DNA of 64,000 nt, from contig NZ_DS989904.1 of NCBI RefSeq assembly GCF_000155595.1, forward strand, positions 442,477 through 506,476. The letters are read 5' to 3'. Below, piece after piece: positions 1-64,000 of this stretch (position 1 is its first letter; the number at the start of each line of letters is the position of its first letter). The position numbers were made by a program, and so were the translations under genes. The notes beneath the pieces were generated by a model. That model was not told the origin of the DNA, did not search any database, and saw only the letters and a program-made list of their open reading frames with translations. This stretch comes from Synechococcus sp. PCC 7335. Its GTDB lineage: Bacteria > Cyanobacteriota > Cyanobacteriia > Phormidesmidales > Phormidesmidaceae.

Positions 1-975
1 GCCAAACCACTGCCGCGGATCGCTAAAGGTTTCTATAACGTTAAGCTGATGGCTAGCGAGAATACGTGTCATCTCTTCAAGATCGAATTTGCGAGAGATT
101 TCGCTGAGAATGCGATCGCCATTTTCAAAAGCAACAGTTAGTTCTAATGTCTCTAGTCTCACTGTCTGCGCCGCCATACTCTCTAAATACATCTCAATCT
201 GATTTGCTTGTTTGTTGTAGTGGGCAATGTGCAAGAACTTGCTTAGATCAAAGTTTCCTTCAAATTTTTGATTAAGATGTCGCAGCATGTTTAGATTAAA
301 GGCTGCAGTGATACCTTGACTATCGTTATAGGCAGACTCTAGAACAGAGATCTCCTTTTGCAGATCTACTCCTAGTAGAAAGTAATCGCTAACTTCTAAA
401 GTTTCGCTGATGCGGGATAAAAACCTATCGCACTCTTCTGGTAAAAGGTTACCGATGGTACTACCAATAAACGCAATCATCCGAGCGGGGAACTGTTTCT
501 TCGGCAAAGCTTTAAGCGCAGATTCGTAGGTGCTAGAGATAGCGTAAATTGATAGCCCAGAATATTCTTGTAACAACTTATCAGCCGTTTCACGCAGCAT
601 CGTATCGCTAACATCAACAGGTAAATAGCGTAGCGGGTAGCTAGCTTTCTGATAGGCATCTAGCAAGATGCGAGTTTTCGTAGAGCTGCCGCTGCCAAGT
701 TCAACAATCTCACAGGGGCCAGTAGCCTGAGCGATCGCGCTCCCATACGTCTGTAAAATAGCGGTTTCCGTCCGCGTCGGATAGTATTCTGGCAGCTCGC
801 AAATCTGTTCAAATAGCTGTGAACCTCTCTCATCATAGAAGTACTTGGGCGGTAGATATCTTGGATGCGCGCAGAGCCCAGCGACTACATCTTGGCCTAA
901 TTTTCCTGTGTCCTTAGAATCCAAAAGGTTGACTATCTTTACCCTCTGCCCATCTTTCTGTTCATCTTTTGACAT
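1..975 (-). CDS. egtD: EgtD, L-histidine N-alpha-methyltransferase (3' end outside window)
   Basis: SAM-dependent enzyme that trimethylates histidine to hercynine, the first step of ergothioneine synthesis. The frame is open from the ATG at 975 to the window edge (325 codons, no stop), so only about the last ten residues should be missing. Visible family marks are YFYDERGSQLFEQI near residue 46, EYYPTRTE near 63 and the SAM-binding ELGSGSSTKTR near 92. The preserved end reads SHQLNVIETFSDPRQWFG, typical of the EgtD C-terminus. It is the third gene of a minus-strand egtC-egtB-egtD run, 93 bp after egtB, probably one transcript. Confidence 0.9.
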   Translation of the reverse strand, partial: MSKDEQKDGQRVKIVNLLDSKDTGKLGQDVVAGLCAHPRYLPPKYFYDERGSQLFEQICELPEYYPTRTETAILQTYGSAIAQATGPCEIVELGSGSSTKTRILLDAYQKASYPLRYLPVDVSDTMLRETADKLLQEYSGLSIYAISSTYESALKALPKKQFPARMIAFIGSTIGNLLPEECDRFLSRISETLEVSDYFLLGVDLQKEISVLESAYNDSQGITAAFNLNMLRHLNQKFEGNFDLSKFLHIAHYNKQANQIEMYLESMAAQTVRLETLELTVAFENGDRILSEISRKFDLEEMTRILASHQLNVIETFSDPRQWFG

Positions 976-1068
976 TACCTTCTTCAAACCAACCCCTCCT
1001 AGCTTGCGCTAAACCATCAACACTCAAAGCACACCCGCTTAAACTAATCAGGCAACGTCTTCACACGC

Positions 1069-2370
1069 CTATGAGCTCACGCAGCGAAAACCTGAAAATA
1101 TTTCCCGCCGGTGGGGATGATACCAGTTACGAAAGCTAGGCCGCTTCACCCATCTTGGCGTAGCCCAGCTTCCCCCTTTCAATACCCGATGCTCTCTATC
1201 AAAGTAAATTTGTGAATAGCCCTTGTAAGGAAAAGGCTGAAATCCTACATAACCTGAGAACCAGGTGTCTGTCCATTCCCAAACGCTGCCTGACTCAAAG
1301 TTGCCTGTATAAGCTGTTCCCCTATAGTCTGTAGGATTTAGGTCTGTAGTCAGGCCGGTAGTTGAGCCAGTAGTCGGGTCAGTAGTCGCGCCAGTAGTCG
1401 TGTGGATGCGTTCAGGCTTAAGGGTGATTGCCTTCTCCCATTCAGATTCTGTCGGTAGCCGTTTGCCTCTGTACCTTGCATAAGCATCGGCTTCATACCA
1501 ACTTACGCCGCAAACTGGATAATTATCCCAGTTTCTTTGATCCGACAGTGCTTTATATGATGAAGGGCTATCGAGTAGAGTGTCATCTGGCCAATAGAGC
1601 GGTCTATCTACCCGTGCGGACTTTAGCCACCTCCAGCCGGCTTCATTCCACCACTTTGCCTGGTGATATCCACCATCTTCTACAAACTCTCGGTACTGTT
1701 TACAGATCACAGGGGCACAATCAATCCAATAATCCCCTGTCGAAACTAAATGTGCCGGACGCTCATTATCAATAGCCTCTGGCGCATCAGAGCCCACAGT
1801 TGCACTACCCGCTGGGACATAAACCATGCGGTTACTTTCAGTAGAAGAAACTGGTCGAACTGTCGGATAAATAAACGCTCCGAAGTTTTGCTGATGCATC
1901 GCTAGCACCATCACGATCGTTTCTGCATGCTGACTTTCGTGTTGAATTAGCCAGTGCCAAAGACGACTATCTTCGAGATTGCTGTTGTTTAGATAGTCGA
2001 GTGTTTGCGATCGCACCGTCTGGAGATAAGCCAAAATCTCATATAATTCGGGTAGATTCTGGCGTTCCGACTTTGGCAGTCCATCTGCCGCAAACAGACG
2101 CTCATACTGCGAAAACGGTTTGGTCGAACCAGCTAGGTATTCTGCAATCCACAAAGACTCTGTATAGGCAATATGTCCTAGATGCCAGCCAACCGGACTA
2201 AAATCGGGATGTGATTGAGTGCGAAAAGCTTTACAGGTGATGCCTTGGACTAGATCTAGCGTTTGGCGACGACAGTCTTGAAGTGCAGATTGGAGAGAAT
2301 GGGTAAGCGAACTTGGAGCCGGGCAGAAGAGAGGTAAATAGTGCAATGAACTGTAAAGATAAGACGACAT
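1069..2370 (-). CDS. egtB: EgtB-type iron-dependent sulfoxide synthase
   Basis: Predicted to join hercynine to a cysteine donor with O2 (C-S bond and sulfoxide formation) in ergothioneine synthesis. N-terminal DinB-like domain (about residues 25-170) carries the non-haem iron ligands: H66 in WHLGHIAYTE and H144/H148 in HESQHAE (HX3HXE). A C-terminal formylglycine-generating-enzyme/sulfatase-modifying fold follows (about 183-433; VPAGSATVGSD, GSVWEWTDTWFSG, LKGGSW, GFRCVSS). Length 433 fits the family. An unusual Thr/Gly-rich stretch near residues 322-342 is encoded by a 12-bp tandem repeat and lies in a loop of the FGE domain. Starts 19 bp after egtC. The EgtC neighbour suggests that gamma-glutamylcysteine is the sulfur donor. 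Confidence 0.88.
   Translation of the reverse strand: MSSYLYSSLHYLPLFCPAPSSLTHSLQSALQDCRRQTLDLVQGITCKAFRTQSHPDFSPVGWHLGHIAYTESLWIAEYLAGSTKPFSQYERLFAADGLPKSERQNLPELYEILAYLQTVRSQTLDYLNNSNLEDSRLWHWLIQHESQHAETIVMVLAMHQQNFGAFIYPTVRPVSSTESNRMVYVPAGSATVGSDAPEAIDNERPAHLVSTGDYWIDCAPVICKQYREFVEDGGYHQAKWWNEAGWRWLKSARVDRPLYWPDDTLLDSPSSYKALSDQRNWDNYPVCGVSWYEADAYARYRGKRLPTESEWEKAITLKPERIHTTTGATTDPTTGSTTGLTTDLNPTDYRGTAYTGNFESGSVWEWTDTWFSGYVGFQPFPYKGYSQIYFDREHRVLKGGSWATPRWVKRPSFRNWYHPHRREIFSGFRCVSS
1346..1405. repeat. 12-bp tandem repeat, 5 copies, inside egtB
   Basis: Five diverged 12-bp units starting GTAGTC or GTAGTT at 1346, 1358, 1370, 1382 and 1394. On the coding strand they give the in-frame Thr-rich segment of EgtB, so copy-number change would preserve frame. 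Confidence 0.85.
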
Positions 2371-2388
2371 ACCAAGCCAAAAGCCGTA

Positions 2389-3198
2389 CTAGTCGATAGT
2401 CGCATAGCTTTTAACGGTTAGCTCGCTATCTATACTAACGAGTTCACTTTGGTTATACTCCTTCCAGCCGTCTTCAAAGAGTCCTTCCGAGCTAAGGATG
2501 ATGGAATGAGGAAAGCGTTTTGAATTTTTTAGTAGGTAGAGGGAAGGCGCTTTTTTCTGGTTGTCATATCTAAGCGCAATCAGGCGATCAGGCGTCGACA
2601 GAATGATATTGGCAGCGATTCTAACGCCGGCATCGTTTGCCATGCTCACCAATGTCTTTATTGTCTGATGCATGGCTTCCGCAATATCTATGCCAGGTTG
2701 CATTTCTAGGTAGTGAACTAGCAGAGCAAAGATGTGCTCTGAATCAGTGAGGCCTTGAATCGACTGGTACGCATAATCACATAGCTTTTCTCGGATAGGA
2801 CGCTGCAGCGATTCAAAAAAGTTCTCGATTAGGCCATTGTGCACAAACAGCATTTGTTTGTACTGAAAGGGCTGACAATTGCTGATATCCACAGGCATCT
2901 TGTTTGTGGCGCTACGCAAGTTGACCACAAAGCTGCTAGCTCGAATATAGCGACACAGATCCTCTAAACTGCGATCGTTCCACATCGGTAGGATATTGCG
3001 ATAGACAAAAGGATCGCTCTCTAGGGTTCGACCGTCTACAGTTTGACCGTGCCAGCCTAACCCAAAGCCGTCTCCGTTGAGCACAGCGCTCTTGAGTTCC
3101 TTTGGCTGATAGCTCTGTACCAGCATAGAGTGAATGGGATTTAGTACCAGCTGATCAAGAGAAATTTGTGGACCTAGATATCCTAGAATTCGGCACAT
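2389..3198 (-). CDS. egtC: EgtC-like class II glutamine amidotransferase (gamma-glutamyl hydrolase)
   Basis: N-terminal nucleophile hydrolase expected to remove the gamma-glutamyl group from the EgtB sulfoxide product. The protein begins MCRILGYLG, so Cys2 becomes the nucleophile after Met removal. Further family marks are DGFGLGWHG near residue 43, NLRSAT near 94 and the FVHNGLIENF loop near 118. At 269 residues it matches stand-alone glutaminase-domain proteins. It is the first gene of the minus-strand egt run, with egtB only 18 bp downstream. The fold alone does not prove EgtC, because other DUF3412/YafJ-type amidotransferases look alike, but the neighbours make EgtC the best call. Confidence 0.85.
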   Translation of the reverse strand: MCRILGYLGPQISLDQLVLNPIHSMLVQSYQPKELKSAVLNGDGFGLGWHGQTVDGRTLESDPFVYRNILPMWNDRSLEDLCRYIRASSFVVNLRSATNKMPVDISNCQPFQYKQMLFVHNGLIENFFESLQRPIREKLCDYAYQSIQGLTDSEHIFALLVHYLEMQPGIDIAEAMHQTIKTLVSMANDAGVRIAANIILSTPDRLIALRYDNQKKAPSLYLLKNSKRFPHSIILSSEGLFEDGWKEYNQSELVSIDSELTVKSYATID

Positions 3199-3229
3199 AA
3201 AGTGTCCTATACGATAGTAGACATTAGTT

Positions 3230-3604
3230 TCAAGCTAGCTTTCCTCCAGCGATGGCCAAACTGATCCAGCCAATAATAAAGGCTAAACCACCTAATGGAG
3301 TAATCGGCCCGAGTGCTTTGATACCGAGTAAGCTTAGCCCATACAAACTACCTGAAAAGAGAACGACACCAGCAACAAAGCACCAGCCAGCGGCAACCAG
3401 CTCTTTGAGGTCTGGATTTTGGCTGATCAACAGGGCAATGATTAAAAGCGCGATCGCATGGTACATCTGGTAGCGCACCCCCGTCTCAAAGCTGCTTAGC
3501 GCAGTGTCCGTTAGCGTTCCTTTAAGGGCATGGGCACCAAAAGCCCCACCCGCAACAGAAAGGACACCAAGAATAGACGCGATCGCAACAAATAAACCAG
3601 CCAT
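3230..3604 (-). CDS. DUF423 family small membrane protein
   Basis: Small integral membrane protein with about four hydrophobic segments and the family hallmark GAFGAHALKG near the N-terminus, followed by YQMYHAIALL. Function is unknown across the family. I prefer the ATG at 3604 (124 residues), because DUF423 proteins normally start just before the first helix. A GTG at 3661 directly abutting the previous stop codon would give 143 residues and possible translational coupling. Lies between egtC and an unknown membrane protein on the same strand. Confidence 0.85.
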   Translation of the reverse strand: MAGLFVAIASILGVLSVAGGAFGAHALKGTLTDTALSSFETGVRYQMYHAIALLIIALLISQNPDLKELVAAGWCFVAGVVLFSGSLYGLSLLGIKALGPITPLGGLAFIIGWISLAIAGGKLA

Positions 3605-3661
3605 AAATCCAACCGTACCAACAACAAGCAAGAAATTCAGATCTTCCCAATGACTGTTCAC

Positions 3662-4087
3662 CTAGCGTGATTCTGGCAAACGAAAGCAGTAGGTCACAAC
3701 TCCCGACTCATCGACATCAAGATCAGCGTTCAGCGGACTCGCCCAAGCATCCAACAGAGCTTTGGACTCATCTAATGACACTTGAGATAGCATAGCGAAC
3801 TGGGCAGCGCTGATACGACCATTGTTAGCTCTAATCGCCTTGAGAAGAAGAGACTGAAGCTCTTTAGAGCGAACAATAGTGTGATCACGCTTGAGATCAT
3901 TTAGTATCCACAGCGCACCTGCCCCTGTCGGCAGCCCAATCAGCAGTCCGGTCAGCACCTCTCGTTTGCCTTGTCGATTCGGATTGCGATCAAGCGCTGT
4001 CTGTACAGCCCGGCCCAAGCACAGAAAGCTCAACACTAGCCCCAACCCAGATAGTCCAATCCCAGTGATTCTTCTAGCGCTACTCAT
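3662..4087 (-). CDS. Hypothetical membrane protein, 141 aa
   Basis: Not recognised. Two hydrophobic stretches near residues 9-28 and 45-64 suggest a hairpin of two membrane helices, followed by a soluble C-terminal half with an alternating helical pattern (SKELQSLLLKAIRANNG, then QFAMLSQVSLDESKALLDAW). That half resembles a small winged-helix-like or helical regulatory module, but this is only a visual impression. It sits between chlM and the DUF423 gene and is probably co-transcribed with them. A 14-bp tandem repeat lies just upstream of its start. Confidence 0.7.
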   Translation of the reverse strand: MSSARRITGIGLSGLGLVLSFLCLGRAVQTALDRNPNRQGKREVLTGLLIGLPTGAGALWILNDLKRDHTIVRSKELQSLLLKAIRANNGRISAAQFAMLSQVSLDESKALLDAWASPLNADLDVDESGVVTYCFRLPESR

Positions 4088-4111
4088 TGTTCTAGTCCTA
4101 GCATCACGAGG

Positions 4112-4167
4112 TCTATGGCCTTTACTCTATGGCTTTCGCTCCATGACCTTGACTCTATGACCTTTGT
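4112..4167. repeat. 14-bp tandem repeat, 4 copies, between chlM and the downstream gene
   Basis: Four units of the type TCTATGGCCTTTAC at 4112, 4126, 4140 and 4154, diverged at a few positions. They begin about 10 bp after the chlM stop and fill most of the spacer before the next gene start. Confidence 0.85.
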
Positions 4168-4177
4168 ATAGCACCCC

Positions 4178-4891
4178 TCACGCAGCGTCGACTCGAGTTG
4201 CTTCCAACAACCTAGAAAAGTAAAATGGCGCCTTGTTAAGCGATCGCCGCTCAATTTTCCAGCCATTTCTCTCTAGCGCTTTGGCTACGTCAGACTCTCG
4301 GTGTAGATAGGCCCGAGTTGCCTTGCTAGGACCTGGGAAGAAATCGCCCACCTTCTTTAAGGTGGCATAGAAGCAAGTCTTAGGTGCAAAACTGATCAAA
4401 ATGCGATCACTTGCCAGTGAACTAAGATGCTCAATCATGCTATCAGCCTTCTCTTGAGGATAGTGAATCAATACATCTAGGCAAACTACGGTGTGATAAG
4501 TACCTGTAATTGCCTCTAAATCTTTAGTCTCAAATTCTGGCATCCTTTCTGGCGTGAGCTCATCACCTAGGGCTGCTTGCGATCGCACCTTAGCCTCTTC
4601 CACCATTTTTTCAGAAATATCGCTAGCAAACACTTTCGCACCCATCTTCGCTAGCGGAATACTCAAGCTGCCTACCCCACAGCCGGCATCGCATACTGTG
4701 ATTTGAGACAAGTGCTCATCTTCTGCAAACCATTCGAGCACATTATCAATAGTCTTCTGATGCCCCGTGCGGATATTTGCCTGCACCTTGTTGACTTCGC
4801 CGTCGCCATAGATACGCTGCCAGCGCTCAAAGCCGGTTGCGTTAAAATACTCGCGAACAACTGCCTTATCATCGATCGTAGAATTGGTCAT
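4178..4891 (-). CDS. chlM: Magnesium protoporphyrin IX methyltransferase
   Basis: Transfers a methyl group from SAM to the C13 propionate of Mg-protoporphyrin IX, a committed step of chlorophyll a synthesis at the thylakoid or envelope membrane. The 237-residue length and the N-terminus (VVREYFNATGFERWQRIYG near residue 11) are characteristic of ChlM/BchM. The SAM-binding motif I is VCDAGCGVGSLSIPL at about 66-80, followed by ASDIS. The C-terminal segment APKTCFYATLKKVGDFFPG also fits. Transcribed toward two small membrane-protein genes. Confidence 0.93.
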   Translation of the reverse strand: MTNSTIDDKAVVREYFNATGFERWQRIYGDGEVNKVQANIRTGHQKTIDNVLEWFAEDEHLSQITVCDAGCGVGSLSIPLAKMGAKVFASDISEKMVEEAKVRSQAALGDELTPERMPEFETKDLEAITGTYHTVVCLDVLIHYPQEKADSMIEHLSSLASDRILISFAPKTCFYATLKKVGDFFPGPSKATRAYLHRESDVAKALERNGWKIERRSLNKAPFYFSRLLEATRVDAA

Positions 4892-5010
4892 AGCCGCTGG
4901 TAATAAACGCTTAGTATCTGAAACCTGCGACCTGATCTTAGTACGTTTTGAATAAGACCAGCTTGATTTTTGCAGACCCCCCTTTGCAGACCAACCGCAG
5001 TTGGCTTTAC

Positions 5011-6015
5011 CTACCTAGCTAAACTCTCTTCTATCCACCGTAGTAAATCAGAGACAACTGTATTGGCATCTAGATCATTGTGTGGCTCATGGTAGCTGCC
5101 TGGATAGATCTTTAGCGTTTTGTCACGACTGTTGACTTGCTGAAAGATCATTTTGCTACCAGAAGGAGAAATAATTGGATCCGCTTCCCCGTGCGTTAGC
5201 AGTAACGGCAGCGTGAGCTGATCGATATGATCTTTCACCCAAGCAAGCGTGCTAAGTGTTTCGCTACCCCAACGTAAAGTAACAGACGAATGTGTCAGCG
5301 GATCTTCAGCCGCTTGGTCAGCAACGGAGGGATCGCGAGAAAGCCCTCCCTGATTCAGCCCCATGTTAAGACTAAACCTAGGAAGTAGCCTGGAGAGCAA
5401 CCGAGCTAAGACCATGCGTCGTCGGCTAGCTGTCCCTATCGTGGGCTGAAACGGTGGTGCGCTAACAATCAGCCCTTGCACGTTCAATGTTTGAAACGCA
5501 GCCGAATTGGAACTGCGCAGAACATAGTCGAGCACGATGAGACCACCCAAGCTATGGCCCATCAAAAACAGAGGAGCAGTCGGCTCTTGCTGACGAATCA
5601 ACGATAGGAAGGCCTGCGTATTCTCACGATAGTCTTGCCAACGGTCGATATGACCCCGCTGACCTTCGGACTTACCATGACCTTGATTATCGAAGCCAAA
5701 GACGGCATATCCCGCGGCTGTAAGACCACTAACAATTTGGCAATAGCGCCCAGAATGCTCACCCAGGCCATGCACAATCGCTAGAACGCCTTTAATATCA
5801 GTAGGTGCTTGAATATCGGACCCAGGAAAGTCAGCACTATCCTCTTGCAGATCAAACACGTCAAGATCGCCCTCAACAGCGCTTTGGCTAGAATCCTTAC
5901 GAACGGGTAATGGATACCAGCTTTGATAGAAAAGCTGCAGATTATTTGCGCCCAAAAAGGTGCCTTGAGGAGGGAGTCGCGTGGAGGTCATCGTGGCTGA
6001 GAAAGCATAGGTCAA
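5011..6015 (-). CDS. Alpha/beta hydrolase, monoacylglycerol lipase-like
   Basis: Serine hydrolase of the lysophospholipase/monoacylglycerol-lipase group (Hydrolase_4). The oxyanion region is HGLGEHSGR at about 82-90, the nucleophile is S155 in GHSLGG, the acid is in the HGEADPIIS segment, and the histidine is in YPGSYHEPHND near the C-terminus. An acidic insertion at about residues 40-75 (SAVEGDLDVFDLQEDSADF) is unusual. The start could be M1 or M9 (MTSTRLPPQG). Likely substrates are acylglycerols or lysolipids, but nothing in the sequence fixes this. No co-directional partner lies within 180 bp. Confidence 0.85.
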   Translation of the reverse strand: MTYAFSATMTSTRLPPQGTFLGANNLQLFYQSWYPLPVRKDSSQSAVEGDLDVFDLQEDSADFPGSDIQAPTDIKGVLAIVHGLGEHSGRYCQIVSGLTAAGYAVFGFDNQGHGKSEGQRGHIDRWQDYRENTQAFLSLIRQQEPTAPLFLMGHSLGGLIVLDYVLRSSNSAAFQTLNVQGLIVSAPPFQPTIGTASRRRMVLARLLSRLLPRFSLNMGLNQGGLSRDPSVADQAAEDPLTHSSVTLRWGSETLSTLAWVKDHIDQLTLPLLLTHGEADPIISPSGSKMIFQQVNSRDKTLKIYPGSYHEPHNDLDANTVVSDLLRWIEESLAR

Positions 6016-6147
6016 ACAGAATAGAGCTGATAAGGGGCGACGACTAACACCGGTTTTCGTCGTTAACTCACAAGGTTTCTCAGCAAAGTTCTCTGATGAT
6101 GCTTCTTAGCAAACTACTCACAAATTGTTCATTCATAGGATTTTTAC

Positions 6148-6222
6148 TTATAAAAGTCTCGCTTATAAAAGCTCTGCTCACAGAATTTCTGCTCATAAGA
6201 TTTCTGCTCACAAAATCTCTAC
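6148..6222. repeat. 15-bp tandem repeat, 5 copies, spanning the stop codon of the dikinase-like gene
   Basis: Units begin at 6148, 6163, 6178, 6193 and 6208. Read on the minus strand they duplicate the last codons plus the stop of the upstream gene, giving successive in-frame AEIL-stop-like pentacodons after the true stop at 6208-6210. Divergence between copies is 2-5 bases. Confidence 0.88.
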
Positions 6223-9200
6223 AGTGCCATTTTGACCGTCAATGCGAACGCGCTGGCCAGTAGTGAGCTTTTGAGTAGCATCGTTCACATTCATGACGGC
6301 GGGTATACCATATTCTCTAGCAATAATGGCACCGTGGGAGAGCTGACCACCCACTTCTGCAATTAGCCCACCAATACGAGCAAGTAGTGGCGACCAGCCA
6401 GCATCCGTATATGGCACCACTAAAATAGTTTGGGTGTCAATCTTGGTGATGTCCCCTGAGAGGGTCTCAAGCACGTGAACGTTGCCTTCAGCCTGGCCAG
6501 CACTAGCGCCAATACCTTTAAGCACACCAGCCGAAGCGGGGACTACATTAGTATTTACCAGAGGCGTGTTAGCCGTTTGACCATAGATCAAGTAGGGAAC
6601 CCGCTGCTCTTTTTGGCTTTCCCACCGGGCTTTCTCCAGATGGATCTTCAGTCGAAGCTCAGCGGCAGGAAGCGGGTTAGTGATCTGTGTACGGATATCT
6701 GACCAAGTGAGAAAGAAGAGATCACCTTGAGACTCTAAATAGTCGGCGGATAGCCAACGACTTTCAAGCTCAACGAAGCAGCTACGCAGGGTCGCTAGCA
6801 AACGGTCGTAGACTTCTGCGACGCGCCCTTTTAAGTCTAGGCGCGTTTGAACCTGTCTTGATTTCCAGGTAGATTTGACCGATTTAGATCGCTGAGTGCT
6901 CGAAGACTGCTGGGCTATGCCGGTATTTAGCTGGCTAGCCTTGGGGTTAAGAAGGTATTGGGTGAGCAGCTCTCGGACAGGCTGAGGAGACTCGCGCCAA
7001 GTAGGAACGGCAATATCGGTAGCAACTTCGCTGAGGTAGCCGTATCGATCGAGGAAGCGATCAATCTGATCGAAAACCAGATGGCCATCAGGATGCTCAG
7101 CTAGCGCTGCAAATAGAGAGGCACTGCTGTTGGGCGTTTGCAAATCTGAAGTGATAGGAGATTTGAGACCGAGTTCAGAGAGATGCGATCGCAACTGCAC
7201 AGCCATCTGCTTAATCTCTTCAAGCGCTCTCACCTCAGGATTTTTGCTGCTATCTAGTGAGGCTAGATCTACTTTGAGTATGGCCTGTCTTAGTGCCACA
7301 CTTAAAGGAGCCAGAATATTGTAGTAGGTGGCCTGCTTTAGCAGCGCTAGAATTTCCTCGATTCGTTCTACCACAGCCGACTCGGTCAACTCACCGGCTG
7401 GCTGATCTTGCCAACGCGCTAGTGCAGGAGAAAAGTCTTCACTATCAGCCTTGGCGAACTGACTGGGTAGGCCGTTCTCTTGAGCGGCCAGTCTGAGCAA
7501 TCCAGGCAGGTTCTGCAAGGTAGTCATCAACGGTGGGCGCTGAAACTTAGCCCCTCGCGTGAGAAATTCTAGACTGTCAGGGGGTAAACCCATACGAGTG
7601 AAGATATCGCCGAGCAGCGTAGCATTGAAATAGGCGCGGGCATAGTGCAAGGTAGCGGTCTGAGAAAAGTCAATGCCCTCAGCCCGGCGTTTGAGTACGG
7701 TTGTAAACAGATCGCCCCAGACACCACAGGTAAGCGGACGATTGATAGACCAAGTCAGTGGACGAATCGCACCTGGAATAACTTCGGCGGCAATCTTACG
7801 CGTCCAAATAGGTATCAGCGTCGTCACCGGGCGGCTCTGCAACACCCATAGCTGCTGACCGTCAAAGGTCCATTCAATATCTTGTGGAATGCCATGAAAG
7901 CTATCTTCTAGGTGCCTGGCTAAGTAGGCAACCCGTTGGATCAGGCGGTTAGGAACTTGACCATGACCTTCTACCGGCAGAGTAGTCTCTTCAGGCAAAT
8001 GCCAGTCAGCATCTTCAGGTAGTTCGCCAACGTTGACCTGATAGCGTTCAGGTGTAATTTGACCTGAGACCACTCGGCTAGCATCACCCGGCAAGGCTTC
8101 AACAACAACGGTATCGCCAATGTGCGTCACCGGATCGCGGCTAAAAGCAACACCAGAATAGGTACCGAAGATATGCGGCTGAACCAGAACATTCATGCGG
8201 CCCTCTGGTAAATTTCGGTCCTGACGGTAGCGGATGGCAGAAGGGGCGTTGTAAGCGTTAAGACAAACAGTGATAGCTCGCTCTAACGCTTGAGGACTGG
8301 TGATCTCGGTAACTGAAACATATTGACCCGCCGCAGAGGCATTAAGGCTATCTTCACCTGTGGCAGACGATCGGGCAACGACAGTGATGCCTCGCTCGCT
8401 CGCGGGTTGGCGACTGCCGACTGAGAGATTAGTTGCTGTGGTACTAGCAGTGGGATTGGTAGTCGTGAGATTGGGGTTGGGGAAGACAGCCTTGATTAAA
8501 GCGGCGGGATCGTCGCCAGCGGGTAAGACATACCCAGGCGGGACAGGATAGCCCAGAGCATGCAGTTGAGAGAGGGTGGCGGCTTTGGGGCCAACCTTGC
8601 TAGCTTCTAGGGGTTGACTAAGCGTAGGGAGGGCGCGATCGCCTTGAAAAAAACGAAACATTCGGCGAGATTCTCCAGCACTGTTAGCAGCAATTAAATC
8701 CAAATCGTTGGGAATTTTGCTGTAAATCCAGGCGACTAGACCAGACAGACAAGCCACAACCAGGATTCGCATGCCGTCGGTGGGATGACGCAATGCGGTC
8801 AGCACAGGCATCAGCACCAGCACAAACAATTTGCCTTGGTCGCGCATTCGCAGCAGCGTAAAGCTGATGAGACTAATTAGGAAGGTCAGTCCCGCCACGA
8901 CCGGATCGTAAACAAAAAATCCCCAAGCGACATTAGTTGTCCCGGCCCCCTGACTACCCCAATAGCGGCCCATCACAATAAACATCAGCGAAATAATTGG
9001 CCAAACAGCGTCACCGCCAAAAAAATAGCGAGCCAATAGGATAGAGAAGATTCCTTTAAAGGCTTCAGCCAAGACAGCTAAAACGCCTACTAGAGTGCCA
9101 CCGTGATAGAAAGCGGCAGAAACGCTGATGTTACCCGTGCCAAGCTGGCGAAGGTTTTTACCGGTGAAAGCACGCACAATCCACCCTGTCAGCGGGAGAG

Positions 9201-9276
9201 CACCAAGCAAGGGGACAAGCGTAAAGATCAAGAGAGCGCCAAGAACTTGAGCCATGGGGGCAAAGGGAGAGGGCAC
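6208..9276 (-). CDS. PlsY-like membrane domain fused to PEP-synthase/rifampin-phosphotransferase-like dikinase
   Basis: Large (1022 aa) fusion. Residues 1-195 hold six or so membrane segments resembling PlsY glycerol-3-phosphate acyltransferase (LGTGNISVSAAFYHGG near 45), but the PlsY His and glycine-rich GGKG motif appear replaced (GRYWGSQGAGTTN near 103). Residues 220-490 are a PPDK-type ATP-grasp domain (VVARSSATGEDSLNASAAGQ at 299, GVAFSRDPVTH at 375, IEWTFDGQQLWVLQSRPVT at 467). A helical middle region follows to about 930. The swivelling phosphohistidine domain ends the protein, with H981 in GGQLSHGAIIARE. The PEP/pyruvate-binding barrel is absent, as in rifampin phosphotransferases. 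The substrate is unknown. The start is GTG at 9276; an ATG at 9255 (MAQVLG) is a good alternative. Confidence 0.85.
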   Translation of the reverse strand: MPSPFAPMAQVLGALLIFTLVPLLGALPLTGWIVRAFTGKNLRQLGTGNISVSAAFYHGGTLVGVLAVLAEAFKGIFSILLARYFFGGDAVWPIISLMFIVMGRYWGSQGAGTTNVAWGFFVYDPVVAGLTFLISLISFTLLRMRDQGKLFVLVLMPVLTALRHPTDGMRILVVACLSGLVAWIYSKIPNDLDLIAANSAGESRRMFRFFQGDRALPTLSQPLEASKVGPKAATLSQLHALGYPVPPGYVLPAGDDPAALIKAVFPNPNLTTTNPTASTTATNLSVGSRQPASERGITVVARSSATGEDSLNASAAGQYVSVTEITSPQALERAITVCLNAYNAPSAIRYRQDRNLPEGRMNVLVQPHIFGTYSGVAFSRDPVTHIGDTVVVEALPGDASRVVSGQITPERYQVNVGELPEDADWHLPEETTLPVEGHGQVPNRLIQRVAYLARHLEDSFHGIPQDIEWTFDGQQLWVLQSRPVTTLIPIWTRKIAAEVIPGAIRPLTWSINRPLTCGVWGDLFTTVLKRRAEGIDFSQTATLHYARAYFNATLLGDIFTRMGLPPDSLEFLTRGAKFQRPPLMTTLQNLPGLLRLAAQENGLPSQFAKADSEDFSPALARWQDQPAGELTESAVVERIEEILALLKQATYYNILAPLSVALRQAILKVDLASLDSSKNPEVRALEEIKQMAVQLRSHLSELGLKSPITSDLQTPNSSASLFAALAEHPDGHLVFDQIDRFLDRYGYLSEVATDIAVPTWRESPQPVRELLTQYLLNPKASQLNTGIAQQSSSTQRSKSVKSTWKSRQVQTRLDLKGRVAEVYDRLLATLRSCFVELESRWLSADYLESQGDLFFLTWSDIRTQITNPLPAAELRLKIHLEKARWESQKEQRVPYLIYGQTANTPLVNTNVVPASAGVLKGIGASAGQAEGNVHVLETLSGDITKIDTQTILVVPYTDAGWSPLLARIGGLIAEVGGQLSHGAIIAREYGIPAVMNVNDATQKLTTGQRVRIDGQNGTVEIL

Positions 9277-9410
9277 ACACTGGCCCCGTGAAGGCCACGG
9301 ACGATGGCACGACAGCCAACGGCACAGTAGAGTTGAAATTAGAGATTTCTAATTCTAAGGTAGGGGTCTGTGGTTTTAGGAAAGGGCGCTACATCTATTA
9401 AGAAATTAAG

Positions 9411-9451
9411 CAAAAAGACATCGGGGTAGCTGTGACCTACTGCCCCAATGT
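9411..9451 (-). terminator. Probable intrinsic terminator downstream of htpX
   Basis: On the minus strand, interrupted stem ACAT-GGGG-TAG pairs with CTA-CCCC-ATGT around a short loop and is followed by CTTTTTG. It lies about 110 nt after the htpX stop. Confidence 0.5.
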
Positions 9452-9517
9452 CTTTGGCGTCTTTGGATAATGTCTTTGGAATAGATTGAACCTATTGAAA
9501 GGTAGGCACTGTTAGTA

Positions 9518-9555
9518 GGCCAGTAGGCGCTATCTACTAATAGCGCCTACTGGCC
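9518..9555. other. Perfect 15-bp inverted repeat immediately after htpX
   Basis: GGCCAGTAGGCGCTA at 9518-9532 pairs perfectly with TAGCGCCTACTGGCC at 9541-9555, with an 8-nt loop. It starts 5 bp beyond the htpX stop but no T-tract follows on the minus strand. It may protect the mRNA 3' end or act with the hairpin at 9411. The spacer 9277-9559 otherwise holds nothing I recognise. Confidence 0.75.
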
Positions 9556-9559
9556 GAAA

Positions 9560-10444
9560 TCAGAAGCCGACAGAGGGAGTTCCTTTAATATTTTGGGTCT
9601 GTTCGAGTTCTAGTAGGCGAGCCACTCTATCGTCAGTGGAAGGATGGGTAGAAAAAAGACTACGCATCATCTGCTGAGGCACTGCGTTGATAATTAGCAG
9701 AGGCTCAAAGGCAGGGTTAGCGTTCATTGGCATCCGTTGGGCGCTAGCTTCTAAGCGCTTTAGAGCGGTCGCGAGCGCCCTTGGGTTGCCGGTAAGCTGG
9801 GCAGCGCCAGCGTCAGCAGCAAATTCTCGGGTGCGGGAGATACCCATTTGAATAACAGTAGCGGCCATAGGAGCAAGGAAAATAGTGGCCATCAGCGCGA
9901 TTGGGTTAGCGCCGTTACCTTCGCGATCGCGATTCCCCCCGAAAAACATGCTGTACTGAAGCATCTGGGCTAGAAATGTGATTGCCCCACCAATCGTTGC
10001 AGCCACCGCCTGAGTTAACGTATCCCGATTGATAATATGTGTTAGCTCATGCGCTAGTACGCCTTCTAACTCTTCTGTAGACAGTGCTCTGACAATGCCT
10101 TGAGTAACAGCAACCGCCGCATGCTCTGGGTCACGGCCCGTGGCAAAGGCATTTGCAGCCTCACCAGGAACTAGATAAACATCGGGCATCGGAATTTCAG
10201 CTTTAGCGGCTAGGCGTTCGACCATACTGTAGATTTCAGGCAGCTGCGCTCTGGTGACTGGCTGAGCATTGTAGGCTTTTAGCGCAATCTGGTCAGAGTA
10301 GAACCACGAGCCAAAGTTAGTTACAGCAGCAATACCCAAACCCAAGAGTGCACCTGTGCCACCATAGAGCGCGTAACCAATGACGACAAGCAACCCCGAC
10401 AATAGGCTTAATAGTGCAACCGTTTTAAGCTGACCTTTTTCCAT
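9560..10444 (-). CDS. htpX: HtpX-type membrane zinc metalloprotease (M48)
   Basis: Membrane-bound peptidase of the HtpX/M48 family, which degrades misfolded membrane proteins. The zinc motif is HELTH with ligands H132 and H136 and catalytic E133. The third ligand is expected in the downstream TREFAADAGAAQLTG segment. Two N-terminal hydrophobic segments (about 9-28 and 30-48) and two more around 147-200 give the usual topology. The length of 294 fits. Monocistronic on the minus strand, with hairpins downstream. In cyanobacteria several M48 paralogues exist, so the exact orthology is not certain. Confidence 0.88.
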   Translation of the reverse strand: MEKGQLKTVALLSLLSGLLVVIGYALYGGTGALLGLGIAAVTNFGSWFYSDQIALKAYNAQPVTRAQLPEIYSMVERLAAKAEIPMPDVYLVPGEAANAFATGRDPEHAAVAVTQGIVRALSTEELEGVLAHELTHIINRDTLTQAVAATIGGAITFLAQMLQYSMFFGGNRDREGNGANPIALMATIFLAPMAATVIQMGISRTREFAADAGAAQLTGNPRALATALKRLEASAQRMPMNANPAFEPLLIINAVPQQMMRSLFSTHPSTDDRVARLLELEQTQNIKGTPSVGF

Positions 10445-10985
10445 TTGATTTTCCCGACTTCTGTCTTAGTGTTCTATCTGCTTTTCTGTCACTTACCCTT
10501 CGCTATCGCCACATAATCGACGTTAGCTAATCAAAATTTCTATCATTGTAAAAATGTGCTACAAGTTCAGTCTTCTACCCTAGGAGAGGAAACCTTTGAA
10601 AGGGAAACATAGGAGTAGAAGCCGACATGACTGGTGGGGGGACAATCTAATGGCTATAAAGAGTAAGCATGTACTCGCTTCTACGGCTTTATGCGCAGCA
10701 CCCTGATCAGGTATCATCAGGCGTCCCATTCTGGTAATAGAATCACTCGTTCTATGACTAAGCCAAGCCAAACTGCTACTCGTTCAAAGCGATTGAAGTA
10801 GAACTTGTTGAAGTAGAAACTATCAAGCCAGCTAAAGCAAAGGAAGCCGCAACTATTGAACTCGTTAGTAATTTGATCTAAGCGAATACTTACGTGGCGT
10901 TCTTGCGGATGCGCTAGCACGCTAAGCTGAAGGTACTTGTATCTAACCTGTTACTAGTTGCCCCTGTAGGCTCCTTCTGCTCTCA
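10445..10985. other. Gene-poor spacer, possibly with a decayed small gene
   Basis: About 540 bp between divergent htpX and the exported-protein gene, so it should contain both promoters. On the plus strand, 10754-10881 reads MTKPSQTATRSKR in one frame, and then after a one-base shift a K/E/V-rich segment ending at TAA 10879-10881. This looks like coding sequence broken by a frameshift, next to the direct repeat TTGAAGTAGAA. Opposite-strand open frames here are F/N/S-rich, as expected of antisense. Confidence 0.3.
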
Positions 10986-11870
10986 ATGAATCCGACTAGA
11001 CATAAGCTACGTAAGCGTGTCCAACGTAATCTGGTCTTGTTTGGTCTGCTTGCCTTTGTCTGGCTGATGTGTAGCGGCAACGCGGCAGGGGAAAGCCTCA
11101 CCGAGCGTCAACAGGCTTTTCCAGACTGGACTAGCAAACCGACTGTGCAAGCATCTGATGGAGATCTCGTTTATCCGAAGTGGATGGTAGGGACCTGGCG
11201 GATGAGTTCTACACTAATCAGCATGGTAGCTCCACTAGCGCCTGAGATCGTAACGCCAGGATTTGAAGGGAATCGCCAATTTCTACACAAAGCCATTCCA
11301 GCCTTAGTTCGGTTTGTACCTAGGGTAGTCTCTAAAGGAGGCTTCCTAGGAAGATCGCTACCTGCGTATATAGAAGACGCTGATGAGAAGGATATCGAGA
11401 TTATCTCTGATCGCGCTTTCAACGGACTCAGTTTAGCCCGGGCCTATTTAGGTGATGACTGGGTAAAAGCAGTAAAGGTTGACCCGAACGATCCCAATCG
11501 GCAGATCACTTTCTTGAAAGACGATCGGCAGCTAATTTCTACAGTGACAGGTCGACAGGTCGAAATGCCTAACCTGGGAACTTTTGCCACCACTGAGATC
11601 TTTCAGCAGTTCTTTCGTAATCCTGGGCGATCCTTCTCCGTTAGTGACGACACCCCCACTGTATATTTGAACGAAGTAGAAAACACCACAGTTTACCGAA
11701 AGCGCGGCGATGCAAACTTTCCAATTGTGGCCGATCAGATTACGGCAATCTATCTTTCGCCGCAAGACCCTGATTACTTTAAGGCAAAAGGTCAGCCCGT
11801 AGCACTTTATCGATATCAACTTTCTTTTAGCCCAGTTCAAGCGAGTGCCGCTTTTGATGTAGATAGCTAG
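10986..11870 (+). CDS. Hypothetical exported/lumenal protein, cyanobacterial
   Basis: Not firmly recognised. A basic N-terminus followed by the hydrophobic stretch LVLFGLLAFVWLMCSG (about residues 16-31) looks like a signal peptide or anchor. The Cys in MCSGNAAG could mark a lipoprotein, but the lipobox is imperfect. The mature part begins with a short helix, then YPKWMVGTWRMSS, a lipocalin-like entry also seen in lumenal proteins of plants and cyanobacteria. The rest is beta-rich (RQITFLKDDRQLISTVTGRQVEM, VENTTVYRKRGD). Its 3' end overlaps the convergent SRPBCC gene by 4 bp. A role near the thylakoid is inference only. Confidence 0.72.
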   Translation: MNPTRHKLRKRVQRNLVLFGLLAFVWLMCSGNAAGESLTERQQAFPDWTSKPTVQASDGDLVYPKWMVGTWRMSSTLISMVAPLAPEIVTPGFEGNRQFLHKAIPALVRFVPRVVSKGGFLGRSLPAYIEDADEKDIEIISDRAFNGLSLARAYLGDDWVKAVKVDPNDPNRQITFLKDDRQLISTVTGRQVEMPNLGTFATTEIFQQFFRNPGRSFSVSDDTPTVYLNEVENTTVYRKRGDANFPIVADQITAIYLSPQDPDYFKAKGQPVALYRYQLSFSPVQASAAFDVDS

Positions 11871-12556
11871 CGACGGCGTGGATCATAGCGGGGTGGGTAA
11901 TCTGGCGGATAGTCTCGAGGGTAATCTGGCGGATAGTCTCGAGGGTAATCTGGCGGATAGTCGTTCCGACGACCGTAATCTGGGTAGCCAGGCTCGTTGC
12001 GGGGGTATCCCTGCTCATAGCCACCTCGATTTGGAGGCGCGTTGTAGGGTGGATTGCCGTAGCGGCGATCGTCATAGTAAGGCCAGTTGCGAGAGTCTTG
12101 ATCTAGGTAGCGATCGCCCAAGACCGAATTCTCAACATACATCTTCAGCTGCTGGGCCATCCGCCGTAGACCTTGTCTTTCATCTTGGCGAATAAAGGGT
12201 AAGAAAACTTTTGACAGAATGCCGGAGAAGAGCTCACGGTGAATGTAGTGAGTGCGACCAGGTACATTTTCACGCAGCTCGAAGATATGCTCACTGCGCA
12301 AACCCGGAATAGTAGAGATCCAGCGCATCATATAGGGTGGACGCACCATTGTGATCAGCGGCTGAAACTCAGTTTCTTCATCACCTTCTAACCTTTGCAT
12401 AGCCAGAAAGATTTCGCCGCCTCGGGTAATACGCAATCCAGGATCGCAGTCATACAAGAAGGTATTCCAATAGCGCCACTGATCCTTACGAAGCAGCGCT
12501 TCCCAAACGACACTTTGGGGGGCGTTGATGTCGATTTCGGCGTAGAGGGAAGGCAT
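11867..12556 (-). CDS. SRPBCC (START/polyketide-cyclase-like) protein with proline/tyrosine repeat tail
   Basis: Residues 1-150 form an SRPBCC helix-grip domain, a hydrophobic ligand-binding fold (MPSLYAEIDINAPQSVVWEAL start, LRSEHIFELRENVPGRTHYIHRELFSG). The tail after about residue 165 is low complexity and rich in Pro, Tyr, Asp and Arg. It ends in three copies of the octamer DYPPDYPR plus RYDPRRR, encoded by a 24-bp tandem repeat. The ligand is unknown. The tail looks like an intrinsically disordered extension that could self-associate. The gene is convergent with, and overlaps, the exported-protein gene. Confidence 0.8.
   Translation of the reverse strand: MPSLYAEIDINAPQSVVWEALLRKDQWRYWNTFLYDCDPGLRITRGGEIFLAMQRLEGDEETEFQPLITMVRPPYMMRWISTIPGLRSEHIFELRENVPGRTHYIHRELFSGILSKVFLPFIRQDERQGLRRMAQQLKMYVENSVLGDRYLDQDSRNWPYYDDRRYGNPPYNAPPNRGGYEQGYPRNEPGYPDYGRRNDYPPDYPRDYPPDYPRDYPPDYPPRYDPRRR
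11895..11962. repeat. 24-bp tandem repeat (about 2.8 copies) in the SRPBCC tail
   Basis: Units start at 11895, 11919 and 11943. The first two are identical and the third matches for 20 bases. Being a multiple of 3, the repeat keeps the frame of the DYPPDYPR octamers on the minus strand. Confidence 0.95.
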
Positions 12557-12706
12557 GGATAAGTAGGAACGACGTGAAGGATAAAGGATGAACGGGATTT
12601 GGGTTGATCTTATACTTTCCGGCGCTCAATTGGTCGGTAGTGTAGGGACGAAACAAGATACCCTTTAGTTCATCCTGTATCATTCCTACTTCATCCTTGT
12701 TCTCTT

Positions 12707-14098
12707 ATGGTCAGTTTGACGCCAAATCCTAGCTATAGTTTGACGCTCCGCATTAAGCTGCCAAATCAGGTAGGTGCACTAACCAAGGTAATAGAGGCGA
12801 TCGCCTGCTCAGGCGGCAGTCTTGGCAACATCGACATCGTAGAGAAGAGTCGCGAATATACTGTCCGCGATGTGTCGGCGGATGCTTCTGGAACGGCAGC
12901 GGCCGCAGCGATTGAAAAGGCGGTGCGATCGCTCAGCGATATCGAGGTCCTAAACACGTATGATCGCACTTTTGCTCTCCACAAAGGCGGCAAACTGAGG
13001 GTAGAGGCCAAAATTCCATTGCGTGAGCAAGACGATTTGGCGATGGCCTACACACCGGGGGTAGGCCGCGTGTGCGTAGAGATTGCTAATAACCCCGAAA
13101 GCGTCTACGACTATACAATCAAAGGAAATACGGTAGCAATCGTCAGTGATGGCAGCGCGGTGCTAGGACTTGGCAATTTGGGCGCTGCAGGCTCAATGCC
13201 AGTGATGGAAGGTAAGGCGATGCTATTCAAGGAGTTTTCCGGTCTAGATGCCTTTCCGATTTGCTTAGATACGCAAGATACCGAGGAAATCATTGAGACG
13301 GTCAAGCGAATTGCGCCCGTATTTGGGGCGATAAATCTAGAAGATATTAGTGCGCCGCGCTGCTTTGAGATTGAGAAGCGATTGCAGGCGGACTTAGATA
13401 TTCCGGTCTTTCATGACGATCAGCACGGTACGGCGATTGTGAGCTTGGCGGCGCTGATCAATTCGCTAAAGCTAGTGAAAAAAAATATAAGTGAGATTCG
13501 CCTAGTCATTAACGGAGCCGGAGCAGCGGGTCTGTCCATGGGACGACTATTCAAGCGAGCCGGATTACAGGAGTTGATTATCTGTGATTCCAAAGGCATT
13601 ATCAGCCGCGATCGCACCGACTTGAGCGCAGCTAAAAAAGAATTTGCCGTTGATAAGTTTGGCACCCTAGCCGATGCGATGAAGGGCGCAGATGTCTTTA
13701 TGGGAGTTAGCGCGCCAGGTGTCGTCACTGTAGAAATGGTGAAGTCGATGGCGGCTGATCCGATCGTATTCGCGATGGCTAATCCTATTCCTGAAATTCA
13801 GCCAGAGCTAATCGAAGGGATTGTTGCAGTTGTAGCGACCGGGCGCAGCGACTATCCAAATCAAATCAACAATGTGCTGGCATTTCCTGGGGTCATTCGA
13901 GGGGCGCTAGACTGCCGGGCCAAGGAAATTACAACAGAAATGTTCTTAGCAGCAGGCAATGCGATCGCCTCTTTAATACCCGACGAGGAACTAACACCTA
14001 ACAACATCATGCCTTCTGTCTTCGATTCTAGAGTAGCCCCTGCTGTCTCAGTCGCTGTACAAGAGGTTGCTAGATCTGCTGGAATCGCCAGGAAGTAG
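12707..14098 (+). CDS. Malic enzyme with N-terminal ACT domain
   Basis: NAD(P)-dependent decarboxylating malate dehydrogenase giving pyruvate and CO2. Residues 9-85 are an ACT regulatory domain (LRIKLPNQVGALTKVIEAIACSG). The malic N-domain starts at KLRVEAKIPL near 93 with the hallmark YTPGVGRVC. Substrate/metal residues lie in NLEDISAPRCFEIE and VFHDDQHGTAIV. The Rossmann motif is INGAGAAGLSMGRLF near 268. Length 463 fits ACT-bearing malic enzymes. Amino-acid or nucleotide control through the ACT domain is plausible but not shown. The next gene starts 2 bp after the stop, so the two are probably translationally coupled. Confidence 0.92.
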   Translation: MVSLTPNPSYSLTLRIKLPNQVGALTKVIEAIACSGGSLGNIDIVEKSREYTVRDVSADASGTAAAAAIEKAVRSLSDIEVLNTYDRTFALHKGGKLRVEAKIPLREQDDLAMAYTPGVGRVCVEIANNPESVYDYTIKGNTVAIVSDGSAVLGLGNLGAAGSMPVMEGKAMLFKEFSGLDAFPICLDTQDTEEIIETVKRIAPVFGAINLEDISAPRCFEIEKRLQADLDIPVFHDDQHGTAIVSLAALINSLKLVKKNISEIRLVINGAGAAGLSMGRLFKRAGLQELIICDSKGIISRDRTDLSAAKKEFAVDKFGTLADAMKGADVFMGVSAPGVVTVEMVKSMAADPIVFAMANPIPEIQPELIEGIVAVVATGRSDYPNQINNVLAFPGVIRGALDCRAKEITTEMFLAAGNAIASLIPDEELTPNNIMPSVFDSRVAPAVSVAVQEVARSAGIARK

Positions 14099-14100
14099 AC

Positions 14101-14514
14101 GTGTCAAAGCTCACTTATTCGCTACCGATCTATCCCTTTCATATCGATGCGATGGGTCATGTGAACAACATCGTCTACATTCAGTGGATGGAGGTTGGCC
14201 GCGTGCTGCTATTAGAAGCGATCGCCATGCCAATAGAAGAAACTATCAAAACAGGCTTCGGTCCTGCATTGATAGAAACTCACATTAGCTACAAGCTGCC
14301 GTTGTATCTGGGGGATAGCGTTTCAGCCTCAATTTGGCTATCGCAGTTGCGTGGCGCTTCGGCGATTCTAGGGTTTGAATTCTTCAATCAAGCTGAAGAA
14401 TGTGTAGCATTTGGTTCACAAAAAGGCGTCTTTATCGACCTTGAAAGCAAGCGACCCAAGCGACTAGATAAAGCGCAAAGAGAGAGATTTTTGAGATACC
14501 TCATTACAGAGTGA
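14101..14514 (+). CDS. Hotdog-fold acyl-CoA thioesterase (4HBT/DHNA-CoA hydrolase-like)
   Basis: Single hotdog-domain thioesterase of 137 residues starting at a GTG 2 bp after the malic-enzyme stop. It shows the 4HBT signature FHIDAMGHVNNIVYIQWME, with likely catalytic D16 and HVNN at 20-23. In cyanobacteria this family includes the 1,4-dihydroxy-2-naphthoyl-CoA thioesterase of phylloquinone synthesis, but general acyl-CoA thioesterases look the same, so I leave the symbol empty. Coupling with malic enzyme is positional only. Confidence 0.85.
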   Translation: MSKLTYSLPIYPFHIDAMGHVNNIVYIQWMEVGRVLLLEAIAMPIEETIKTGFGPALIETHISYKLPLYLGDSVSASIWLSQLRGASAILGFEFFNQAEECVAFGSQKGVFIDLESKRPKRLDKAQRERFLRYLITE

Positions 14515-14607
14515 CCCTCAAACCTGTAACTGCGGAATGAGTCTTGCGGCTCACGCTTTGTCATAAACTATTTCGTAAGACAGCAATTCACTGAGGATAA
14601 AACTCTT

Positions 14608-15090
14608 ATGCTAAACGAACAGGCCAAAAAGACCATGCTGCGCAAAATTCCTCATGGGCTGTATATCTGTGGCGTTAAGGACGGAGACGACGTCAATGGA
14701 TTCACCGCAAGCTGGGTCATGCAGTCTTCGTTTACACCTCCGTTAGTAATTACTTGTATTAAAGCGGATTCGACCTCTCATGCGATGGTAAAAGCCAGCG
14801 GTGTCTTTTCTTTAAGCGTCTTAGAAGAGGGCCAGAAGGAAATTGCTCAGAACTTTTTTAAGCCTTTGCGCCGAACCGGCAATAAGTTTGAAGATATTGA
14901 GTTCTACGAAGGTGAAGAAACAGGCTGCCCAATCATCAAAGACTCGTTAGGCTACGTGGAGTGCAGCGTGGTCGGCTCGGTTGAAGAAGGCGATCACACT
15001 GTATTTGTCGGCGAAGTAATCGGCGCAGGCGAGCACCGTGAGGGTCAGCCGCTGCTGCTGGAGGATACTGGCTGGAACTACGGCGGATAA
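14608..15090 (+). CDS. Flavin reductase-like FMN-binding protein
   Basis: Split-barrel flavin reductase-domain protein of 160 residues (GLYICGVKDGDDVNGFTASWVMQSSFTPPLVI fold pattern near residues 12-45, FSLSVLEEGQ, DHTVFVGEVIGAGE). This domain binds FMN and uses NAD(P)H. It also occurs as the C-terminal module of cyanobacterial flavodiiron proteins, so an electron-transfer role is plausible, though no diiron domain is attached here. ATG at 14608 follows GAGGATAAAA. A strong hairpin lies just downstream. Confidence 0.82.
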   Translation: MLNEQAKKTMLRKIPHGLYICGVKDGDDVNGFTASWVMQSSFTPPLVITCIKADSTSHAMVKASGVFSLSVLEEGQKEIAQNFFKPLRRTGNKFEDIEFYEGEETGCPIIKDSLGYVECSVVGSVEEGDHTVFVGEVIGAGEHREGQPLLLEDTGWNYGG

Positions 15091-15107
15091 GAGTTAAGTA
15101 GTCAATG

Positions 15108-15133
15108 CTATCTCTGCCTAATGGCAGAGATAG
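15108..15133 (+). terminator. Hairpin after the flavin reductase-like gene
   Basis: Perfect 11-bp stem CTATCTCTGCC/GGCAGAGATAG with a TAAT loop. There is no immediate T-run, although GTTTTT appears about 10 nt later. It may be a terminator or a 3' stabiliser. Confidence 0.5.
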
Positions 15134-15209
15134 TGAGTAGATCGTTTTTGAACGACAGGCTGACAGCTATAAAGGACATAGTAATAGAGCGGTTAATTGG
15201 GCACAGCTG

Positions 15210-16343
15210 ATGGTTCCTGACTTTACGATAGGTGTCGAAGAAGAGTATCAAATTGTCGATCCAGAAACGCGATCGCTCGCTGACTGCTCAAAATCTTTGA
15301 TCAAAACCAACCAGAATTCCAATACCGAGCAAGAAATCGTTCATGAGCTATTTCGCTGCGAAGTAGAGATTGCAACGGGCATTTGTCACACGCTCGATGA
15401 TGTTCGACGGGCACTGGTTCAGGCTAGGACAGCAGTCATCGAAGCAGCGCAGGATAATGGAGCTGTGATCGCAGCTGCCGGTACCCATCCGTTTTCTCCT
15501 TGGGAGGAGCAAGAGGTTACCCCAAAGGAACGCTACTATGCGCTACAAGAAGATCTTCAACAGATTATCAAAGAGTTAATTATATTAGGATGCCATGTGC
15601 ATGTCGGCGTAGAAGATAGAGAAATGGCCGTCCAGATTAGCAATCGTGCCCGCATTTGGCTACCTCTGCTGCTGTCGCTTACCGCTAACTCTCCATTCTG
15701 TGACGGGAAAGACACTGGCTACGACAGCTATCGCATGGCGCTGTGGTGCCGTCTACCGACCGCTGGGCCACCGCCGTTTTTTGAGAACTACGCCGACTAT
15801 CAGGGTTTTATCCAGAAGCTGATAGACACCGATATCACCGACGACCCGACTAAGGTCTATTGGGATATTCGCCTATCTGAGCGCTTTCCTACAATTGAAT
15901 TTCGTATGTCTGATGTCTGCGCCAGCATTGAAGAGGCGGTCATGCTAGCAGGTATTATCCGAGCACTAGCCTATACCTGTTATCAGGATGTCATTAACGG
16001 TCAGCCAGCGTTGCCTGTGCGAGGTGAGATGCTCAAAGCTGCTATGTGGCAAGCCGCTCGGCATGGACTCAGCGGTGAACTCATTGACTTTGCTACGACG
16101 GAATCTGTTCCGGCAAAGACGCTGGTGCAATCTTTTATGCGCTATATCCAACCAGGCTTAGCACATTTTGGAGACGAGGCAATCGTCAAAAAAGAAGTAG
16201 ATAAAATCTTAAGTGAAGGCAATAGTGCCCAGCGGCAGCGAGCAGTCTATGAGAAAACGAGCAGCTTAGAATCCGTTGTTGACGACATTGTCAGACGCAG
16301 CGCTATGCAGACGGGCGTTGAGCTACAACCCAAAGAGGTTTAA
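15210..16343 (+). CDS. Glutamate-cysteine ligase family 2 (YbdK/EgtA-like carboxylate-amine ligase)
   Basis: GCS2-superfamily ATP-dependent ligase of 377 residues. It begins with the family hallmark FTIGVEEEYQIVDPET, followed by LFRCEVEIATGICHT, CHVHVGVED near residue 129, and FPTIEFRMSDVCAS near 227. In cyanobacteria such enzymes are thought to make gamma-glutamylcysteine for glutathione, and the same family includes EgtA. With egtBCD only 12 kb away, a supply of gamma-glutamylcysteine to EgtB is a reasonable inference. The substrate cannot be read from sequence. Start ATG at 15210. Confidence 0.85.
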   Translation: MVPDFTIGVEEEYQIVDPETRSLADCSKSLIKTNQNSNTEQEIVHELFRCEVEIATGICHTLDDVRRALVQARTAVIEAAQDNGAVIAAAGTHPFSPWEEQEVTPKERYYALQEDLQQIIKELIILGCHVHVGVEDREMAVQISNRARIWLPLLLSLTANSPFCDGKDTGYDSYRMALWCRLPTAGPPPFFENYADYQGFIQKLIDTDITDDPTKVYWDIRLSERFPTIEFRMSDVCASIEEAVMLAGIIRALAYTCYQDVINGQPALPVRGEMLKAAMWQAARHGLSGELIDFATTESVPAKTLVQSFMRYIQPGLAHFGDEAIVKKEVDKILSEGNSAQRQRAVYEKTSSLESVVDDIVRRSAMQTGVELQPKEV

Positions 16344-16442
16344 AGTGATCACTCAGGTGCTACGCTCACCCTATTCCGCATCCACCTGTATATCTCCACC
16401 TACTATATTTCATATATTCTGTTCAGGCGAACCCTATCAAGT

Positions 16443-16844
16443 TCATCCCATCAATATTACGTTGTCTATCACGTGAATAATGCCGTTAGTTGCCTCTATA
16501 TCCGCAGCGACAACGGTGGCATTTTTGACTTCAAAAACGGGATCGACTCGGATAGGAATAGGGGAGCTTTCCAGCGAGGTCAGACTCTCTTCTGTGGCTA
16601 GGTCAGATTGCTGCCAGCGACCAGAAACAACATGATATTTCAAGATTCTAGCTAGTTGGGGTGGATTATCCACCAGCGTCTGAATAGTGCCAGGTGGTAG
16701 CTTAGCAAACGCATCATCTGTCGGTGCAAAGACTGTAAAGGGGCCATCACTAGCTAGCGCCTCGACCAGATCAGCGGCTTGAACGGCTGCGACAAGGGTC
16801 GAAAAGCCTTCTGTACTAACGGCAATTTCAACAATGTTGGGCAT
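16443..16844 (-). CDS. cupS: CupS, fasciclin-domain subunit of NDH-1MS
   Basis: Single FAS1 domain of 133 residues ([20 protein letters not shown] start, [43 protein letters not shown]). It is the last gene of ndhF3-ndhD3-cupA-cupS, the position of the small CupS subunit in other cyanobacteria, where CupS has a fasciclin-like fold and belongs to the NDH-1MS CO2-uptake complex. I chose the ATG at 16844 because the upstream in-frame extension is not FAS1-like. FAS1 proteins also occur as secreted adhesins, but this one has no signal peptide. Confidence 0.85.
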
Positions 16845-16917
16845 GGAAGAGAAGGATGAAGGAGGAATGATAAATAATAAGTAGGGTTGTTGGTGAGTCA
16901 ATCTAGATTGCGATCGC

Positions 16918-18213
16918 CTACCGATAGCTCTGTTGTTGAATGTCGCTTAGTCTAGCTTCGGGACGTTTAAATCTGTCTATTTGTTGCTCGAAAAATGCGC
17001 GGTTAGCTTTTAGGTGCTCTGGGTTTGGATCATCTAAGGGATAGAGCAACGCACATCTAAGCGCCTGGATTACCGCAGAAGTAACGTTGTACATCGATCT
17101 TTGAAAGGTGATGCCAAGCTGGATGAGCATATCGTCCTCGCCGCGACTGTGCTGCTGATACTCTTCAACCAAATAGTCCGGCAAGAAATGCAGCATATCC
17201 TGCATAAGCAAAGTTGGGGGGATGCCAGCGCTACCTACTGGAAAAACATCCGCGTACAAAATACCGTAGTGAAAGTCTTTTTGATCGTCTGGGACTTGTC
17301 CGGCCTGGGCGTTGTAGGATTTGGTGCCTCTAAAAGGGGCTGTGCGATAGAAGACTGCCTCTACGTAGGGTAAGGCCGCTTCGTAGAGCCAGGTGAACCC
17401 CTGTGATTTGGGAATGATTTCATAGCACTCATCGCCGATATAAGCATGATGGTAGATAGGCCGTCCGGCGATCGCAAAAATCCCATTTACCAAAAAGTCC
17501 ATGGCTTCTGGTACGGTTGTCATTTTGCCTTCGTCATATAGATCGCTCATCTCAAAGAAGACAGGCGCCATCACTTCCCAAAACAAACCGAGATTAGCGT
17601 AGTAAGACAGCCTTCTTACTTGCTCTAAGAACATTTCAGGGAACAGCTTGTAGAGGCCAAGCATCAGCGGATTACCCTTGAAGTAGGCACGAATGGCCCT
17701 ATCGCTATTAGCTATATATTCATCAGTATACAAATAGGCATTGAACGTCGGGTTAATATCTTCGTGCCAAAGCATCGCGTCCATACAGGCTTCGGCAAAC
17801 TCCATATTGATCCGGTCGTGCCAGAGATGATGTAAGAGCTTGGGCAGTTTGCGACCGCTCTCGCCTTTTGCCATAAATTCACGCAACTCCGGATGGGCAT
17901 CGCCTGGCCCTCGCCAAATCCTTAGCGATGCCTGATCGCCAGCATAGGCATTTTGCCGATCCAAATATTCCTTGGAAATGAAATACTTGAAAGCAGGAAG
18001 CGGGTTGAGAAAAACTTTTTCTGCGATATACAACAGATCTCGCCAGTAAAAGTCCATCGGCACCGCATAGGCCTTATAGATGCCAATAATCTGCTTGAGG
18101 TTATCGGGGGTATCTGGCAGCATAGAGCCGCCGGCTTCTAGGCGGTGAATGACGTCAGCAAATTGATGAGTAGAAGCTGGCAGCGTAGGGGCGGTAGCGA
18201 TGGTGGTTGTCAT
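16918..18213 (-). CDS. cupA: CO2 hydration protein CupA (ChpY)
   Basis: Carbonic-anhydrase-like subunit that lets the specialised NDH-1 complex convert CO2 to bicarbonate on the cytoplasmic side. The 431 residues contain the conserved [20 protein letters not shown] block near 126. H129 and R134 have the five-residue spacing of the reported zinc-site His/Arg pair. The choice of CupA over CupB rests on the operon: ndhF3 and ndhD3 precede it and a FAS1 cupS follows, an arrangement specific to the high-affinity inducible NDH-1MS. Starts 61 bp after ndhD3. Confidence 0.92.
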
Positions 18214-18274
18214 GATGTAGGCAGGAAGGAGAGAATGCGAGTCCTAAAATGAAATAACTTACTAAAATCAAGGC

Positions 18275-19849
18275 CTATAGGATTGGGGAAGAATAAAGCT
18301 TAGAGCTATCGGCGCCTAGGCTTTCCTCTGCTTCGACGTTTCCGCTATCTTCCTTAGTCTCTATTTTTAGTGAAGCGGCAGTCTGAGTAATGGGCACAGC
18401 AGCAATTAGCCTAGCAGAGGTAGATTCGCTCCAAAGCACTAGCCAAGAGGGCTGTAGGCCAAGAGCAAGTACAATAGCAGCGAGTACAAAAGCGGGGACC
18501 CGTTCACCGTTAGTTACCTTGCTGTAGTAGGCAGTCTCATTGTCTAGGCGACCAAAGCAAGTCCGGTTGATCAAGATAACGAAGTAGACAGCGGTAAGGC
18601 CCGTACCGACCACGCAAAACAGCGTTGCCACTGGATAGACGCTATAGCTACCTTGAAAGACTAGAAATTCAGTGATGAATCCAACCAGTCCAGGAATGCC
18701 CGCACTGGCCATTCCGCTTAAGACCAACAGAGCGCTGATCAGCGGCAGTCCTCTAAGTGGGTTTAGCAGACCGTTGAGCTGATCAAGCTGGCGAGTACCC
18801 ACTTTGGTCTCCACCACACCGACGAGATGAAACAGTAGAGCCAAGATTAAACCGTGAGAAACCATTTGAGAAATGGCACCGACGACGCTAAGTTCGGTAA
18901 ACGCCGCGCCGCCTAGCATGACATAGCCCATATGACCAATCGAGCTGTAGGCAACCATGCGCTTGATGTCTTTTTGGGCGATCGCCGTCACCGCTCCATA
19001 CAAGACACTGGCTGCTGCCCATACCGCTAGAAAAGGCCCTAACGCAGACCAGGCCTCAGGGAAAAGCCCTAAGCCAAAGCGAAAAATACCGTAGGTTCCT
19101 AGCTTCGCTAAAACGCCGCCCAGCATAATCGCCACTGGAGGAGAGGCTGAAACGTAAGTATCAGGCAGCCACGTATGAAAAGGAATCAACGGAATTTTGA
19201 TCCCAAATCCAACCAGTAAAATGCCCAGTAGAACAATCTGGGCAGGTAGCGGAATTTCGCTTTGCAAAGCCTGCTCGTAGGAAAAGTCGAGCGTGCCCCC
19301 TAACCAGACAGTGCCAATGAATCCAGCAAAGATGAACGCCCCGGCCAGCGCCGTGTAGAGCAAGAACTTTGTTGCCGCATATTCTTTCTTTTCACCGCCC
19401 CAGACCGAGATCAAGAAGTATAGAGGCACTAACTCTATCTCAAAAAGGAAGAAGAACAGCAGTAGGTTTTGAGCCAGAAAAGCACCAGCGACACCACCGC
19501 TAACAAGCAGCATGAGTGAATAGAAAAAGCGAGGTCTTTCTATTGTTGTACTGCTGCTGCAAATAGCAATCCAAGTCAACAGGCTGTTTAGAGCAATCAT
19601 CATTAATGAAAGCCCATCCAAAGCCAGGTCGTAATCAAGACCTAATAGCGGCAGCCAGACTATGAACTCTCGCATTTGAAAGCTAGCAGTGCTCAAGTCG
19701 AACCGGGTAAATAGAACAACTGTCCATAAAAGAGACGCACCAGAGACAGCCAAAGCAGCGTTCCGTGCATTCGTCGCACTGAGCTTGACAGGGAGGAAGG
19801 CAAGGAGCAGAGCGCCTAAGATCGGCAGCCAGATAAGGAGGCTTAACAT
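18275..19849 (-). CDS. ndhD3: NdhD3, proton-translocating subunit of NDH-1MS
   Basis: NuoM-like antiporter subunit with about 14 membrane helices in 524 residues. Visible family marks are ARNAALAVSGAS early, EIELVPLYFLISVWGG (conserved Glu in TM5), IPFHTWLPDTYVSASPP and the KDIKRMVAYSSIGHMGYV stretch. Membership of the D3 subgroup is inferred from linkage to ndhF3, cupA and cupS. The C-terminal tail after about residue 495 is hydrophilic and acidic. Starts 69 bp after ndhF3 within one minus-strand operon. Confidence 0.9.
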   Translation of the reverse strand: MLSLLIWLPILGALLLAFLPVKLSATNARNAALAVSGASLLWTVVLFTRFDLSTASFQMREFIVWLPLLGLDYDLALDGLSLMMIALNSLLTWIAICSSSTTIERPRFFYSLMLLVSGGVAGAFLAQNLLLFFFLFEIELVPLYFLISVWGGEKKEYAATKFLLYTALAGAFIFAGFIGTVWLGGTLDFSYEQALQSEIPLPAQIVLLGILLVGFGIKIPLIPFHTWLPDTYVSASPPVAIMLGGVLAKLGTYGIFRFGLGLFPEAWSALGPFLAVWAAASVLYGAVTAIAQKDIKRMVAYSSIGHMGYVMLGGAAFTELSVVGAISQMVSHGLILALLFHLVGVVETKVGTRQLDQLNGLLNPLRGLPLISALLVLSGMASAGIPGLVGFITEFLVFQGSYSVYPVATLFCVVGTGLTAVYFVILINRTCFGRLDNETAYYSKVTNGERVPAFVLAAIVLALGLQPSWLVLWSESTSARLIAAVPITQTAASLKIETKEDSGNVEAEESLGADSSKLYSSPIL

Positions 19850-19918
19850 TGTTTTCTCTAGATTCTTCTCTAAATTAGACAGGATGACCGAAAAGCGTAG
19901 ACCGAAAAGCGGTGGATG

Positions 19919-21784
19919 CTATAGGGAGAAATAGCCCCAGCTTAGATAGAGGCAGATAACTACGACAAAAGAGGCAATGGTTAGTGCATAGAGCTGAAGC
20001 TTACCGGTATTGATATACTTCAAGGCCTCGCCGCTAAGAAGAGAGCTGAGTCCGACGAAGTTAACCAGCCCGTCAACGACATAGCGATCAAGCCAGTCTG
20101 TTAGCAAAGAGAGTTTATCTACCAGGGCGATCGCGGTAACCTGATAAACTTTCGGCGTATAAAAGTCGTAAGCTAACAGTCGATTGGCCACAGCCGGTAT
20201 CAGCTTGGTTGGATTTTCAATGCGCCCTAGCACATAGAAGGCACTCGCAGAAACAATGCCCACCGCGCTAGAAAGAAACACTGTCCAGCCGAGCGTCCAG
20301 CTCAAGCTAGCGTCTACTGGATATAGGGAGAAATTTCTGACTATTAAAGGCACATGCAAGACAATGCCAGCCATGACAGCCGTCGGTAGAACAACCAGCC
20401 AAAGCGGTTCTGGAGCGCGAGCTGTGAAGGCAGTGCGATCACCCATAAACATCAGCCCAAACATCCGCACCAGCGCGAAGCTAGCCGCCCCATTCGCCAA
20501 CAGCACAATTCCAATCAAGCCCCACTGACCGCTTTGCAGCAGTCCTTCTAACATCGCCATCAGTGGCCAGAACCCCCCAAAAGGGGGCAGTCCGATCAGG
20601 CCAGCAACAGCTACGAGGAAGCAGAGCCCCGTTATCGGCCGGCGGCTCCACAAACCTCCCATCTGAGTGAGGTCTTGAACAACCACGTTTAGCATGATGG
20701 AGCCCGTGCTCATAATTAGCAGCGTGGAGGCGATCGCATGCGTTAGTACGAGTAGCAGAGCTGCCTGAGTCTGGCCAGTCCCAACGGCGATGAAAATTAG
20801 GCCCATGTAGGTACTCGTCAAATACGAAAGCACCCGCTTAGCGTCAATTTGAGCAGCGGCAATCAGCGCCCCACCAACGGCTGAGATCGAGCCAATTGTG
20901 AGGGTCAATCCACTCGCTACAGGCGAAAGCGCAATTACCGGCTCGAGCTTTACTAGCACCCAGGCACCAGTAGCAACCACAACCGAATTTCGCAAAATCG
21001 TAGTCGGCAGCGGCCCTTCCATCGCCTCATCTAGCCAGAGATGAAGGGGGAACTGAGCACATTTACTAATCGGACCAGCCACCAGGGCAACGCCGATCAG
21101 CGATAGCGCCAGCGGTGATACGCTCTGCGCACCTGAGAGCACCCCTTGCGACCAATCAGCCAGCTCAGTGAAGTTCCAAGTCCCGGCTAATGGATAGAGT
21201 GCCAACACACCCATCAGCAAGATCAAATCCCCTACCCGCTTGGTCAAGAAGGCATCCCTAGCACCAGTGACCACCAGAGACTGATTAAACCAGAACCCTA
21301 CAATTAAGTAGGTGCCTAACGTCAAAATTTCCAACAGAATGTAGCTAAAGAACAGCGAATCGCACAGCACCAGTGCCGTCAACCCCGCCTCAAACAGCGC
21401 CAGCAGAGAATATATCCGCCCCCAGCCCCAGTCCATTTCCAGATAGCCCACGGTATATACCTGAACCAGGAAATTTAAGACCGTTATTACAATGCTGGCT
21501 CCTAGCGTTAGCGACGACAACTCCAACGGCAGGGTTAGGTTCAAATCAGCCACCTGCAGCCAAGATAGGCTTAGGAACTGAGCCGGCTGATGCCATACCG
21601 CCATAAAAGCGATGCTGCTATGAACCAACGCTATGACAGTAGTCAACAGGTTCAAGTAGCCAGCAGGACGGGGGCCACTACGGCGAATAAAAGCGGGCGA
21701 CCAAAAGACGGAAAGTAGCGCTCCGAACAATGGATAGCAGGGAATTAGCCAGCTAGTTTGGGCGAAAGAGTCAGCGTTGAGCAT
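19919..21784 (-). CDS. ndhF3: NdhF3, proton-translocating subunit of NDH-1MS
   Basis: NuoL-like distal antiporter subunit with many membrane helices. Family marks are YTVGYLEMDWGWGRIYSLLALFEAGLTALV, CAQFPLHLWLDEAMEGPLPTTILRNSVVVATGAWVLVKLEP and the DAKRVLSYLTSTYMGLIFIAVG region. I chose the ATG at 21784 (MLNADSFAQ, 621 aa); a TTG four codons earlier is possible. First gene of the four-gene operon. An NdhR-like motif lies about 110 bp upstream, consistent with low-CO2 induction. Confidence 0.9.
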   Translation of the reverse strand: MLNADSFAQTSWLIPCYPLFGALLSVFWSPAFIRRSGPRPAGYLNLLTTVIALVHSSIAFMAVWHQPAQFLSLSWLQVADLNLTLPLELSSLTLGASIVITVLNFLVQVYTVGYLEMDWGWGRIYSLLALFEAGLTALVLCDSLFFSYILLEILTLGTYLIVGFWFNQSLVVTGARDAFLTKRVGDLILLMGVLALYPLAGTWNFTELADWSQGVLSGAQSVSPLALSLIGVALVAGPISKCAQFPLHLWLDEAMEGPLPTTILRNSVVVATGAWVLVKLEPVIALSPVASGLTLTIGSISAVGGALIAAAQIDAKRVLSYLTSTYMGLIFIAVGTGQTQAALLLVLTHAIASTLLIMSTGSIMLNVVVQDLTQMGGLWSRRPITGLCFLVAVAGLIGLPPFGGFWPLMAMLEGLLQSGQWGLIGIVLLANGAASFALVRMFGLMFMGDRTAFTARAPEPLWLVVLPTAVMAGIVLHVPLIVRNFSLYPVDASLSWTLGWTVFLSSAVGIVSASAFYVLGRIENPTKLIPAVANRLLAYDFYTPKVYQVTAIALVDKLSLLTDWLDRYVVDGLVNFVGLSSLLSGEALKYINTGKLQLYALTIASFVVVICLYLSWGYFSL

Positions 21785-21892
21785 GGGGGTTAGCAATTAA
21801 AGCCACATTTAATCTAGATAAGCGCAATCAAAAACATCTGCTTATATCCATAGACTATAAGCTATGAACGAGCGAAAAGTCTGCGGATTAAT

Positions 21893-21914
21893 TCAATACA
21901 TAGAATATATCATT
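21893..21914. promoter_or_regulatory. NdhR/CcmR-like operator upstream of ndhF3
   Basis: TCAATA-N10-ATCATT matches the published NdhR motif TCAATG-N10-ATCAAT, as I recall it, at 10 of 12 fixed positions with exact spacing. It also contains an ATTC-N8-GAAT dyad. It lies about 110 bp upstream of ndhF3 in the only long spacer before this operon. Confidence 0.5.
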
Positions 21915-21994
21915 AGCTATATCTATTCTGGTAACAAAATCCATTCAATATTTCTAATAACTGTTTAGGGTTGCTTATGAGTGCAATTATGCTT

Positions 21995-22029
21995 AGTCCC
22001 TTCAGCTATATCCTCCAACTGAAGGGACT
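21995..22029 (-). terminator. Hairpin downstream of the secreted-protein gene
   Basis: Perfect 11-bp stem AGTCCCTTCAG/CTGAAGGGACT with a 13-nt loop, about 70 nt beyond the stop of the minus-strand gene at 22096. There is no good T-tract, so it may be a terminator, a roadblock or an mRNA stabiliser. Confidence 0.45.
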
Positions 22030-22054
22030 TACACGTTAATTGTAAGCTGCTAGG

Positions 22055-22082
22055 ATCGCTCGCTAATTATCGCTCGCTAATT
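22055..22082. repeat. Perfect 14-bp tandem duplication
   Basis: ATCGCTCGCTAATT occurs twice in direct contact (22055-22068 and 22069-22082), just beyond the stop of the secreted-protein gene. Confidence 0.95.
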
Positions 22083-22095
22083 AAGTTGTTAAAAG

Positions 22096-23067
22096 TTAAC
22101 AGCGGGTTGGTGGGAAGGTTGTTCCTGCATTAATTCGAGAGAAACCACTGAGGTTAAGGACCGAGTTTTCGTAGCGATCGCTGGCCACCTGCTCACCCAA
22201 TTCTAAAGTTAACCCCAGATCTAGATAGTTCCGGCCTAGCACATTAGTGCCTAGATTGCTGGTAACGACCTGTCCTGTAACGAGATTACCGTCCACGCTG
22301 CCTATGACACAGGCATTGGAGGCACCATCAAAGTCGTTGAAGTTACCTGTGATAGTGCTACCAGACTTATTGAAAGTAAATAGCCTGCCACCGTTGCTAA
22401 CAAGCTCTACGTCACTGAGGCCATCAGTAGCATCAAGGGCCGAGGTGACCCGATAGTTGCCGTCTGGAAGACTAGCCACACTGAGCGGCTGTATGCTATC
22501 ACCTACTAAGCGACTACTCGCCATAGTTCTCGTGGTCATAGTTCTCGCAGATCGAGAGCCATTATTGATAGTGATATTAACTGACTGATTAGAGAACGGC
22601 TGATTGATGGTCGTGATATCAGACTCTGTGATCGTCTGGCAAGTGACCGACTGTGAAGCACTGCGACGAACCTGAGAAGCTCCCGTGCGGAAGGGCTGAG
22701 TATTAAGGCGGTTCGGAACTAGCGGGTCGTTGGTAAGCGTCTGGGTGATCTGCCGACCGCTGGACTGCTGACTGTTCAATCGGTTGGGAATAAGTGGATT
22801 GTTGGTTAGCGTGTCTCTAAAAAAGCGGCGTCTAAATGAGTTTCGAAAGCGCGATCTGACAACGTTGTTGCCACAAATCACGTTTGAGCCTGAACCTTGT
22901 AGGAACTGAAGCGAGCGATTGAACTCGCGATCGGTGCGAATGGGGCCACTGCGAAAAGTACCCAGATTTTGGCTGTAGCCGGGTAGTGAAGCAAAGATCA
23001 AGATACTGAGCGCAGACGCGGAAAGAACAGCAATCTTTCTTGATTGTTGTGATAGGGAATGAATCAT
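22096..23067 (-). CDS. Hypothetical secreted protein, 323 aa
   Basis: Not recognised. A Sec signal peptide is visible: basic QQSRKIAV, hydrophobic core LSASALSILIFASLPG, cleavage probably after YSQ near residue 33. The mature N-terminal third is Arg/Asn-rich and carries two copies of a motif LTN(N/D)PL(I/V)PNRLN around residues 87-123. The C-terminal half looks like a beta-rich domain (LPDGNYRVTSALDATDGLSDVELVSNGGRLFTF, ITGNFNDFDGASNACVIGSVDGNLVTGQ). Cysteines at about 61, 143, 252 and 323 could form disulfides in the periplasm. Monocistronic. Confidence 0.75.
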   Translation of the reverse strand: MIHSLSQQSRKIAVLSASALSILIFASLPGYSQNLGTFRSGPIRTDREFNRSLQFLQGSGSNVICGNNVVRSRFRNSFRRRFFRDTLTNNPLIPNRLNSQQSSGRQITQTLTNDPLVPNRLNTQPFRTGASQVRRSASQSVTCQTITESDITTINQPFSNQSVNITINNGSRSARTMTTRTMASSRLVGDSIQPLSVASLPDGNYRVTSALDATDGLSDVELVSNGGRLFTFNKSGSTITGNFNDFDGASNACVIGSVDGNLVTGQVVTSNLGTNVLGRNYLDLGLTLELGEQVASDRYENSVLNLSGFSRINAGTTFPPTRC

Positions 23068-23204
23068 GATGGGCCTAGACCTATGCCTAGTAGATTTTAT
23101 GTATCTATTTACACCCGTGCCGCTAATTGTACTGAGTTTTGCGTGTATTGAGCGTCCTTCTTATCCTATAGGGGGTCTTTGTGATGTTTAAGGGGTGCTT
23201 TGTG

Positions 23205-23816
23205 ATGTTGAAGCTCTATGGCCATGCACGTTCAGGTAATGTTTACAAGGTGAAGCTACTGCTAGCATTGATGAAGCTTGACTATGAATGGATAGATGTT
23301 GACGTATTAAACGGTGAACACAAACAGCCAAAGTTTCTTGCGCTCAACCCTTTTGGCCAAATTCCAGTCTTAACGGATGGGGATGTAGTGATTGCTGATG
23401 CACAGGCAGCTCTAGTGTACTTGGCGCGTCGATATGGAAACGAAACAGATAGTCTTGATTGGTTTCCATTAGAGGCAGTTGCGATCGCAGAGGTCGTTCG
23501 CTGGCTTTCGATCACGACAGGGGAAGTGCGCCAAGGACTAGAATCTGCTAGGCTTTACCACTTACTCAAGGTGTCTGCAATTAACATCGAACGAGCCAAC
23601 CAAAAAGCGCAGTTCATTCTAGAGCAGCTAGAGCGCCACCTATCTAAACAGGACTGGCTAGCTGGCAACCGGATAACAATTGCCGATATCTCTGTTTTCC
23701 CCTATGTAGCGCTAGCACCGGATGGCAAGATTGGTCTAGCACCTTACCCTCAGGTTTTAGCCTGGATCGAGCGCATCAAGCACCTCCCAAATTTCGTTGG
23801 GATGGCAGGAATCTAG
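23205..23816 (+). CDS. Glutathione S-transferase family protein
   Basis: Cytosolic GST: N-terminal thioredoxin-like domain beginning MLKLYGHARSGNVYKVKLLL with the expected active-site Ser in ARSGN, then NPFGQIPVLTDGD and the GSH-contacting DAQAALVYLARRYG. A helical C-terminal domain follows (QDWLAGNRITIADISVFPYVALAP). I chose the ATG at 23205 because GSTs start right before the first strand and AAGGGG lies about 10 nt upstream; a GTG at 23181 would add eight residues. The substrate is unknown. Confidence 0.88.
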   Translation: MLKLYGHARSGNVYKVKLLLALMKLDYEWIDVDVLNGEHKQPKFLALNPFGQIPVLTDGDVVIADAQAALVYLARRYGNETDSLDWFPLEAVAIAEVVRWLSITTGEVRQGLESARLYHLLKVSAINIERANQKAQFILEQLERHLSKQDWLAGNRITIADISVFPYVALAPDGKIGLAPYPQVLAWIERIKHLPNFVGMAGI

Positions 23817-23860
23817 GCAATCTAGGATTCAACCGAAAGAAGCAATCACTATGGTGCAGT

Positions 23861-24472
23861 ATGGTACGTAAATTTGGCGAATTGGCCTTCACGCCTGAAG
23901 TGAAGGCTGTACAGACAGCGCGAGGCTCTCGGCAAACATACGAGCGATACATCGCTCAGGGTGAAGCAGGCGATGTTGTCACTCCAGAAATTGCAAGTTT
24001 CATTGCTCAGCTAAATGGGTTTTACTTCGGGACGGTTAGCTCTAATGGCTATCCCTACATTCAATTTCGAGGTGGACCACCGGGCTTCTTGCACATACTA
24101 GATGACAAAACTCTAGGGTTTGCCGACTTTACAGGAAATGTCCAATACATCACAGTGGGCAATCTCTCTAGCGACGAACCAGCCATAAAGAAAGCCTTCT
24201 TGTTCTTAATGGACTATCGCCATCGCCGCCGTATCAAGGTCTGGGGTAGAGCTAGGTACACTGAAGATGAGGGGCTGATTGCAAAGCTAAGCATGCCAGA
24301 CTATCCGGCGAAGGTTGAGCGGGCAATTCTGTTTGAGATCGATGCCTTTAGCGAAAACTGCCCTCAACATATTCCCGTACGATACTCTGAAGATGAAGTG
24401 AAGGAAATGATCGAAACGAGCACATCACGGCTTCGAGCGCGGATTGCGGAATTAGAATCGCAGCAATCGTAG
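23861..24472 (+). CDS. Pyridoxamine 5'-phosphate oxidase-like FMN-binding protein
   Basis: Split-barrel protein of the PPOX superfamily, 203 residues. The pattern FIAQLNGFYFGTVSSNGYPYIQFRGGPPGFLHILDDKTLGFADF near residues 48-95 is the usual FMN-contacting strand pair of this group, and RIKVWGRARY follows. The C-terminus ends in a short helix (DEVKEMIETSTSRLRARIAELESQQ). Starts 45 bp after the GST gene, so co-transcription is likely and a shared detoxification role is possible. The substrate is unknown. Confidence 0.82.
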   Translation: MVRKFGELAFTPEVKAVQTARGSRQTYERYIAQGEAGDVVTPEIASFIAQLNGFYFGTVSSNGYPYIQFRGGPPGFLHILDDKTLGFADFTGNVQYITVGNLSSDEPAIKKAFLFLMDYRHRRRIKVWGRARYTEDEGLIAKLSMPDYPAKVERAILFEIDAFSENCPQHIPVRYSEDEVKEMIETSTSRLRARIAELESQQS

Positions 24473-24666
24473 CATCAGATTGTCCCTATCCCCCCTGCTA
24501 GCTTCTCTAGAGAGGTTTGAAGAAAAGAGGTTTGACCAACTTCTTAGTCGTAGGAAGGTTGAGCCGAGCGGCCTGTTGTGCAAAGGTTGTGGCCGATGAC
24601 ATTTCCTTAACCAACTCTCTCAAACAACTCAACAGGCGCTACGGTGCGGTTAGAAACTATCGTTAT

Positions 24667-25161
24667 CTACTCGGAGAGTTGCTGCTTTAGTATAGATAAC
24701 GCCGCCCAGCGGTCATCCACTATTGCGGGTGGATTGCTAGTGATCTCGATGCCTTCGCACTCTTCTGTGCAGATCTGCTTTTGGGGAATAGCAAGGCACA
24801 TTTGCTCATAGAGCCATTCATCGGGTTTGAAATAACCCTGTGGCGGCAGCGATTCAACTAGGTCTTCAAGTTCTACTTCAGTCTCTTGACCAGATTCTGC
24901 TGCCGTAGGTTCTTCTAACCACAGAATTTCTGAAGTATCGACCTGCAAACGGGCGTTATAACTCTGCAAGCAGCGATCGCACTCAAGCGTCATAATCGTA
25001 TTTGCCCGAGCCCTCACTTCTAAAAAAGTGCCTCTGTGCTGTACGCTTAGCTCACCTTTTACAGGTGTGAGCGTTTCCAAATCGGGTAGATGCTCCGCCA
25101 CATCGACTGAAACTATTTTGTTTGGTGCGTTTAAGAGTTGCGGAATATGGATAGCTCTCAT
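24667..25161 (-). CDS. DUF177 (YceD-like) rRNA accumulation protein
   Basis: DUF177 family protein, associated in bacteria and chloroplasts with 23S rRNA accumulation. Marks are LECDRCLQSYNA (Cys pair of the putative metal site) with two further Cys in QICTEECEGIE. The ATG at 25161 (MRAIHIPQLLNAPNK) is preferred: it leaves an AGGA box close upstream and avoids the long overlap with khpB that a start at 25248 would create. Last gene of the rpmH-rnpA-yidC-khpB cluster. Confidence 0.82.
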   Translation of the reverse strand: MRAIHIPQLLNAPNKIVSVDVAEHLPDLETLTPVKGELSVQHRGTFLEVRARANTIMTLECDRCLQSYNARLQVDTSEILWLEEPTAAESGQETEVELEDLVESLPPQGYFKPDEWLYEQMCLAIPQKQICTEECEGIEITSNPPAIVDDRWAALSILKQQLSE

Positions 25162-25210
25162 CGATCCTAGTGATAGGTTCTTAGTGATAGATATGGTCGT
25201 TCCCGAGGGA

Positions 25211-25720
25211 CTACTCCTCGGCATCGTTGCTATTACTATCGGCCTCAACTAGCTTCACGACTAAATGACGTTCGGGCTCTCGGCCTCGGCTAAAGGTTTC
25301 TAGGCCGTCATGCTCTCCTAATAAACCATGTAGCTGTCTGCGCTCGGCGGCAGATAGACCCTTGAGTTCGTACTCAGCTTGCCCCTGATTGAGGACCTGA
25401 TTAGCTGCTTCATCAGCTAAGGACTTGAGCTCGGCCTGCCGTTTCTTTCGATAGCCATTGACTTCGATAGTGTATGAGCGCTGCTCGGACTTACCAACAT
25501 CCATATTCAAGATGGTGTTGGCTAGATACTGTGTCGAATCGAGATTCCGTCCGCGATCACCAATCAGGCTTTCGATTTCTGCCTCTGATAGCGATTCAGT
25601 ATCAATCGTCAGCCAATAGCTGTCATCCCCTGAATCTGTGGTGTTCTGGTTGCCGCTCACACTCGTCTTCAGTCCCTGTAGCTCCAGCAGTTTCTCTAAC
25701 CAGCTAATGCCTTTTTCCAT
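25211..25720 (-). CDS. KhpB/Jag-like R3H domain RNA-binding protein
   Basis: 169-residue protein with an N-terminal KH-like region and a C-terminal R3H domain (YRKKRQAELKSLADEAANQVLNQGQ, then LSAAERRQLHGLLGEHDGLETFSRGREPERHLVV). The family (Jag/EloR/KhpB) binds RNA and in other bacteria affects cell elongation. The usual long Jag linker domain is absent, as in cyanobacteria. It lies downstream of yidC, its conserved genomic position. The residue run NSNDAEE ends the protein. Confidence 0.88.
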   Translation of the reverse strand: MEKGISWLEKLLELQGLKTSVSGNQNTTDSGDDSYWLTIDTESLSEAEIESLIGDRGRNLDSTQYLANTILNMDVGKSEQRSYTIEVNGYRKKRQAELKSLADEAANQVLNQGQAEYELKGLSAAERRQLHGLLGEHDGLETFSRGREPERHLVVKLVEADSNSNDAEE

Positions 25721-25960
25721 GTTCTTTGTCCGTTCTGTCTAATTGTGAGAGCCTGCGACCATTACTGCCAGGCAAGTTGCTTAGCAGATCTTACAGTGTC
25801 AGCGCCAGCGTACGCAGCCTTTAATCTCCTCAAGGCAAAAGCATGACTTGTCGCTCTTCAATGGTGGACACTTAGGATACAAAAGCAAGAAAATGTTGAT
25901 TTGACATCGCTTTTATACCGCTAAGGGAGCGCTACAGATGAACAAAACGAAGGTAGTGAA

Positions 25961-27265
25961 TCAGGAGCTTTTCTTCTTAGCGACCTTCTTCTTCGTTCTA
26001 GACTTAGTAGAGGTACCGGCTTTGGCAGAGTCGGTCTTAGTATTCGCTTTACTGGCCTTAGCTCCCTTTTTATTACTAGTCTTATTACTCGCTTCGGCCT
26101 TCGACGCGCGCTTAGCTGCACCTGGCTCAAAGGCTAGCTGCTTTCGGCCATCACCACTGCTACTAGCCGCTTTCTTTTCTTGAGCATCTACTAGCTTTTG
26201 CAAATTTTCTGGCAAGGGCTCACGTGAGAGAATGAACGACTGTGCTGTCTGGAATACATTGGCAATTACCATGTACATCAGTACGCCCGCTGGCAAAGGG
26301 AAAAACAAAAACATCCCTGAGAAGATGATTGGGGTGAATTTAGCGATCGCCTGCTGCTGATCGTTCTGGCCATCTGGCGAGGCAGCATTACCTGAATTGG
26401 TCACCTGCTGAGAAACGTATAAGCTGAGGCCAAAGAAGATAATCATGCCGAGAATATCCCAGTGGATCTCTCCGTTATCGCCGGTTACACCAATACGGCC
26501 TAGCTTTTCAATAAACAAAAACCCCTTATCAGCAGCTAGACCAGGCACTTTTACTTGGATAGTGACATCTCCGGGGGCCAATGCTTTGACGGTGCCGTCT
26601 GCTTGAACCGCGACTAGGTCATCACCTTTTGTAATCTCCCACTGAGGTGTGATATCTACCCCCTCTTCTTTGTACTCTTCTCTAAGCTCGTCAAGAGATT
26701 TATCGTCGACGGAGCGCAGTTCTATCTTGGTAGTCTCACCAACTGCTAGTTTCTCACCCGTCGGGACTACTGTGCTGACCTTGAAGTGCTCGCCATCAGC
26801 GACGAAAATATTGCTGGGCTTATTGACTAAAGGCGCTTGCTCAACTTGCTCAATCGCTTCTTGAGGAACTAGCTTAAGATTGACCGGTAGCGTCGTATCT
26901 GCAAACGGCGACCCTCGCAAGGTAGCAAAAAGCGCAAACAAGATCGGCATTTGCAGCACAACTGGAAAACAGCCCGCTAATGGATTGCCAAACTCAGAAT
27001 AAATATCCTTAATTTCTTCTTGCTGCTTAACTGGATCGTCTTTGTAGCGCTCTTTGACTTCCGCCATTCGCTTTTGCATTAGCGGGTTAGCTATCTTCAT
27101 CTTCCGCATGTTGCGAATGGACCCAGCATTGAGCGGATAGAGCGCAAATCGGATCACTAAGGTGAGGGCGACAATAGCCAGCCCATAGCTAGGCACAATC
27201 CCATAGAAGAAATCTAGGATTGGCAGCATTACATTGTTTGAAAGAAAGCCGATACCGAAGTCCAT
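25961..27265 (-). CDS. yidC: YidC/Oxa1/Alb3 membrane protein insertase
   Basis: Inserts thylakoid and plasma membrane proteins, with or without SecYEG. The N-terminal helix and [32 protein letters not shown] cytoplasmic hairpin (about residues 47-80) are diagnostic, as is [26 protein letters not shown]. An enlarged periplasmic/lumenal loop of about 140 residues (roughly 125-265) includes beta-rich sequence, then two or three helices follow ([42 protein letters not shown]). The C-terminal 70 residues are Lys/Ala/Ser-rich, typical of ribosome-contacting tails. 434 aa. Confidence 0.95.
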
Positions 27266-27584
27266 GCGTGCGCTCTGTTGTTTGTGCTCTGTCGTCAGTC
27301 AAGACTATTGTGTCTAATTTATCCGAATGCTGGGAAGTTTGGTGATGAGATAGCCCACTAATCTAGGTCGATTGAGAAAGGGAACACCTATAGAACGCTT
27401 CTTTCTTTCGGTTAACCGTAACTCGAATTGGAGAAGTCCTTAACTCTAGGCGCTACCCGAGCTTTTTATCTATAAGCTCTTTTCTATAGGCTCATTGCGA
27501 CAACATCGTTGCCAAGTCTATGAGAACTTCAGTGCTTCAGTTTTTGTAAGCCAATGAAGATCATGACCATTATCTTTTAGGCTA
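27266..27584. other. Spacer between PH-domain gene and yidC
   Basis: About 320 bp without a credible gene. An imperfect repeat CTATAAGCTC/CTATAGGCTC lies near 27470-27500. A separate yidC promoter is possible, but I see no clear boxes. Confidence 0.5.
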
Positions 27585-27980
27585 CTACGCAGTGCCGACC
27601 GCGCCACTAGCGACTTTGGCACTAGGCGAAATCTTACTGGTAACAAAGTCATAAAGTTCCCTGAATTTGGGCACAGCTCGCATCTCTACGCGGCTACCGT
27701 CTTTGAGCGTGACGACCATATCACCCCATGCACCGAGTCCTCTAGGAACGGTGACCACCTTCGCAATCTCCGAATAGATAATATCAGTGCGATCGCGTCC
27801 CATCCAGCCGCCTGTAATTGAAATGCGCCTATCAGTGATGCGATAGCGTAGCCACAGGGCTCTAACGATGGCACCCACTGTCAAAGGGATACAGATAACA
27901 GTAAATGCCAGTCCAATATTAAAGATCAGATCGCCAATGTGAGGACCGCCCTCGTAATACATGTCTTCTTTAATGGCCAT
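27585..27980 (-). CDS. PH-domain (bPH2-like) membrane protein
   Basis: 131 residues with a hydrophobic segment near 15-45 (LIFNIGLAFTVICIPLTVGAIVRAL), followed by a bacterial PH-like domain: YRITDRRISITGGWMGRDRTDIIYSEIAKVVTVPRGLGAWGDMVVTLKDG. These proteins sit between rnpA and yidC in many cyanobacteria, so it probably has a membrane-related house-keeping role, but the function is unknown. Confidence 0.82.
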   Translation of the reverse strand: MAIKEDMYYEGGPHIGDLIFNIGLAFTVICIPLTVGAIVRALWLRYRITDRRISITGGWMGRDRTDIIYSEIAKVVTVPRGLGAWGDMVVTLKDGSRVEMRAVPKFRELYDFVTSKISPSAKVASGAVGTA

Positions 27981-28060
27981 AAGATACCTCTTTTCTAGGA
28001 TGGGGTCCTGCTAAAGCCTTGAGTCTTACCCTAAACATTGCCCTAGTTTAGGAAGGCTCG

Positions 28061-28531
28061 CTATGTAACAATTTCTAACTTTTTAAGCAGACATTCTAAT
28101 TCTCTCAAAAAGTCGTCAAAACTGCACTCTACTGCAGCAGGGCGGACCACAATTGCCACCTGCCAAGCAGGATCAATCTCTGGCAAATACTGACGAATAA
28201 TAGCGAGAAGCTGTCTTTTGATGCGATTACGGACGACTGCACGCTTGCTAACCTTGCGGCTGATTGAAATACCGAAGTGTGGTCCTAGAACAGCCTTTGG
28301 GTGTGATGAGGTTGACGCCGATCTTGAGCCTTGCTTTGAGCCGCAGCAAAACGAGGACGTAGATGACTTATTCTCTACACCCCCTACTGCTTTGTTTGAA
28401 GTCTTTACCTGCAGCGCTTTTACTTTAAGCGCTCGTATGGCTAAGTGCTTTGTAGCGGTTCGCTGCCCTTTGCGATGAACTCGACTAAAGTCACGAGCTG
28501 ACTTCAATCGATTTTGCTTTGGAAGGGACAC
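28061..28531 (-). CDS. rnpA: Ribonuclease P protein component
   Basis: Protein subunit that helps RNase P RNA mature the 5' ends of tRNAs. N-terminus LPKQNRLKSARDFSRVHRKGQR and the RNR motif AVVRNRIKRQLLAIIRQ are diagnostic. At 156 residues it is about 35-40 longer than usual: an insertion at roughly residues 33-72 (around NKAVGGVENKSSTSSFCCGSK) separates the first strand from FGISISRKVSKR. The insert is Ser/Lys-rich and probably a disordered loop. Starts 13 bp after rpmH. Confidence 0.93.
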   Translation of the reverse strand: MSLPKQNRLKSARDFSRVHRKGQRTATKHLAIRALKVKALQVKTSNKAVGGVENKSSTSSFCCGSKQGSRSASTSSHPKAVLGPHFGISISRKVSKRAVVRNRIKRQLLAIIRQYLPEIDPAWQVAIVVRPAAVECSFDDFLRELECLLKKLEIVT

Positions 28532-28544
28532 GGCATTTTAGATT

Positions 28545-28682
28545 TTAGACAGCTAGCTGAGCACGGCCTTTGGATCGACGAGCTTTGATCACAGCTTTAC
28601 CGTTTTTCGTCCGCATCCTGGCGCGAAAACCAGATACTCGTTTACGTTTGCGGGAAGTTCCGCCAAGGGTGCGCTTCGTCAT
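28545..28682 (-). CDS. rpmH: Ribosomal protein bL34
   Basis: 45-residue basic protein starting [18 protein letters not shown] and ending GRAQLAV, an unmistakable L34. The segment [17 protein letters not shown] is fully conserved. First gene of the classical rpmH-rnpA-yidC cluster; the spacer to rnpA is 13 bp. Confidence 0.97.
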
Positions 28683-28789
28683 CGGTTGTTTTCTCCTGCT
28701 ACAGTCTCGCTAAATCGGTCTTACCAGTACTCACCAACAGTTGACACTACCAGTAAAAATATCGGGCCACTATAGGCCACCAATAAAAT

Positions 28790-28811
28790 ATTGGATTCAA
28801 ATTGGATTCAA
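28790..28811. repeat. Perfect 11-bp tandem duplication upstream of rpmH
   Basis: ATTGGATTCAA occurs twice in contact, in the promoter-side spacer of rpmH. Confidence 0.9.
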
Positions 28812-28884
28812 TGAGTATGGACTCAAGGATGAGCCTGTCGGCAGCTATCGAAACGTAGCTACCAACAGGCACAGACCCACTATG

Positions 28885-29490
28885 TTACCGTCTGCCTCTA
28901 TCTTCTGCAACCAGGAGTTCCCAAGTCCCTAGATAGCGGGGCAGGACGTCACCACGAGATTCGGCCTGTAGGTTAAATCTGTGCATGCCGAAGCGGTCAG
29001 GATTACGGACTCTAGCATCAATGACAAAGCTAGTATCAGCAGGAATATCTTCAGTCAAGAAAATTTCCAAACGGCTAGCCTCAGGAATCCAAACGACTTC
29101 ATCGATAGGAATTTCGCGATCGCCCGATCCTCTCCCTCGACGAACTCGAATCTCATCCGTATTAAACGAACCATTTCGATCGGTAAAGGCTTCGGGGTAG
29201 GTAATGCTGAGTTTCGAAACGGCGCTATCAATCCGGGTGCCAGGCACTCGCAGGTAATATTGCGCTCTGGTACTACGAGGTCTATTATTTCGCAGGGTGT
29301 AGGGTAGGCGATATTCTGAATCGACACCGCCCCATAGCGTAATGCCTGGGTTAGTCTGGGCGAGGCTAGGATGAATAGGCAAGGTGGATAGCGTTGTTGC
29401 GATCGCTACGCCAGATAGCGCTAGTCCCGATAGCAACCGAGCTGTAGAAATTCGAGCTGTAGAACGTTTGAAAGAGCGCTGAGCAGACAT
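28885..29490 (-). CDS. DUF2808 secreted protein
   Basis: Cyanobacterial exported protein of unknown function (DUF2808). From the ATG at 29490 (MSAQRSFKRSTARIS) it has a signal peptide with core LLSGLALSGVAIATTLSTLP and cleavage near SLAQ. The mature domain is beta-rich (YYLRVPGTRIDSAVSKLSITYPEAFTDRNGSF, EVVWIPEASRLEIFLTEDIPADTSFVIDARVRNP, MHRFNLQAESRG). I reject the upstream in-frame extension because GAGGAA lies properly before 29490 and the signal peptide starts there. 201 aa. Confidence 0.85.
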   Translation of the reverse strand: MSAQRSFKRSTARISTARLLSGLALSGVAIATTLSTLPIHPSLAQTNPGITLWGGVDSEYRLPYTLRNNRPRSTRAQYYLRVPGTRIDSAVSKLSITYPEAFTDRNGSFNTDEIRVRRGRGSGDREIPIDEVVWIPEASRLEIFLTEDIPADTSFVIDARVRNPDRFGMHRFNLQAESRGDVLPRYLGTWELLVAEDRGRR

Positions 29491-29778
29491 TCGCAATAAT
29501 TCCTCACGCAAAAAGATGCAGTACATGTAGTACTTAATACTACGTCTAACACTGCGGTGAGTACTTGCGTGTCTTTCGGTGGACGGTTTGTTAACTGAAT
29601 CTGCGGTCAAAGCCTTCTATTACTTGAGATACAAGCGTTAGAGAAGCTACTAGAATGTGTAGACTCACAAAGTGCTTCAAAAACTTATGCAAACAGACGT
29701 CAATCTTTGTGAGCAGTTCAACCAGAGCCGATTTCTCTTCTGCCAGAATTTAGTTTGCCTAAATTAGAAGGAGATGCC

Positions 29779-31419
29779 ATGACCCTGGCAATTGAAAGAG
29801 GCACTGCCGAAGCGAGTCCTGCCGAATCGAAGCCGTCCAAAAAAATTGGCGTTCCTAAAGAAATTGTAGCTGGTGAGCGGCGTGTGTCAGCAACACCTGC
29901 CACTGCCAAGAAACTACAAAAGCTCGGGTTTGATGTGCTAGTTGAGCATGCGGCTGGCGAAGAGGCAAACTTTAGCGACGTGGCGTATCAGGCGGCTGGC
30001 TGCGAGATTGTACAGACGGCCACTGAACTCTGGGAAAAGTCCGACATTGTCCTAAAAGTGCAGCCACCACAGGAGCACCCCAATGGCAAACATGAAGCAG
30101 ACATGTTGGGCTCTGATCAGTCTTTAATCAGTTTTATTTGGCCTGCGCAAAATCAATCATTAGTCGAGCACCTATCGCGTCGGCAAGCAACAGTGCTGGC
30201 GATGGATGCGATTCCTCGAATCAGCCGAGCGCAGAAGATGGATGCGCTGAGTTCGATGGCGAACATCGCTGGCTATCGAGCAGTGATTGAGGCGGCCAAT
30301 CAATTTGGTCGCTTCTTTACAGGGCAAATTACGGCTGCAGGTAAGGTGCCTCCTGCTAAAGTGCTGGTAATTGGGGCTGGCGTTGCAGGGCTAGCAGCGA
30401 TTGGGGCTGCCAAAAGTCTCGGTGCGATTGTGCGTGCTTTTGATACAAGGCCTGTGGTCAAAGAGCAGGTAGAAAGCTTAGGCGCCGAGTTTCTAGAGCT
30501 AACGTTCGAAGAAGATGGCACCGGTCAAGGCGGCTATGCCAAAACCATGAGTCCAGAGTTTATCGCAGCTGAGATGGAGCTATTTGCCCAGCAGGCTGAA
30601 GAGGTAGACATCATCATCACCACTGCGCTGATCCCAGGTAAAAAAGCACCGCTATTGATCACTCAAGAAACAGCTGAGCTGATGAAGCCCGGATCGGTAA
30701 TTGTTGATATGGCAGCTGAGCAGGGCGGCAACTGCGCGGTGACTAAGCCTGGTGAAGTTTACGTGCATAATGGCGTCACGGTTGTGGGCATTACTGACTT
30801 TCCTAGCCGGATGGCAAGTCAAGCGAGTCAGCTGTACGGCACGAACCTTTGCCATCTACTCAGTGATATGGGCGGCTCTGATGAGTTCAAGATAGATTTT
30901 GATGATGAGGCCGTGCGTGGCGCATTGATTACCCACGCGGGTGAAGTAACCTGGCCTGCGCCTAGACAGGAAAAACCGCCTCAGCCCATTGCGGTTAAAG
31001 AGACTCCGGCTGCGGCGACTACTCCAGCGGCGGTCACTTCAGCTATAGAAGAGAAAAGCGCAGAGGAGAAAGGTGTCGCTCAAGATCTAGTGAAGTGGAT
31101 CGGGATAACCGCTGCGGCCTCTCTATTTTTGACCGTTGGACTGACGGCTCCGGCATCTTTTCTTTCCCACTTTACAGTGTTTATCCTAGCGTGCTTCGTG
31201 GGCTGGCAGGTGATTTGGAATGTAAGTCCATCGCTGCATACGCCGCTAATGAGTGTGACTAATGCGATTAGCGGCATCATTATCATTGGTGGCCTGTTAC
31301 AGCTAGAAGGACTGAGTGCGACGAGCGTGTTAGGTGCGATCGCCATTCTCGTTGGCACAATCAACATCTCGGGCGGCTTCTTAGTCACGCAGCGAATGCT
31401 CAAGATGTTTCGTAAGTAA
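29779..31419 (+). CDS. pntA: Proton-translocating NAD(P) transhydrogenase subunit alpha (fused form)
   Basis: Catalyses hydride transfer between NADH and NADP+ coupled to proton movement. N-terminal NAD-binding domain begins [20 protein letters not shown], with the Rossmann motif [20 protein letters not shown] near residue 196. A Pro/Ala-rich linker (about 400-430) leads to four C-terminal membrane helices. Both alpha parts are in one chain, whereas many cyanobacteria split them into pntAA and pntAB. The ATG at 29779 is preceded by AGAAGGAGATGCC, so the TTG at 29755 is rejected. Followed after 58 bp by pntB. Confidence 0.94.
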
Positions 31420-31477
31420 TTGCCAAAAATAAGTCTGTTCTTTCAAGCAACGCAAAAGGACTAAAAAGGAAATAATC

Positions 31478-32908
31478 ATGACGAATAATTTAGTGACGCT
31501 AGCCTACATTACGGCTATCGTACTGTTCATTTTGAGCTTGGGAGGTCTTTCCAATCAGGAGAGTGCAAAGCGCGGTAATCTGTACGGCATTATTGGCATG
31601 GTGCTTGCAATCGGCGCGACTGCCTTTGGCGCAGGGCTAACGAACTATGTGGCCTTAGTCAGCGTATTGATTCCCGGTGTGGCTATCGGCGCGCTGATGG
31701 CCTCTCGCGTGGAGATGACGGCGATGCCCGAGCTAGTTGCCATGCTACACAGCTTCGTCGGCCTAGCGGCGGTGCTAGTCGGCATCGGCAACTACTTACA
31801 GCCTGATGCCGCTCTAGTCGGCGCAGAAGAAACCATTCACCTAGTGGAAATCTATGTAGGTGTGTTTATTGGCGCAGTGACCTTTACTGGCTCTGTTGTT
31901 GCCTTTGGAAAGCTAAAGGCAATCATCAGCAGTAAGCCGCTGACTTTGCCCGGTCGGCATCTTCTAAATATTGGTTTGTTAGTCGGCACAGTCGCGCTTG
32001 GTGTAGTTTTTATGAACGCAGCAAGTTCTACTGGGAGTACTAGCCTGTTTGCTCTATTAGGCATGTGTGGTCTAGCCGGGTTGCTAGGAATTCATCTAGT
32101 CGCGGCAATCGGTGGTGCGGATATGCCGGTAGTGATCTCAATGCTAAACAGCTATTCTGGCTGGGCAGCAGCGGCAGCGGGCTTCATGCTCTCGAACGAT
32201 CTGCTGATCGTTACCGGTGCCTTGGTAGGTAGTAGCGGCGCAATTCTTAGCATTATTATGTGCCGAGCAATGAATCGTTCTTTCCTAAGTGTGATCTTAG
32301 GTGGCTTTGGTAATGCGCCGGTAGCCAAGGGCAGCAGCAGTGCACCGGGCGGTGAAGCAACTTCGACAACAGCAGCCCAGACCGTTGAGCTGCTAACACA
32401 AGCAGACAGTGTGATTATTACACCGGGATATGGCATGGCAGTAGCCCAAGCGCAGCACGCAGTAGCGGACATCACAAAGATTCTGCGCAATCGCGGCACC
32501 AAGGTTCGATTCGGCATTCACCCAGTCGCGGGTCGCTTGCCAGGGCACATGAACGTGCTGTTGGCTGAAGCCAATGTGCCTTATGACATTGTGTTAGAAA
32601 TGGACGAAATCAACGAAGATTTTTCTAGGACGGATGTGGTTCTAGTCATTGGCGCTAACGACACGGTGAATCCAAGCGCGCTAGATGATCCAACTAGTCC
32701 AATTGCAGGCATGCCTGTGCTAGAAGTCTGGCAAGCGCAGACTGTAGTAGTGATGAAGCGCAGTTTGTCAGTTGGCTATGCAGGCGTAGACAATCCCTTG
32801 TTCTACAAAGAAAATACGCAGATGTTGTTTGGTGATGCCAAAGCGAATGTCTCTGCGATTCTAGCGGAGATGCAAAAGTCGAAAGTCCCAGCGATGGCTT
32901 CTGCCTGA
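31478..32908 (+). CDS. pntB: NAD(P) transhydrogenase subunit beta
   Basis: 476-residue partner of PntA. The first 270 residues are membrane helices ([21 protein letters not shown] start, [20 protein letters not shown]). The C-terminal NADP-binding domain has [41 protein letters not shown] and [14 protein letters not shown], all diagnostic. Preceded by AAAAGGAA and followed by a strong terminator, so pntAB forms a two-gene operon. Confidence 0.96.
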
Positions 32909-32951
32909 TATAGCGATCGCAGACATATTTCTCTAATCATTAAATAAGTAG

Positions 32952-32986
32952 GGATACTGAACATGAATTGTTCGGTATCCTTTTTC
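32952..32986 (+). terminator. Intrinsic terminator of pntAB
   Basis: 12-bp stem GGATACTGAACA/TGTTCGGTATCC (one G-U pair), 5-nt loop, then TTTTTCT. It lies 44 nt after the pntB stop. Confidence 0.9.
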
Positions 32987-33084
32987 TATTGCAGTTTTTC
33001 CTAATTTTTTTCTAATTATAGTTAGACGTCGTTCTTTAGCTTGAGGCGTCTAACGTTCTCTTCAAATTAAGGCAGGATATCATC

Positions 33085-34782
33085 TTGATACCTTTTAGAA
33101 GGCCAGAGCGCTGGTGGAGCAATTACTTGAGGCTGCTTGTGATTAGCGCTTTAATCCTTTCTGTCATTTTTCGATTGGGAAATCTAGCGACAAAGCCATA
33201 CTGGGAAGACGAAGTCTATACTTCGGTACGAGTTTCCGGCTACCGGCTAGGAACTATTCAAGGCCAGCTCGATCGCAGAGTTGTTTCGATCGAATCGCTC
33301 TCCCAATATCAAGATGTTGCCAAATCAGGTCGTTCTTGGAGCGATAGCTTCAATGCTTTGTTGAACAGACCAGAGCACGCACCGCTTTACTTTGTGCTAG
33401 CTAGAGCGTGGGCACAGGTTTTTGGTAGTTCGGTAGGAGCTATGCGGGCACTTCCAGCAGTGATTGGGCTGGTTACCCTGCCGCTCTTTTATTGGTTTTC
33501 TCGGCTATTGTTCAATTCTTCCATCACGGCTAATATCACGCTTTGTTTAGCATGCGTTTCTCCAATACTGATCCGTCAGGCCCAAGAAGCACGCCCCTAC
33601 AGTCTCTGGATGGCCGGCATTTTAGCTTCTAGTGCTATGCTGCTTAGCGCCCTACGCAGCAACAAACGTAGCGCTTGGATACTCTATAGTTTGACAGTTG
33701 CTTTGGTGTTTTGGACTCATCTACTCTCAGGTTTGGTGTTTGTCATACATAGTCTCTACGTTCTATTTTTGCGTAGGTCTGCGGCAACAGGCTTCGAAAC
33801 AGCAGATATTCGTCATCCGAATGTAGAAAAGATCACCACGTCCCCTTTAGAGAGGCTAGCCTTCCAAAGGCCTCTAGTAGATCGCTCGCGGTTCATACAT
33901 TTTCGCAAGTTTCTATTAGTTGGAATGGCGACAATTTTGCCATGGCTATACCGAATGTTCTACCGGTTTGACTCGGTTCAGGTGGCTACCGAGTGGCAAA
34001 ACACAAGCTTGCCTTTAGGTGCTTTGATGAGCGGATGGACAAACAACATTAGCCATCTTGCTTTTTTCTGGATGCCACGCGATCGCTGGCTGATATTCGC
34101 TTCTTTCTGGGTACTTGTGTTCGCCTGGTGTGTGTCTCTTCTGCTATCAAAAACTCAGCTAAGACAGTGGCTGCTACCCATTTTGCTCTGCGTCGTCCCT
34201 AGTATTCTATTGATAGGTCTCGATCTGCTGTTTGGGGGAATTAGATCCCTGACTCCCCGCTACTTCATCCCAGCCTATTTAGGTGCAATTTTTATATTAG
34301 GCTTTGGGCTTAGCTCTAATCTTTCTCAATTACAAAACTCGCCGACCGCAAAGAGATATTGTTATTTTCAATGGGGTCTATTTCATATCATTTTGATTAT
34401 GATGATATCCGCCTCGTGGAACAACCTACACTCCCCTGTCTGGTGGAAGGACAGCCATCTACGTTCTGTGAAAGTCGCTCAAACCGTAACCCAGTCTGAA
34501 TCACCTGCCACCATTGTTTCAGATTATCGCCTTGGCAATTTCATGTCAGTTGGGCTACAGCTAAGACCAACCGATCGTTTTTTGTGGTTTCGTAAAGCAG
34601 GGATTACAGATGAGGAAGTTGACATAGATAAAATTGTTGGTAGTTCTGACAACGTTTTTCTATTTTTACCTTCAAAGAGTTTACTCAACCAAATCGAAGA
34701 TGGTTTGGTAGAACGACACCTAGCTATTGAACAAACAGAGATAAAAGATCTTTACGCCTTAAGTAAGCCGGTATCGCCATAA
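33085..34782 (+). CDS. GT39/ArnT-like membrane glycosyltransferase
   Basis: 565-residue polytopic protein. A short basic N-terminus and first helix (LLVISALILSVIFRLGNLA) are followed by KPYWEDEVYTSVRVSG, whose acidic pair sits where PMT/ArnT enzymes keep the catalytic Asp. About ten further hydrophobic segments follow (SVGAMRALPAVIGLVTLPLFYW, QEARPYSLWMAGILASSAML), then a hydrophilic C-terminal domain from about residue 460. It likely uses a polyprenyl-phosphate sugar. The acceptor is unknown. The start is a TTG at 33085, not strongly supported by an RBS. Confidence 0.8.
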   Translation: MIPFRRPERWWSNYLRLLVISALILSVIFRLGNLATKPYWEDEVYTSVRVSGYRLGTIQGQLDRRVVSIESLSQYQDVAKSGRSWSDSFNALLNRPEHAPLYFVLARAWAQVFGSSVGAMRALPAVIGLVTLPLFYWFSRLLFNSSITANITLCLACVSPILIRQAQEARPYSLWMAGILASSAMLLSALRSNKRSAWILYSLTVALVFWTHLLSGLVFVIHSLYVLFLRRSAATGFETADIRHPNVEKITTSPLERLAFQRPLVDRSRFIHFRKFLLVGMATILPWLYRMFYRFDSVQVATEWQNTSLPLGALMSGWTNNISHLAFFWMPRDRWLIFASFWVLVFAWCVSLLLSKTQLRQWLLPILLCVVPSILLIGLDLLFGGIRSLTPRYFIPAYLGAIFILGFGLSSNLSQLQNSPTAKRYCYFQWGLFHIILIMMISASWNNLHSPVWWKDSHLRSVKVAQTVTQSESPATIVSDYRLGNFMSVGLQLRPTDRFLWFRKAGITDEEVDIDKIVGSSDNVFLFLPSKSLLNQIEDGLVERHLAIEQTEIKDLYALSKPVSP

Positions 34783-34823
34783 AGGATTTAGCTCAGACTC
34801 CTCATAGCAATGCTGGCTTACTT
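34761..34823. terminator. Inverted repeat between convergent genes
   Basis: AAGTAAGCC (34761-34769) and GGCTTACTT (34815-34823) are exact inverted copies with a 45-nt loop, bracketing the end of the glycosyltransferase gene and touching the stop of the convergent panE-like gene. It could act as a bidirectional stop, but the long loop makes it weak. Confidence 0.35.
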
Positions 34824-35797
34824 CACAATTTTCGATTTCGTCTATCGAGAAAGGTTAGCTGTTGCTTTAGCATGACCATCGTTGGTGTGTCTACACCTAG
34901 ACTGCGAGCAACACGAACGGGACTACCTAGAATGGCGGCAATTTCGAGCGGACGTTTTTCGTCGTAGTCTATTTTCATGCTAGTGCGGTAAGGGGCCATC
35001 GTCTCTGTATGCGTCAGCATTCTATCGATAATATCAGCAGGAAGATAACGCTGGCCGCTAGGTGAAATCGACTCGCCCCAAGCGTTTGCCGTAGTAACAA
35101 CTTCTTGCATCAGGGTAGTAATTAGCAATCGCACACTAGCATCTGCCATCATCGCCGCTGTGGTTGCCTCTAGAACGACCGACAGTCCATTGTAGGGCAC
35201 ATTCCAGACCAGCTTTTCCCACCGTGCCATCGGCAAATCATCTGTTGTATCTACTTGGACAGAGGCGCTTGTAAAGTCGGAGGCGATTTCCTCTAGTAGA
35301 GGCGTCGGCGCACATCTATGGTTCTGCGAATTGTATACACCTAGAAGAATTCTGCCATAATCCAAATGACGAAAGTGGCCAGGCGCTACTTGGTTTGAGC
35401 AGATAAAACATAGCCCTCCGCAGATAGCTGGCACTGGCAAACCACTCTGGTTTAGGTACTGGGCGATCGCCGCTTCTACGCCAAACCCGTTTTGCAAAGA
35501 GAGAATCGCAGCGCCTTCGTTCAAGGGTGGTAACAGCTCGGGTAAATTGACATTTTGTGTTGTCTTCAGGGCAACCACTGCAACATCAACCGGCGGTATA
35601 TCTATCGGATTGTTGTATGCATCAACGTGAGACAGCTCGAAATCGCCGTCAATTGACTCTACTCGGATGCCATGGTCTTTGACAGACTCATAGCTACTAC
35701 GTAACAAGAAGTGAACATCAGCGCCAGCTTGCTGAAGACGAGCTCCGTAGTAGCCGCCGATGGCTCCAGTGCCAATGATTGCATAGCGAAGAGACAT
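34823..35797 (-). CDS. panE: 2-dehydropantoate 2-reductase (ketopantoate reductase)
   Basis: NADPH-dependent reductase for pantothenate synthesis. Rossmann motif IIGTGAIGGYYGARLQQAGADVHFLLRS at residues 7-34. The catalytic Lys is expected in RWEKLVWNVPYNGLSVV near 188, and the C-terminal ApbA helical domain includes YRTSMKIDYDEKRPLEIAAILG with a conserved Asp. 324 residues, normal length. It starts 45 bp after cpcF on the same strand, so it may be read through from the phycocyanin transcript, but this is position only. Confidence 0.85.
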   Translation of the reverse strand: MSLRYAIIGTGAIGGYYGARLQQAGADVHFLLRSSYESVKDHGIRVESIDGDFELSHVDAYNNPIDIPPVDVAVVALKTTQNVNLPELLPPLNEGAAILSLQNGFGVEAAIAQYLNQSGLPVPAICGGLCFICSNQVAPGHFRHLDYGRILLGVYNSQNHRCAPTPLLEEIASDFTSASVQVDTTDDLPMARWEKLVWNVPYNGLSVVLEATTAAMMADASVRLLITTLMQEVVTTANAWGESISPSGQRYLPADIIDRMLTHTETMAPYRTSMKIDYDEKRPLEIAAILGSPVRVARSLGVDTPTMVMLKQQLTFLDRRNRKL

Positions 35798-35842
35798 AGA
35801 AATGAGCGGTGAGTAGCGAATACCTGGTAGGGAAAGGTCAAT

Positions 35843-36520
35843 CTAACTGTTCGATGGGCTAAGCGATGGGCTAAAAGACTGAACTTGTGTAAGTGCCCAT
35901 TGAGCACGGGCCTGTACAGCTAAGGTATCGTCTTCTTGAATACGCCCTTGTAACCCAGATACAATTGGCTCTGTCAGCTCCGTCAGACCCGCTTGGATAA
36001 CTGCGATCGCCAAACCTTGCAATCCCACTACAGCCGCGTATCGAACCACCCATTCAACATCTTCTAGCACAGTTAGCAGCGTTTGTATGGTTCTAGTCTG
36101 GTTTGCTCTTCTTTTCTCTTCCGGTAGTTTTTCCCACTGAATCGCACCTAGCCCCCTAGCGGCGGCTCGCCTAACGCTTAGCGAAAAGTCTTCTACCGCA
36201 GTCTCTAAGATCAAGTCAAGTCCTCGCGGATCGCCAATCCCTGCTAATACTCTTAAGGCCCAGGCGCGAGCACCGTAATTGTAACCATCAATTTGAGTCA
36301 ACAAAGCTGAGGCTGCAGGCGTACCAATCTTGATCAAACCATCGACCGCTGCTACTGCCGCCCCCGGATTGTTGTATCCCAACACTTGAATGAGCGTATC
36401 GACCGCCCCCTCATCGGATAGTTCAGCTAAGGCCTCTACTGAGTCGAGCAATCCTTGTGCAGAATCAGCGGCCTCTACTGCCCGGAGCCTCTCTTGAAGT
36501 AGCCTGTTAGAATCTGACAT
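35843..36520 (-). CDS. cpcF: CpcF, phycocyanin alpha-subunit bilin lyase subunit
   Basis: HEAT/armadillo-repeat subunit which with CpcE attaches phycocyanobilin to Cys84 of CpcA. Repeats are visible throughout 225 residues (AVDTLIQVLGYNNPGAAVAAVDGLIKIG, GARAWALRVLAGIGDPRGLDLILETA, SLSVRRAAARGLGAIQW, VRYAAVVGLQGLA). The C-terminus has a 12-bp tandem repeat giving SPSLSPS. Its location right behind cpcE in cpcB-cpcA-cpcE-cpcF fixes the assignment. Confidence 0.92.
   Translation of the reverse strand: MSDSNRLLQERLRAVEAADSAQGLLDSVEALAELSDEGAVDTLIQVLGYNNPGAAVAAVDGLIKIGTPAASALLTQIDGYNYGARAWALRVLAGIGDPRGLDLILETAVEDFSLSVRRAAARGLGAIQWEKLPEEKRRANQTRTIQTLLTVLEDVEWVVRYAAVVGLQGLAIAVIQAGLTELTEPIVSGLQGRIQEDDTLAVQARAQWALTQVQSFSPSLSPSNS
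35852..35875. repeat. 12-bp tandem duplication at the cpcF 3' end
   Basis: CGATGGGCTAAG followed directly by CGATGGGCTAAA. In frame, encoding the SPSLSPS end of CpcF. Confidence 0.85.
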
Positions 36521-36634
36521 GATCTCAATGAATCAAAAACGGGTAGAGGTTGATAACAAGAGCTATTAGCCTAGAACTGAAACTATGCTGTTGCAGCTGA
36601 TAGACACCGCAACTAGACAATTGCAACAGAGCAA

Positions 36635-37459
36635 CTAAAGCAACGAATCCATCAGTTCCATAACAGGCCGTGTTCTAGCAGAAACTAGCATAGAAGCAGC
36701 AGAGATTTCTTTCTCCAACAGTCCTTTGAGCGCAATCAGTTTAATACTGTTCTCTGCTAAGGTTTCGGCAACAGCTCTCGCCGCAGGCAAATAGCCAATC
36801 TCGCCCAGGTCCAACAGCGCCGAGCGTCGCAGTTGTAAATCGTCACATCGTAGCGTTTCAACCAGCTTTTCGGCATAGCTAGCTTGACCCGTGAGCTGAT
36901 ACATTGCCCTAGCGGCTGCGTTCTTAACCTGCACCATCTCGTGGGCTAAGAAAGGCTCGATAGCAGGCACAGTTTTGGCATCACCCAGCGCTCCTAGCGC
37001 TTCTAAAATAGCGTTATAGGGTTGAACCAGGTGAGGTTTTCCAGGAATTTCTACAGCCGATTCTACGCCACCGGCTAGAAGAGAAAGCAGCTTTTCCACG
37101 CTTTCAGTTGCACCAAGCGACTCTAATGACTGGGCCGCCGCTTCGCGAACGTAATAATCCGAGCAGTCTAGCGATTTTATCAAGGCGGGTACGACTGATG
37201 GGTTGCCCACTTTTCCTAATGCCCTAGCAGCGTTGCGTCGTAGTGGAAATCCGCCATCGGGCGCACGATTTTGACTATCTTCTAGCGCTTCGAGCAATAG
37301 AGAAATCACCTCGGGTTCGCCAGTTGCAAAACGACCTAGCCACCAAGCGGCATAGTAGCGATCGCCGATATCCTCTGTTTGCTTTAGGTTGGCGATCGCC
37401 TGCTCAAGCGTTATCTGCGGCGCAGCCTCATTTAGTTCTGACTCGTCAGCTACAGCCAT
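36635..37459 (-). CDS. cpcE: CpcE, phycocyanin alpha-subunit bilin lyase subunit
   Basis: HEAT-repeat lyase subunit acting as a CpcE/CpcF heterodimer on CpcA Cys84. Diagnostic segments are YYAAWWLGRFATGEPEV near residue 38, PLRRNAARALGKVGNPSVVPALI near 77 and CSDYYVREAAAQSLESLG near 102, then HEMVQVKNAAARAMYQLTG. ATG at 37459 is preferred to the GTG one codon upstream. 274 residues. A structured 235-bp spacer separates it from cpcA. Confidence 0.94.
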   Translation of the reverse strand: MAVADESELNEAAPQITLEQAIANLKQTEDIGDRYYAAWWLGRFATGEPEVISLLLEALEDSQNRAPDGGFPLRRNAARALGKVGNPSVVPALIKSLDCSDYYVREAAAQSLESLGATESVEKLLSLLAGGVESAVEIPGKPHLVQPYNAILEALGALGDAKTVPAIEPFLAHEMVQVKNAAARAMYQLTGQASYAEKLVETLRCDDLQLRRSALLDLGEIGYLPAARAVAETLAENSIKLIALKGLLEKEISAASMLVSARTRPVMELMDSLL

Positions 37460-37563
37460 CACACTTAAAAATCTTTTTCACAAACTTTCCCAAAAACTTT
37501 CTCAAGCGTCCACTTCAAAAGCTCCGCTTAACTATCTCTTTCAAATACATATACACACAGCAA

Positions 37564-37619
37564 ACCCAGAGAAACAAACAACCACTAGACGCTTCCAGTA
37601 ATCGCATATTCCTCTGGGT
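37564..37619 (-). terminator. Attenuator-like hairpin between cpcA and cpcE
   Basis: ACCCAGAG/CTCTGGGT form an 8-bp stem around a 40-nt loop that itself contains an ACTGG/CCAGT stem. There is no long T-run. A structured cpcA-cpcE gap is expected where the abundant cpcBA message is separated from the scarce lyase message. Confidence 0.5.
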
Positions 37620-37695
37620 GAAAAATTGAAGCCTAACCACCTGTCTATCAACCAAAAGTTAATGAATCAGAGGCTAGAAGCGTCAATTTAGCTAA

Positions 37696-38184
37696 TTAGC
37701 TAAGTGCGTTAATAGCGTAGCTGATGTATGTGTTTGCTTCAGTAGCTGCATCACCAGACAAACCATGGTTCGCTTTGATGTGGTTGAGCGCTTCGACATA
37801 CCAGCTAGGGGAAAGGTCAAAAGTCTTGTTGATCTCAGCAAGACCAGAAACCAAGTAGTCATCCATAGGACCCGTACCGCCAACAATCAGGCAGTAAGTG
37901 ATCATCCGGAGGTAATAGCCGATATCACGAACACATTTGTCCTTACCACGCTGATCAGCAGCGTACTGAGGACCCTGCATCTGAGTTGTGTAAGGGAACT
38001 TGTTGTAAACAGCTTGAGCCGCACCAGAGGCTAGGCTGTCAGACTTTTGGGTCAGAGCGCGTGCAGCTTCGAGGCTAGCTTTTGCCTGACCAAAGCGACC
38101 AAATGCAACTTGCATTTCAGTCGAACTGAGGAAACGACCTTGAGAATCAGCAGCGGATACTGCTTCAGTCAAAGGAGTTTTCAT
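37696..38184 (-). CDS. cpcA: Phycocyanin alpha subunit
   Basis: 162-residue globin-like light-harvesting subunit of the phycobilisome rod. Chromophore Cys84 is in [18 protein letters not shown]. Start [20 protein letters not shown] and end [13 protein letters not shown] are typical of CpcA. It has a strong ribosome site (TAGGAGATC) before the ATG. Second gene of cpcBA, 131 bp behind cpcB. Confidence 0.97.
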
Positions 38185-38258
38185 CTTTAAAGATCTCCTA
38201 ATTGAGTTTTAGACGGTTTAATTGTTTAGCTTGATTGCTCGGTACGCGCTAGAGCACG

Positions 38259-38279
38259 AAGTTTTAAAGGGTAAAACTT
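38259..38279 (-). other. Hairpin in the cpcB-cpcA spacer
   Basis: AAGTTTTA/TAAAACTT perfect 8-bp stem with a 5-nt loop, next to a second possible stem (TGCTC/GAGCA). Probably a processing or stability element within the cpcBA mRNA. Confidence 0.5.
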
Positions 38280-38315
38280 TCGCAGTCCAAAACACAGACC
38301 ATCTACCAAGCAAGA

Positions 38316-38834
38316 CTATGCAACAGCAGAAGATGCACGATCGAAGTAGCCACCGAGTTCAGCAAGCAGGCTGCTGCAGTCACCGTTAGTCACATTGCTG
38401 TTGTCGCCTGCGATCGCAAGTGCAGCAGCTTTCATCTTCTCGACGCCAGTTGCAACAGAGCTACCAGGTGTGCCCAGAGCAACATAAGTCTCACGCAGAC
38501 CGTTGAGGCAACGATCGTCTAGTACGCTGGCATCGCCAGAGAACATTGCGTAAGTGACATAGCGCAAGATGATTTCCATATCGCGCAAGCAAGCAGCCAT
38601 ACGACGGGAGGTATAAGCATTACCACCAGGCTGGATTAGCTGGGGCTGCTCAGCGAACAGAGAGCGAGCGGCATTAGCAACAATGGAAGATGCATTGTTA
38701 GTGATACCGTTAACGACATCCATTCTCTTGTTGCCATCGGCAACCATCTGATCTAGCGCATCTAGCTGGGACGCACTGATGAACTCACCACGTGTGTCAG
38801 CTTGTGAAACGACCTTAGCAAAGGCATCAAACAT
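38316..38834 (-). CDS. cpcB: Phycocyanin beta subunit
   Basis: 172-residue beta subunit. Bilin sites are Cys82 ([19 protein letters not shown]) and Cys153 ([11 protein letters not shown]). Asn72, the residue methylated by CpcM in phycobilisomes, is present in QPGGNAYTS. The start [18 protein letters not shown] is diagnostic. RBS AAGGAG lies before the ATG. Cys82 should be loaded by an S/U lyase and Cys153 by CpcT, both encoded 14-15 kb away in this window. First gene of the operon. Confidence 0.97.
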
Positions 38835-39257
38835 AGATCCTAATTCTCCTTATATCTGGTCATGAAACGGGGTTTCTGACCGGGTTCTTGTTTTTGAAAA
38901 GCCCGTTACGTCACCATCTTCCTTCAGATGGTTTCGTTCGGGTTGAGCAATGACCTCAGGTAATATCTTAGAACTTTTGAGAGAGGATTTACACCCTTCT
39001 AAAGCGATCTAAGAGAGATAAAGACCGTCAGCAAGTTGCTGTTCCCGTAATAAAAGATTAGGACGGATACGACACGAATCTAAGAAAATTCAAGAAAGTT
39101 CATAATAGCCAAACTTATCTGAAGAGCAGGCCCAGCAAGCATTTTCATTCAAAGAACAAGAGGAACCCAGAGTGCCACTACAGCACTTTGTCTCTAATTA
39201 TTCAGTTTTTGTTACAAAAGTGCGCTTAAGCGAAAACGGACTTGATATTGAACAGCG
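38835..39257 (-). promoter_or_regulatory. Probable promoter and 5' leader region of cpcBA
   Basis: About 420 bp between pebB and cpcB with no gene. It holds an ACCATC/GATGGT hairpin near 38913-38932 and a CGGG/CCCG pair around it, both in the leader of cpcB. AT-rich stretches (near 38960-38975) could be a -10, but I cannot fix the start site. Confidence 0.5.
39183..39223 (-). other. Hairpin downstream of pebB
   Basis: GCACTTTGT and ACAAAAGTGC pair with one bulge around a 22-nt AT-rich loop, about 35 nt after the pebB stop. It contains the palindrome TTTTGT-T-ACAAAA partly overlapping the right arm. Possible terminator without T-tract, or a regulator site upstream of cpcB. Confidence 0.4.
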
Positions 39258-40004
39258 CTAGGCAGCGATGCGAGCGTCTTTTTCTAGATCAAACAAGAAA
39301 CCATGAATATAAGCTTCTGTCCACTCTGCGCCGTAGAACCGAGTGAGCATGCCTCTGGCAGGGTCTTTTTCTGCGCGATAGCGAGCGTAGCTAAGCTGAG
39401 AGGCTTTAATCTCACTTAGCCGCTTTGAATCGGTGATAGGTTCAGCCGCCTGGACAAACTTGATATACATCTTCAAGTAGTCGTTGAAGGCGTCGAATAC
39501 ATTGGTTTCTACCGTTTTAGTCTCAGCCGGGCGGGTCCATAGAAAAGCCGGAGAAAAGAACGCTTGAGCTTCTTCTGGAAAGTCTCCACCCCATGGCAAC
39601 TCAGCCTGATAGCGATGAAAAGTTTCCATCAAAGGTTGGGAGTACTTTGCCTGATAGTCTTTTGTTTGGAACAACGGCTGCATGTCAATAGCAATCAGAT
39701 GCCCTCCCGGAAGGGTGACCAAATCTGCGCCAAAAAAAGGCAAATCGTAGTTTAGCTCCGGGAAAATAACGAAATTGAGCACCTGAAGTGCCGCGCCGCC
39801 TTGCACATGAGCCGCGCGAATCTGCCTGAGCTTTGGAGCTTTGGCCCCGTAGCTAGTCGTCGTGACGATCGCTTCGCGTTTGCCCTTACCAGTGACGGCA
39901 CTTTTAGACTCGAACCCAGCAGGAATAAGGTAGGGGCTGATATCTAGGTTCTCTTCTAGTAGTGCGATCGCTTTCGCTAAGAAAGGCTCATAGATTGTGG
40001 TCAT
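39258..40004 (-). CDS. pebB: Phycoerythrobilin:ferredoxin oxidoreductase
   Basis: Ferredoxin-dependent bilin reductase converting 15,16-dihydrobiliverdin to phycoerythrobilin. 248 residues with FDBR marks: [54 protein letters not shown]. The C-terminal [28 protein letters not shown] is typical. Starts 36 bp after pebA; together they channel biliverdin to PEB. Presence of PebB proves the cell can make phycoerythrobilin. Confidence 0.95.
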
Positions 40005-40039
40005 TACTTACTTTGATACTCAGCTTAATTTGGGACGAC

Positions 40040-40795
40040 TTAGCTTGCACTCACAGCGGCGATCTCAGCAGTCGTAACGCTAGCTAAAGGCACAGCATCT
40101 TCAAACAAAAAACCATATAGAAATCGCTCAGACCATTCATGGCCAAAGTAGCTGCCAAATAGCCCAGAGGCAGGGTCTCTTTCGGCGCTGTACTGGTCGT
40201 AGTCTTTTTGAGCTTTGGCAATGCGAGCCATAGCCGCACTATCGGTATCAGGCGCGGCGGCATCTAGCATTTGCCAATAGAGCTGAAGGTAGTCCTTAAA
40301 GGCTTCTAGCACCCTAGTCTTAACTGTTTGAGGGTCCGTCTTGGCAAAGAGCAAGTACTTAGAGAAATACTGGTTGGCATCGTAGAACTTCATTTCTAGG
40401 TTCTGCGACAGGTCTGGATACTTATCGTGTAGTACTCGCAAAGGTTCAATGTACTTTTGCTGATAAGCCTCGTCTTGGAACAGCGGCTGGAAGTCCATCA
40501 CGATGAGGTTCTTGATTGAGCCAAATGAGAGGAAATCGATGCCTAAAAGCGGTAAGTCGTATTGATGTCCAGGATAGATCACGCTGTTGAAGATTTGAGC
40601 GCTAGCTCCAGCATCAATGTAGGTATAGCGAACCTTGCGCAACTGCTCGCACTGATAGCACCAGCTTTGGATAGTGGCTTGATTACGACCCCTTTGGCTG
40701 ACATTGCATTCTAGGCCTGCTGGAATAGCTCTTTTAATCAGATTGAATCTTTGAGAAAGTGAACTTTCTAGATGCGCTTGAAAAGGGCGATACAT
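40040..40795 (-). CDS. pebA: 15,16-dihydrobiliverdin:ferredoxin oxidoreductase
   Basis: Reduces biliverdin IX-alpha at C15=C16 using ferredoxin, first step to phycoerythrobilin. 251 residues with FDBR marks QLRKVRYTYIDAGASAQIFNSVIYPGHQYDLPLLGIDFLSFG and IVMDFQPLFQDEAYQQKYI. The short N-terminus and the following pebB identify it as PebA rather than PcyA. A haem oxygenase is not in the window. The spacer upstream carries unusual direct repeats. Confidence 0.95.
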   Translation of the reverse strand: MYRPFQAHLESSLSQRFNLIKRAIPAGLECNVSQRGRNQATIQSWCYQCEQLRKVRYTYIDAGASAQIFNSVIYPGHQYDLPLLGIDFLSFGSIKNLIVMDFQPLFQDEAYQQKYIEPLRVLHDKYPDLSQNLEMKFYDANQYFSKYLLFAKTDPQTVKTRVLEAFKDYLQLYWQMLDAAAPDTDSAAMARIAKAQKDYDQYSAERDPASGLFGSYFGHEWSERFLYGFLFEDAVPLASVTTAEIAAVSAS

Positions 40796-40927
40796 TATCT
40801 AGCTGTGTTTTATAAAAGGACGCTATGCCCTCTCACAATACGAGATTGCAGTCGGCGGTTAGCTGATTATGAAAGACAAAGATACATTCCTTAATGAGAG
40901 AAAAGTAGCCCTTTACCTTGTTTTCCT

Positions 40928-40995
40928 CTGGCCAGTTTGGTGCTTCCCCTGGTCGGTTTGGTGCACAGTAGATGCACAGTATTCGATGCGCAGTG
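40928..40995. repeat. Direct repeats upstream of pebA
   Basis: CTGGCCAGTTTGGTGC (40928) recurs as CTGGTCGGTTTGGTGC (40949), exactly 21 bp apart. TGCACAGTA then occurs at 40962 and 40973, and a variant TGCGCAGTG at 40987. All lie 130-200 bp upstream of the pebA start. Confidence 0.75.
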
Positions 40996-41037
40996 GTGGA
41001 ACAAACAAATCAATCTAGCAGCAGAACATAGGACGAA

Positions 41038-41613
41038 TTATTCTCTCAAATGTTTTGCTGCTAGGGCAGTAACATCTTCTGGTGTGACAAATCGCTTCTC
41101 TGAGCAATAAGTCATCAGGTTGACGCCATTCATCATGCGGGCAGTACTGACCCTGACTCGAAAATCATCCGTTAGGAACCAGCAGCGTTCTTGACCTTGA
41201 TTAGTTTCATAGTCGGTGTCAATGGTGAGGACGCCGTCTTGGCCAAACCAGTAGCGGCTGACAACCGGGATAGTTTCTACGTAGCCGCGATCGCGCACCA
41301 ATCTCCCCGACAGCCCACTTTCATCGTCTGGGACATCCACGAGTACCGCTGCTGAAGAGCTAGGCGCATTCTCTGAAAGGTTAGCCTGCCAAGCGAAGCT
41401 CGCCCCACCCGTTGCTAAATTCGGATCGATCTTTTGAGACTTACAGATATCAATCACCCGCTGATCGCGAGCGGCAACGACGCCTACGATCAAATTTGAC
41501 TCACCCGATTCGTCCGCCACCACATCGAAATGATGTACTGTACGCTGCGTAAACCAAACGCCCTCACTTTTACGAAAGAACGCCATCATCGACATGGGGG
41601 GATTCAAAAGCAT
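41038..41613 (-). CDS. CpeS/CpcS-family (S/U-type) phycobiliprotein lyase
   Basis: Lipocalin-like bilin lyase of about 190 residues. Core marks: FFRKSEGVWFTQRTVHHFDVV near the N-terminus, GRLVRDRGYVETIPVVSRYWF and LTIDTDYETNQGQERCWFLTDDFRVRVSTARM. It attaches bilins to Cys82/84-type sites or acts as a partner (U) subunit. It diverges from the other three copies here, e.g. KLMNGVNLMTY-like end instead of FGG. Possible start codons at 41613, 41595 or 41589. It sits upstream of pebAB, so a PEB-specific role is plausible. Confidence 0.82.
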   Translation of the reverse strand: MLLNPPMSMMAFFRKSEGVWFTQRTVHHFDVVADESGESNLIVGVVAARDQRVIDICKSQKIDPNLATGGASFAWQANLSENAPSSSAAVLVDVPDDESGLSGRLVRDRGYVETIPVVSRYWFGQDGVLTIDTDYETNQGQERCWFLTDDFRVRVSTARMMNGVNLMTYCSEKRFVTPEDVTALAAKHLRE

Positions 41614-41707
41614 TGTTTCAAACGAGTTGATAGTTTCTAGAAAGAGTGTACTAAGTGGGGGAAAGCCTGTAATTCTATTAATTAACAGTATCCACCTTAT
41701 ATAAACG

Positions 41708-42526
41708 ATGGTTTCTCACCAAGCAGACTCGCTTAACATTGCGCCTAGGGCAAATCTTGTCAACGCTAGCCTATCGGGCTTTGACTTATCCGCTCAAGAT
41801 CTTTACAGAGCAAACCTAGCGGGCGCAGACCTATCCGGCGCAAACCTTCAAGAGACTGCCTTAGTCGGCGCCAACTTAACAGGGACTAATCTAGCAGGCG
41901 CAAACTTGCAGTCGGCTGACCTACGGGGAGCCGCTTTGCAAGGGGCAAATCTAAGAGACGCTGATCTAACCAGTGCTTATCTATATCGCAGTGATTTGCA
42001 AGGCGCGATCCTGACTAGGGCAATCTTATCGAACTCGGCGCTAAAGCTAGCGCTATACGATCGAGAGACTCAGTGGCCTGAAGGATTTCAATACAAGCGC
42101 TGTGGTGCAGTTGGACCAGGCGCTGCGCTTAATGGGGCGTATCTAAATACTGCAGATCTCAAGGATGCTGATCTGAGCGACGCTATGTTGCTAGGCGCTT
42201 ACTTAAGCGGAGCAAATCTCAGTGGCGCGAACCTATCCGGCGCTGGTTTAGCGGGTGCAAATCTACAAAAGGCTTTTTTAACAGGTGCGGACCTATCCGG
42301 TGCGAGTTTATCTGGCGCAGAACTGCAGCACTCTGACTTTCGAGCAACCAATTTGACCGATGTCGATATGACGAGCGTTGGCAGTATTGCGGGTGCAGAC
42401 TTTAGCGGTGCAGTAGGTCTTACTGAAGCAGGACGCTCAAAGCTACTTAGTCATGGTCAAGCAGAGCTAAATGAATGGAATGCCTATACTCGCAAGACGA
42501 CTTTGCAAAGCCTTCAGAAGCAATAG
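41708..42526 (+). CDS. Pentapeptide-repeat protein
   Basis: 272 residues made almost wholly of A(D/N)LXX repeats, predicted to fold as a right-handed quadrilateral beta-helix. Two repeat blocks (about residues 18-115 and 143-235) are separated by YDRETQWPEGFQYKRCGAV, a segment common in cyanobacterial members. The N-terminal first repeats are less regular. No signal peptide or membrane helix. The function is unknown. It stands alone on the plus strand between minus-strand lyase genes. Confidence 0.88.
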   Translation: MVSHQADSLNIAPRANLVNASLSGFDLSAQDLYRANLAGADLSGANLQETALVGANLTGTNLAGANLQSADLRGAALQGANLRDADLTSAYLYRSDLQGAILTRAILSNSALKLALYDRETQWPEGFQYKRCGAVGPGAALNGAYLNTADLKDADLSDAMLLGAYLSGANLSGANLSGAGLAGANLQKAFLTGADLSGASLSGAELQHSDFRATNLTDVDMTSVGSIAGADFSGAVGLTEAGRSKLLSHGQAELNEWNAYTRKTTLQSLQKQ

Positions 42527-42547
42527 GGAGCAGGTCTGCTCCCTATT
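42522..42547. terminator. Bidirectional hairpin overlapping the pentapeptide-gene stop
   Basis: AATAGGGAGCAG and CTGCTCCCTATT are perfect 12-base inverted copies separated by GT. The left arm contains the stop TAG of the plus-strand gene, and the convergent lyase gene ends 9 bp beyond. Confidence 0.7.
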
Positions 42548-42555
42548 TACCACAC

Positions 42556-43167
42556 TTAGCTTATCCGTTTTTCTAGATACTGACCGATCATCACTTCCTC
42601 ACCTGCACGGGAGATGATAGTCTGCCTCGTTCGATAGTTATCACCCACTAGCTTCAGCTCTTCTTCAAAGGACGAACCGCCATACTCAGTGCGCAAGAGC
42701 ATTGTGTAGTCATCTTTGAACCGATAGTTTGCAGTCACAGGCTTGGAAGTCGCAAAACCGCGATCGCGGTACATAATATCGTCGCGAATGCCGAAGACGG
42801 TCTCGCCAATGGAAGGCTTTTTGCTAGGGCTAATATAGGTGCTTTCCCAGGTAACCTTTACACCGCAAATCATCGGGAAGGTAAGCTCATGGCGCTCACC
42901 TAACGCAGCAAGTTCTGGATGATCGTTTTCTAGAAAGGCGATACTAATCTCACTAACGACTTCTTGAGTCTGGTCGTTAGCAAGGGTGTAGTAGCGGCGG
43001 CGCGACTGCCAGTTACCGACTGAACGCCTAAAAAAGGCGATCGCCTGCGCCTCTATCTCCGTGACTGTGCCGCCACCCTGCGTTGCCGAGACAGCCTCCA
43101 AGGCAGCTGTTTTCTCAGCGCCTGCTCCGGCATCTGCATGGGCAGACTGTTGCGTAGATATGACCAT
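42556..43167 (-). CDS. S-type phycobiliprotein lyase paralogue with N-terminal extension
   Basis: 203 residues. The first about 38 (Ala/Thr/Gln-rich) form an extension absent from the other copies. The core begins IAFFRRSVGNWQSRRRYYTL and retains VTWESTYISPSK, DRGFATSKPVTANYRF and YTMLLRTEYGGSSFEEELKLVGDNYRTRQTIIS. It belongs to the CpcS/CpeS superfamily but forms a distinct, divergent type. The usual HH motif after QSRR is replaced by YY. Which bilin site it serves is not predictable. Confidence 0.78.
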   Translation of the reverse strand: MVISTQQSAHADAGAGAEKTAALEAVSATQGGGTVTEIEAQAIAFFRRSVGNWQSRRRYYTLANDQTQEVVSEISIAFLENDHPELAALGERHELTFPMICGVKVTWESTYISPSKKPSIGETVFGIRDDIMYRDRGFATSKPVTANYRFKDDYTMLLRTEYGGSSFEEELKLVGDNYRTRQTIISRAGEEVMIGQYLEKRIS

Positions 43168-43375
43168 CGAGACTTTTCCTCAAGTTGGAACCTGCATATA
43201 CAGGCTCAATACCAAACAAAATTTTACATTTATTCATCACTAATAGAGTAGCCAATTTGACGTTAAACGCTCATTCATCCAAAGGAAGACTTCGACTGGC
43301 CAGTAATTTCGATTAGCTAGTCGTACTTATCGAGCAGATGGTAGCTCTTTAGTTGAGCAATAGATGGGCAATAGA

Positions 43376-44038
43376 TTAGTTGGGCACCAGTGCCTCTAAA
43401 GCAGCGGCAACAACTTTGTGATGCTTGTCCTGGCGTAGCTGAAGCAGGGTATCTTTCGCGGCGGGTTGAGTAAAGTGTCTAAGCGCGTTGGCAAGCGCTA
43501 AACGCGATCGCCAACTTTTGTTTTGTAGCGTCGGCAGTATTGCTTCTAGCGCCTTTTGCGACTGCGAAGTATCCGCCAGTAGTGCTAGCGCTGAAATGCC
43601 TGCTTGTGAAATCGTTTCGTCTTTATCTTCTAGAGCGATCATCGCAACTTCAAACAGCTCCTCAGGACAGTCCATCTCTGGCATGATCGCGAGAATGCTG
43701 CGACGAACTAGCCAATGATCATTTGTTTTAAACAACTCAACCAAGCAGTCAACCGAGCGCTTACCATACAGCCCTAGAGAGTTAGCAATTTCAGCTTTGA
43801 CGTTTTGGTCGGGTTCAACTGGCAGCATCGCCAGCAAAGTGGTGTAGGCTGATTCGTTGCGTTTACGCCCTAACCCCATAGCCACAAAAGATCGAACTAA
43901 AAAAGCATTGTCCTGACGCTGCTTAATTAGCAGAGGAACAGCCTCATTAGCGTCGTAGTCTCTAAGTGCAACGAGTGCACGCAACCGTAGCTGAGAATCT
44001 TCGCTAGCAAGTAGAGTTTTGATTTCAGAAATTTCCAT
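43376..44038 (-). CDS. HEAT-repeat protein of the CpcE/F-NblB superfamily
   Basis: 220 residues of HEAT repeats (LRLRALVALRDYDANEAVPLLIKQ, FLVRSFVAMGLGRKRNESAY, VKAEIANSLGLYGKRSVDCLVELFKTNDHWLVRRSILAIM, WRSRLALANALRHF). This superfamily includes bilin lyases/isomerases (CpcE/F, CpeY/Z), NblB and IaiH. I cannot assign it to one of these by eye. Monocistronic, minus strand, 338 bp upstream of the next divergent gene, which marks a divergent promoter pair. Confidence 0.8.
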   Translation of the reverse strand: MEISEIKTLLASEDSQLRLRALVALRDYDANEAVPLLIKQRQDNAFLVRSFVAMGLGRKRNESAYTTLLAMLPVEPDQNVKAEIANSLGLYGKRSVDCLVELFKTNDHWLVRRSILAIMPEMDCPEELFEVAMIALEDKDETISQAGISALALLADTSQSQKALEAILPTLQNKSWRSRLALANALRHFTQPAAKDTLLQLRQDKHHKVVAAALEALVPN

Positions 44039-44195
44039 TGAAACGCGTAGGACAATTTGATTTAGGCTATTACCAAAGAAGGCTAGAAGGAACTGCTAGG
44101 AACTGCTACATCATTGTCTGTTAATCGCGTCGCTTGTTACGCATGGACGTTACGCCTAGATATGTAGATAGCTCTATGCTGCACCCTTACACCTT

Positions 44196-44227
44196 AGTTC
44201 ACAAAAACATCAGTTCACAAAAACATC
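44196..44227. repeat. Perfect 16-bp tandem duplication upstream of the small gene
   Basis: AGTTCACAAAAACATC occurs twice in contact, ending 22 bp before the GTG start at 44250. Confidence 0.92.
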
Positions 44228-44249
44228 TTTAAAAGAGAGGTCATTTGCA

Positions 44250-44516
44250 GTGACGGAAAGCACCCCAACAAACGAACAAGCAGAAAAGTTGAAAAGCCCA
44301 TCGGCCAAAGTCCCTTCAGAACATGAGGTGGCCGAGGTAATTGCGGAGTTAGAACAGTACAAAGCTCGCTTAATCGAAGACTTTACAGCCACTGCCAAGA
44401 AAGCTAAGTTGCCGAAGTCGATGACAATGTCGCAGTTGAAAAATCATCCTGAGATTCTGAAGATTGAAGCTTCGCTAGCGCAGTTGCGTGGAGAAGCAGT
44501 AGAGTCTAATCGCTAG
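44250..44516 (+). CDS. Small hypothetical protein, 88 aa
   Basis: Not recognised. GTG start preceded by GAGAGG at about 10 nt. Charged and helical: an N-terminal Ser/Glu/Lys-rich tail, then VAEVIAELEQYKARLIEDFTATAKKAKLPKS, which could form a coiled coil, and MSQLKNHPEILKIEASLAQLRGEA. No membrane segment. It precedes the HEAT-lyase-like gene by 97 bp on the same strand, so it may be the first gene of an operon with 44614-47070. Confidence 0.72.
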   Translation: MTESTPTNEQAEKLKSPSAKVPSEHEVAEVIAELEQYKARLIEDFTATAKKAKLPKSMTMSQLKNHPEILKIEASLAQLRGEAVESNR

Positions 44517-44613
44517 CTCAAGCTGAGCTTAGTAAGTTCGCTTTTTGAAGTTCTAACAACAAAACTCTAACAACATCAGTCGTGGACTTCCGTCCAGCAT
44601 TCTTTTATCAATT

Positions 44614-45612
44614 TTGACTAACCTCAACAGTCGAGAGCAACCCAATCGAGAACAGGCCAGTCAAGAGCGGGTCAAGGTAGCCTTGAGCGAGACTCAAAGA
44701 CAGACAGACAAGCTCATTGCTTACGTCAATGAGCAGATTGAGCTGTTAGCGTTTGATGAGCCAGACCCACAGCTACTTCGGCAGATGGTTCAGGGATTAG
44801 GCGATCCTAGAAGATCGGTGCGGCTGCGTTTGATTAGTGCATTCGGTGAAATTGGAGAACCTGCAACGCCTTTTTTATTGGATGGGTTAGCGACTCATCA
44901 AGATCCGATGGTTCGTCGAGCCTGCTGTAACGCGATGACAAACCTTGGAGATGAGAGAGCGGTATTGGGGCTAGCAGCTGCTCTGATGCAAGATCAAGAA
45001 ATGAGTGTGAAAAGCGCAGCAGCAGGAGCTTTGGCCAAGATTGGCGCGCCCGCATTTGAGGCGGTGCGTGACGTTTTAACCTCCACTGAGGCAGATGAAA
45101 GCTGCAAGGGACATGCGGCCTGGGCGATCGCAACTATGAGCGCAGAGGTTCGCAGCCAGCTATATGAAAGCCTCAGCGATCCTTCGCCGAACGTTAGAAT
45201 TGCGGTAGTCGGGGCGATCGCTCAACTGGCCCAGACTCAACTAGCTCAAACCCAGCTTGCCCAAACTCAGCTAGCTCAAACTCAACTGGCTCAAGCTCAG
45301 ATCGACCGACCAGAACAAGACAACCTGCTAATTCTAGTTGATGCATTGAAAGACGCCTGCGCGGATGTTCGGATCGAGGCGATCGCTCACCTTGCTCGGC
45401 TCAACTATCAACCTGCCTATCAGTCTTTACTAAGCTGTTTGCAAGATCCAGAAGCAGACGTTCGTAAGGCAGCTATCCTAGCACTAGGTAAGCTTAATAT
45501 AGAAAAACCAGATGTCAGCAAGACCATCGAAAGAATTGCCCTACTACAGAAAGATCCATCCTTAGCTGTACAGCGAGTAGCAACCCTTGTACTCGAACAG
45601 CTTCAGACATAA
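44614..45612 (+). CDS. HEAT-repeat bilin-lyase-like protein (E/F clan)
   Basis: 332 residues. The core shows HEAT repeats (RRSVRLRLISAFGEIGEPATPFLLDGL, PMVRRACCNAMTNLGDERAVLGLAAAL, VKSAAAGALAKIGAPA, ADVRKAAILALGKLN) as in CpcE, CpeY and MpeU-type lyases. Five tandem AQTQL pentapeptides at about residues 203-229, coded by a 15-bp repeat, interrupt the repeat array and probably form an extra helix. The start is taken as the TTG at 44614; no upstream Met exists. It may be the chromophorylation or folding factor for the phycobiliprotein-like product next door. Confidence 0.8.
   Translation: MTNLNSREQPNREQASQERVKVALSETQRQTDKLIAYVNEQIELLAFDEPDPQLLRQMVQGLGDPRRSVRLRLISAFGEIGEPATPFLLDGLATHQDPMVRRACCNAMTNLGDERAVLGLAAALMQDQEMSVKSAAAGALAKIGAPAFEAVRDVLTSTEADESCKGHAAWAIATMSAEVRSQLYESLSDPSPNVRIAVVGAIAQLAQTQLAQTQLAQTQLAQTQLAQAQIDRPEQDNLLILVDALKDACADVRIEAIAHLARLNYQPAYQSLLSCLQDPEADVRKAAILALGKLNIEKPDVSKTIERIALLQKDPSLAVQRVATLVLEQLQT
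45223..45300. repeat. 15-bp tandem repeat, 5 copies, inside the HEAT-lyase-like gene
   Basis: Units start at 45223, 45238, 45253, 45268 and 45283, encode Q-L-A-Q-T/A, and differ mainly at synonymous third positions, so protein sequence seems conserved after duplication. Confidence 0.93.
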
Positions 45613-45652
45613 TCTTTAGGCATTAATCAGCATTAGAACATATGACCAAAGG

Positions 45653-45686
45653 CATTCTAGACTAAAGATCATTCTAGACTAGAGAT
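45653..45686. repeat. 17-bp tandem duplication upstream of the phycobiliprotein-like gene
   Basis: CATTCTAGACTAAAGAT followed directly by CATTCTAGACTAGAGAT, one mismatch. It lies 27 bp before the start codon. Confidence 0.88.
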
Positions 45687-45713
45687 TTAAATCAACAGTA
45701 CACGCTAAGAACT

Positions 45714-46328
45714 ATGAATGGACTAAGTGATCGAGCTAAGATGCTCATTCCGAAAGCAAGAATTATGAGCTTTGCCGGATGGACTGATGTTGATGCAAAG
45801 GCGATCGCATACTTCCAGACAGCGGACGACGAAAGCCGCTATCTCACAGACGAAGAGCTCAGCAAGATTGATTCTTTAACGAACCAGTCCGACCTAGCTC
45901 TAAGGGCAGTTGGGCTAAGCGCAACAGAAGTTGCCAGTACATTGCGATCACAAGCTCCTGATATCGTCGATGAAGCTAGAGCCGTTGTCCTCACCACCTT
46001 CCCTGACATTCTAGAGCCAGGCGGTGGCCTCTTCCCGCCTCAGCGCGCAGAAGCCTGCTGGCGAGACTTTTGGCAGTTTCTACGGTGCATCACCTACGGC
46101 ATCGCCGGACAGCAGCATCACTACACGAGTACCGCTGGCTTAGCGGCGATGGAGCAGCTATACGAAGAAGTGCAGGTGCCCCTTCCAGCAATGGTTGCCG
46201 GTTTGATTGGCGTTAAGAGAGCAAGTCTAAGGCGATTTCCCATTGAAACCTACGCGGCTCTCTCGCCCTACTTCGATCATCTGATTGCCAGACTTTCGAC
46301 GTTTGTAAAAGTAGAAGCTAAGGCGTAA
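45714..46328 (+). CDS. Orphan phycobiliprotein-like protein with conserved bilin Cys
   Basis: 204 residues with the globin-like phycobilisome fold. RAEACWRDFWQFLRCITYGIAG aligns with Cpc[20 protein letters not shown], so C115 corresponds to the Cys82/84 bilin site and D118 to the chromophore-contacting Asp. EPGGGLFPP resembles the QPGGNAY loop but lacks the methyl-acceptor Asn. An N-terminal extension of about 25-30 residues and a longer C-terminus set it apart from rod and core subunits. It has no partner subunit beside it. Could be a bilin-carrying scaffold, sensor or assembly factor. Confidence 0.8.
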   Translation: MNGLSDRAKMLIPKARIMSFAGWTDVDAKAIAYFQTADDESRYLTDEELSKIDSLTNQSDLALRAVGLSATEVASTLRSQAPDIVDEARAVVLTTFPDILEPGGGLFPPQRAEACWRDFWQFLRCITYGIAGQQHHYTSTAGLAAMEQLYEEVQVPLPAMVAGLIGVKRASLRRFPIETYAALSPYFDHLIARLSTFVKVEAKA

Positions 46329-46383
46329 CTTTAGAAGACAGTTCTGAAAATCCCTAAAGTTCAATCAACTATTAAGCTTTGAA

Positions 46384-47070
46384 ATGAGCCCTGAAGAAGC
46401 AATGATTCGCGCTTGCATTGCGGGCGATCGCACTAAGGTCGCTACTCTGCTCTCGAAAGGGGTCAACCCAGATGCCCACTGGCAAAGTAGCACTGGGTTG
46501 ATGTGGTCGGCGATGGAGAACCACGCCGATATTGTTGATCTGCTCTTAAAGGTAGGAGCCGATGTCAATGCCCGTAATACTGCTGGTTACACTGCTTTGA
46601 TGTATGCGGCTGAATCCGATCGGCGAGAGATCGTATTGACGCTGCTATCAAACGACACTACCGATATCACAGGTCGTAATACTTATGGTGAAACGGTGCT
46701 GATGATGCTAGCTCGCCACGGTCAAACCGATGTTGTAGAGCAGCTCATAAAACTTGGGGCAAACGTCGCTGCGACCAACAGAATTGGTGATACAGCGCTG
46801 TACTTAGCGGCCGACAATGGTCACGCCTATACAGTAGCTAGCCTGATTCGAGCAGGCGCGCAGGTGAATACATCGAATATTGGTGGCTGGACCCCGCTGA
46901 TGATGGCTTCAGCCAGGGGCGATCTCGATACAATTGCACTATTGCTAGAGCACAACGCAGATGTGCGTCCTACTAACCGCTGGGGACAAACGGCCCTAAG
47001 TGAGGCTAAGAAATCTTTTCGTGCTGCCGATGCGATCGCTCTTCTAACAAAGGCTGGTGCTACCGAATAA
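46384..47070 (+). CDS. Ankyrin-repeat protein
   Basis: 228 residues, about six ankyrin repeats from residue 4 to the end (VGADVNARNTAGYTALMYAAESDRREIVLTLL, GRNTYGETVLMMLARHGQTDVVEQLIKLGANVAATNRIGDTALYLAADNGH, IGGWTPLMMASARGDLDTIALLLEHNADV). It has no signal peptide or other domain, so it is a soluble protein-binding scaffold. It follows the orphan phycobiliprotein by 55 bp on the same strand and is followed by a long spacer before cpeC, which suggests it is the last gene of this set. Confidence 0.88.
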   Translation: MSPEEAMIRACIAGDRTKVATLLSKGVNPDAHWQSSTGLMWSAMENHADIVDLLLKVGADVNARNTAGYTALMYAAESDRREIVLTLLSNDTTDITGRNTYGETVLMMLARHGQTDVVEQLIKLGANVAATNRIGDTALYLAADNGHAYTVASLIRAGAQVNTSNIGGWTPLMMASARGDLDTIALLLEHNADVRPTNRWGQTALSEAKKSFRAADAIALLTKAGATE

Positions 47071-47174
47071 TTAGCTGTCAGCTAGCTGTTTGCAACGAAA
47101 CATTACAAAAGAACCGACAATATCGATAGCCTTAAAGCCTTCTAGAGAATTCAGGCAGAAATTGCTATAACTCC

Positions 47175-47206
47175 CTACCCAAGCCACTCTTGACCTTTTT
47201 GGGTAG
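47175..47206. promoter_or_regulatory. Inverted repeat with embedded promoter-like boxes upstream of cpeC
   Basis: CTACCCAA-N16-TTGGGTAG, perfect 8-bp arms. A -35-like TTGACC (47190) lies inside, and TACTGC (47212) follows at 16 bp. It is about 113 bp before cpeC and 105 bp after the ankyrin gene, so it may be an operator or a factor-dependent stop. Confidence 0.4.
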
Positions 47207-47318
47207 AAGAATACTGCCTGGCTTGCCATTTGTTTTGTTCATAAAACTTGACGAAGAGGGAGCCCCTTTACCCACAAAATGAGAATACGCAATCAACCAT
47301 TACAAGGAGATAGCATCC

Positions 47319-48200
47319 ATGTCTTTTGGCGCTTTCGGACCCGCATCGCGCTTAGGCGTCAGCCTTTTCGAAGAAACTCCCCCAGTGGAATGGGTTCCTG
47401 GTCTGTCATCTGAGGATTTAGAAGGAATTATCAGTACCGTCTACCGTCAGGTGTTAGGCAACGCTTACGTGATGGAAAGCGAGCGACTCTCCGTTCCTGA
47501 GTCTCAGTTTAAACTCGGTGAATTTAGCGTACGCGAGTTTGTTCGAGCAGTCGCCAAGTCGGATTTATACCGCTCTCGTTTCTTTGAAGGCTGCCCTCGC
47601 TATCGCTACACAGAGCTAAACTTCCGTCATCTGCTAGGCCGTGCGCCTAATGACTATGACGAAATGAAGGCTCATAGCAACATCCTAGATGCGGAAGGCT
47701 TTGAAGCTGATATTGATTCTTATATCGATAGCGACGAGTACCAAAATACCTTCGGTGAAAACATAGTGCCCTATATCCGCGGCTATCAGAGCACTGCTGC
47801 CGATACAATGGTCGGCTTTACTCACATGTTTGAGCTGGTTCGCGGTGCCTCTAGTAGCTCACTCAAAGGCAGCACTTCTGGTAAAGAACCTCGCTTGAAC
47901 AAACTGGTAATCAACGCGATTCCAACTGCGGTCAAGGCGCCTTCAGGTGGCTCTGATGGCTGGGCGTTCAGCGAGCCACCAACGGCTGCGGCAACTCGTT
48001 CTGGGGCGACTGTGGGCGATCGCGGCAAGGTCTACCGCATCGAAGTTACCTCTATTCGTGCCAACACCGTACGCAAAGCGTCTTCTCGCTTCCGCAGAGC
48101 CAATCAGGTATACATTGTGCCTTATGAGAAGCTCTCTCAAGAATATCAGCGTATCCATAAAGCTGGCGGCGTTATTGCCAGCATCACTGAAGTTAGCTAA
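47319..48200 (+). CDS. cpeC: CpeC, phycoerythrin-associated rod linker
   Basis: 293 residues: an N-terminal Pfam PBS_linker_poly domain (about 20-180; PASRLGVSLFEETPPVEWVPG start, VYRQVLGNAYVMESERLSVPESQFKLGEFSVREFVRAVAKS, NFRHLLGRAPND) and a C-terminal CpcD-like domain (YRIEVTSIRANTVR ... HKAGGVIASITEV). The N-terminus is that of CpeC rather than CpcC. It joins phycoerythrin hexamers in the rod. AAGGAG precedes the ATG. A T8 intrinsic terminator follows, so downstream linkers should be made at lower level. Confidence 0.88.
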   Translation: MSFGAFGPASRLGVSLFEETPPVEWVPGLSSEDLEGIISTVYRQVLGNAYVMESERLSVPESQFKLGEFSVREFVRAVAKSDLYRSRFFEGCPRYRYTELNFRHLLGRAPNDYDEMKAHSNILDAEGFEADIDSYIDSDEYQNTFGENIVPYIRGYQSTAADTMVGFTHMFELVRGASSSSLKGSTSGKEPRLNKLVINAIPTAVKAPSGGSDGWAFSEPPTAAATRSGATVGDRGKVYRIEVTSIRANTVRKASSRFRRANQVYIVPYEKLSQEYQRIHKAGGVIASITEVS

Positions 48201-48214
48201 CCGTGACGTTGAGG

Positions 48215-48263
48215 CGAGTAATTAAAGAGAAAACCTTTCTTTTTGACTACTCGCTTTTTTTTC
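48215..48263 (+). terminator. Intrinsic terminator/attenuator between cpeC and cpeD
   Basis: GCGAGTA/TACTCGC 7-bp stem, with an inner AAAGA/TCTTT pairing, followed by eight T. It is 15 nt after the cpeC stop and 95 nt before cpeD. Confidence 0.85.
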
Positions 48264-48358
48264 GTGCGATCGCCTAAAAATTCCATCTTTGCTGCCCTTA
48301 AAACGCTGCTGTTGACTGCTTTTATTCCCCTTTCATTAAACATACTTAGGAGACCCCC

Positions 48359-49102
48359 ATGTCAGATGCGTATACTTATGAACTTTGGCCCACTAGCACC
48401 AAAGAAGAGATCGAGACGATCATTCGTGCTGTTTACAAACAGGTTCTAGGTAATCCTCACGTAATGGAGAGCGAACGCCTGACTACCGCAGAATCACAAC
48501 TATTCGACAAATCTATGACTGTGCGCGAATTCGTCCGCGCCGTTGCTAAATCGGACTTCTACAAGTCTCGCTACTTCGAGAATTGTGGTCCTTACCGCTC
48601 TACCGAGCTAAACTTCCAACACATTCTGGGTCGCGCCCCCGAATCTCAAGCAGAAACTTCCGAACACATTCGCCGCTGCGCTGAAGAAGGCTTTGATGCT
48701 GATATCGATTCCTATGTTGACAGCGAGGAATATCAGCAGGCTTTTGGCGAAAACATTGTTCCTTTTCAGCGTGACAAAAGTGAAGTTGGTCGCAAGCAAG
48801 TGGTCTACAATCGCAACTTCGCTGTTAATCGCGGTCCGGCTCAAGTCAGCAGCGCCGTCACCGATTCTCAGCTGGTGTACGCCGTTGCTACTAACAGTCC
48901 CAACAAGATCACCACAGCTAGAGCAACGCCGGGTTCTGTTACCGAGAAGCGCTTCAAAATTAAAACAACAGGCGCTAAGTTTGACCGGCCTCGTCGCGTC
49001 AGCATAGACGAATACATCGTTTCTGCCACTAAGATGACGCCTCAAATTCAACGCATCCAGCGTAGCGGTGCCAAGATTGTCAGCATCACTGAAATTAAGT
49101 AG
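48359..49102 (+). CDS. cpeD: CpeD-like phycoerythrin rod linker
   Basis: 247 residues: linker domain (EEIETIIRAVYKQVLGNPHVMESERLTTAESQL, TELNFQHILGRAPESQAE, DSYVDSEEYQQAFGENIVPFQRDK) and C-terminal CpcD-like domain (KRFKIKTTGAKFDRPRRVSIDEYIV ... QRSGAKIVSITEIK). Naming as CpeD follows the order cpeC-D-E known from Fremyella; sequence alone gives only the linker family. AGGAGACCCCC precedes the ATG. Confidence 0.82.
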   Translation: MSDAYTYELWPTSTKEEIETIIRAVYKQVLGNPHVMESERLTTAESQLFDKSMTVREFVRAVAKSDFYKSRYFENCGPYRSTELNFQHILGRAPESQAETSEHIRRCAEEGFDADIDSYVDSEEYQQAFGENIVPFQRDKSEVGRKQVVYNRNFAVNRGPAQVSSAVTDSQLVYAVATNSPNKITTARATPGSVTEKRFKIKTTGAKFDRPRRVSIDEYIVSATKMTPQIQRIQRSGAKIVSITEIK

Positions 49103-49534
49103 CTGCTAACAAAACTAGGCATTTCAAGGCGACTGTTTGATACTTCAGCGTCTAAAAGCACGTCCGCAAAAGAGCTAAAAGCAGAGCAAAAATAGCCGAA
49201 GGAGATTACCCTTTTTCTATGAGAGTACTCTTCTAAATTGCTGTTGACCGCTGAGCTTCTAGCTCTTTTTCTATAGCTTTCACCACTTAGCTCTACACAT
49301 TTTCTAAGGCTGAAACCCTTGATGCATGAAGCGCTAAATGGTCAGCAATGACCGTAGGCTTTGCCTTCTCGCAGAGTATGCATCCGGCCATTGCTATATC
49401 TTGAAATCCATAGTGTTAAGTTGCTTGTAGAACTTAAACATTTTCTCATTTACGGATCCAGCATCCGGTTAGCTGATATTAAGAGCCGTGCGGTATACGG
49501 CTTTGCACTTCATGCCATTACCGGAGAAACCGTT
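49103..49534 (+). other. Structured spacer between cpeD and cpeE
   Basis: 432 bp without a gene. Hairpins: GGTCA-GCAA-TGACC (49340-49353, a GNRA-type loop) and AGAGCCGT-N7-ACGGCTTT (49482-49504), the latter ending 30 nt before cpeE. The frame upstream of cpeE stays open to 49361 but looks non-coding. It may hold a separate cpeE promoter, a leader RNA or a small RNA. Confidence 0.45.
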
Positions 49535-50296
49535 ATGTCGATTTGGGTAACAAGTCCAGAACCTGTTGAGCTGCGTTCAAATGCCTCAGAAGATGATCTG
49601 GAGACTATCATTCAAGCCGCGTACAAGCAGGTGCTGGGCAATCACCACATTATGGAAAGCCAGCGTTTAGAAAGTGCCGAATCACTTTTACGTAACGGAG
49701 ATATCACCGTTCGCGGATTTGTACGCGCCGTCGCCAAGTCTGACCTATATCGCAGCTTGTTCTTTGAAGCCTCTTCCGCCTACACCTTTATCGAAAAGAA
49801 CTTTCAAAATCTACTAGGCCGTGCGCCTGAAGATCAAAGCGAAATTTCTGCCCATACCGCTATCTATTCAACCAGGGGGTATGAAGGTGAAATCGATTCC
49901 TATCTTGACAGTGACGAATATTGGCAAAACTTTGGCGGAAACACAGTCCCTTTCTTGCGCGGCCAAAACACCGAAATGGGGATGAAAAACGTCCGCTACA
50001 ACCGAACGCTAGTCCTAGCAGGGGGCAACGCTTCGAACAAATCTGGTAGCAAATCTAGGCTCACTAGCGATCTTGCCTCTAACCTCTCGACCAAAATCAG
50101 AGCGCCCAAAGGCATCGGTCTAGGGAAAACTGGCCGAAACGGTCGCTTCCGAATTATAGTCTCAGGGGCCAACACTGGCGGCAGCCGTACCCCACGCAGC
50201 AGTGCCACCTACGAGATTGGCTACAACCAGCTACAGAATAAGATCCGCACCATTCAAAGGTTCGGCGGCAAAATTCTCAGCATTGAGCCTGTATAG
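49535..50296 (+). CDS. cpeE: CpeE-like phycoerythrin rod linker
   Basis: 253 residues from MSIWVTSPEPVELRSNASEDD; the upstream open extension is rejected because GGAGAA lies just before 49535 and all relatives start here. Linker domain (QAAYKQVLGNHHIMESQRLESAESLLRNGDITVRGFVRAVAKS, EKNFQNLLGRAPEDQSE) plus CpcD-like C-terminus (GRFRIIVSGANTGGSRTPRSS ... QRFGGKILSIEPV). Assigned E by order and by its MSIWVT-type start. A 12-bp tandem duplication begins at the base after the stop. Confidence 0.8.
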   Translation: MSIWVTSPEPVELRSNASEDDLETIIQAAYKQVLGNHHIMESQRLESAESLLRNGDITVRGFVRAVAKSDLYRSLFFEASSAYTFIEKNFQNLLGRAPEDQSEISAHTAIYSTRGYEGEIDSYLDSDEYWQNFGGNTVPFLRGQNTEMGMKNVRYNRTLVLAGGNASNKSGSKSRLTSDLASNLSTKIRAPKGIGLGKTGRNGRFRIIVSGANTGGSRTPRSSATYEIGYNQLQNKIRTIQRFGGKILSIEPV

Positions 50297-50320
50297 GTCT
50301 TTTTGAATGTCTTTTTGAAT
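50297..50320. repeat. Perfect 12-bp tandem duplication directly after the cpeE stop
   Basis: GTCTTTTTGAAT twice in contact, starting at the first base after the stop codon TAG (50294-50296). Confidence 0.92.
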
Positions 50321-50415
50321 ATAGAGCTACGGCTAGAAAGTATTGGAATCATTAAACACTAGCGGTAGCTTTCATTTTATCGTCTGTCTTTATTCGAACA
50401 AGTGGAGATGAAAAC

Positions 50416-50730
50416 ATGACTGGTATGAAAGTTCCCGTCAGTTCTAGCGTCAGCAGCTACGACAGTCGCACAGTCACCATTGAGGTCACAGGTGTCCGTC
50501 AGCAGTCAGTCCTAAAGACCGGAAGTTATCAGGTGCATGTGCCCTACGGCCAAATGTCCCAAGCCTTGCAGACCATCCACAAACAGGGCGGCAAAGTAGC
50601 CTCTGTTCAGCTGATGAACAACCCACCCGCTACCGCAACCCAGATAGAATCCGACAGCGCCGCTGACATCGACGATTCGGGAGCTAACACTGAGCCCGAA
50701 GCCAAAAAACCGAAACACAAGCGCGGTTAG
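50416..50730 (+). CDS. CpcD-type small rod-capping linker
   Basis: 104 residues consisting of one CpcD-like domain (TVTIEVTGVRQQSVLKTGSYQVHVPYGQMSQALQTIHKQGGKVASVQLMN, about 15-65) and a charged tail (acidic, then EAKKPKHKRG). It would cap the distal end of a rod. Its place between cpeE and cpeS rather than behind cpcC suggests it terminates phycoerythrin discs. The basic end could contact membrane or another linker. Hairpin downstream at 50757. Confidence 0.85.
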   Translation: MTGMKVPVSSSVSSYDSRTVTIEVTGVRQQSVLKTGSYQVHVPYGQMSQALQTIHKQGGKVASVQLMNNPPATATQIESDSAADIDDSGANTEPEAKKPKHKRG

Positions 50731-50756
50731 AAGCTAGCATTAGCCTTTAACCTGTT

Positions 50757-50802
50757 AATAGGGCCAAAGTCGTATTAGTCCCTACGCCTTTGACCCTTAT
50801 TT
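50757..50802 (+). terminator. Imperfect hairpin between the CpcD-type gene and cpeS
   Basis: Arms with GGG/CCC and CAAAG/CTTTG cores and one mismatch, loop of 19 nt, without a clear T-tract. Likely an attenuator or processing site separating linker from lyase messages. Confidence 0.45.
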
Positions 50803-50836
50803 AGCGTCAGGACTGCTGCTTTGACACAGTTGAAAT

Positions 50837-51367
50837 ATGGACATAGACACCTTTGTAGCGCGATCTTTGGGTCAGTGGAAATCACAGCGTAGCGCTCACC
50901 ATCTGGCCTTTGCCCATTTTGAAGAGATCCGCTCGATGATTAATATCGAAGGATTAGAGAAAGGCGCTCCAGCAGTGATTGCGCTGTGTGAGAGTCAGGG
51001 CGTTGACCCTAAGAAAATTGCCACGCCATTCAAGATGAGCTGGGAAGGTGAAACAGACTGGAATGAAGACGATGTCTTGGCTGGGCAAACGATTCTAGTA
51101 CCGGTGCCAAACCTAGATGGGACTAATAGCGGTCAGCTCCTACGTGATCAAGGCTATGCCGAAACGATTCCAGCAGCTGGTCGCTATGTGATTCATCCAG
51201 ATGAAACTTTTGTGCTAACTACTGGCTATGATCGCGCCGCTGCTGAAGAAAAAATTTGGTTTGCCAACGACAACCTTCGCTTTCGAGTCTCCCTGATCAA
51301 AACTAGCAACGGCAAAGGCGTTACTACCGCCTCCCTCTCTTCAGAAGTTCGGATCTCTACGAGCTAG
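50837..51367 (+). CDS. cpeS: CpeS, phycoerythrin bilin lyase (S type)
   Basis: 176-residue lipocalin-like lyase. N-terminus FVARSLGQWKSQRSAHHLAFAHFEEIRS has the typical QRSxHHLAF motif. The core keeps GQLLRDQGYAETIPAAGRYVIHPDETFVLTTGYDRAAAEEKIWFANDNLRFRVSLIK. It is expected to attach phycoerythrobilin to Cys82 of the phycoerythrin beta subunit (or equivalent). Its position before cpeT and cpeR matches the cpeCDESTR operon, giving the name. 107 bp after the cap gene. Confidence 0.88.
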   Translation: MDIDTFVARSLGQWKSQRSAHHLAFAHFEEIRSMINIEGLEKGAPAVIALCESQGVDPKKIATPFKMSWEGETDWNEDDVLAGQTILVPVPNLDGTNSGQLLRDQGYAETIPAAGRYVIHPDETFVLTTGYDRAAAEEKIWFANDNLRFRVSLIKTSNGKGVTTASLSSEVRISTS

Positions 51368-51582
51368 CTATTACAAGGTAGCTATTAAAACATAACTGGC
51401 TATCAAAGAGAGCACCAGGAGAAGGGTTCGTCGATAGTAATCATTTCCTCTTTTTTCCTCAAAGCCCATAATTTATTCGGCTTTCACTTTGACTATTCTT
51501 TTGCACATTTCTTCGACTTTCTGATCGACCCCTACGCTTAGCTAGTTGTCTTCGATTCTGCCTTCCACTTCAGTTCTCTGCT

Positions 51583-52224
51583 ATGACTGCGCCTATGGCC
51601 GTTCCTAACTCAATAAGTTCAGATCTAGTCACGCTATCGACTTGGATGGCCGGAGACTTCAGCAACTTCAAACAGGCCGACGCTGCGCTGACTGATTTTG
51701 CCCACATCCGTATATTCTTTCGCCCACTGCCTTATGAGTTCTTTGAAACATTAGGCCTTCCAGGAGGCATAGGATTCTATTCCGAGCAGGTTTACGATTA
51801 CGATCTTTGGAGTCCTTACCGTCAGGGCCTACATCGTGTTGTCCCCAAAGAGGATCATATCTACATCGAAAACTATGGCTTTCAAGACGGCGTGCCTTAC
51901 GCCGGGGCGGGCCACAACGCAGACATCTTGAAGACCATTCCAGCTAGCTGCGCGCTGCGACGGAAGGGATGCTCAATGGTCTTTCACCGGGAGGGCGAGA
52001 TGTTCGTTGGCGGTGTAGAAGCTGGAAACAACTGTCGGATTCCTAGGAAAGGAAGGTGGACTTATCTAGTAAGCCGAGTAGAGTTGACTGACAGCACTTG
52101 GGTCAGCCTTGATCAGGGTATGGATATAGAAACCAACGAACACGTGTGGGGCTCAACGGAAGGAGCGCTGAGATTTGAGAAACGAGAAAGCTTCGCTGAT
52201 GAACTTCCACTAGGGCGTTTGTAA
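51583..52224 (+). CDS. cpeT: CpeT, T-type phycobiliprotein lyase
   Basis: 213 residues of the CpcT/CpeT family (LVTLSTWMAGDFSNFKQA start, FAHIRIFFRPLPYEFF, GIGFYSEQVYDYDLWSPYRQGLHRV, ENYGFQDGVPYAGAGHN, CSMVFHREGEMFVGGVEAGNNCRIPRKGRWTYLVSRVELTDSTWVSLDQGMD). T-type lyases load Cys153-165 class sites. It overlaps the start of cpeR by 1 bp (TAATG), so the two are translationally coupled. The spacer to cpeS is 215 bp. Confidence 0.9.
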   Translation: MTAPMAVPNSISSDLVTLSTWMAGDFSNFKQADAALTDFAHIRIFFRPLPYEFFETLGLPGGIGFYSEQVYDYDLWSPYRQGLHRVVPKEDHIYIENYGFQDGVPYAGAGHNADILKTIPASCALRRKGCSMVFHREGEMFVGGVEAGNNCRIPRKGRWTYLVSRVELTDSTWVSLDQGMDIETNEHVWGSTEGALRFEKRESFADELPLGRL

Positions 52225-52529
52225 TGCTACCGCCTTCCGCTTCCAAAAAGATGAAGGCTTGGATTCGCAGCCGCCACTTAATTTGTTCAGGCAATTTCTT
52301 TATCTTCGAAACGGTTGAGGCGTCAACGGTCGATAAGTTTGAAGCCTGCGTAGAAGCCTTGGGAGGTACTCTAATTTCGGTGGAGCCGCTGAAGAAAATT
52401 TGGATTGGGACGCATCGCCGGGTGGTGCTGTATCGCGCCAAAGCTAGTCTGCATACACCGCATCACGATCTCAATCAGTACTGGATCAAATACGGCAGCT
52501 TTCGAACTCGCTTCGATGAAAGACAATAA
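52224..52529 (+). CDS. cpeR: CpeR, activator of phycoerythrin operons
   Basis: 101-residue protein starting MLPPSASKKMKAWIRSRHLICSG and carrying FIFETVEASTVDKFEACVEALGGTLISVEPLKKIWIGTHRRVVLYRAK, which I recognise as CpeR by sequence feel and by its position after cpeT in the cpeCDESTR order. In Fremyella CpeR is needed for cpeBA transcription in green light. Biochemical mode of action is not established. Translationally coupled to cpeT, so activator and lyase are co-made. cpeBA, its expected target, is not in this window. Confidence 0.8.
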   Translation: MLPPSASKKMKAWIRSRHLICSGNFFIFETVEASTVDKFEACVEALGGTLISVEPLKKIWIGTHRRVVLYRAKASLHTPHHDLNQYWIKYGSFRTRFDERQ

Positions 52530-52665
52530 AAGGTTTGAGCAATGGTTGCAAGCAAGGGGGAGGTCCGAACGTTACAACGTTGAACATAGCCAATGAAGAC
52601 GTCGTTCATATTAAAGTGAAACAGTAGGCCTTAAAGGCGCCTAATTATTAATTTCTTTCAACATC

Positions 52666-53256
52666 ATGACCCACTCTACCGACGTGGCAACCCTAACCCA
52701 GTGGATGGCCGCAGAGTTTAGTAACCAGGAACAAGCGTTTGAAAATCCGCCCTTCTTCGCTCACATTAAAGTCTGTATGCGGCCGCTGCCTAAGAGTTTT
52801 CAACCAGGAGTAAGCCTTTACCTAGAACAGGCTTACAGCTTTCAATTAGATAAACCATACCGGGTGCGGGTACTACACTTTATTCAGCGCGAAGATGATG
52901 TGCTGCTAGAGAACTACAAGGTCAAAGACGAAGAAAAATTTTATGGCGCAGCTCGCGACCTTGAGAAACTAGCAACTCTGAGCGTAGATGATTTAGAGCC
53001 GATGATGGGGTGCGATATCTTCGTAGAATGGACTGGTGATAGCTTTCGTGGCAAAGTCGAACCTGGCAAGAAGTGCAGCGTTATTCGTAAGGGAGCAACG
53101 ACTTATCTTGATAACGAATTCATCGTCACTGAAAGCCATATGACGAGTTATGACAGAGGGCGCGATCCTGAAACAGACGAACTGGTTTGGGGTTCAGTCG
53201 CAGGTCCGTTCGAGTTTGATAAGGTAGCTCGCTTTGCTCACGAAGTCCAGATATAG
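52666..53256 (+). CDS. cpcT: CpcT, T-type lyase for phycocyanin/phycoerythrocyanin beta Cys153
   Basis: 196 residues of the same family as CpeT but shorter (VATLTQWMAAEFSNQEQAFENPPFFAHIKVCMRPLP, LYLEQAYSFQLDKPYRVRVLHFIQREDDVLLENYKV, CDIFVEWTGDSFRGKVEPGKKCSVIRKGATTYLDNEFIV). CpcT attaches phycocyanobilin to Cys153 of CpcB, a residue present in the CpcB of this window. It has its own 136-bp leader after cpeR, so it may be expressed separately. Distinguishing CpcT from a second CpeT is by length and by lacking the CpeT GIGFYSEQ segment. Confidence 0.82.
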   Translation: MTHSTDVATLTQWMAAEFSNQEQAFENPPFFAHIKVCMRPLPKSFQPGVSLYLEQAYSFQLDKPYRVRVLHFIQREDDVLLENYKVKDEEKFYGAARDLEKLATLSVDDLEPMMGCDIFVEWTGDSFRGKVEPGKKCSVIRKGATTYLDNEFIVTESHMTSYDRGRDPETDELVWGSVAGPFEFDKVARFAHEVQI

Positions 53257-53275
53257 AAATCGAGATATAAAAGTA

Positions 53276-53878
53276 CTACCAGCCGAAGACAGAATACTGT
53301 GAGCCAACTGCAAACGCTTCGCGAGCGATCGCATCATCTTTGTCTTGCTCAAGAATTGTTTCCACGCGCGATTCGGCGCAGAAAGAGGCGGTGCTAAGCC
53401 CGCCAAATCTTTTGACCACACTGGTACGTATACGCAAGTCTGGATTGGGAAACCAGAAGCGCTCAATCGAACTCATCGTCTCATATTCAGTGATTAATAC
53501 CAGTCCGTTCTCGTTGTCCATCTCAAAGCGGCCGATCACCGGCACAATCTCAGCATAACCGCGCTCTCTAAGTAAGTTTCCTTTTTGGGGATCGTCAGCA
53601 TCAGGCACTAGTGCGAAAACCGTAGAACCCTTGTGGTTCTCACCCTCTTTATCCCAAGCCATCTCGCCATCCCACTCTACATAAGCGCCACCTACCGCGC
53701 TAGCAGGATCGACGTCATGGATTTTGCAGATTTCAATGACCTTTTCGTTGTCTGCGGGTAGCGCCTCCACAGAGATATTAGAGCCGCCTAGCTCGGCGCG
53801 TCGAAAGGGTAAGTGGTGAGTCGTACGTTGAGACTGCCATTGTCCAGCACTCTGCTGAAAGAACTCCATCACGTTCAT
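53276..53878 (-). CDS. CpcS/CpcU-like phycobiliprotein lyase
   Basis: 200 residues. FFQQSAGQWQSQRTTHHLPFRRAELGGSNISVEAL, EICKIHDVDPASAVGGAYVEWDGEMAWD, GNLLRERGYAEIVPVIGRFEM, LVLITEYETMSSIERFWFPNPDLRIRTSVVKRFGGLSTASFCAESR: the standard CpcS/CpcU sequence. It is the best candidate to load Cys82 of CpcB and allophycocyanin sites. Convergent with cpcT (19 bp between stops) and divergent from nblA across a 558-bp spacer. Confidence 0.88.
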   Translation of the reverse strand: MNVMEFFQQSAGQWQSQRTTHHLPFRRAELGGSNISVEALPADNEKVIEICKIHDVDPASAVGGAYVEWDGEMAWDKEGENHKGSTVFALVPDADDPQKGNLLRERGYAEIVPVIGRFEMDNENGLVLITEYETMSSIERFWFPNPDLRIRTSVVKRFGGLSTASFCAESRVETILEQDKDDAIAREAFAVGSQYSVFGW

Positions 53879-54209
53879 AAGGACGATTGACCTTCGTAGT
53901 TCTAGAAATACTATCCATTAATATAGCGCTCTCAGGTTCAAGGCTGAGCCAAAGCAACTACTGATCCTATCTCTTCTATCTTATGGACAGGTAGATCAAT
54001 ACATAGAACTAGACTTCTGGATGAACACATCCCCTAAGCCAGATATTTAACATAAGTACATGATCGACAAACCGGTTGCCTTGAAGAAATATCGGCAAAT
54101 CTACTGATAGATTCCTTAGAATTCAAGGTTCTTAGCTTGCCTTCATCCGGGTAATCTGCATACGACCAAAGGCTGAAAAGTGGCCATAGAATCTAAGAAG
54201 TTAATTTAA

Positions 54210-54250
54210 GTAACTCTTGCTACCGAATCTATTTACAATTTGACGATAAT
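54210..54250 (+). promoter_or_regulatory. NtcA-activated class II promoter upstream of nblA
   Basis: GTAACTCTTGCTAC (GTA-N8-TAC, 54210-54223) is followed after 21 bp by the -10-like GATAAT (54245-54250), the canonical NtcA promoter arrangement. It is 187 bp upstream of nblA and inside the nblA-proximal half of the 558-bp spacer. The rest of the spacer (53879-54209, 54251-54436) shows no gene. Confidence 0.72.
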
Positions 54251-54436
54251 GTGCGACGAGGTTAGAATTTCACTAATCAAGTTCGGTTAGAGCCCCTAGC
54301 CATTTGATTAGGTTCAAAACACCTTCTAATCTGTCGATTTGCTAATTGAGTTTTATCTTTATGACCAAACTCAATAGCTTGTTCAAGGATCTCAATCAGG
54401 TAGATCTATTTAACCTTCTGAGGAGAAGTAATCGTT

Positions 54437-54619
54437 ATGAGTACATCAAGTGACGCTATGCCAGGCAGCCTTAGTATGGAACAGCAGTTCAAGCTTAAGG
54501 TTGTCAAAGATCAAGTTAAAGGCTTGAGTTTAGAGCAAGCACAGGAGTACGTCGTAGAAGTCATGCGGCAAATGATGGTGAAAGACAATCTCGTCAAGCA
54601 CTTATTGAAGAATGCCTAG
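54437..54619 (+). CDS. nblA: NblA, phycobilisome degradation adaptor
   Basis: 60-residue NblA: variable N-terminus, then SLSMEQQFKLKVVKDQVKGLSLEQAQEYVVEVMRQMMVKDNLVKHLLKN, the helix-turn-helix-like hairpin that binds phycobiliproteins and recruits Clp protease for nutrient-starvation bleaching. AGGAGAAG precedes the ATG. A long 5' leader follows the NtcA-type promoter, consistent with nitrogen-starvation induction. It has its own terminator 63 nt after the stop, so it is a single-gene unit next to the phycobilisome island. Confidence 0.92.
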   Translation: MSTSSDAMPGSLSMEQQFKLKVVKDQVKGLSLEQAQEYVVEVMRQMMVKDNLVKHLLKNA

Positions 54620-54681
54620 AGCGGTTTTTTGATTTTCGATTCAGATTTCCCACTTTATTGCGTGAAACAGCTAAATACATG

Positions 54682-54717
54682 AGCCGAATTGGTCTTCGTG
54701 GCTGGTTCGGCTTTTTT
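54682..54717 (+). terminator. Intrinsic terminator of nblA
   Basis: AGCCGAA/TTCGGCT stem extended by wobble pairs, with loop near TCTTCGTG, followed by TTTTTT. About 60 nt after the nblA stop. Confidence 0.85.
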
Positions 54718-54988
54718 AATCGTTTGGTTTTTGGCAATCCGGGTTTTGGCAATCTTTAGGTGCCATAGAGATGATTTCGACGAACGGTAGCGTAACAACT
54801 GATAAGCACTAATAGCAGTTACTGATCGCCTCTTTGGAAAGCTCCACAAACGTAGAGTCGTGTATTCCCCTACTCGTTGCACTGTCTTCGCATAGCGCTT
54901 TAAGCTGATACGCTATAGCGCAAGTAAAGTGAACACCATAGCTCCTGCAACAGCGCTAATGGTCTGTCTATATGTCAGAATGTTAAGC

Positions 54989-56068
54989 GTGTGGATAACG
55001 TCTTCTCTTGAATCGGCAAAGGTGCCGACAAATATTGCGCTCGGAAACTTCGACGGCGTGCATCTAGGCCATCGGCAGGTAATGGCTGGGATTTTGGGTG
55101 ATGACACTTCTCTAGCTGCGATGCGATCGCTAACTCCCCAGTCAGTATCAGCCTTACACAAGAGCATCACCCATCAGAACAGCCCTTGGACTGAGCCGAC
55201 CAGTATCATCACTTCAACCGAGACTAGCTTTCAAGCACCGAAGAGCGGCCCCTTAGCAACGGTCGTTACCTTCAAGCCCCATCCTCAAGAATATTTCTCG
55301 GGCATTTCGAGGCCGCTACTTACCCCAATCGCCGAGAAGATCTGGCAGCTCTCCCAGCTAGGGATTAAACAGCTAGTGCTGCTACCTTTCAATCAAGCAC
55401 TTTCTGAGCTGAGCCCAGAGGATTTTGTAGAACAGATCCTAGTCGAAGGCCTAAACGCACAGCGAATTAGTGTAGGCAATGATTTTCGCTTCGGTAAAGG
55501 GCGTAGCGGCAGCGCGGATGGACTGCGGGCGATCGCAGCTAGCCATAACATCCCGGTCACACAGGTCTCGCTGAAGTATGAACAAGGCGATCGAATCAGC
55601 AGTTCTCGCATCCGCGAAGCGCTACAGAATGGCCATCCAGAGACTGCCGCTCGGCTACTCGGACGTCCATATACGCTCACAGGCAAAGTTGTAAAAGGAA
55701 AGCAGCTCGGTAGGACCATCGGGTTCCCGACAGCTAATTTAAAGGTGCCTAGCAATAAATACTTGCCTCGTACCGGCGTTTACAGCGTTCGGGTTTATGG
55801 TGTCTCTAGCACTAATAGGTCTGGTGCTACTAGTAAGAACGACCGGGTACTAAATGGCGTGATGAATGTGGGTAATCGGCCTACCGTCAACGGGCAGTCA
55901 CTGAGTATCGAGGTACATCTACTCGACTGGGAAGGAGATCTCTATGGCCAGCTGTTGACCGTGAGCCTAGAAGGATTTGTACGAGCAGAAAAGAAATTTG
56001 AGTCGATAGAGCAGCTAAAGGGACAGATTGCTACGGATTGTAATGTGGCGATCGCGGCGCTGAAGTAA
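54989..56068 (+). CDS. ribF: Bifunctional riboflavin kinase/FAD synthetase
   Basis: Makes FMN and FAD. N-terminal adenylyltransferase domain has IALGNFDGVHLGHRQVM near residue 15 and ISSSRIREALQNG near 200. The C-terminal kinase domain has GKQLGRTIGFPTANL and NVGNRPTVNG, VHLLDWEGDLYGQLL. An insertion of about 50 residues (Thr/Ser-rich, near 45-90) sits before LATVVTFKPHP. The start is taken as GTG 54989 (VWITSSL), as in relatives; the frame is open to 54929. Confidence 0.92.
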   Translation: MWITSSLESAKVPTNIALGNFDGVHLGHRQVMAGILGDDTSLAAMRSLTPQSVSALHKSITHQNSPWTEPTSIITSTETSFQAPKSGPLATVVTFKPHPQEYFSGISRPLLTPIAEKIWQLSQLGIKQLVLLPFNQALSELSPEDFVEQILVEGLNAQRISVGNDFRFGKGRSGSADGLRAIAASHNIPVTQVSLKYEQGDRISSSRIREALQNGHPETAARLLGRPYTLTGKVVKGKQLGRTIGFPTANLKVPSNKYLPRTGVYSVRVYGVSSTNRSGATSKNDRVLNGVMNVGNRPTVNGQSLSIEVHLLDWEGDLYGQLLTVSLEGFVRAEKKFESIEQLKGQIATDCNVAIAALK

Positions 56069-56249
56069 GACAAATCTACATCCTGTTTGGCCGAACCCAT
56101 TTCGAAACCTATTTCAAATGAGCTAAGTGTAATGACTAACCGCTGTAGATCGTGCCCAGAAATTATATAGACGCTGTTTATCTGCTCTTAACCTGACGCA
56201 TCTAATATTCTTGCTTGAACTATTCAACAGTCTGAATACGGATATCGTT

Positions 56250-58499
56250 ATGAGCATAAAGCGTCGACAACTTTTGCTATTTCTTGGAGCAGCCGCAGGT
56301 ACCACAGCCCTAAAACCGGTCGGTCTTCTACCTAGCAAAGCCGCAACATCAGGCGCTCTAGAGACGTCATTAGATAGCGCGATCGCCTTATCCTCTACAG
56401 CATCGTTTCAGCCGCTTAAAAGTCCGATGCCCTACGACGCGATTAATATTAGCGCCGAGCGGCAGCCAGCTGAGTACGCTCAATATGAGATTCAAGACGA
56501 TATCATTCTTCCCGATGGCTATACCTACGATGTGATTGCGGCTTGGGGCGATCCAATCGGAGACTCACGGTTTGGCTACAACAACGACTATCTATCTTTT
56601 GTATCAACCGGACCCAACGAGGGTTACCTGACTATCAACTTTGAATACATCAGCAGTGATACTTGGGCAGAAACGTATGCTGCTGTTATTGGCGAATCGC
56701 TGCCGTTTGCAGAAGTCAAACAGGCGTTGGATAGTTTTGAAGATGGAGAAGTTGACGCCTTTGCACTTGTCGAAGGCGATCCATTGAAAGATGGAATCGT
56801 AAAAATATCAAAGGAAGCCTTATTAGACCAGGGATTAGGCGTTATTTTTGTGCAGCGTAGCCCAGAGGGAAAGTGGTCGAAGGTCCCTCATGAGAGCGAA
56901 CGACGAATTTCTGGAATTTCAGGTCTAGAAGACGGTAAATACTTGCAGGCTACAGGCCCGGCGATCGCAGTCTTTAATAAAACGGAAGTTGAAGGCTATA
57001 CCGATGGCCTAGGCGATCAGATTATTGGCACTTTTGGCAACTGCTCAGGTGGTACTACACCTTGGGGGACAGTACTGAGCGCCGAAGAAAATATTCAATC
57101 GCAGGTTCCCGAAGCCGTCTACAGCGACGGGTCATCATTCGAGCCTAGCCAAAAAGCGTTCGCCGCTGACTTTGATGGACAGGGCAACGTATTTGGACTT
57201 TCCTGTAACAAATACGGCTGGATTGTCGAAGTCGATCCAAGCGATCCGACTGATTTTGGGACTAAGCATACTTGGATAGGTCGCTATCGACACGAGGCAG
57301 TAGGCGTTCGCGCAGAAGCTGGAAAGCGATTAGCGTTTTATTCAGGGTGCGATCGCAGAGGCGGACATCTCTACAAATTCATCAGCACCAAAGCAGTTCA
57401 AGACCCGACTGACAAGACGAACTCTCAACTACTCAACGACGGCATGCTCTACGCCGCTATTTTCAATCCCGACGGTACTGGCAGTTGGCTGTCGCTTTCT
57501 CCTGATACGCCTGTCAATCCGGTTCTACCTAGCAGCGTAGTCGGTGGCATGGTAACGTTGCCGATTCGCCCAGAAGGTGGATTTGGTCAGGTTGAAGAAG
57601 ATGCGATCGCCCAGCAGCTAGCAGCAGACTTCGCGACCCTAGGCGATCTCTACGAAGGCGCCACCCTTGAAGAAAAGCAAGGCGCCATCTTAATTGATGC
57701 TCACTTTGCTGCCAATGCGGCTGGCGCCACCGCAACTGCTCGCCCTGAAGATACCGACATTGCACCAGACGGCACCCTATTTATCGCCTTTACCTCCGGA
57801 TCGGCCGGCGGAGATGGCGGTCCAGATAAAGCTATCTTTGTCGGTCCCGATGGCGAACCTGACTATGAAACTGGTTGGATTATGAAGCTGATTGAAACCG
57901 ATAACGATCCAGCCGCGCTGACCTTTAGTTGGGAAATGATAGCGACTGGGGGCGAACCTACAGATGGCGGCATTGGCTTCGCTAATCCAGACAACCTAGA
58001 ATTCGATAGCCAGGGAAATCTTTGGGTGGTCACCGACATGTCGACTAGCACCCACAACAACCCAGTTCCAGCCGGCCGTAAAGACGAATCAGGTGAACCT
58101 ATCGTCGGCCCTGGCCTGCTTGGCATCTATGGCAATAACTCCCTTTGGAAGATTCCGCTCGCGAGTAATGCTGCTGGCGCCGCCGCCGAAGAGAAGGCTG
58201 GCGAGGCCAAGATGTTTGCCTATGGACCGATGGAATGCGAGCTAACAGGGCCTTTCTTCACTGAAGATAGCAGCACGCTGTTTATAGCCGCGCAGCATCC
58301 TGGAGAACGCCACGGCATTCGCAAAAACATGGCCACAGAAGTTCGCGACTTTGAAATGAAAACGACTGGTGGCCAGACCTTTATACAGCAGCGAGCAGTG
58401 CCCATCGGCTCCAACTGGCCAATCGGTACTGAAAACGCACCGCCAAAACCTGCGGTTGTTGCAATTCGTAGCTTAGAAGCAGGAGCTAGCATTGTTTAA
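56250..58499 (+). CDS. PhoX-family alkaline phosphatase (DUF839), Tat-exported
   Basis: 749 residues from MSIKRRQLLLFLGAAAG. The twin-arginine motif KRRQLLLFLG is followed by a hydrophobic stretch and likely cleavage near SKAA. The body contains the DUF839/PhoX marks: LPDGYTYDVIAAWGDPIGDSRFGYNNDYLSF, GNCSGGTTPWGTVLSAEEN, RHEAVGVRAEAGKRLAFYSGCDRRGGHLYKF and DNLEFDSQGNLWVVTDMS. PhoX is a calcium/iron enzyme releasing phosphate from organic phosphates in the periplasm. The TTG 13 codons upstream is rejected because the Tat motif should be near the start. No pho box seen. Confidence 0.87.
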   Translation: MSIKRRQLLLFLGAAAGTTALKPVGLLPSKAATSGALETSLDSAIALSSTASFQPLKSPMPYDAINISAERQPAEYAQYEIQDDIILPDGYTYDVIAAWGDPIGDSRFGYNNDYLSFVSTGPNEGYLTINFEYISSDTWAETYAAVIGESLPFAEVKQALDSFEDGEVDAFALVEGDPLKDGIVKISKEALLDQGLGVIFVQRSPEGKWSKVPHESERRISGISGLEDGKYLQATGPAIAVFNKTEVEGYTDGLGDQIIGTFGNCSGGTTPWGTVLSAEENIQSQVPEAVYSDGSSFEPSQKAFAADFDGQGNVFGLSCNKYGWIVEVDPSDPTDFGTKHTWIGRYRHEAVGVRAEAGKRLAFYSGCDRRGGHLYKFISTKAVQDPTDKTNSQLLNDGMLYAAIFNPDGTGSWLSLSPDTPVNPVLPSSVVGGMVTLPIRPEGGFGQVEEDAIAQQLAADFATLGDLYEGATLEEKQGAILIDAHFAANAAGATATARPEDTDIAPDGTLFIAFTSGSAGGDGGPDKAIFVGPDGEPDYETGWIMKLIETDNDPAALTFSWEMIATGGEPTDGGIGFANPDNLEFDSQGNLWVVTDMSTSTHNNPVPAGRKDESGEPIVGPGLLGIYGNNSLWKIPLASNAAGAAAEEKAGEAKMFAYGPMECELTGPFFTEDSSTLFIAAQHPGERHGIRKNMATEVRDFEMKTTGGQTFIQQRAVPIGSNWPIGTENAPPKPAVVAIRSLEAGASIV

Positions 58500-58529
58500 T
58501 AGCGATCGCTGTTTTTCTACCCCGCTGTG

Positions 58530-59165
58530 ATGTCCCTTTCCCAAACCCTCTGGCAGGCTAATCAGGACTTAGCCGCAGCTTCCCTTAATCATCCGTTCGT
58601 GCAGGGAATCGGCGACGGCTCTCTACCAAAAGAAAAGTTTGCCTACTACGTAGGTCAAGATGCCTTCTTTTTAGAAGCCTTCGCTAGGGCTTACAGCATT
58701 GCCGCTGCCAAAGCACCGGACTGGAAAAGCTTTCAAACTTTCCATAGTTTGGCCGATGGCGTCTTACAAGAACTTAATTTGCACCAAAGCTATGCTCAAT
58801 CTTGGAACGTAGACATCAAATCTGTAGAGCCCGGTAGCACCACCCGGCAGTACACAGATTTTCTACTGTCGACAGCTTGGGCTCAATCTATCGGGATTAC
58901 GGCTGTAGCGATGTCCCCTTGTATGCGGCTATATGCACACATAGGCCAGCAACTAGCCGATCAGCAGATAGCAAAAAGCGGTGATCCTACCCACGATTAC
59001 CAGGATTGGATCACCACCTATAGTAGTGACGATTTTGAACCCTTAGCCAAACAGCTGGAGTCTCTTGTCGATCAGTATTCTCCAGATTCTTCACTCACTC
59101 GCTCTACCTATCGGTACGCAATGGTCTGTGAGCGAGACTTTTTTCAAGCTGCCTGGCAGCAGTAA
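58530..59165 (+). CDS. TenA-family protein (thiaminase II/aminopyrimidine salvage)
   Basis: 211 residues. Helical TenA domain: LNHPFVQGIGDGSLPKEKFAYYVGQDAFFLEAFARAYSIAAAKA, then ELNLHQSYAQSWNV and YTDFLLSTAWAQSIGITAVAMSPCMRLYAHIGQQ. D44 and C131 correspond to catalytic residues of TenA (Cys-type), so hydrolysis of aminopyrimidines is likely and thiamine salvage the probable role. The start is ATG at 58530, one codon after a GTG. It follows phoX by 30 bp; a phoX link is not obvious. Confidence 0.87.
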   Translation: MSLSQTLWQANQDLAAASLNHPFVQGIGDGSLPKEKFAYYVGQDAFFLEAFARAYSIAAAKAPDWKSFQTFHSLADGVLQELNLHQSYAQSWNVDIKSVEPGSTTRQYTDFLLSTAWAQSIGITAVAMSPCMRLYAHIGQQLADQQIAKSGDPTHDYQDWITTYSSDDFEPLAKQLESLVDQYSPDSSLTRSTYRYAMVCERDFFQAAWQQ

Positions 59166-59168
59166 AGC

Positions 59169-59456
59169 CTATTTCTCAACGTACATCTCAGGCTCAATGG
59201 CAAAGTTGTTCAAGCGACCAGAATCGTCGACAACATAGCCATCAGTAGTCTTGAGATCAGAATCAGCTTCGCTAGCTTCCGCATTAGCGATATCTTGCTT
59301 GTTGCCTTCTACATCGCCTCCGGGCATTGACTTAGTTCCCTCTGGCTGGACGGCATCACCTACTGGCTGCGACACTTGTACAGCCCACTGATCACCTGCT
59401 GCGCCCTTACCAGGTTCAGCGCTTGTCTTGATATTTTCGTTTTCATTAGCCGCCAT
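59169..59456 (-). CDS. Hypothetical acidic protein, 95 aa
   Basis: Not recognised. Low-complexity acidic protein (Gly/Ala/Asp/Glu-rich) without hydrophobic core until the conserved-looking C-terminal segment DGYVVDDSGRLNNFAIEPEMYVEK. That end resembles short tail motifs in cyanobacterial proteins of unknown function. The N-terminal 70 residues are probably disordered. Convergent with tenA, 3 bp between the stop codons. Confidence 0.65.
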   Translation of the reverse strand: MAANENENIKTSAEPGKGAAGDQWAVQVSQPVGDAVQPEGTKSMPGGDVEGNKQDIANAEASEADSDLKTTDGYVVDDSGRLNNFAIEPEMYVEK

Positions 59457-59756
59457 TTACTAGGCTCCATTTGCTTATCTGTGACATGTTCAAATGTAAA
59501 GCTAAAAAATCTATTCACAGGTCTGTCGACAGGTGAATATTTGCCCAGCCTTCACCCTCTCGATAGAGCGAAATCCACGAAGCAAAATCCATAGAGCAAA
59601 ATCCATGAAGCATGATCTATAGAGCGAAGTCAGATAATAGCAAGGTAAAGCGGTATCCTTACTTTGCTAGTCAGTTTAGCCGTTCTTACTAGAGGCTTTT
59701 TGAACTAATCACTGTCCCGTTCAACCTGACAAACGCAATAGCAGGGAGAAATAAAC
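59457..59756. other. Spacer with degenerate 14-bp tandem repeat
   Basis: 300 bp between divergent small genes without any gene. Contains the tandem repeat at 59568 and a likely plus-strand promoter region for the 59757 gene. Confidence 0.6.
59568..59623. repeat. 14-bp tandem repeat, 4 copies
   Basis: Units GCGAAATCCACGAA (59568), GCAAAATCCATAGA (59582), GCAAAATCCATGAA (59596), GCATGATCTATAGA (59610), followed by a partial fifth. Confidence 0.88.
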
Positions 59757-60035
59757 ATGGCATGGTTTGTCAAGATAGAAAGGGGAATCGTCAACAAACC
59801 TAGATTTGATCAGTTTGTGGGGGCTCACGTAGCCTATGTCAAAGGCCTGATCTCGGATGGGCACCAGGCCAAGAGTGGCTATTGGGCAGAGCGCGGTGGT
59901 GGCATGCTTATTTTTACGGCTGAATCAATGATGCAGGCAAAGGCAATTGTTGAGGCCGACCCGCTTATTGCCAACAACTGTGTAGAATACGAACTTCACG
60001 AGTGGTGCCTTGTTGCCCAGCCCAATCCAAACTAA
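59757..60035 (+). CDS. YCII-like small protein
   Basis: 92 residues resembling YCII-related (DUF1330/YciI-fold) proteins: AWFVKIERGIVNKPRFDQFVGAHVAYVKGLISDGHQAKSGYWAERGGGMLIFTAESMMQAKAIVEADPLIANNCVEYELHEWCL. The alpha-beta ferredoxin-like fold with a conserved His (H25-type, here AHVAYV) is typical. The role is unknown. Start ATG preceded by AGGGAGAAAT. The 3' end runs into an 18-bp tandem repeat containing its stop codon. smpB follows after 55 bp. Confidence 0.78.
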   Translation: MAWFVKIERGIVNKPRFDQFVGAHVAYVKGLISDGHQAKSGYWAERGGGMLIFTAESMMQAKAIVEADPLIANNCVEYELHEWCLVAQPNPN

Positions 60036-60062
60036 CAAAGCCCACCAAACTAACAAAGCCAA
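60027..60062. repeat. 18-bp tandem duplication spanning the stop of the YCII-like gene
   Basis: CCAAACTAACAAAGCCCA (60027) followed directly by CCAAACTAACAAAGCCAA (60045). The TAA stop at 60033-60035 is in the first copy, and its duplicate at 60051-60053 is in the same frame. Confidence 0.93.
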
Positions 60063-60090
60063 CCTGAGAGCGCCAAACTGATAAAGACCT

Positions 60091-60582
60091 ATGGCCAAAC
60101 CTGATAACAAAACGAGTAAAGGTGGCGGCGTCAAAGTCATTGCTGATAACCGTCAGGCTCGTTACCAATACGAAATTTTAGATACTTACGAAGCGGGTAT
60201 TGTGCTGACTGGTACAGAGGTCAAGTCTATCCGTGAAGGGAAAGTGAATTTGCGCGACGGATTTGCTAACGTCAAGCGCGGAGAAGTATGGCTACACAAC
60301 GTACATATCTCTCCTCACAGTATGACGAACCTAGCCTACAATCACGAGCCGCGCCGCGTTCGTAAGCTGCTATTACATAGACAAGAAATTCGTAAGCTGA
60401 TTGGTCAGGTAGAACAGAAAGGTCTGACGTTAGTTCCTCTCAAAATGTATTTAAAAGGCGGCAAAGTCAAAGTGAGTTTTGCACTTGGCAGAGGTAAAAA
60501 GCTGCACGATAAACGCGACAGCCTGAAGAAGAAGCAAGACAAGCGCGACATGGCTAGAGCGATGAAGTCAGCGAACCAATAG
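60091..60582 (+). CDS. smpB: SsrA-binding protein SmpB
   Basis: Binds tmRNA for trans-translation rescue of stalled ribosomes. 163 residues with ARYQYEILDTYEAGIVLTGTEVKSIREGKVNLRDGFA, EVWLHNVHISPHSM and LYLKGGKVKVSFALGRGKKLHDKRDSLKKKQDKRDMARAMK, all diagnostic. Start ATG at 60091. The tmRNA gene (ssrA) is not in the window. A 15-bp tandem repeat starts exactly at its stop codon. Confidence 0.96.
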   Translation: MAKPDNKTSKGGGVKVIADNRQARYQYEILDTYEAGIVLTGTEVKSIREGKVNLRDGFANVKRGEVWLHNVHISPHSMTNLAYNHEPRRVRKLLLHRQEIRKLIGQVEQKGLTLVPLKMYLKGGKVKVSFALGRGKKLHDKRDSLKKKQDKRDMARAMKSANQ

Positions 60583-60624
60583 ATGCTGTAGGGCCAGGTA
60601 CTGTAGGACTAGATGCTGTAGGAC
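60580..60624. repeat. 15-bp tandem repeat beginning at the smpB stop codon
   Basis: TAGATGCTGTAGGGC (60580), CAGGTACTGTAGGAC (60595), TAGATGCTGTAGGAC (60610). The first unit starts with the TAG stop of smpB, and TAG codons recur in frame in all copies. Confidence 0.93.
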
Positions 60625-60639
60625 TTTGCAAAAAAGACT

Positions 60640-62256
60640 TCAAATTTCCTGAGTTGCCCGGTCAATTGTGGCGACGACCTGCTCATATATCTCTTCAGCC
60701 GCTTGGGGAGTATTGCCAATACAGGTTAAGCCCAATTTTCCGTGCTCACTCAAGCAGCCCATCAGATGAAACACAACGCCTTCACCGTCGATAGAGCTAA
60801 AGTGTAGTTGCTCGCCCATGATGATGTCCATCAGATCATTCGGCAAAAGCCCTTTATAAGCATCCTTTTGCAGATTGTCTGAAGCCCGGTAGTATTTAGC
60901 CTGACCGTTCTTGGTGTAGAACTTACCATCCGATGCGTCGTAAGTACCATTGGTCAGCAGCTTTAGCGCCATAAAGGGATGAGTCGTTCCCCCTTTTCTT
61001 AGGTTTATTTCGATGGCTTGAATGTTCCAAGGTTGCGCTTTGCTGTCCGGCTGATGAACGGCGATAAAGTCCACGCTGTAGCGTTCGAGTGCTCCTTTGG
61101 CAGCCAAATTTTCACCTACTTTTCGGCCCATTTCTTGAAGCGCTATCCGGTAAGCATCATCTGCAGGGAAAGTGCAGCCTAGGAAGATTTGGCCGTCAGG
61201 TCCGCCGAGGACTTGATCGTGGGTAGAGAGAATTTCGACTTCGCCTTTTGGAGTAACCCGCCCCTGCACACTAGGAGAATATTTTTCTTCGCCTTCTACA
61301 AAGGCTTCGGCGATCGCCCCTAACTCCGCTATCTTACGAGCAAAAGACATCCAGTTCTCACTATCACACTGAAAGCCTAGATTTGGCCAAGCCGCCTCGA
61401 TTGCCGCCGCTCGCTCCTCATGAGTTGCCTGTCCAGGAGCCACGGCGGCCAGCTCAGTCAAGCTAAACAGCGCATTTCCCTCCCCTGAAAATCCCTCGTT
61501 TAGCTTGATCACGATCCGTTTTAGCTCAGGGTGGCGCTCCCACAGCTTGGCAGCGTCCTTTGCCAACGTAGTCACACTATGGGTTAGCTCACTCCCGTCC
61601 GGCAACGGAATGCCGCACTCCGCAAAAATTTGACGACTGCCACCTTTCGTTCCCCAATAGAGTAAATCTGGATCGACTGCTAGCAAAGGCAGATCTAACC
61701 TCAAAGACAGTTCTCGCTCATATTCGGTGGAGTTGTAGCAGGTCATGTAGGCTTGATCGCCGCGTAGCTTATCCTTAATGCGGCGGATCAGACGAGGGCG
61801 ATCAAGAATTTTTTGGGTAAGTGGTCGCAATGAAGAGTCGTAGGTTGAAAATAGATCTAGGCGATCGCGCGCGTGAGAACTCGGGATACCCGGTAATAGT
61901 TCTAAGTAGTAATCAACAATGCTGGGATGTAGTGGCTGAGAGGTCACGTAGATCAGCCGAGTCTCAGGATTACGCAGCCGGATCAAAGCAAATAGCAAAC
62001 GCTCTTCATAATGATGAACGCCTTTGACTTTTTTTAGCTCAGCTTGATCAAGGCTAAGAGAAGGCACCACCAAAATCTGCCGAGGTTGTCGATCGAACGC
62101 ATCGATCGACTGCCAGCGATTCGCTAGCTGAGACTGTAAATAGTGGAAGCGGTCTCGGTCGATAGGCTTTCCATCTGAAGACTTTCCATCTGAAGGCTTT
62201 CCATCTGACATTCGATTTTCCTTAGATAGTCCCACCACAGCTTCAACACTACTCAT
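60640..62256 (-). CDS. PGM1-like peptide ligase (ATP-grasp superfamily)
   Basis: About 540 residues. An N-terminal pre-ATP-grasp region (FDRQPRQILVVPSLSLDQAELKKVKGVHHYEERLLFALIRLRNPETRLIYVTSQPLHPSIVDYYLELLPG) precedes an ATP-grasp domain (RIVIKLNEGFSGEGNALFSL, AEAFVEGEEKYSPSVQGRVTPKGEVEILSTHDQVLGGPDGQIFLGCTFPA, IEINLRKGGTTHPFMALKLL). The family is named for a Streptomyces peptide ligase of pheganomycin synthesis. No precursor peptide is next to it. Possible starts: GTG 62286, ATG 62256 (AGGAAG upstream), ATG 62211 (AAGGA upstream). A 15-bp repeat encodes SDGKP copies near the N-terminus. Confidence 0.82.
   Translation of the reverse strand: MSSVEAVVGLSKENRMSDGKPSDGKSSDGKPIDRDRFHYLQSQLANRWQSIDAFDRQPRQILVVPSLSLDQAELKKVKGVHHYEERLLFALIRLRNPETRLIYVTSQPLHPSIVDYYLELLPGIPSSHARDRLDLFSTYDSSLRPLTQKILDRPRLIRRIKDKLRGDQAYMTCYNSTEYERELSLRLDLPLLAVDPDLLYWGTKGGSRQIFAECGIPLPDGSELTHSVTTLAKDAAKLWERHPELKRIVIKLNEGFSGEGNALFSLTELAAVAPGQATHEERAAAIEAAWPNLGFQCDSENWMSFARKIAELGAIAEAFVEGEEKYSPSVQGRVTPKGEVEILSTHDQVLGGPDGQIFLGCTFPADDAYRIALQEMGRKVGENLAAKGALERYSVDFIAVHQPDSKAQPWNIQAIEINLRKGGTTHPFMALKLLTNGTYDASDGKFYTKNGQAKYYRASDNLQKDAYKGLLPNDLMDIIMGEQLHFSSIDGEGVVFHLMGCLSEHGKLGLTCIGNTPQAAEEIYEQVVATIDRATQEI
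62164..62208. repeat. 15-bp tandem repeat, 3 copies, at the 5' end of the ligase gene
   Basis: Units start at 62164, 62179 and 62194, encode SDGKP or SDGKS on the minus strand, and are in frame. Confidence 0.92.
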
Positions 62257-62400
62257 CGCTGACTTCCTAGCCCACCCGACACTCACCTACAAAGCTTAAT
62301 ATGCTCCTGTCAGCCCTTGGGCTCCTAGAAAACAAATAGACAAAAAAAATCGACGCGCTCAACCATTGACCACATCGATTCTGTTTACTTAGGAGATTTG

Positions 62401-62471
62401 ATAACTGTGTAGCGTTAATGCCTTAGAGATAGCGTTAATGCCTTAGAGATTAAATAACTGTGTAGCGTTAA
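62401..62471. repeat. Compound tandem repeat downstream of sigF
   Basis: AGCGTTAATGCCTTAGAGAT occurs twice in contact (62411, 62431), flanked by two copies of ATAACTGTGTAGCGTTAA (62401, 62454). It ends 15 bp before the sigF stop. Confidence 0.95.
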
Positions 62472-62485
62472 ATTCAAAAGATTAA

Positions 62486-63328
62486 CTAGGAATCGCCCTG
62501 CAGATCCTGCTGCGGCTGAAGATAAGCAATCATCTGTTCTACACCCCGCTGAATGCGCCGTGTTACTGTCATCGGACTCACGCCGATCCGCTCGGCAACT
62601 TCCTTACGAGAAAGCCCTTTGAAGAAGACAAACTCAATAGCAGAGCGAGTTTTCTCTTCTAGCTGACTCATCGCTCTTTGAATCTGCTGCCGGTCCTCTT
62701 CTAGAATTTGTGTTAACTGGTAGTGAACATCAGGCAAAGTATCACCGAGTGTGATGCTCGAATCAATCTGATGACAGACCGTTGCATCTAGACTTAAAGG
62801 CATCCGGTTTTTGTTCGCCAGCTTGACTTGACGCCATTCTTGAACAGAAACCGTCAGCGCTTCAGCCATCTCAATATCCGAAGGTTGACGACCGTAGCGG
62901 CGAATCAGCTCTGACTGACGTTTTTGACCTTCTTTTTGCAAGTCCTGCCAACGGCGGGGAATCTTGACTGTAGTGCCGCGATCGCGCAGGAAATGGAGCA
63001 TCTCACCGCGAATATAGGGAACAGCAAACGAGCTGAAAGCACAGCCCTGACCTGGATCAAACCGTTCAATAGAACGGATCAGACCGATATAGCCAATTTG
63101 CTCAAGATCTTCATAGGGCTCAGCGCACTGGTGACTGACCCGATGCGCAATCTTACGAACTAGACCCGCATTGAGCCTAACTAACTGATTACGAAGCTTA
63201 ACCGAACGATCTACCTTGTATTGCATGAGTAGTTCCATGCCACGAGATCGAAGTTGTGCAGATTTGGAAGAAGCCATATTTAATGCAGTCGAGACTGCGT
63301 TGAAGCGTGCTGCGTGAATTAGATTCAT
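62486..63328 (-). CDS. sigF: Group 3 RNA polymerase sigma factor SigF
   Basis: 280-residue sigma factor of the SigF/SigB (sporulation-type) group. Region 2: AHRVSHQCAEPYEDLEQIGYIGLIRSIERFDPGQGCAFSSFAVPYIRGEMLHFLRDRGTTVKIPRRWQ. Region 4: SAIEFVFFKGLSRKEVAERIGVSPMTVTRRIQRGVEQMIAYL. In Synechocystis SigF controls pilus formation and motility genes. The start is uncertain: 63328 or the ATG at 63277 (MASSKSAQLRS). No anti-sigma partner is adjacent. The divergent spacer to the next gene is about 440 bp. Confidence 0.92.
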   Translation of the reverse strand: MNLIHAARFNAVSTALNMASSKSAQLRSRGMELLMQYKVDRSVKLRNQLVRLNAGLVRKIAHRVSHQCAEPYEDLEQIGYIGLIRSIERFDPGQGCAFSSFAVPYIRGEMLHFLRDRGTTVKIPRRWQDLQKEGQKRQSELIRRYGRQPSDIEMAEALTVSVQEWRQVKLANKNRMPLSLDATVCHQIDSSITLGDTLPDVHYQLTQILEEDRQQIQRAMSQLEEKTRSAIEFVFFKGLSRKEVAERIGVSPMTVTRRIQRGVEQMIAYLQPQQDLQGDS

Positions 63329-63765
63329 TCTCTAGAAGCCCTTCATTTCAAACCATCGTTGAAACACGGTAGTCGAGTAGATCCTTAACAGCGGCCATAA
63401 GCGAATACACGCATTTTCCTGAGAACTGGGATTTTCGGTTAACGGCGTAGTCTTGAGTTAGCAGTCGTTCCAGGCGCTTAAAAATTAATCTGCGAATAAT
63501 TCGCTGATGTTTCGATTTATGTACGAGCGTTGCTAGGTTTCTCCATCACCTTTGTGAACGCTGCTTCGAGTCCCACAGTAATACGGAGATAGTTTGTTTT
63601 TTAGATCGTCACTAGTAGCGACAACTACGGTGTTATTGCTCGATAAAACAGTCGATACGACTAGGAAGAAATCCGTAATCGCCAGATTTTGAGTAATTCA
63701 GTACACTCTGTATATAGAAAATCTAGATCCCAAAGACCTAGATTGAAACCTTACAAAAGACCTCT
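63329..63765. promoter_or_regulatory. Divergent promoter region of sigF and the BI-1 gene
   Basis: 437 bp without a gene. It holds the palindrome GCGAAT-A-ATTCGC (63492-63504) and a poly-T stretch near 63595. I see no clear -35/-10 pair. Confidence 0.45.
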
Positions 63766-64000
63766 ATGAGCAATACCAGTAACTTTCGTCAGGCTATTCG
63801 TGAGGCCCAAAGTCAATCGATAGTGGGTCCTAACGTCATTGCGAACGCTTTGCCCTACGTTGGTGGCGGCCTAATCTTGACGGCAGCCGGAACCTTTGGC
63901 GGCCTCAACGTCCTTCGAACAAACCCCGGTTTGTTCATGCCTACTTTCTTTGTGGCAATCGTGGCAGAGCTTATTCTGTTTTTTGTTGCCCGCAGCGTAG
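63766..64000 (+). CDS. Bax inhibitor-1 family membrane protein (partial)
   Basis: First 78 codons of a polytopic protein, cut by the window edge. The start MSNTSNFRQAIREAQSQSIVGPNVIANALPYVGGGLILTAAGTFGG followed by VFMPTFFVAIVAELILFFVA-like helices matches the cyanobacterial YccA/BI-1 group. Two membrane segments are seen so far. The reading frame has no stop before position 64000. ATG preceded by the weak box AAAAGA; the family includes putative ion-leak channels. Confidence 0.75.
   Translation, partial: MSNTSNFRQAIREAQSQSIVGPNVIANALPYVGGGLILTAAGTFGGLNVLRTNPGLFMPTFFVAIVAELILFFVARSV

Follow-up and report, generated by a model that had tools for sequence, protein, structure and literature searches.

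A PlsY-like membrane domain fused to a barrel-less dikinase is widespread in cyanobacteria and may phosphorylate a lipophilic acceptor

The stretch of DNA analysed here (the window; 64,000 nucleotides of Synechococcus sp. PCC 7335) carries on its minus strand a 1022-residue open reading frame that extends exactly from 6208 to 9276, as reported in a first-pass annotation. Because homologues start at or near residue 8 of this frame, the true start of the gene is probably ATG 9255, giving a product of 1015 residues, rather than GTG 9276. The window is cyanobacterial, the neighbours of the fusion including chlM, and some genes further along, named by eye, are presumably NDH-1 subunits. Promoter and terminator scans gave scores not above those of shuffled sequences. 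The features of the locus are as follows.

6208..9276, minus strand: whole fusion gene, PlsY-like / ATP-grasp / helical middle / phosphohistidine swivel (start at GTG 9276, more likely ATG 9255)
8725..9213, minus strand: PlsY-like seven-helix membrane domain, residues 22-184 (PF02660, 65.1 bits; PlsY fold, Z 18.1)
9097..9144, minus strand: pocket block 1, residues 45-60, GTGNxxVSAAFYHxG, replacing PlsY motif 1 (S35 to T47, R45 to Y57)
8932..8967, minus strand: pocket block 2, residues 104-115, with R104, equivalent to PlsY His92, and a loop rich in glycine (family consensus GKGAGTTN; SQGAGTTN in this protein)
7813..8661, minus strand: ATP-grasp (PPDK_N) domain, residues 206-488 (K231, R302, E308 and D309 invariant)
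6547..7812, minus strand: helical middle domain, residues 489-910, where RPH has its rifampin-binding acceptor domain
6211..6546, minus strand: phosphohistidine swivel domain, residues 911-1022 (PF00391, 79.2 bits; fold match)
6334..6336, minus strand: codon of H981, the predicted phosphohistidine (His in 63/63 of the core family)
5011..6015, minus strand: downstream alpha/beta hydrolase (Hydrolase_4, 246 bits)

Three Pfam domains were identified in the fusion, comprising G3P_acyltransf (PF02660) at residues 22-184 (65.1 bits against a cut-off of 24.1), PPDK_N at residues 297-487 (119.5 bits) and PEP-utilizers (PF00391, the phosphohistidine domain) at residues 947-1017 (79.2 bits), and the same three were found in 23/23 homologues of the first alignment. 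No Pfam match to a PEP/pyruvate-binding TIM barrel was observed in the fusion, where the middle and swivel domains fill residues 489-1022. Structural comparisons used the second of two AlphaFold2 models, built from 29 sequences (pLDDT 80.7, pTM 0.57), which replaced a first model from a thinner alignment that was weak in the swivel domain; at this pTM, how the membrane domain sits against the dikinase is not reliably predicted. Modelled residues 4-205 match PlsY (PDB code 5xj7; Z score of 18.1 and rmsd of 2.9 over 180 aligned residues), while residues 200-1015 match, over the whole length, the rifampin phosphotransferase RPH-Lm (PDB code 5hv3; Z score of 35.6 and rmsd of 25.7 over 650 aligned residues), an rmsd which implies that the domains superpose singly, as hinged units, and not as one rigid body. 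The modelled swivel domain matches those of pyruvate kinase and EI (Z 14-15, rmsd ~1.5). Both the Pfam and the fold matches thus bear out the initial description of a PlsY-like N-terminus followed by an RPH-like order of domains without the barrel.

Like RPH-Lm (PDB codes 5hv1-3 and 5fbs-u), the fusion presents an ATP-grasp domain, a helical domain at the acceptor position and a C-terminal phosphohistidine swivel, has no barrel and keeps the ATP-site residues and the catalytic His; unlike RPH-Lm, to which it is ~20% identical, it displays an added N-terminal seven-helix membrane domain and does not conserve the R-E-x-x-K acceptor signature. PEP synthase and PPDK share the ATP-grasp and phosphohistidine domains, but the fusion lacks the PEP/pyruvate barrel and has its His domain at the C-terminus. 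Other derivatives of dikinases that have been put to use on different acceptors or partners are VadK (M. tuberculosis Rv1127c), HpeHI and PigC/RedH; to our knowledge none of them has been described with a PlsY-like domain, and NCBIfam PigC/RedH models match the fusion far under their cut-offs.

Residue conservation was counted over 63 core fusion sequences with a median pairwise identity of 0.54. In the dikinase half K231, R302, E308, D309, E468 and H981 are each present in 63/63, H981 lying within the GGQLSHGA motif of the swivel domain, consistent with its earlier designation as the phosphohistidine. Equivalents of the RPH ATP-site residues Lys22 and Arg117 and of the catalytic His825, to which K231, R302 and H981 correspond (PMC4844700), are therefore intact throughout the core family. 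The middle domain contains 91 invariant residues, arranged in long runs that include the motifs WTRxIAAEVIPG, PLTWSIN and PLTC. The RPH acceptor signature Arg666-Glu667-x-x-Lys670, retained even in the remotest described RPH clade, is not conserved in the fusion: in an ungapped alignment to RPH-Lm, K816 and G817 occupy the positions of Arg666 and Glu667, giving K816-G817-x-x-A/T, and an alternative register through invariant R812 and K816 would retain the Arg and the Lys, not the Glu. An RPH-like acceptor site can therefore not be assumed for the fusion.

The altered signature would suit a regulatory or protein kinase, in which the dikinase would phosphorylate itself and then act on protein partners, and the membrane domain would sense a lipid or the state of the membrane instead of presenting a substrate; VadK has been proposed as such an autophosphorylating, dikinase-derived regulatory kinase in M. 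tuberculosis (PMC13400623). We regard this reading as doubtful, since the 91 invariant residues at the position of the RPH acceptor suit a small-molecule site and a conserved partner gene, looked for among the neighbours, was not found. Across the phylum only clade-limited neighbours were observed, namely, within the Phormidesmis/Leptolyngbya clade, the adjoining alpha/beta hydrolase (5011..6015), a possible partner, and, within Pleurocapsales, a DUF21/CNNM-like protein named by eye.

PlsY numbering was transferred by aligning the canonical PlsY of this genome to A. aeolicus PlsY, followed by profile alignment to the fusion. Like PlsY (acyl-phosphate:glycerol-3-phosphate acyltransferase; PDB codes 5xj5-9), the fusion displays PF02660 and the seven-helix fold (Z 18, rmsd 2.9), and it retains Asn37 (62/63), mostly the hydroxyl of Thr41, as Ser (58/63), and a shortened glycine-rich loop resembling the phosphate hole. 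Unlike PlsY, it carries Tyr (Y57) for Arg45 in 61 of the 63 sequences, Arg (R104) for His92 in all 63, Pro (P189) for Asn180 in 58 and, at the position of His177, Gln, Thr or Ser (Q/T/S186) and never His, the alignment of TM7 being less certain for the last two positions. Ser35 is replaced by Thr (T47) in 62/63, and the position of Lys104 (residue 109) holds K in 32 sequences, R in 18 and Q in 11, Q being found in this genome. Neither the G3P clamp and catalytic set (Ser35, Arg45, Lys104, Asn180, His177) nor His92 is thus kept in the core family; the catalytic His had been read as replaced, and the alignment, in which intact PlsY catalytic residues were sought and found lost, agrees. The companion claim of a replaced GGKG holds for the variable Lys position but not for the loop, which is shortened yet retained, with the consensus (G/x)GKGAGTTN and SQGAGTTN here.

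Most substitutions at Arg45, His92, His177 and Asn180 cost A. aeolicus PlsY ~80-99% of its activity (PMC5700162), and with these residues lost the membrane domain of the fusion is therefore unlikely to acylate G3P. A second working glycerol-3-phosphate acyltransferase with a regulatory dikinase tail would account for the PF02660 and PlsY fold matches, for Asn37 and for the mostly retained Thr41 hydroxyl, but given the lost residues, and a canonical PlsY in this genome and nearly all carriers, it is the least probable of the readings considered here.

The former active site has not simply eroded. Invariant positions make up 20/39 of the former PlsY active-site blocks, compared with 12/159 elsewhere in the membrane domain (Fisher p = 3e-9), so that the pocket, as aligned, is not decaying, and the motifs GTGNxxVSAAFYHxG, EAxKG, GRY and AGxTN are near-invariant in the 63 core sequences. 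Y57, H58, R104 and AGxTN are newly conserved relative to PlsY, in a domain that is now joined to a dikinase. It could be argued that the membrane domain only tethers a soluble small-molecule kinase whose acceptor is unrelated to the PlsY pocket, as the domain outside the former active-site blocks is poorly conserved and RPH-type enzymes function without a membrane part. This appears rather more doubtful than the regulatory reading, since the former active-site blocks hold 20 of the 32 positions that are invariant in the membrane domain, a conserved buried polar pocket is unexpected for a plain anchor, and pocket positions are lost exactly where dikinase residues are lost, as described below.

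The glycine-rich loop, partly retained and resembling the acyl-phosphate site of PlsY, together with loss of the G3P clamp, would also fit a fatty-acid kinase, in which the dikinase would make an acyl-phosphate to be held in the phosphate-binding loop and passed to canonical PlsY; a lipase-like hydrolase indeed adjoins the fusion in the clade of the window. That neighbour is clade-limited, however, acyl-phosphate is already supplied by PlsX, and we know of no dikinase that phosphorylates a carboxylate, which together make this reading highly improbable.

The PlsY-dikinase fusion is widespread in cyanobacteria and not peculiar to Synechococcus sp. PCC 7335. A tblastn survey of 292 genomes of the cyanobacterial phylum gave matches in 97, with 84 in the photosynthetic class and 13 weak ones outside it. 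The core fusion is present in ~81/139 sampled Cyanobacteriia (the 84 less three of a degenerate genus, g20; counted from listings); no non-photosynthetic class in the sample has it, and the Cyanobacteriia without it are mostly small-genome lineages. A search of 84,980 named species genomes, seeded by exact peptides of this protein and reaching close relatives only, returned loci covering the membrane part that are all cyanobacterial, save one contig, while the non-cyanobacterial matches cover the dikinase part only. The exception (L054), filed as Candidatus Gracilibacteria, holds a full-length cyanobacterial-type fusion and is probably mis-binned. In G215 (L185:1718-4707, plus strand) the fusion is split near residue 190 into two adjacent frames, a frameshift or sequencing error.

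Canonical PlsY, encoded elsewhere in this genome, co-occurs with the fusion in all sampled carriers except two, G051 and G064, whose apparent loss of PlsY had raised the idea that the fusion replaces it. For G051 this idea was rejected. Absence calls in the sampled genomes require a check for masked (N) stretches, and in G051 the syntenic canonical plsY site enters one of 6 kb (L155:6002-12001), so that its absence there is no evidence of replacement. Substitution of the phytyl-phosphate kinase (VTE6-type, PF01940) was likewise rejected, as that gene occurs in 138/139 Cyanobacteriia with or without the fusion and there is therefore no complementarity.

Degenerate relatives are informative about the relation between the two halves. 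In genus g20 (G058, G083 and G211) Gln stands in place of the swivel His (H981), and the Glu-Asp pair of the ATP-grasp domain, pocket block 1 and AGxTN have all been lost. The frames are intact in G083 and G211 (900-914 residues), the G058 sequence being partial, and dN/dS between G083 and G058 is 0.061, so that the g20 product is under purifying selection though predicted to be dead as a dikinase. The g20 version suggests that a fusion-type protein can also have a non-catalytic role, and its retention at a dN/dS of 0.06 is a further point for the regulatory reading. At two g20 loci, L181:7458-10157 (minus strand) and L182:7411-10152 (plus strand), the gene is followed within 50 bp by that of a PMT-family glycosyltransferase and then by kaiA, kaiB and kaiC. 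In G036 (L180:6833-8032, plus strand) 400 residues derived from the membrane and ATP-grasp domains remain, in which neither site is present and no Pfam match was found. A second copy in G170 (L184:7332-9104, minus strand; 591 residues) comprises the PlsY-like, ATP-grasp and swivel parts with the whole middle domain absent; its pocket and ATP-grasp motifs are altered and its swivel His is retained. A ring-opening amidohydrolase (AtzD/TrzD family) is encoded near this copy. Joint damage to the pocket and the dikinase residues is thus seen in 3/3 degenerate relatives, and in none of them is it confined to one of the two sites. Only three events are involved, and relaxed constraint on the whole protein could give the same pattern.

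The near-invariant pocket and its joint decay with the dikinase residues in three relatives suggest, indirectly, that the membrane pocket works with the dikinase. The explanation that we favour, tentatively and at slightly less than even chances, is that the fusion is a membrane-integral dikinase phosphorylating a lipophilic acceptor held by the PlsY-derived pocket and the middle domain. The ATP-grasp domain would bind ATP and transfer pyrophosphate to H981 in the swivel domain; after loss of the outer phosphate, phospho-H981 would swing to the acceptor, yielding acceptor-phosphate, AMP and Pi, as in RPH. The acceptor would sit at the cytoplasmic leaflet, where the pocket and the helical middle domain would hold it jointly; the former glycerol-3-phosphate site would have been rebuilt (Y57, H58, R104), with part of the phosphate-binding loop remaining. 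Other barrel-less dikinases phosphorylate a rifampin hydroxyl (RPH; PMC4844700) and hydroxyphenylethanones (HpeHI; PMC12167813), and we infer that the fusion carries out comparable chemistry and that its acceptor is a lipid. A variant in which phospho-H981 delivers to an acceptor inside the membrane-domain pocket, and not to an RPH-type middle domain, would make the fusion a new two-step His-dikinase lipid kinase, and is unlikely.

Both parent families, PlsY and dikinase, are already known. No published account of the architecture or function of the fusion was found in the openly accessible literature, in agreement with the first-pass annotation, which knew of no described function for it. If pocket and dikinase cooperate, the fusion would act inside a membrane, as no other dikinase known to us does, and PlsY would have been recruited for a task other than acylation. 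More than half of the photosynthetic cyanobacteria sampled carry the fusion, so that this class may have an as yet unrecognised phosphorylated membrane compound or regulatory step.

Elsewhere in the window, at 1069-3198, adjacent matches to the ergothioneine biosynthesis proteins EgtB and EgtC were observed, that to EgtB (348.5 bits) lying slightly under the cut-off of 360 and that to EgtC (251.5 bits) above its own.
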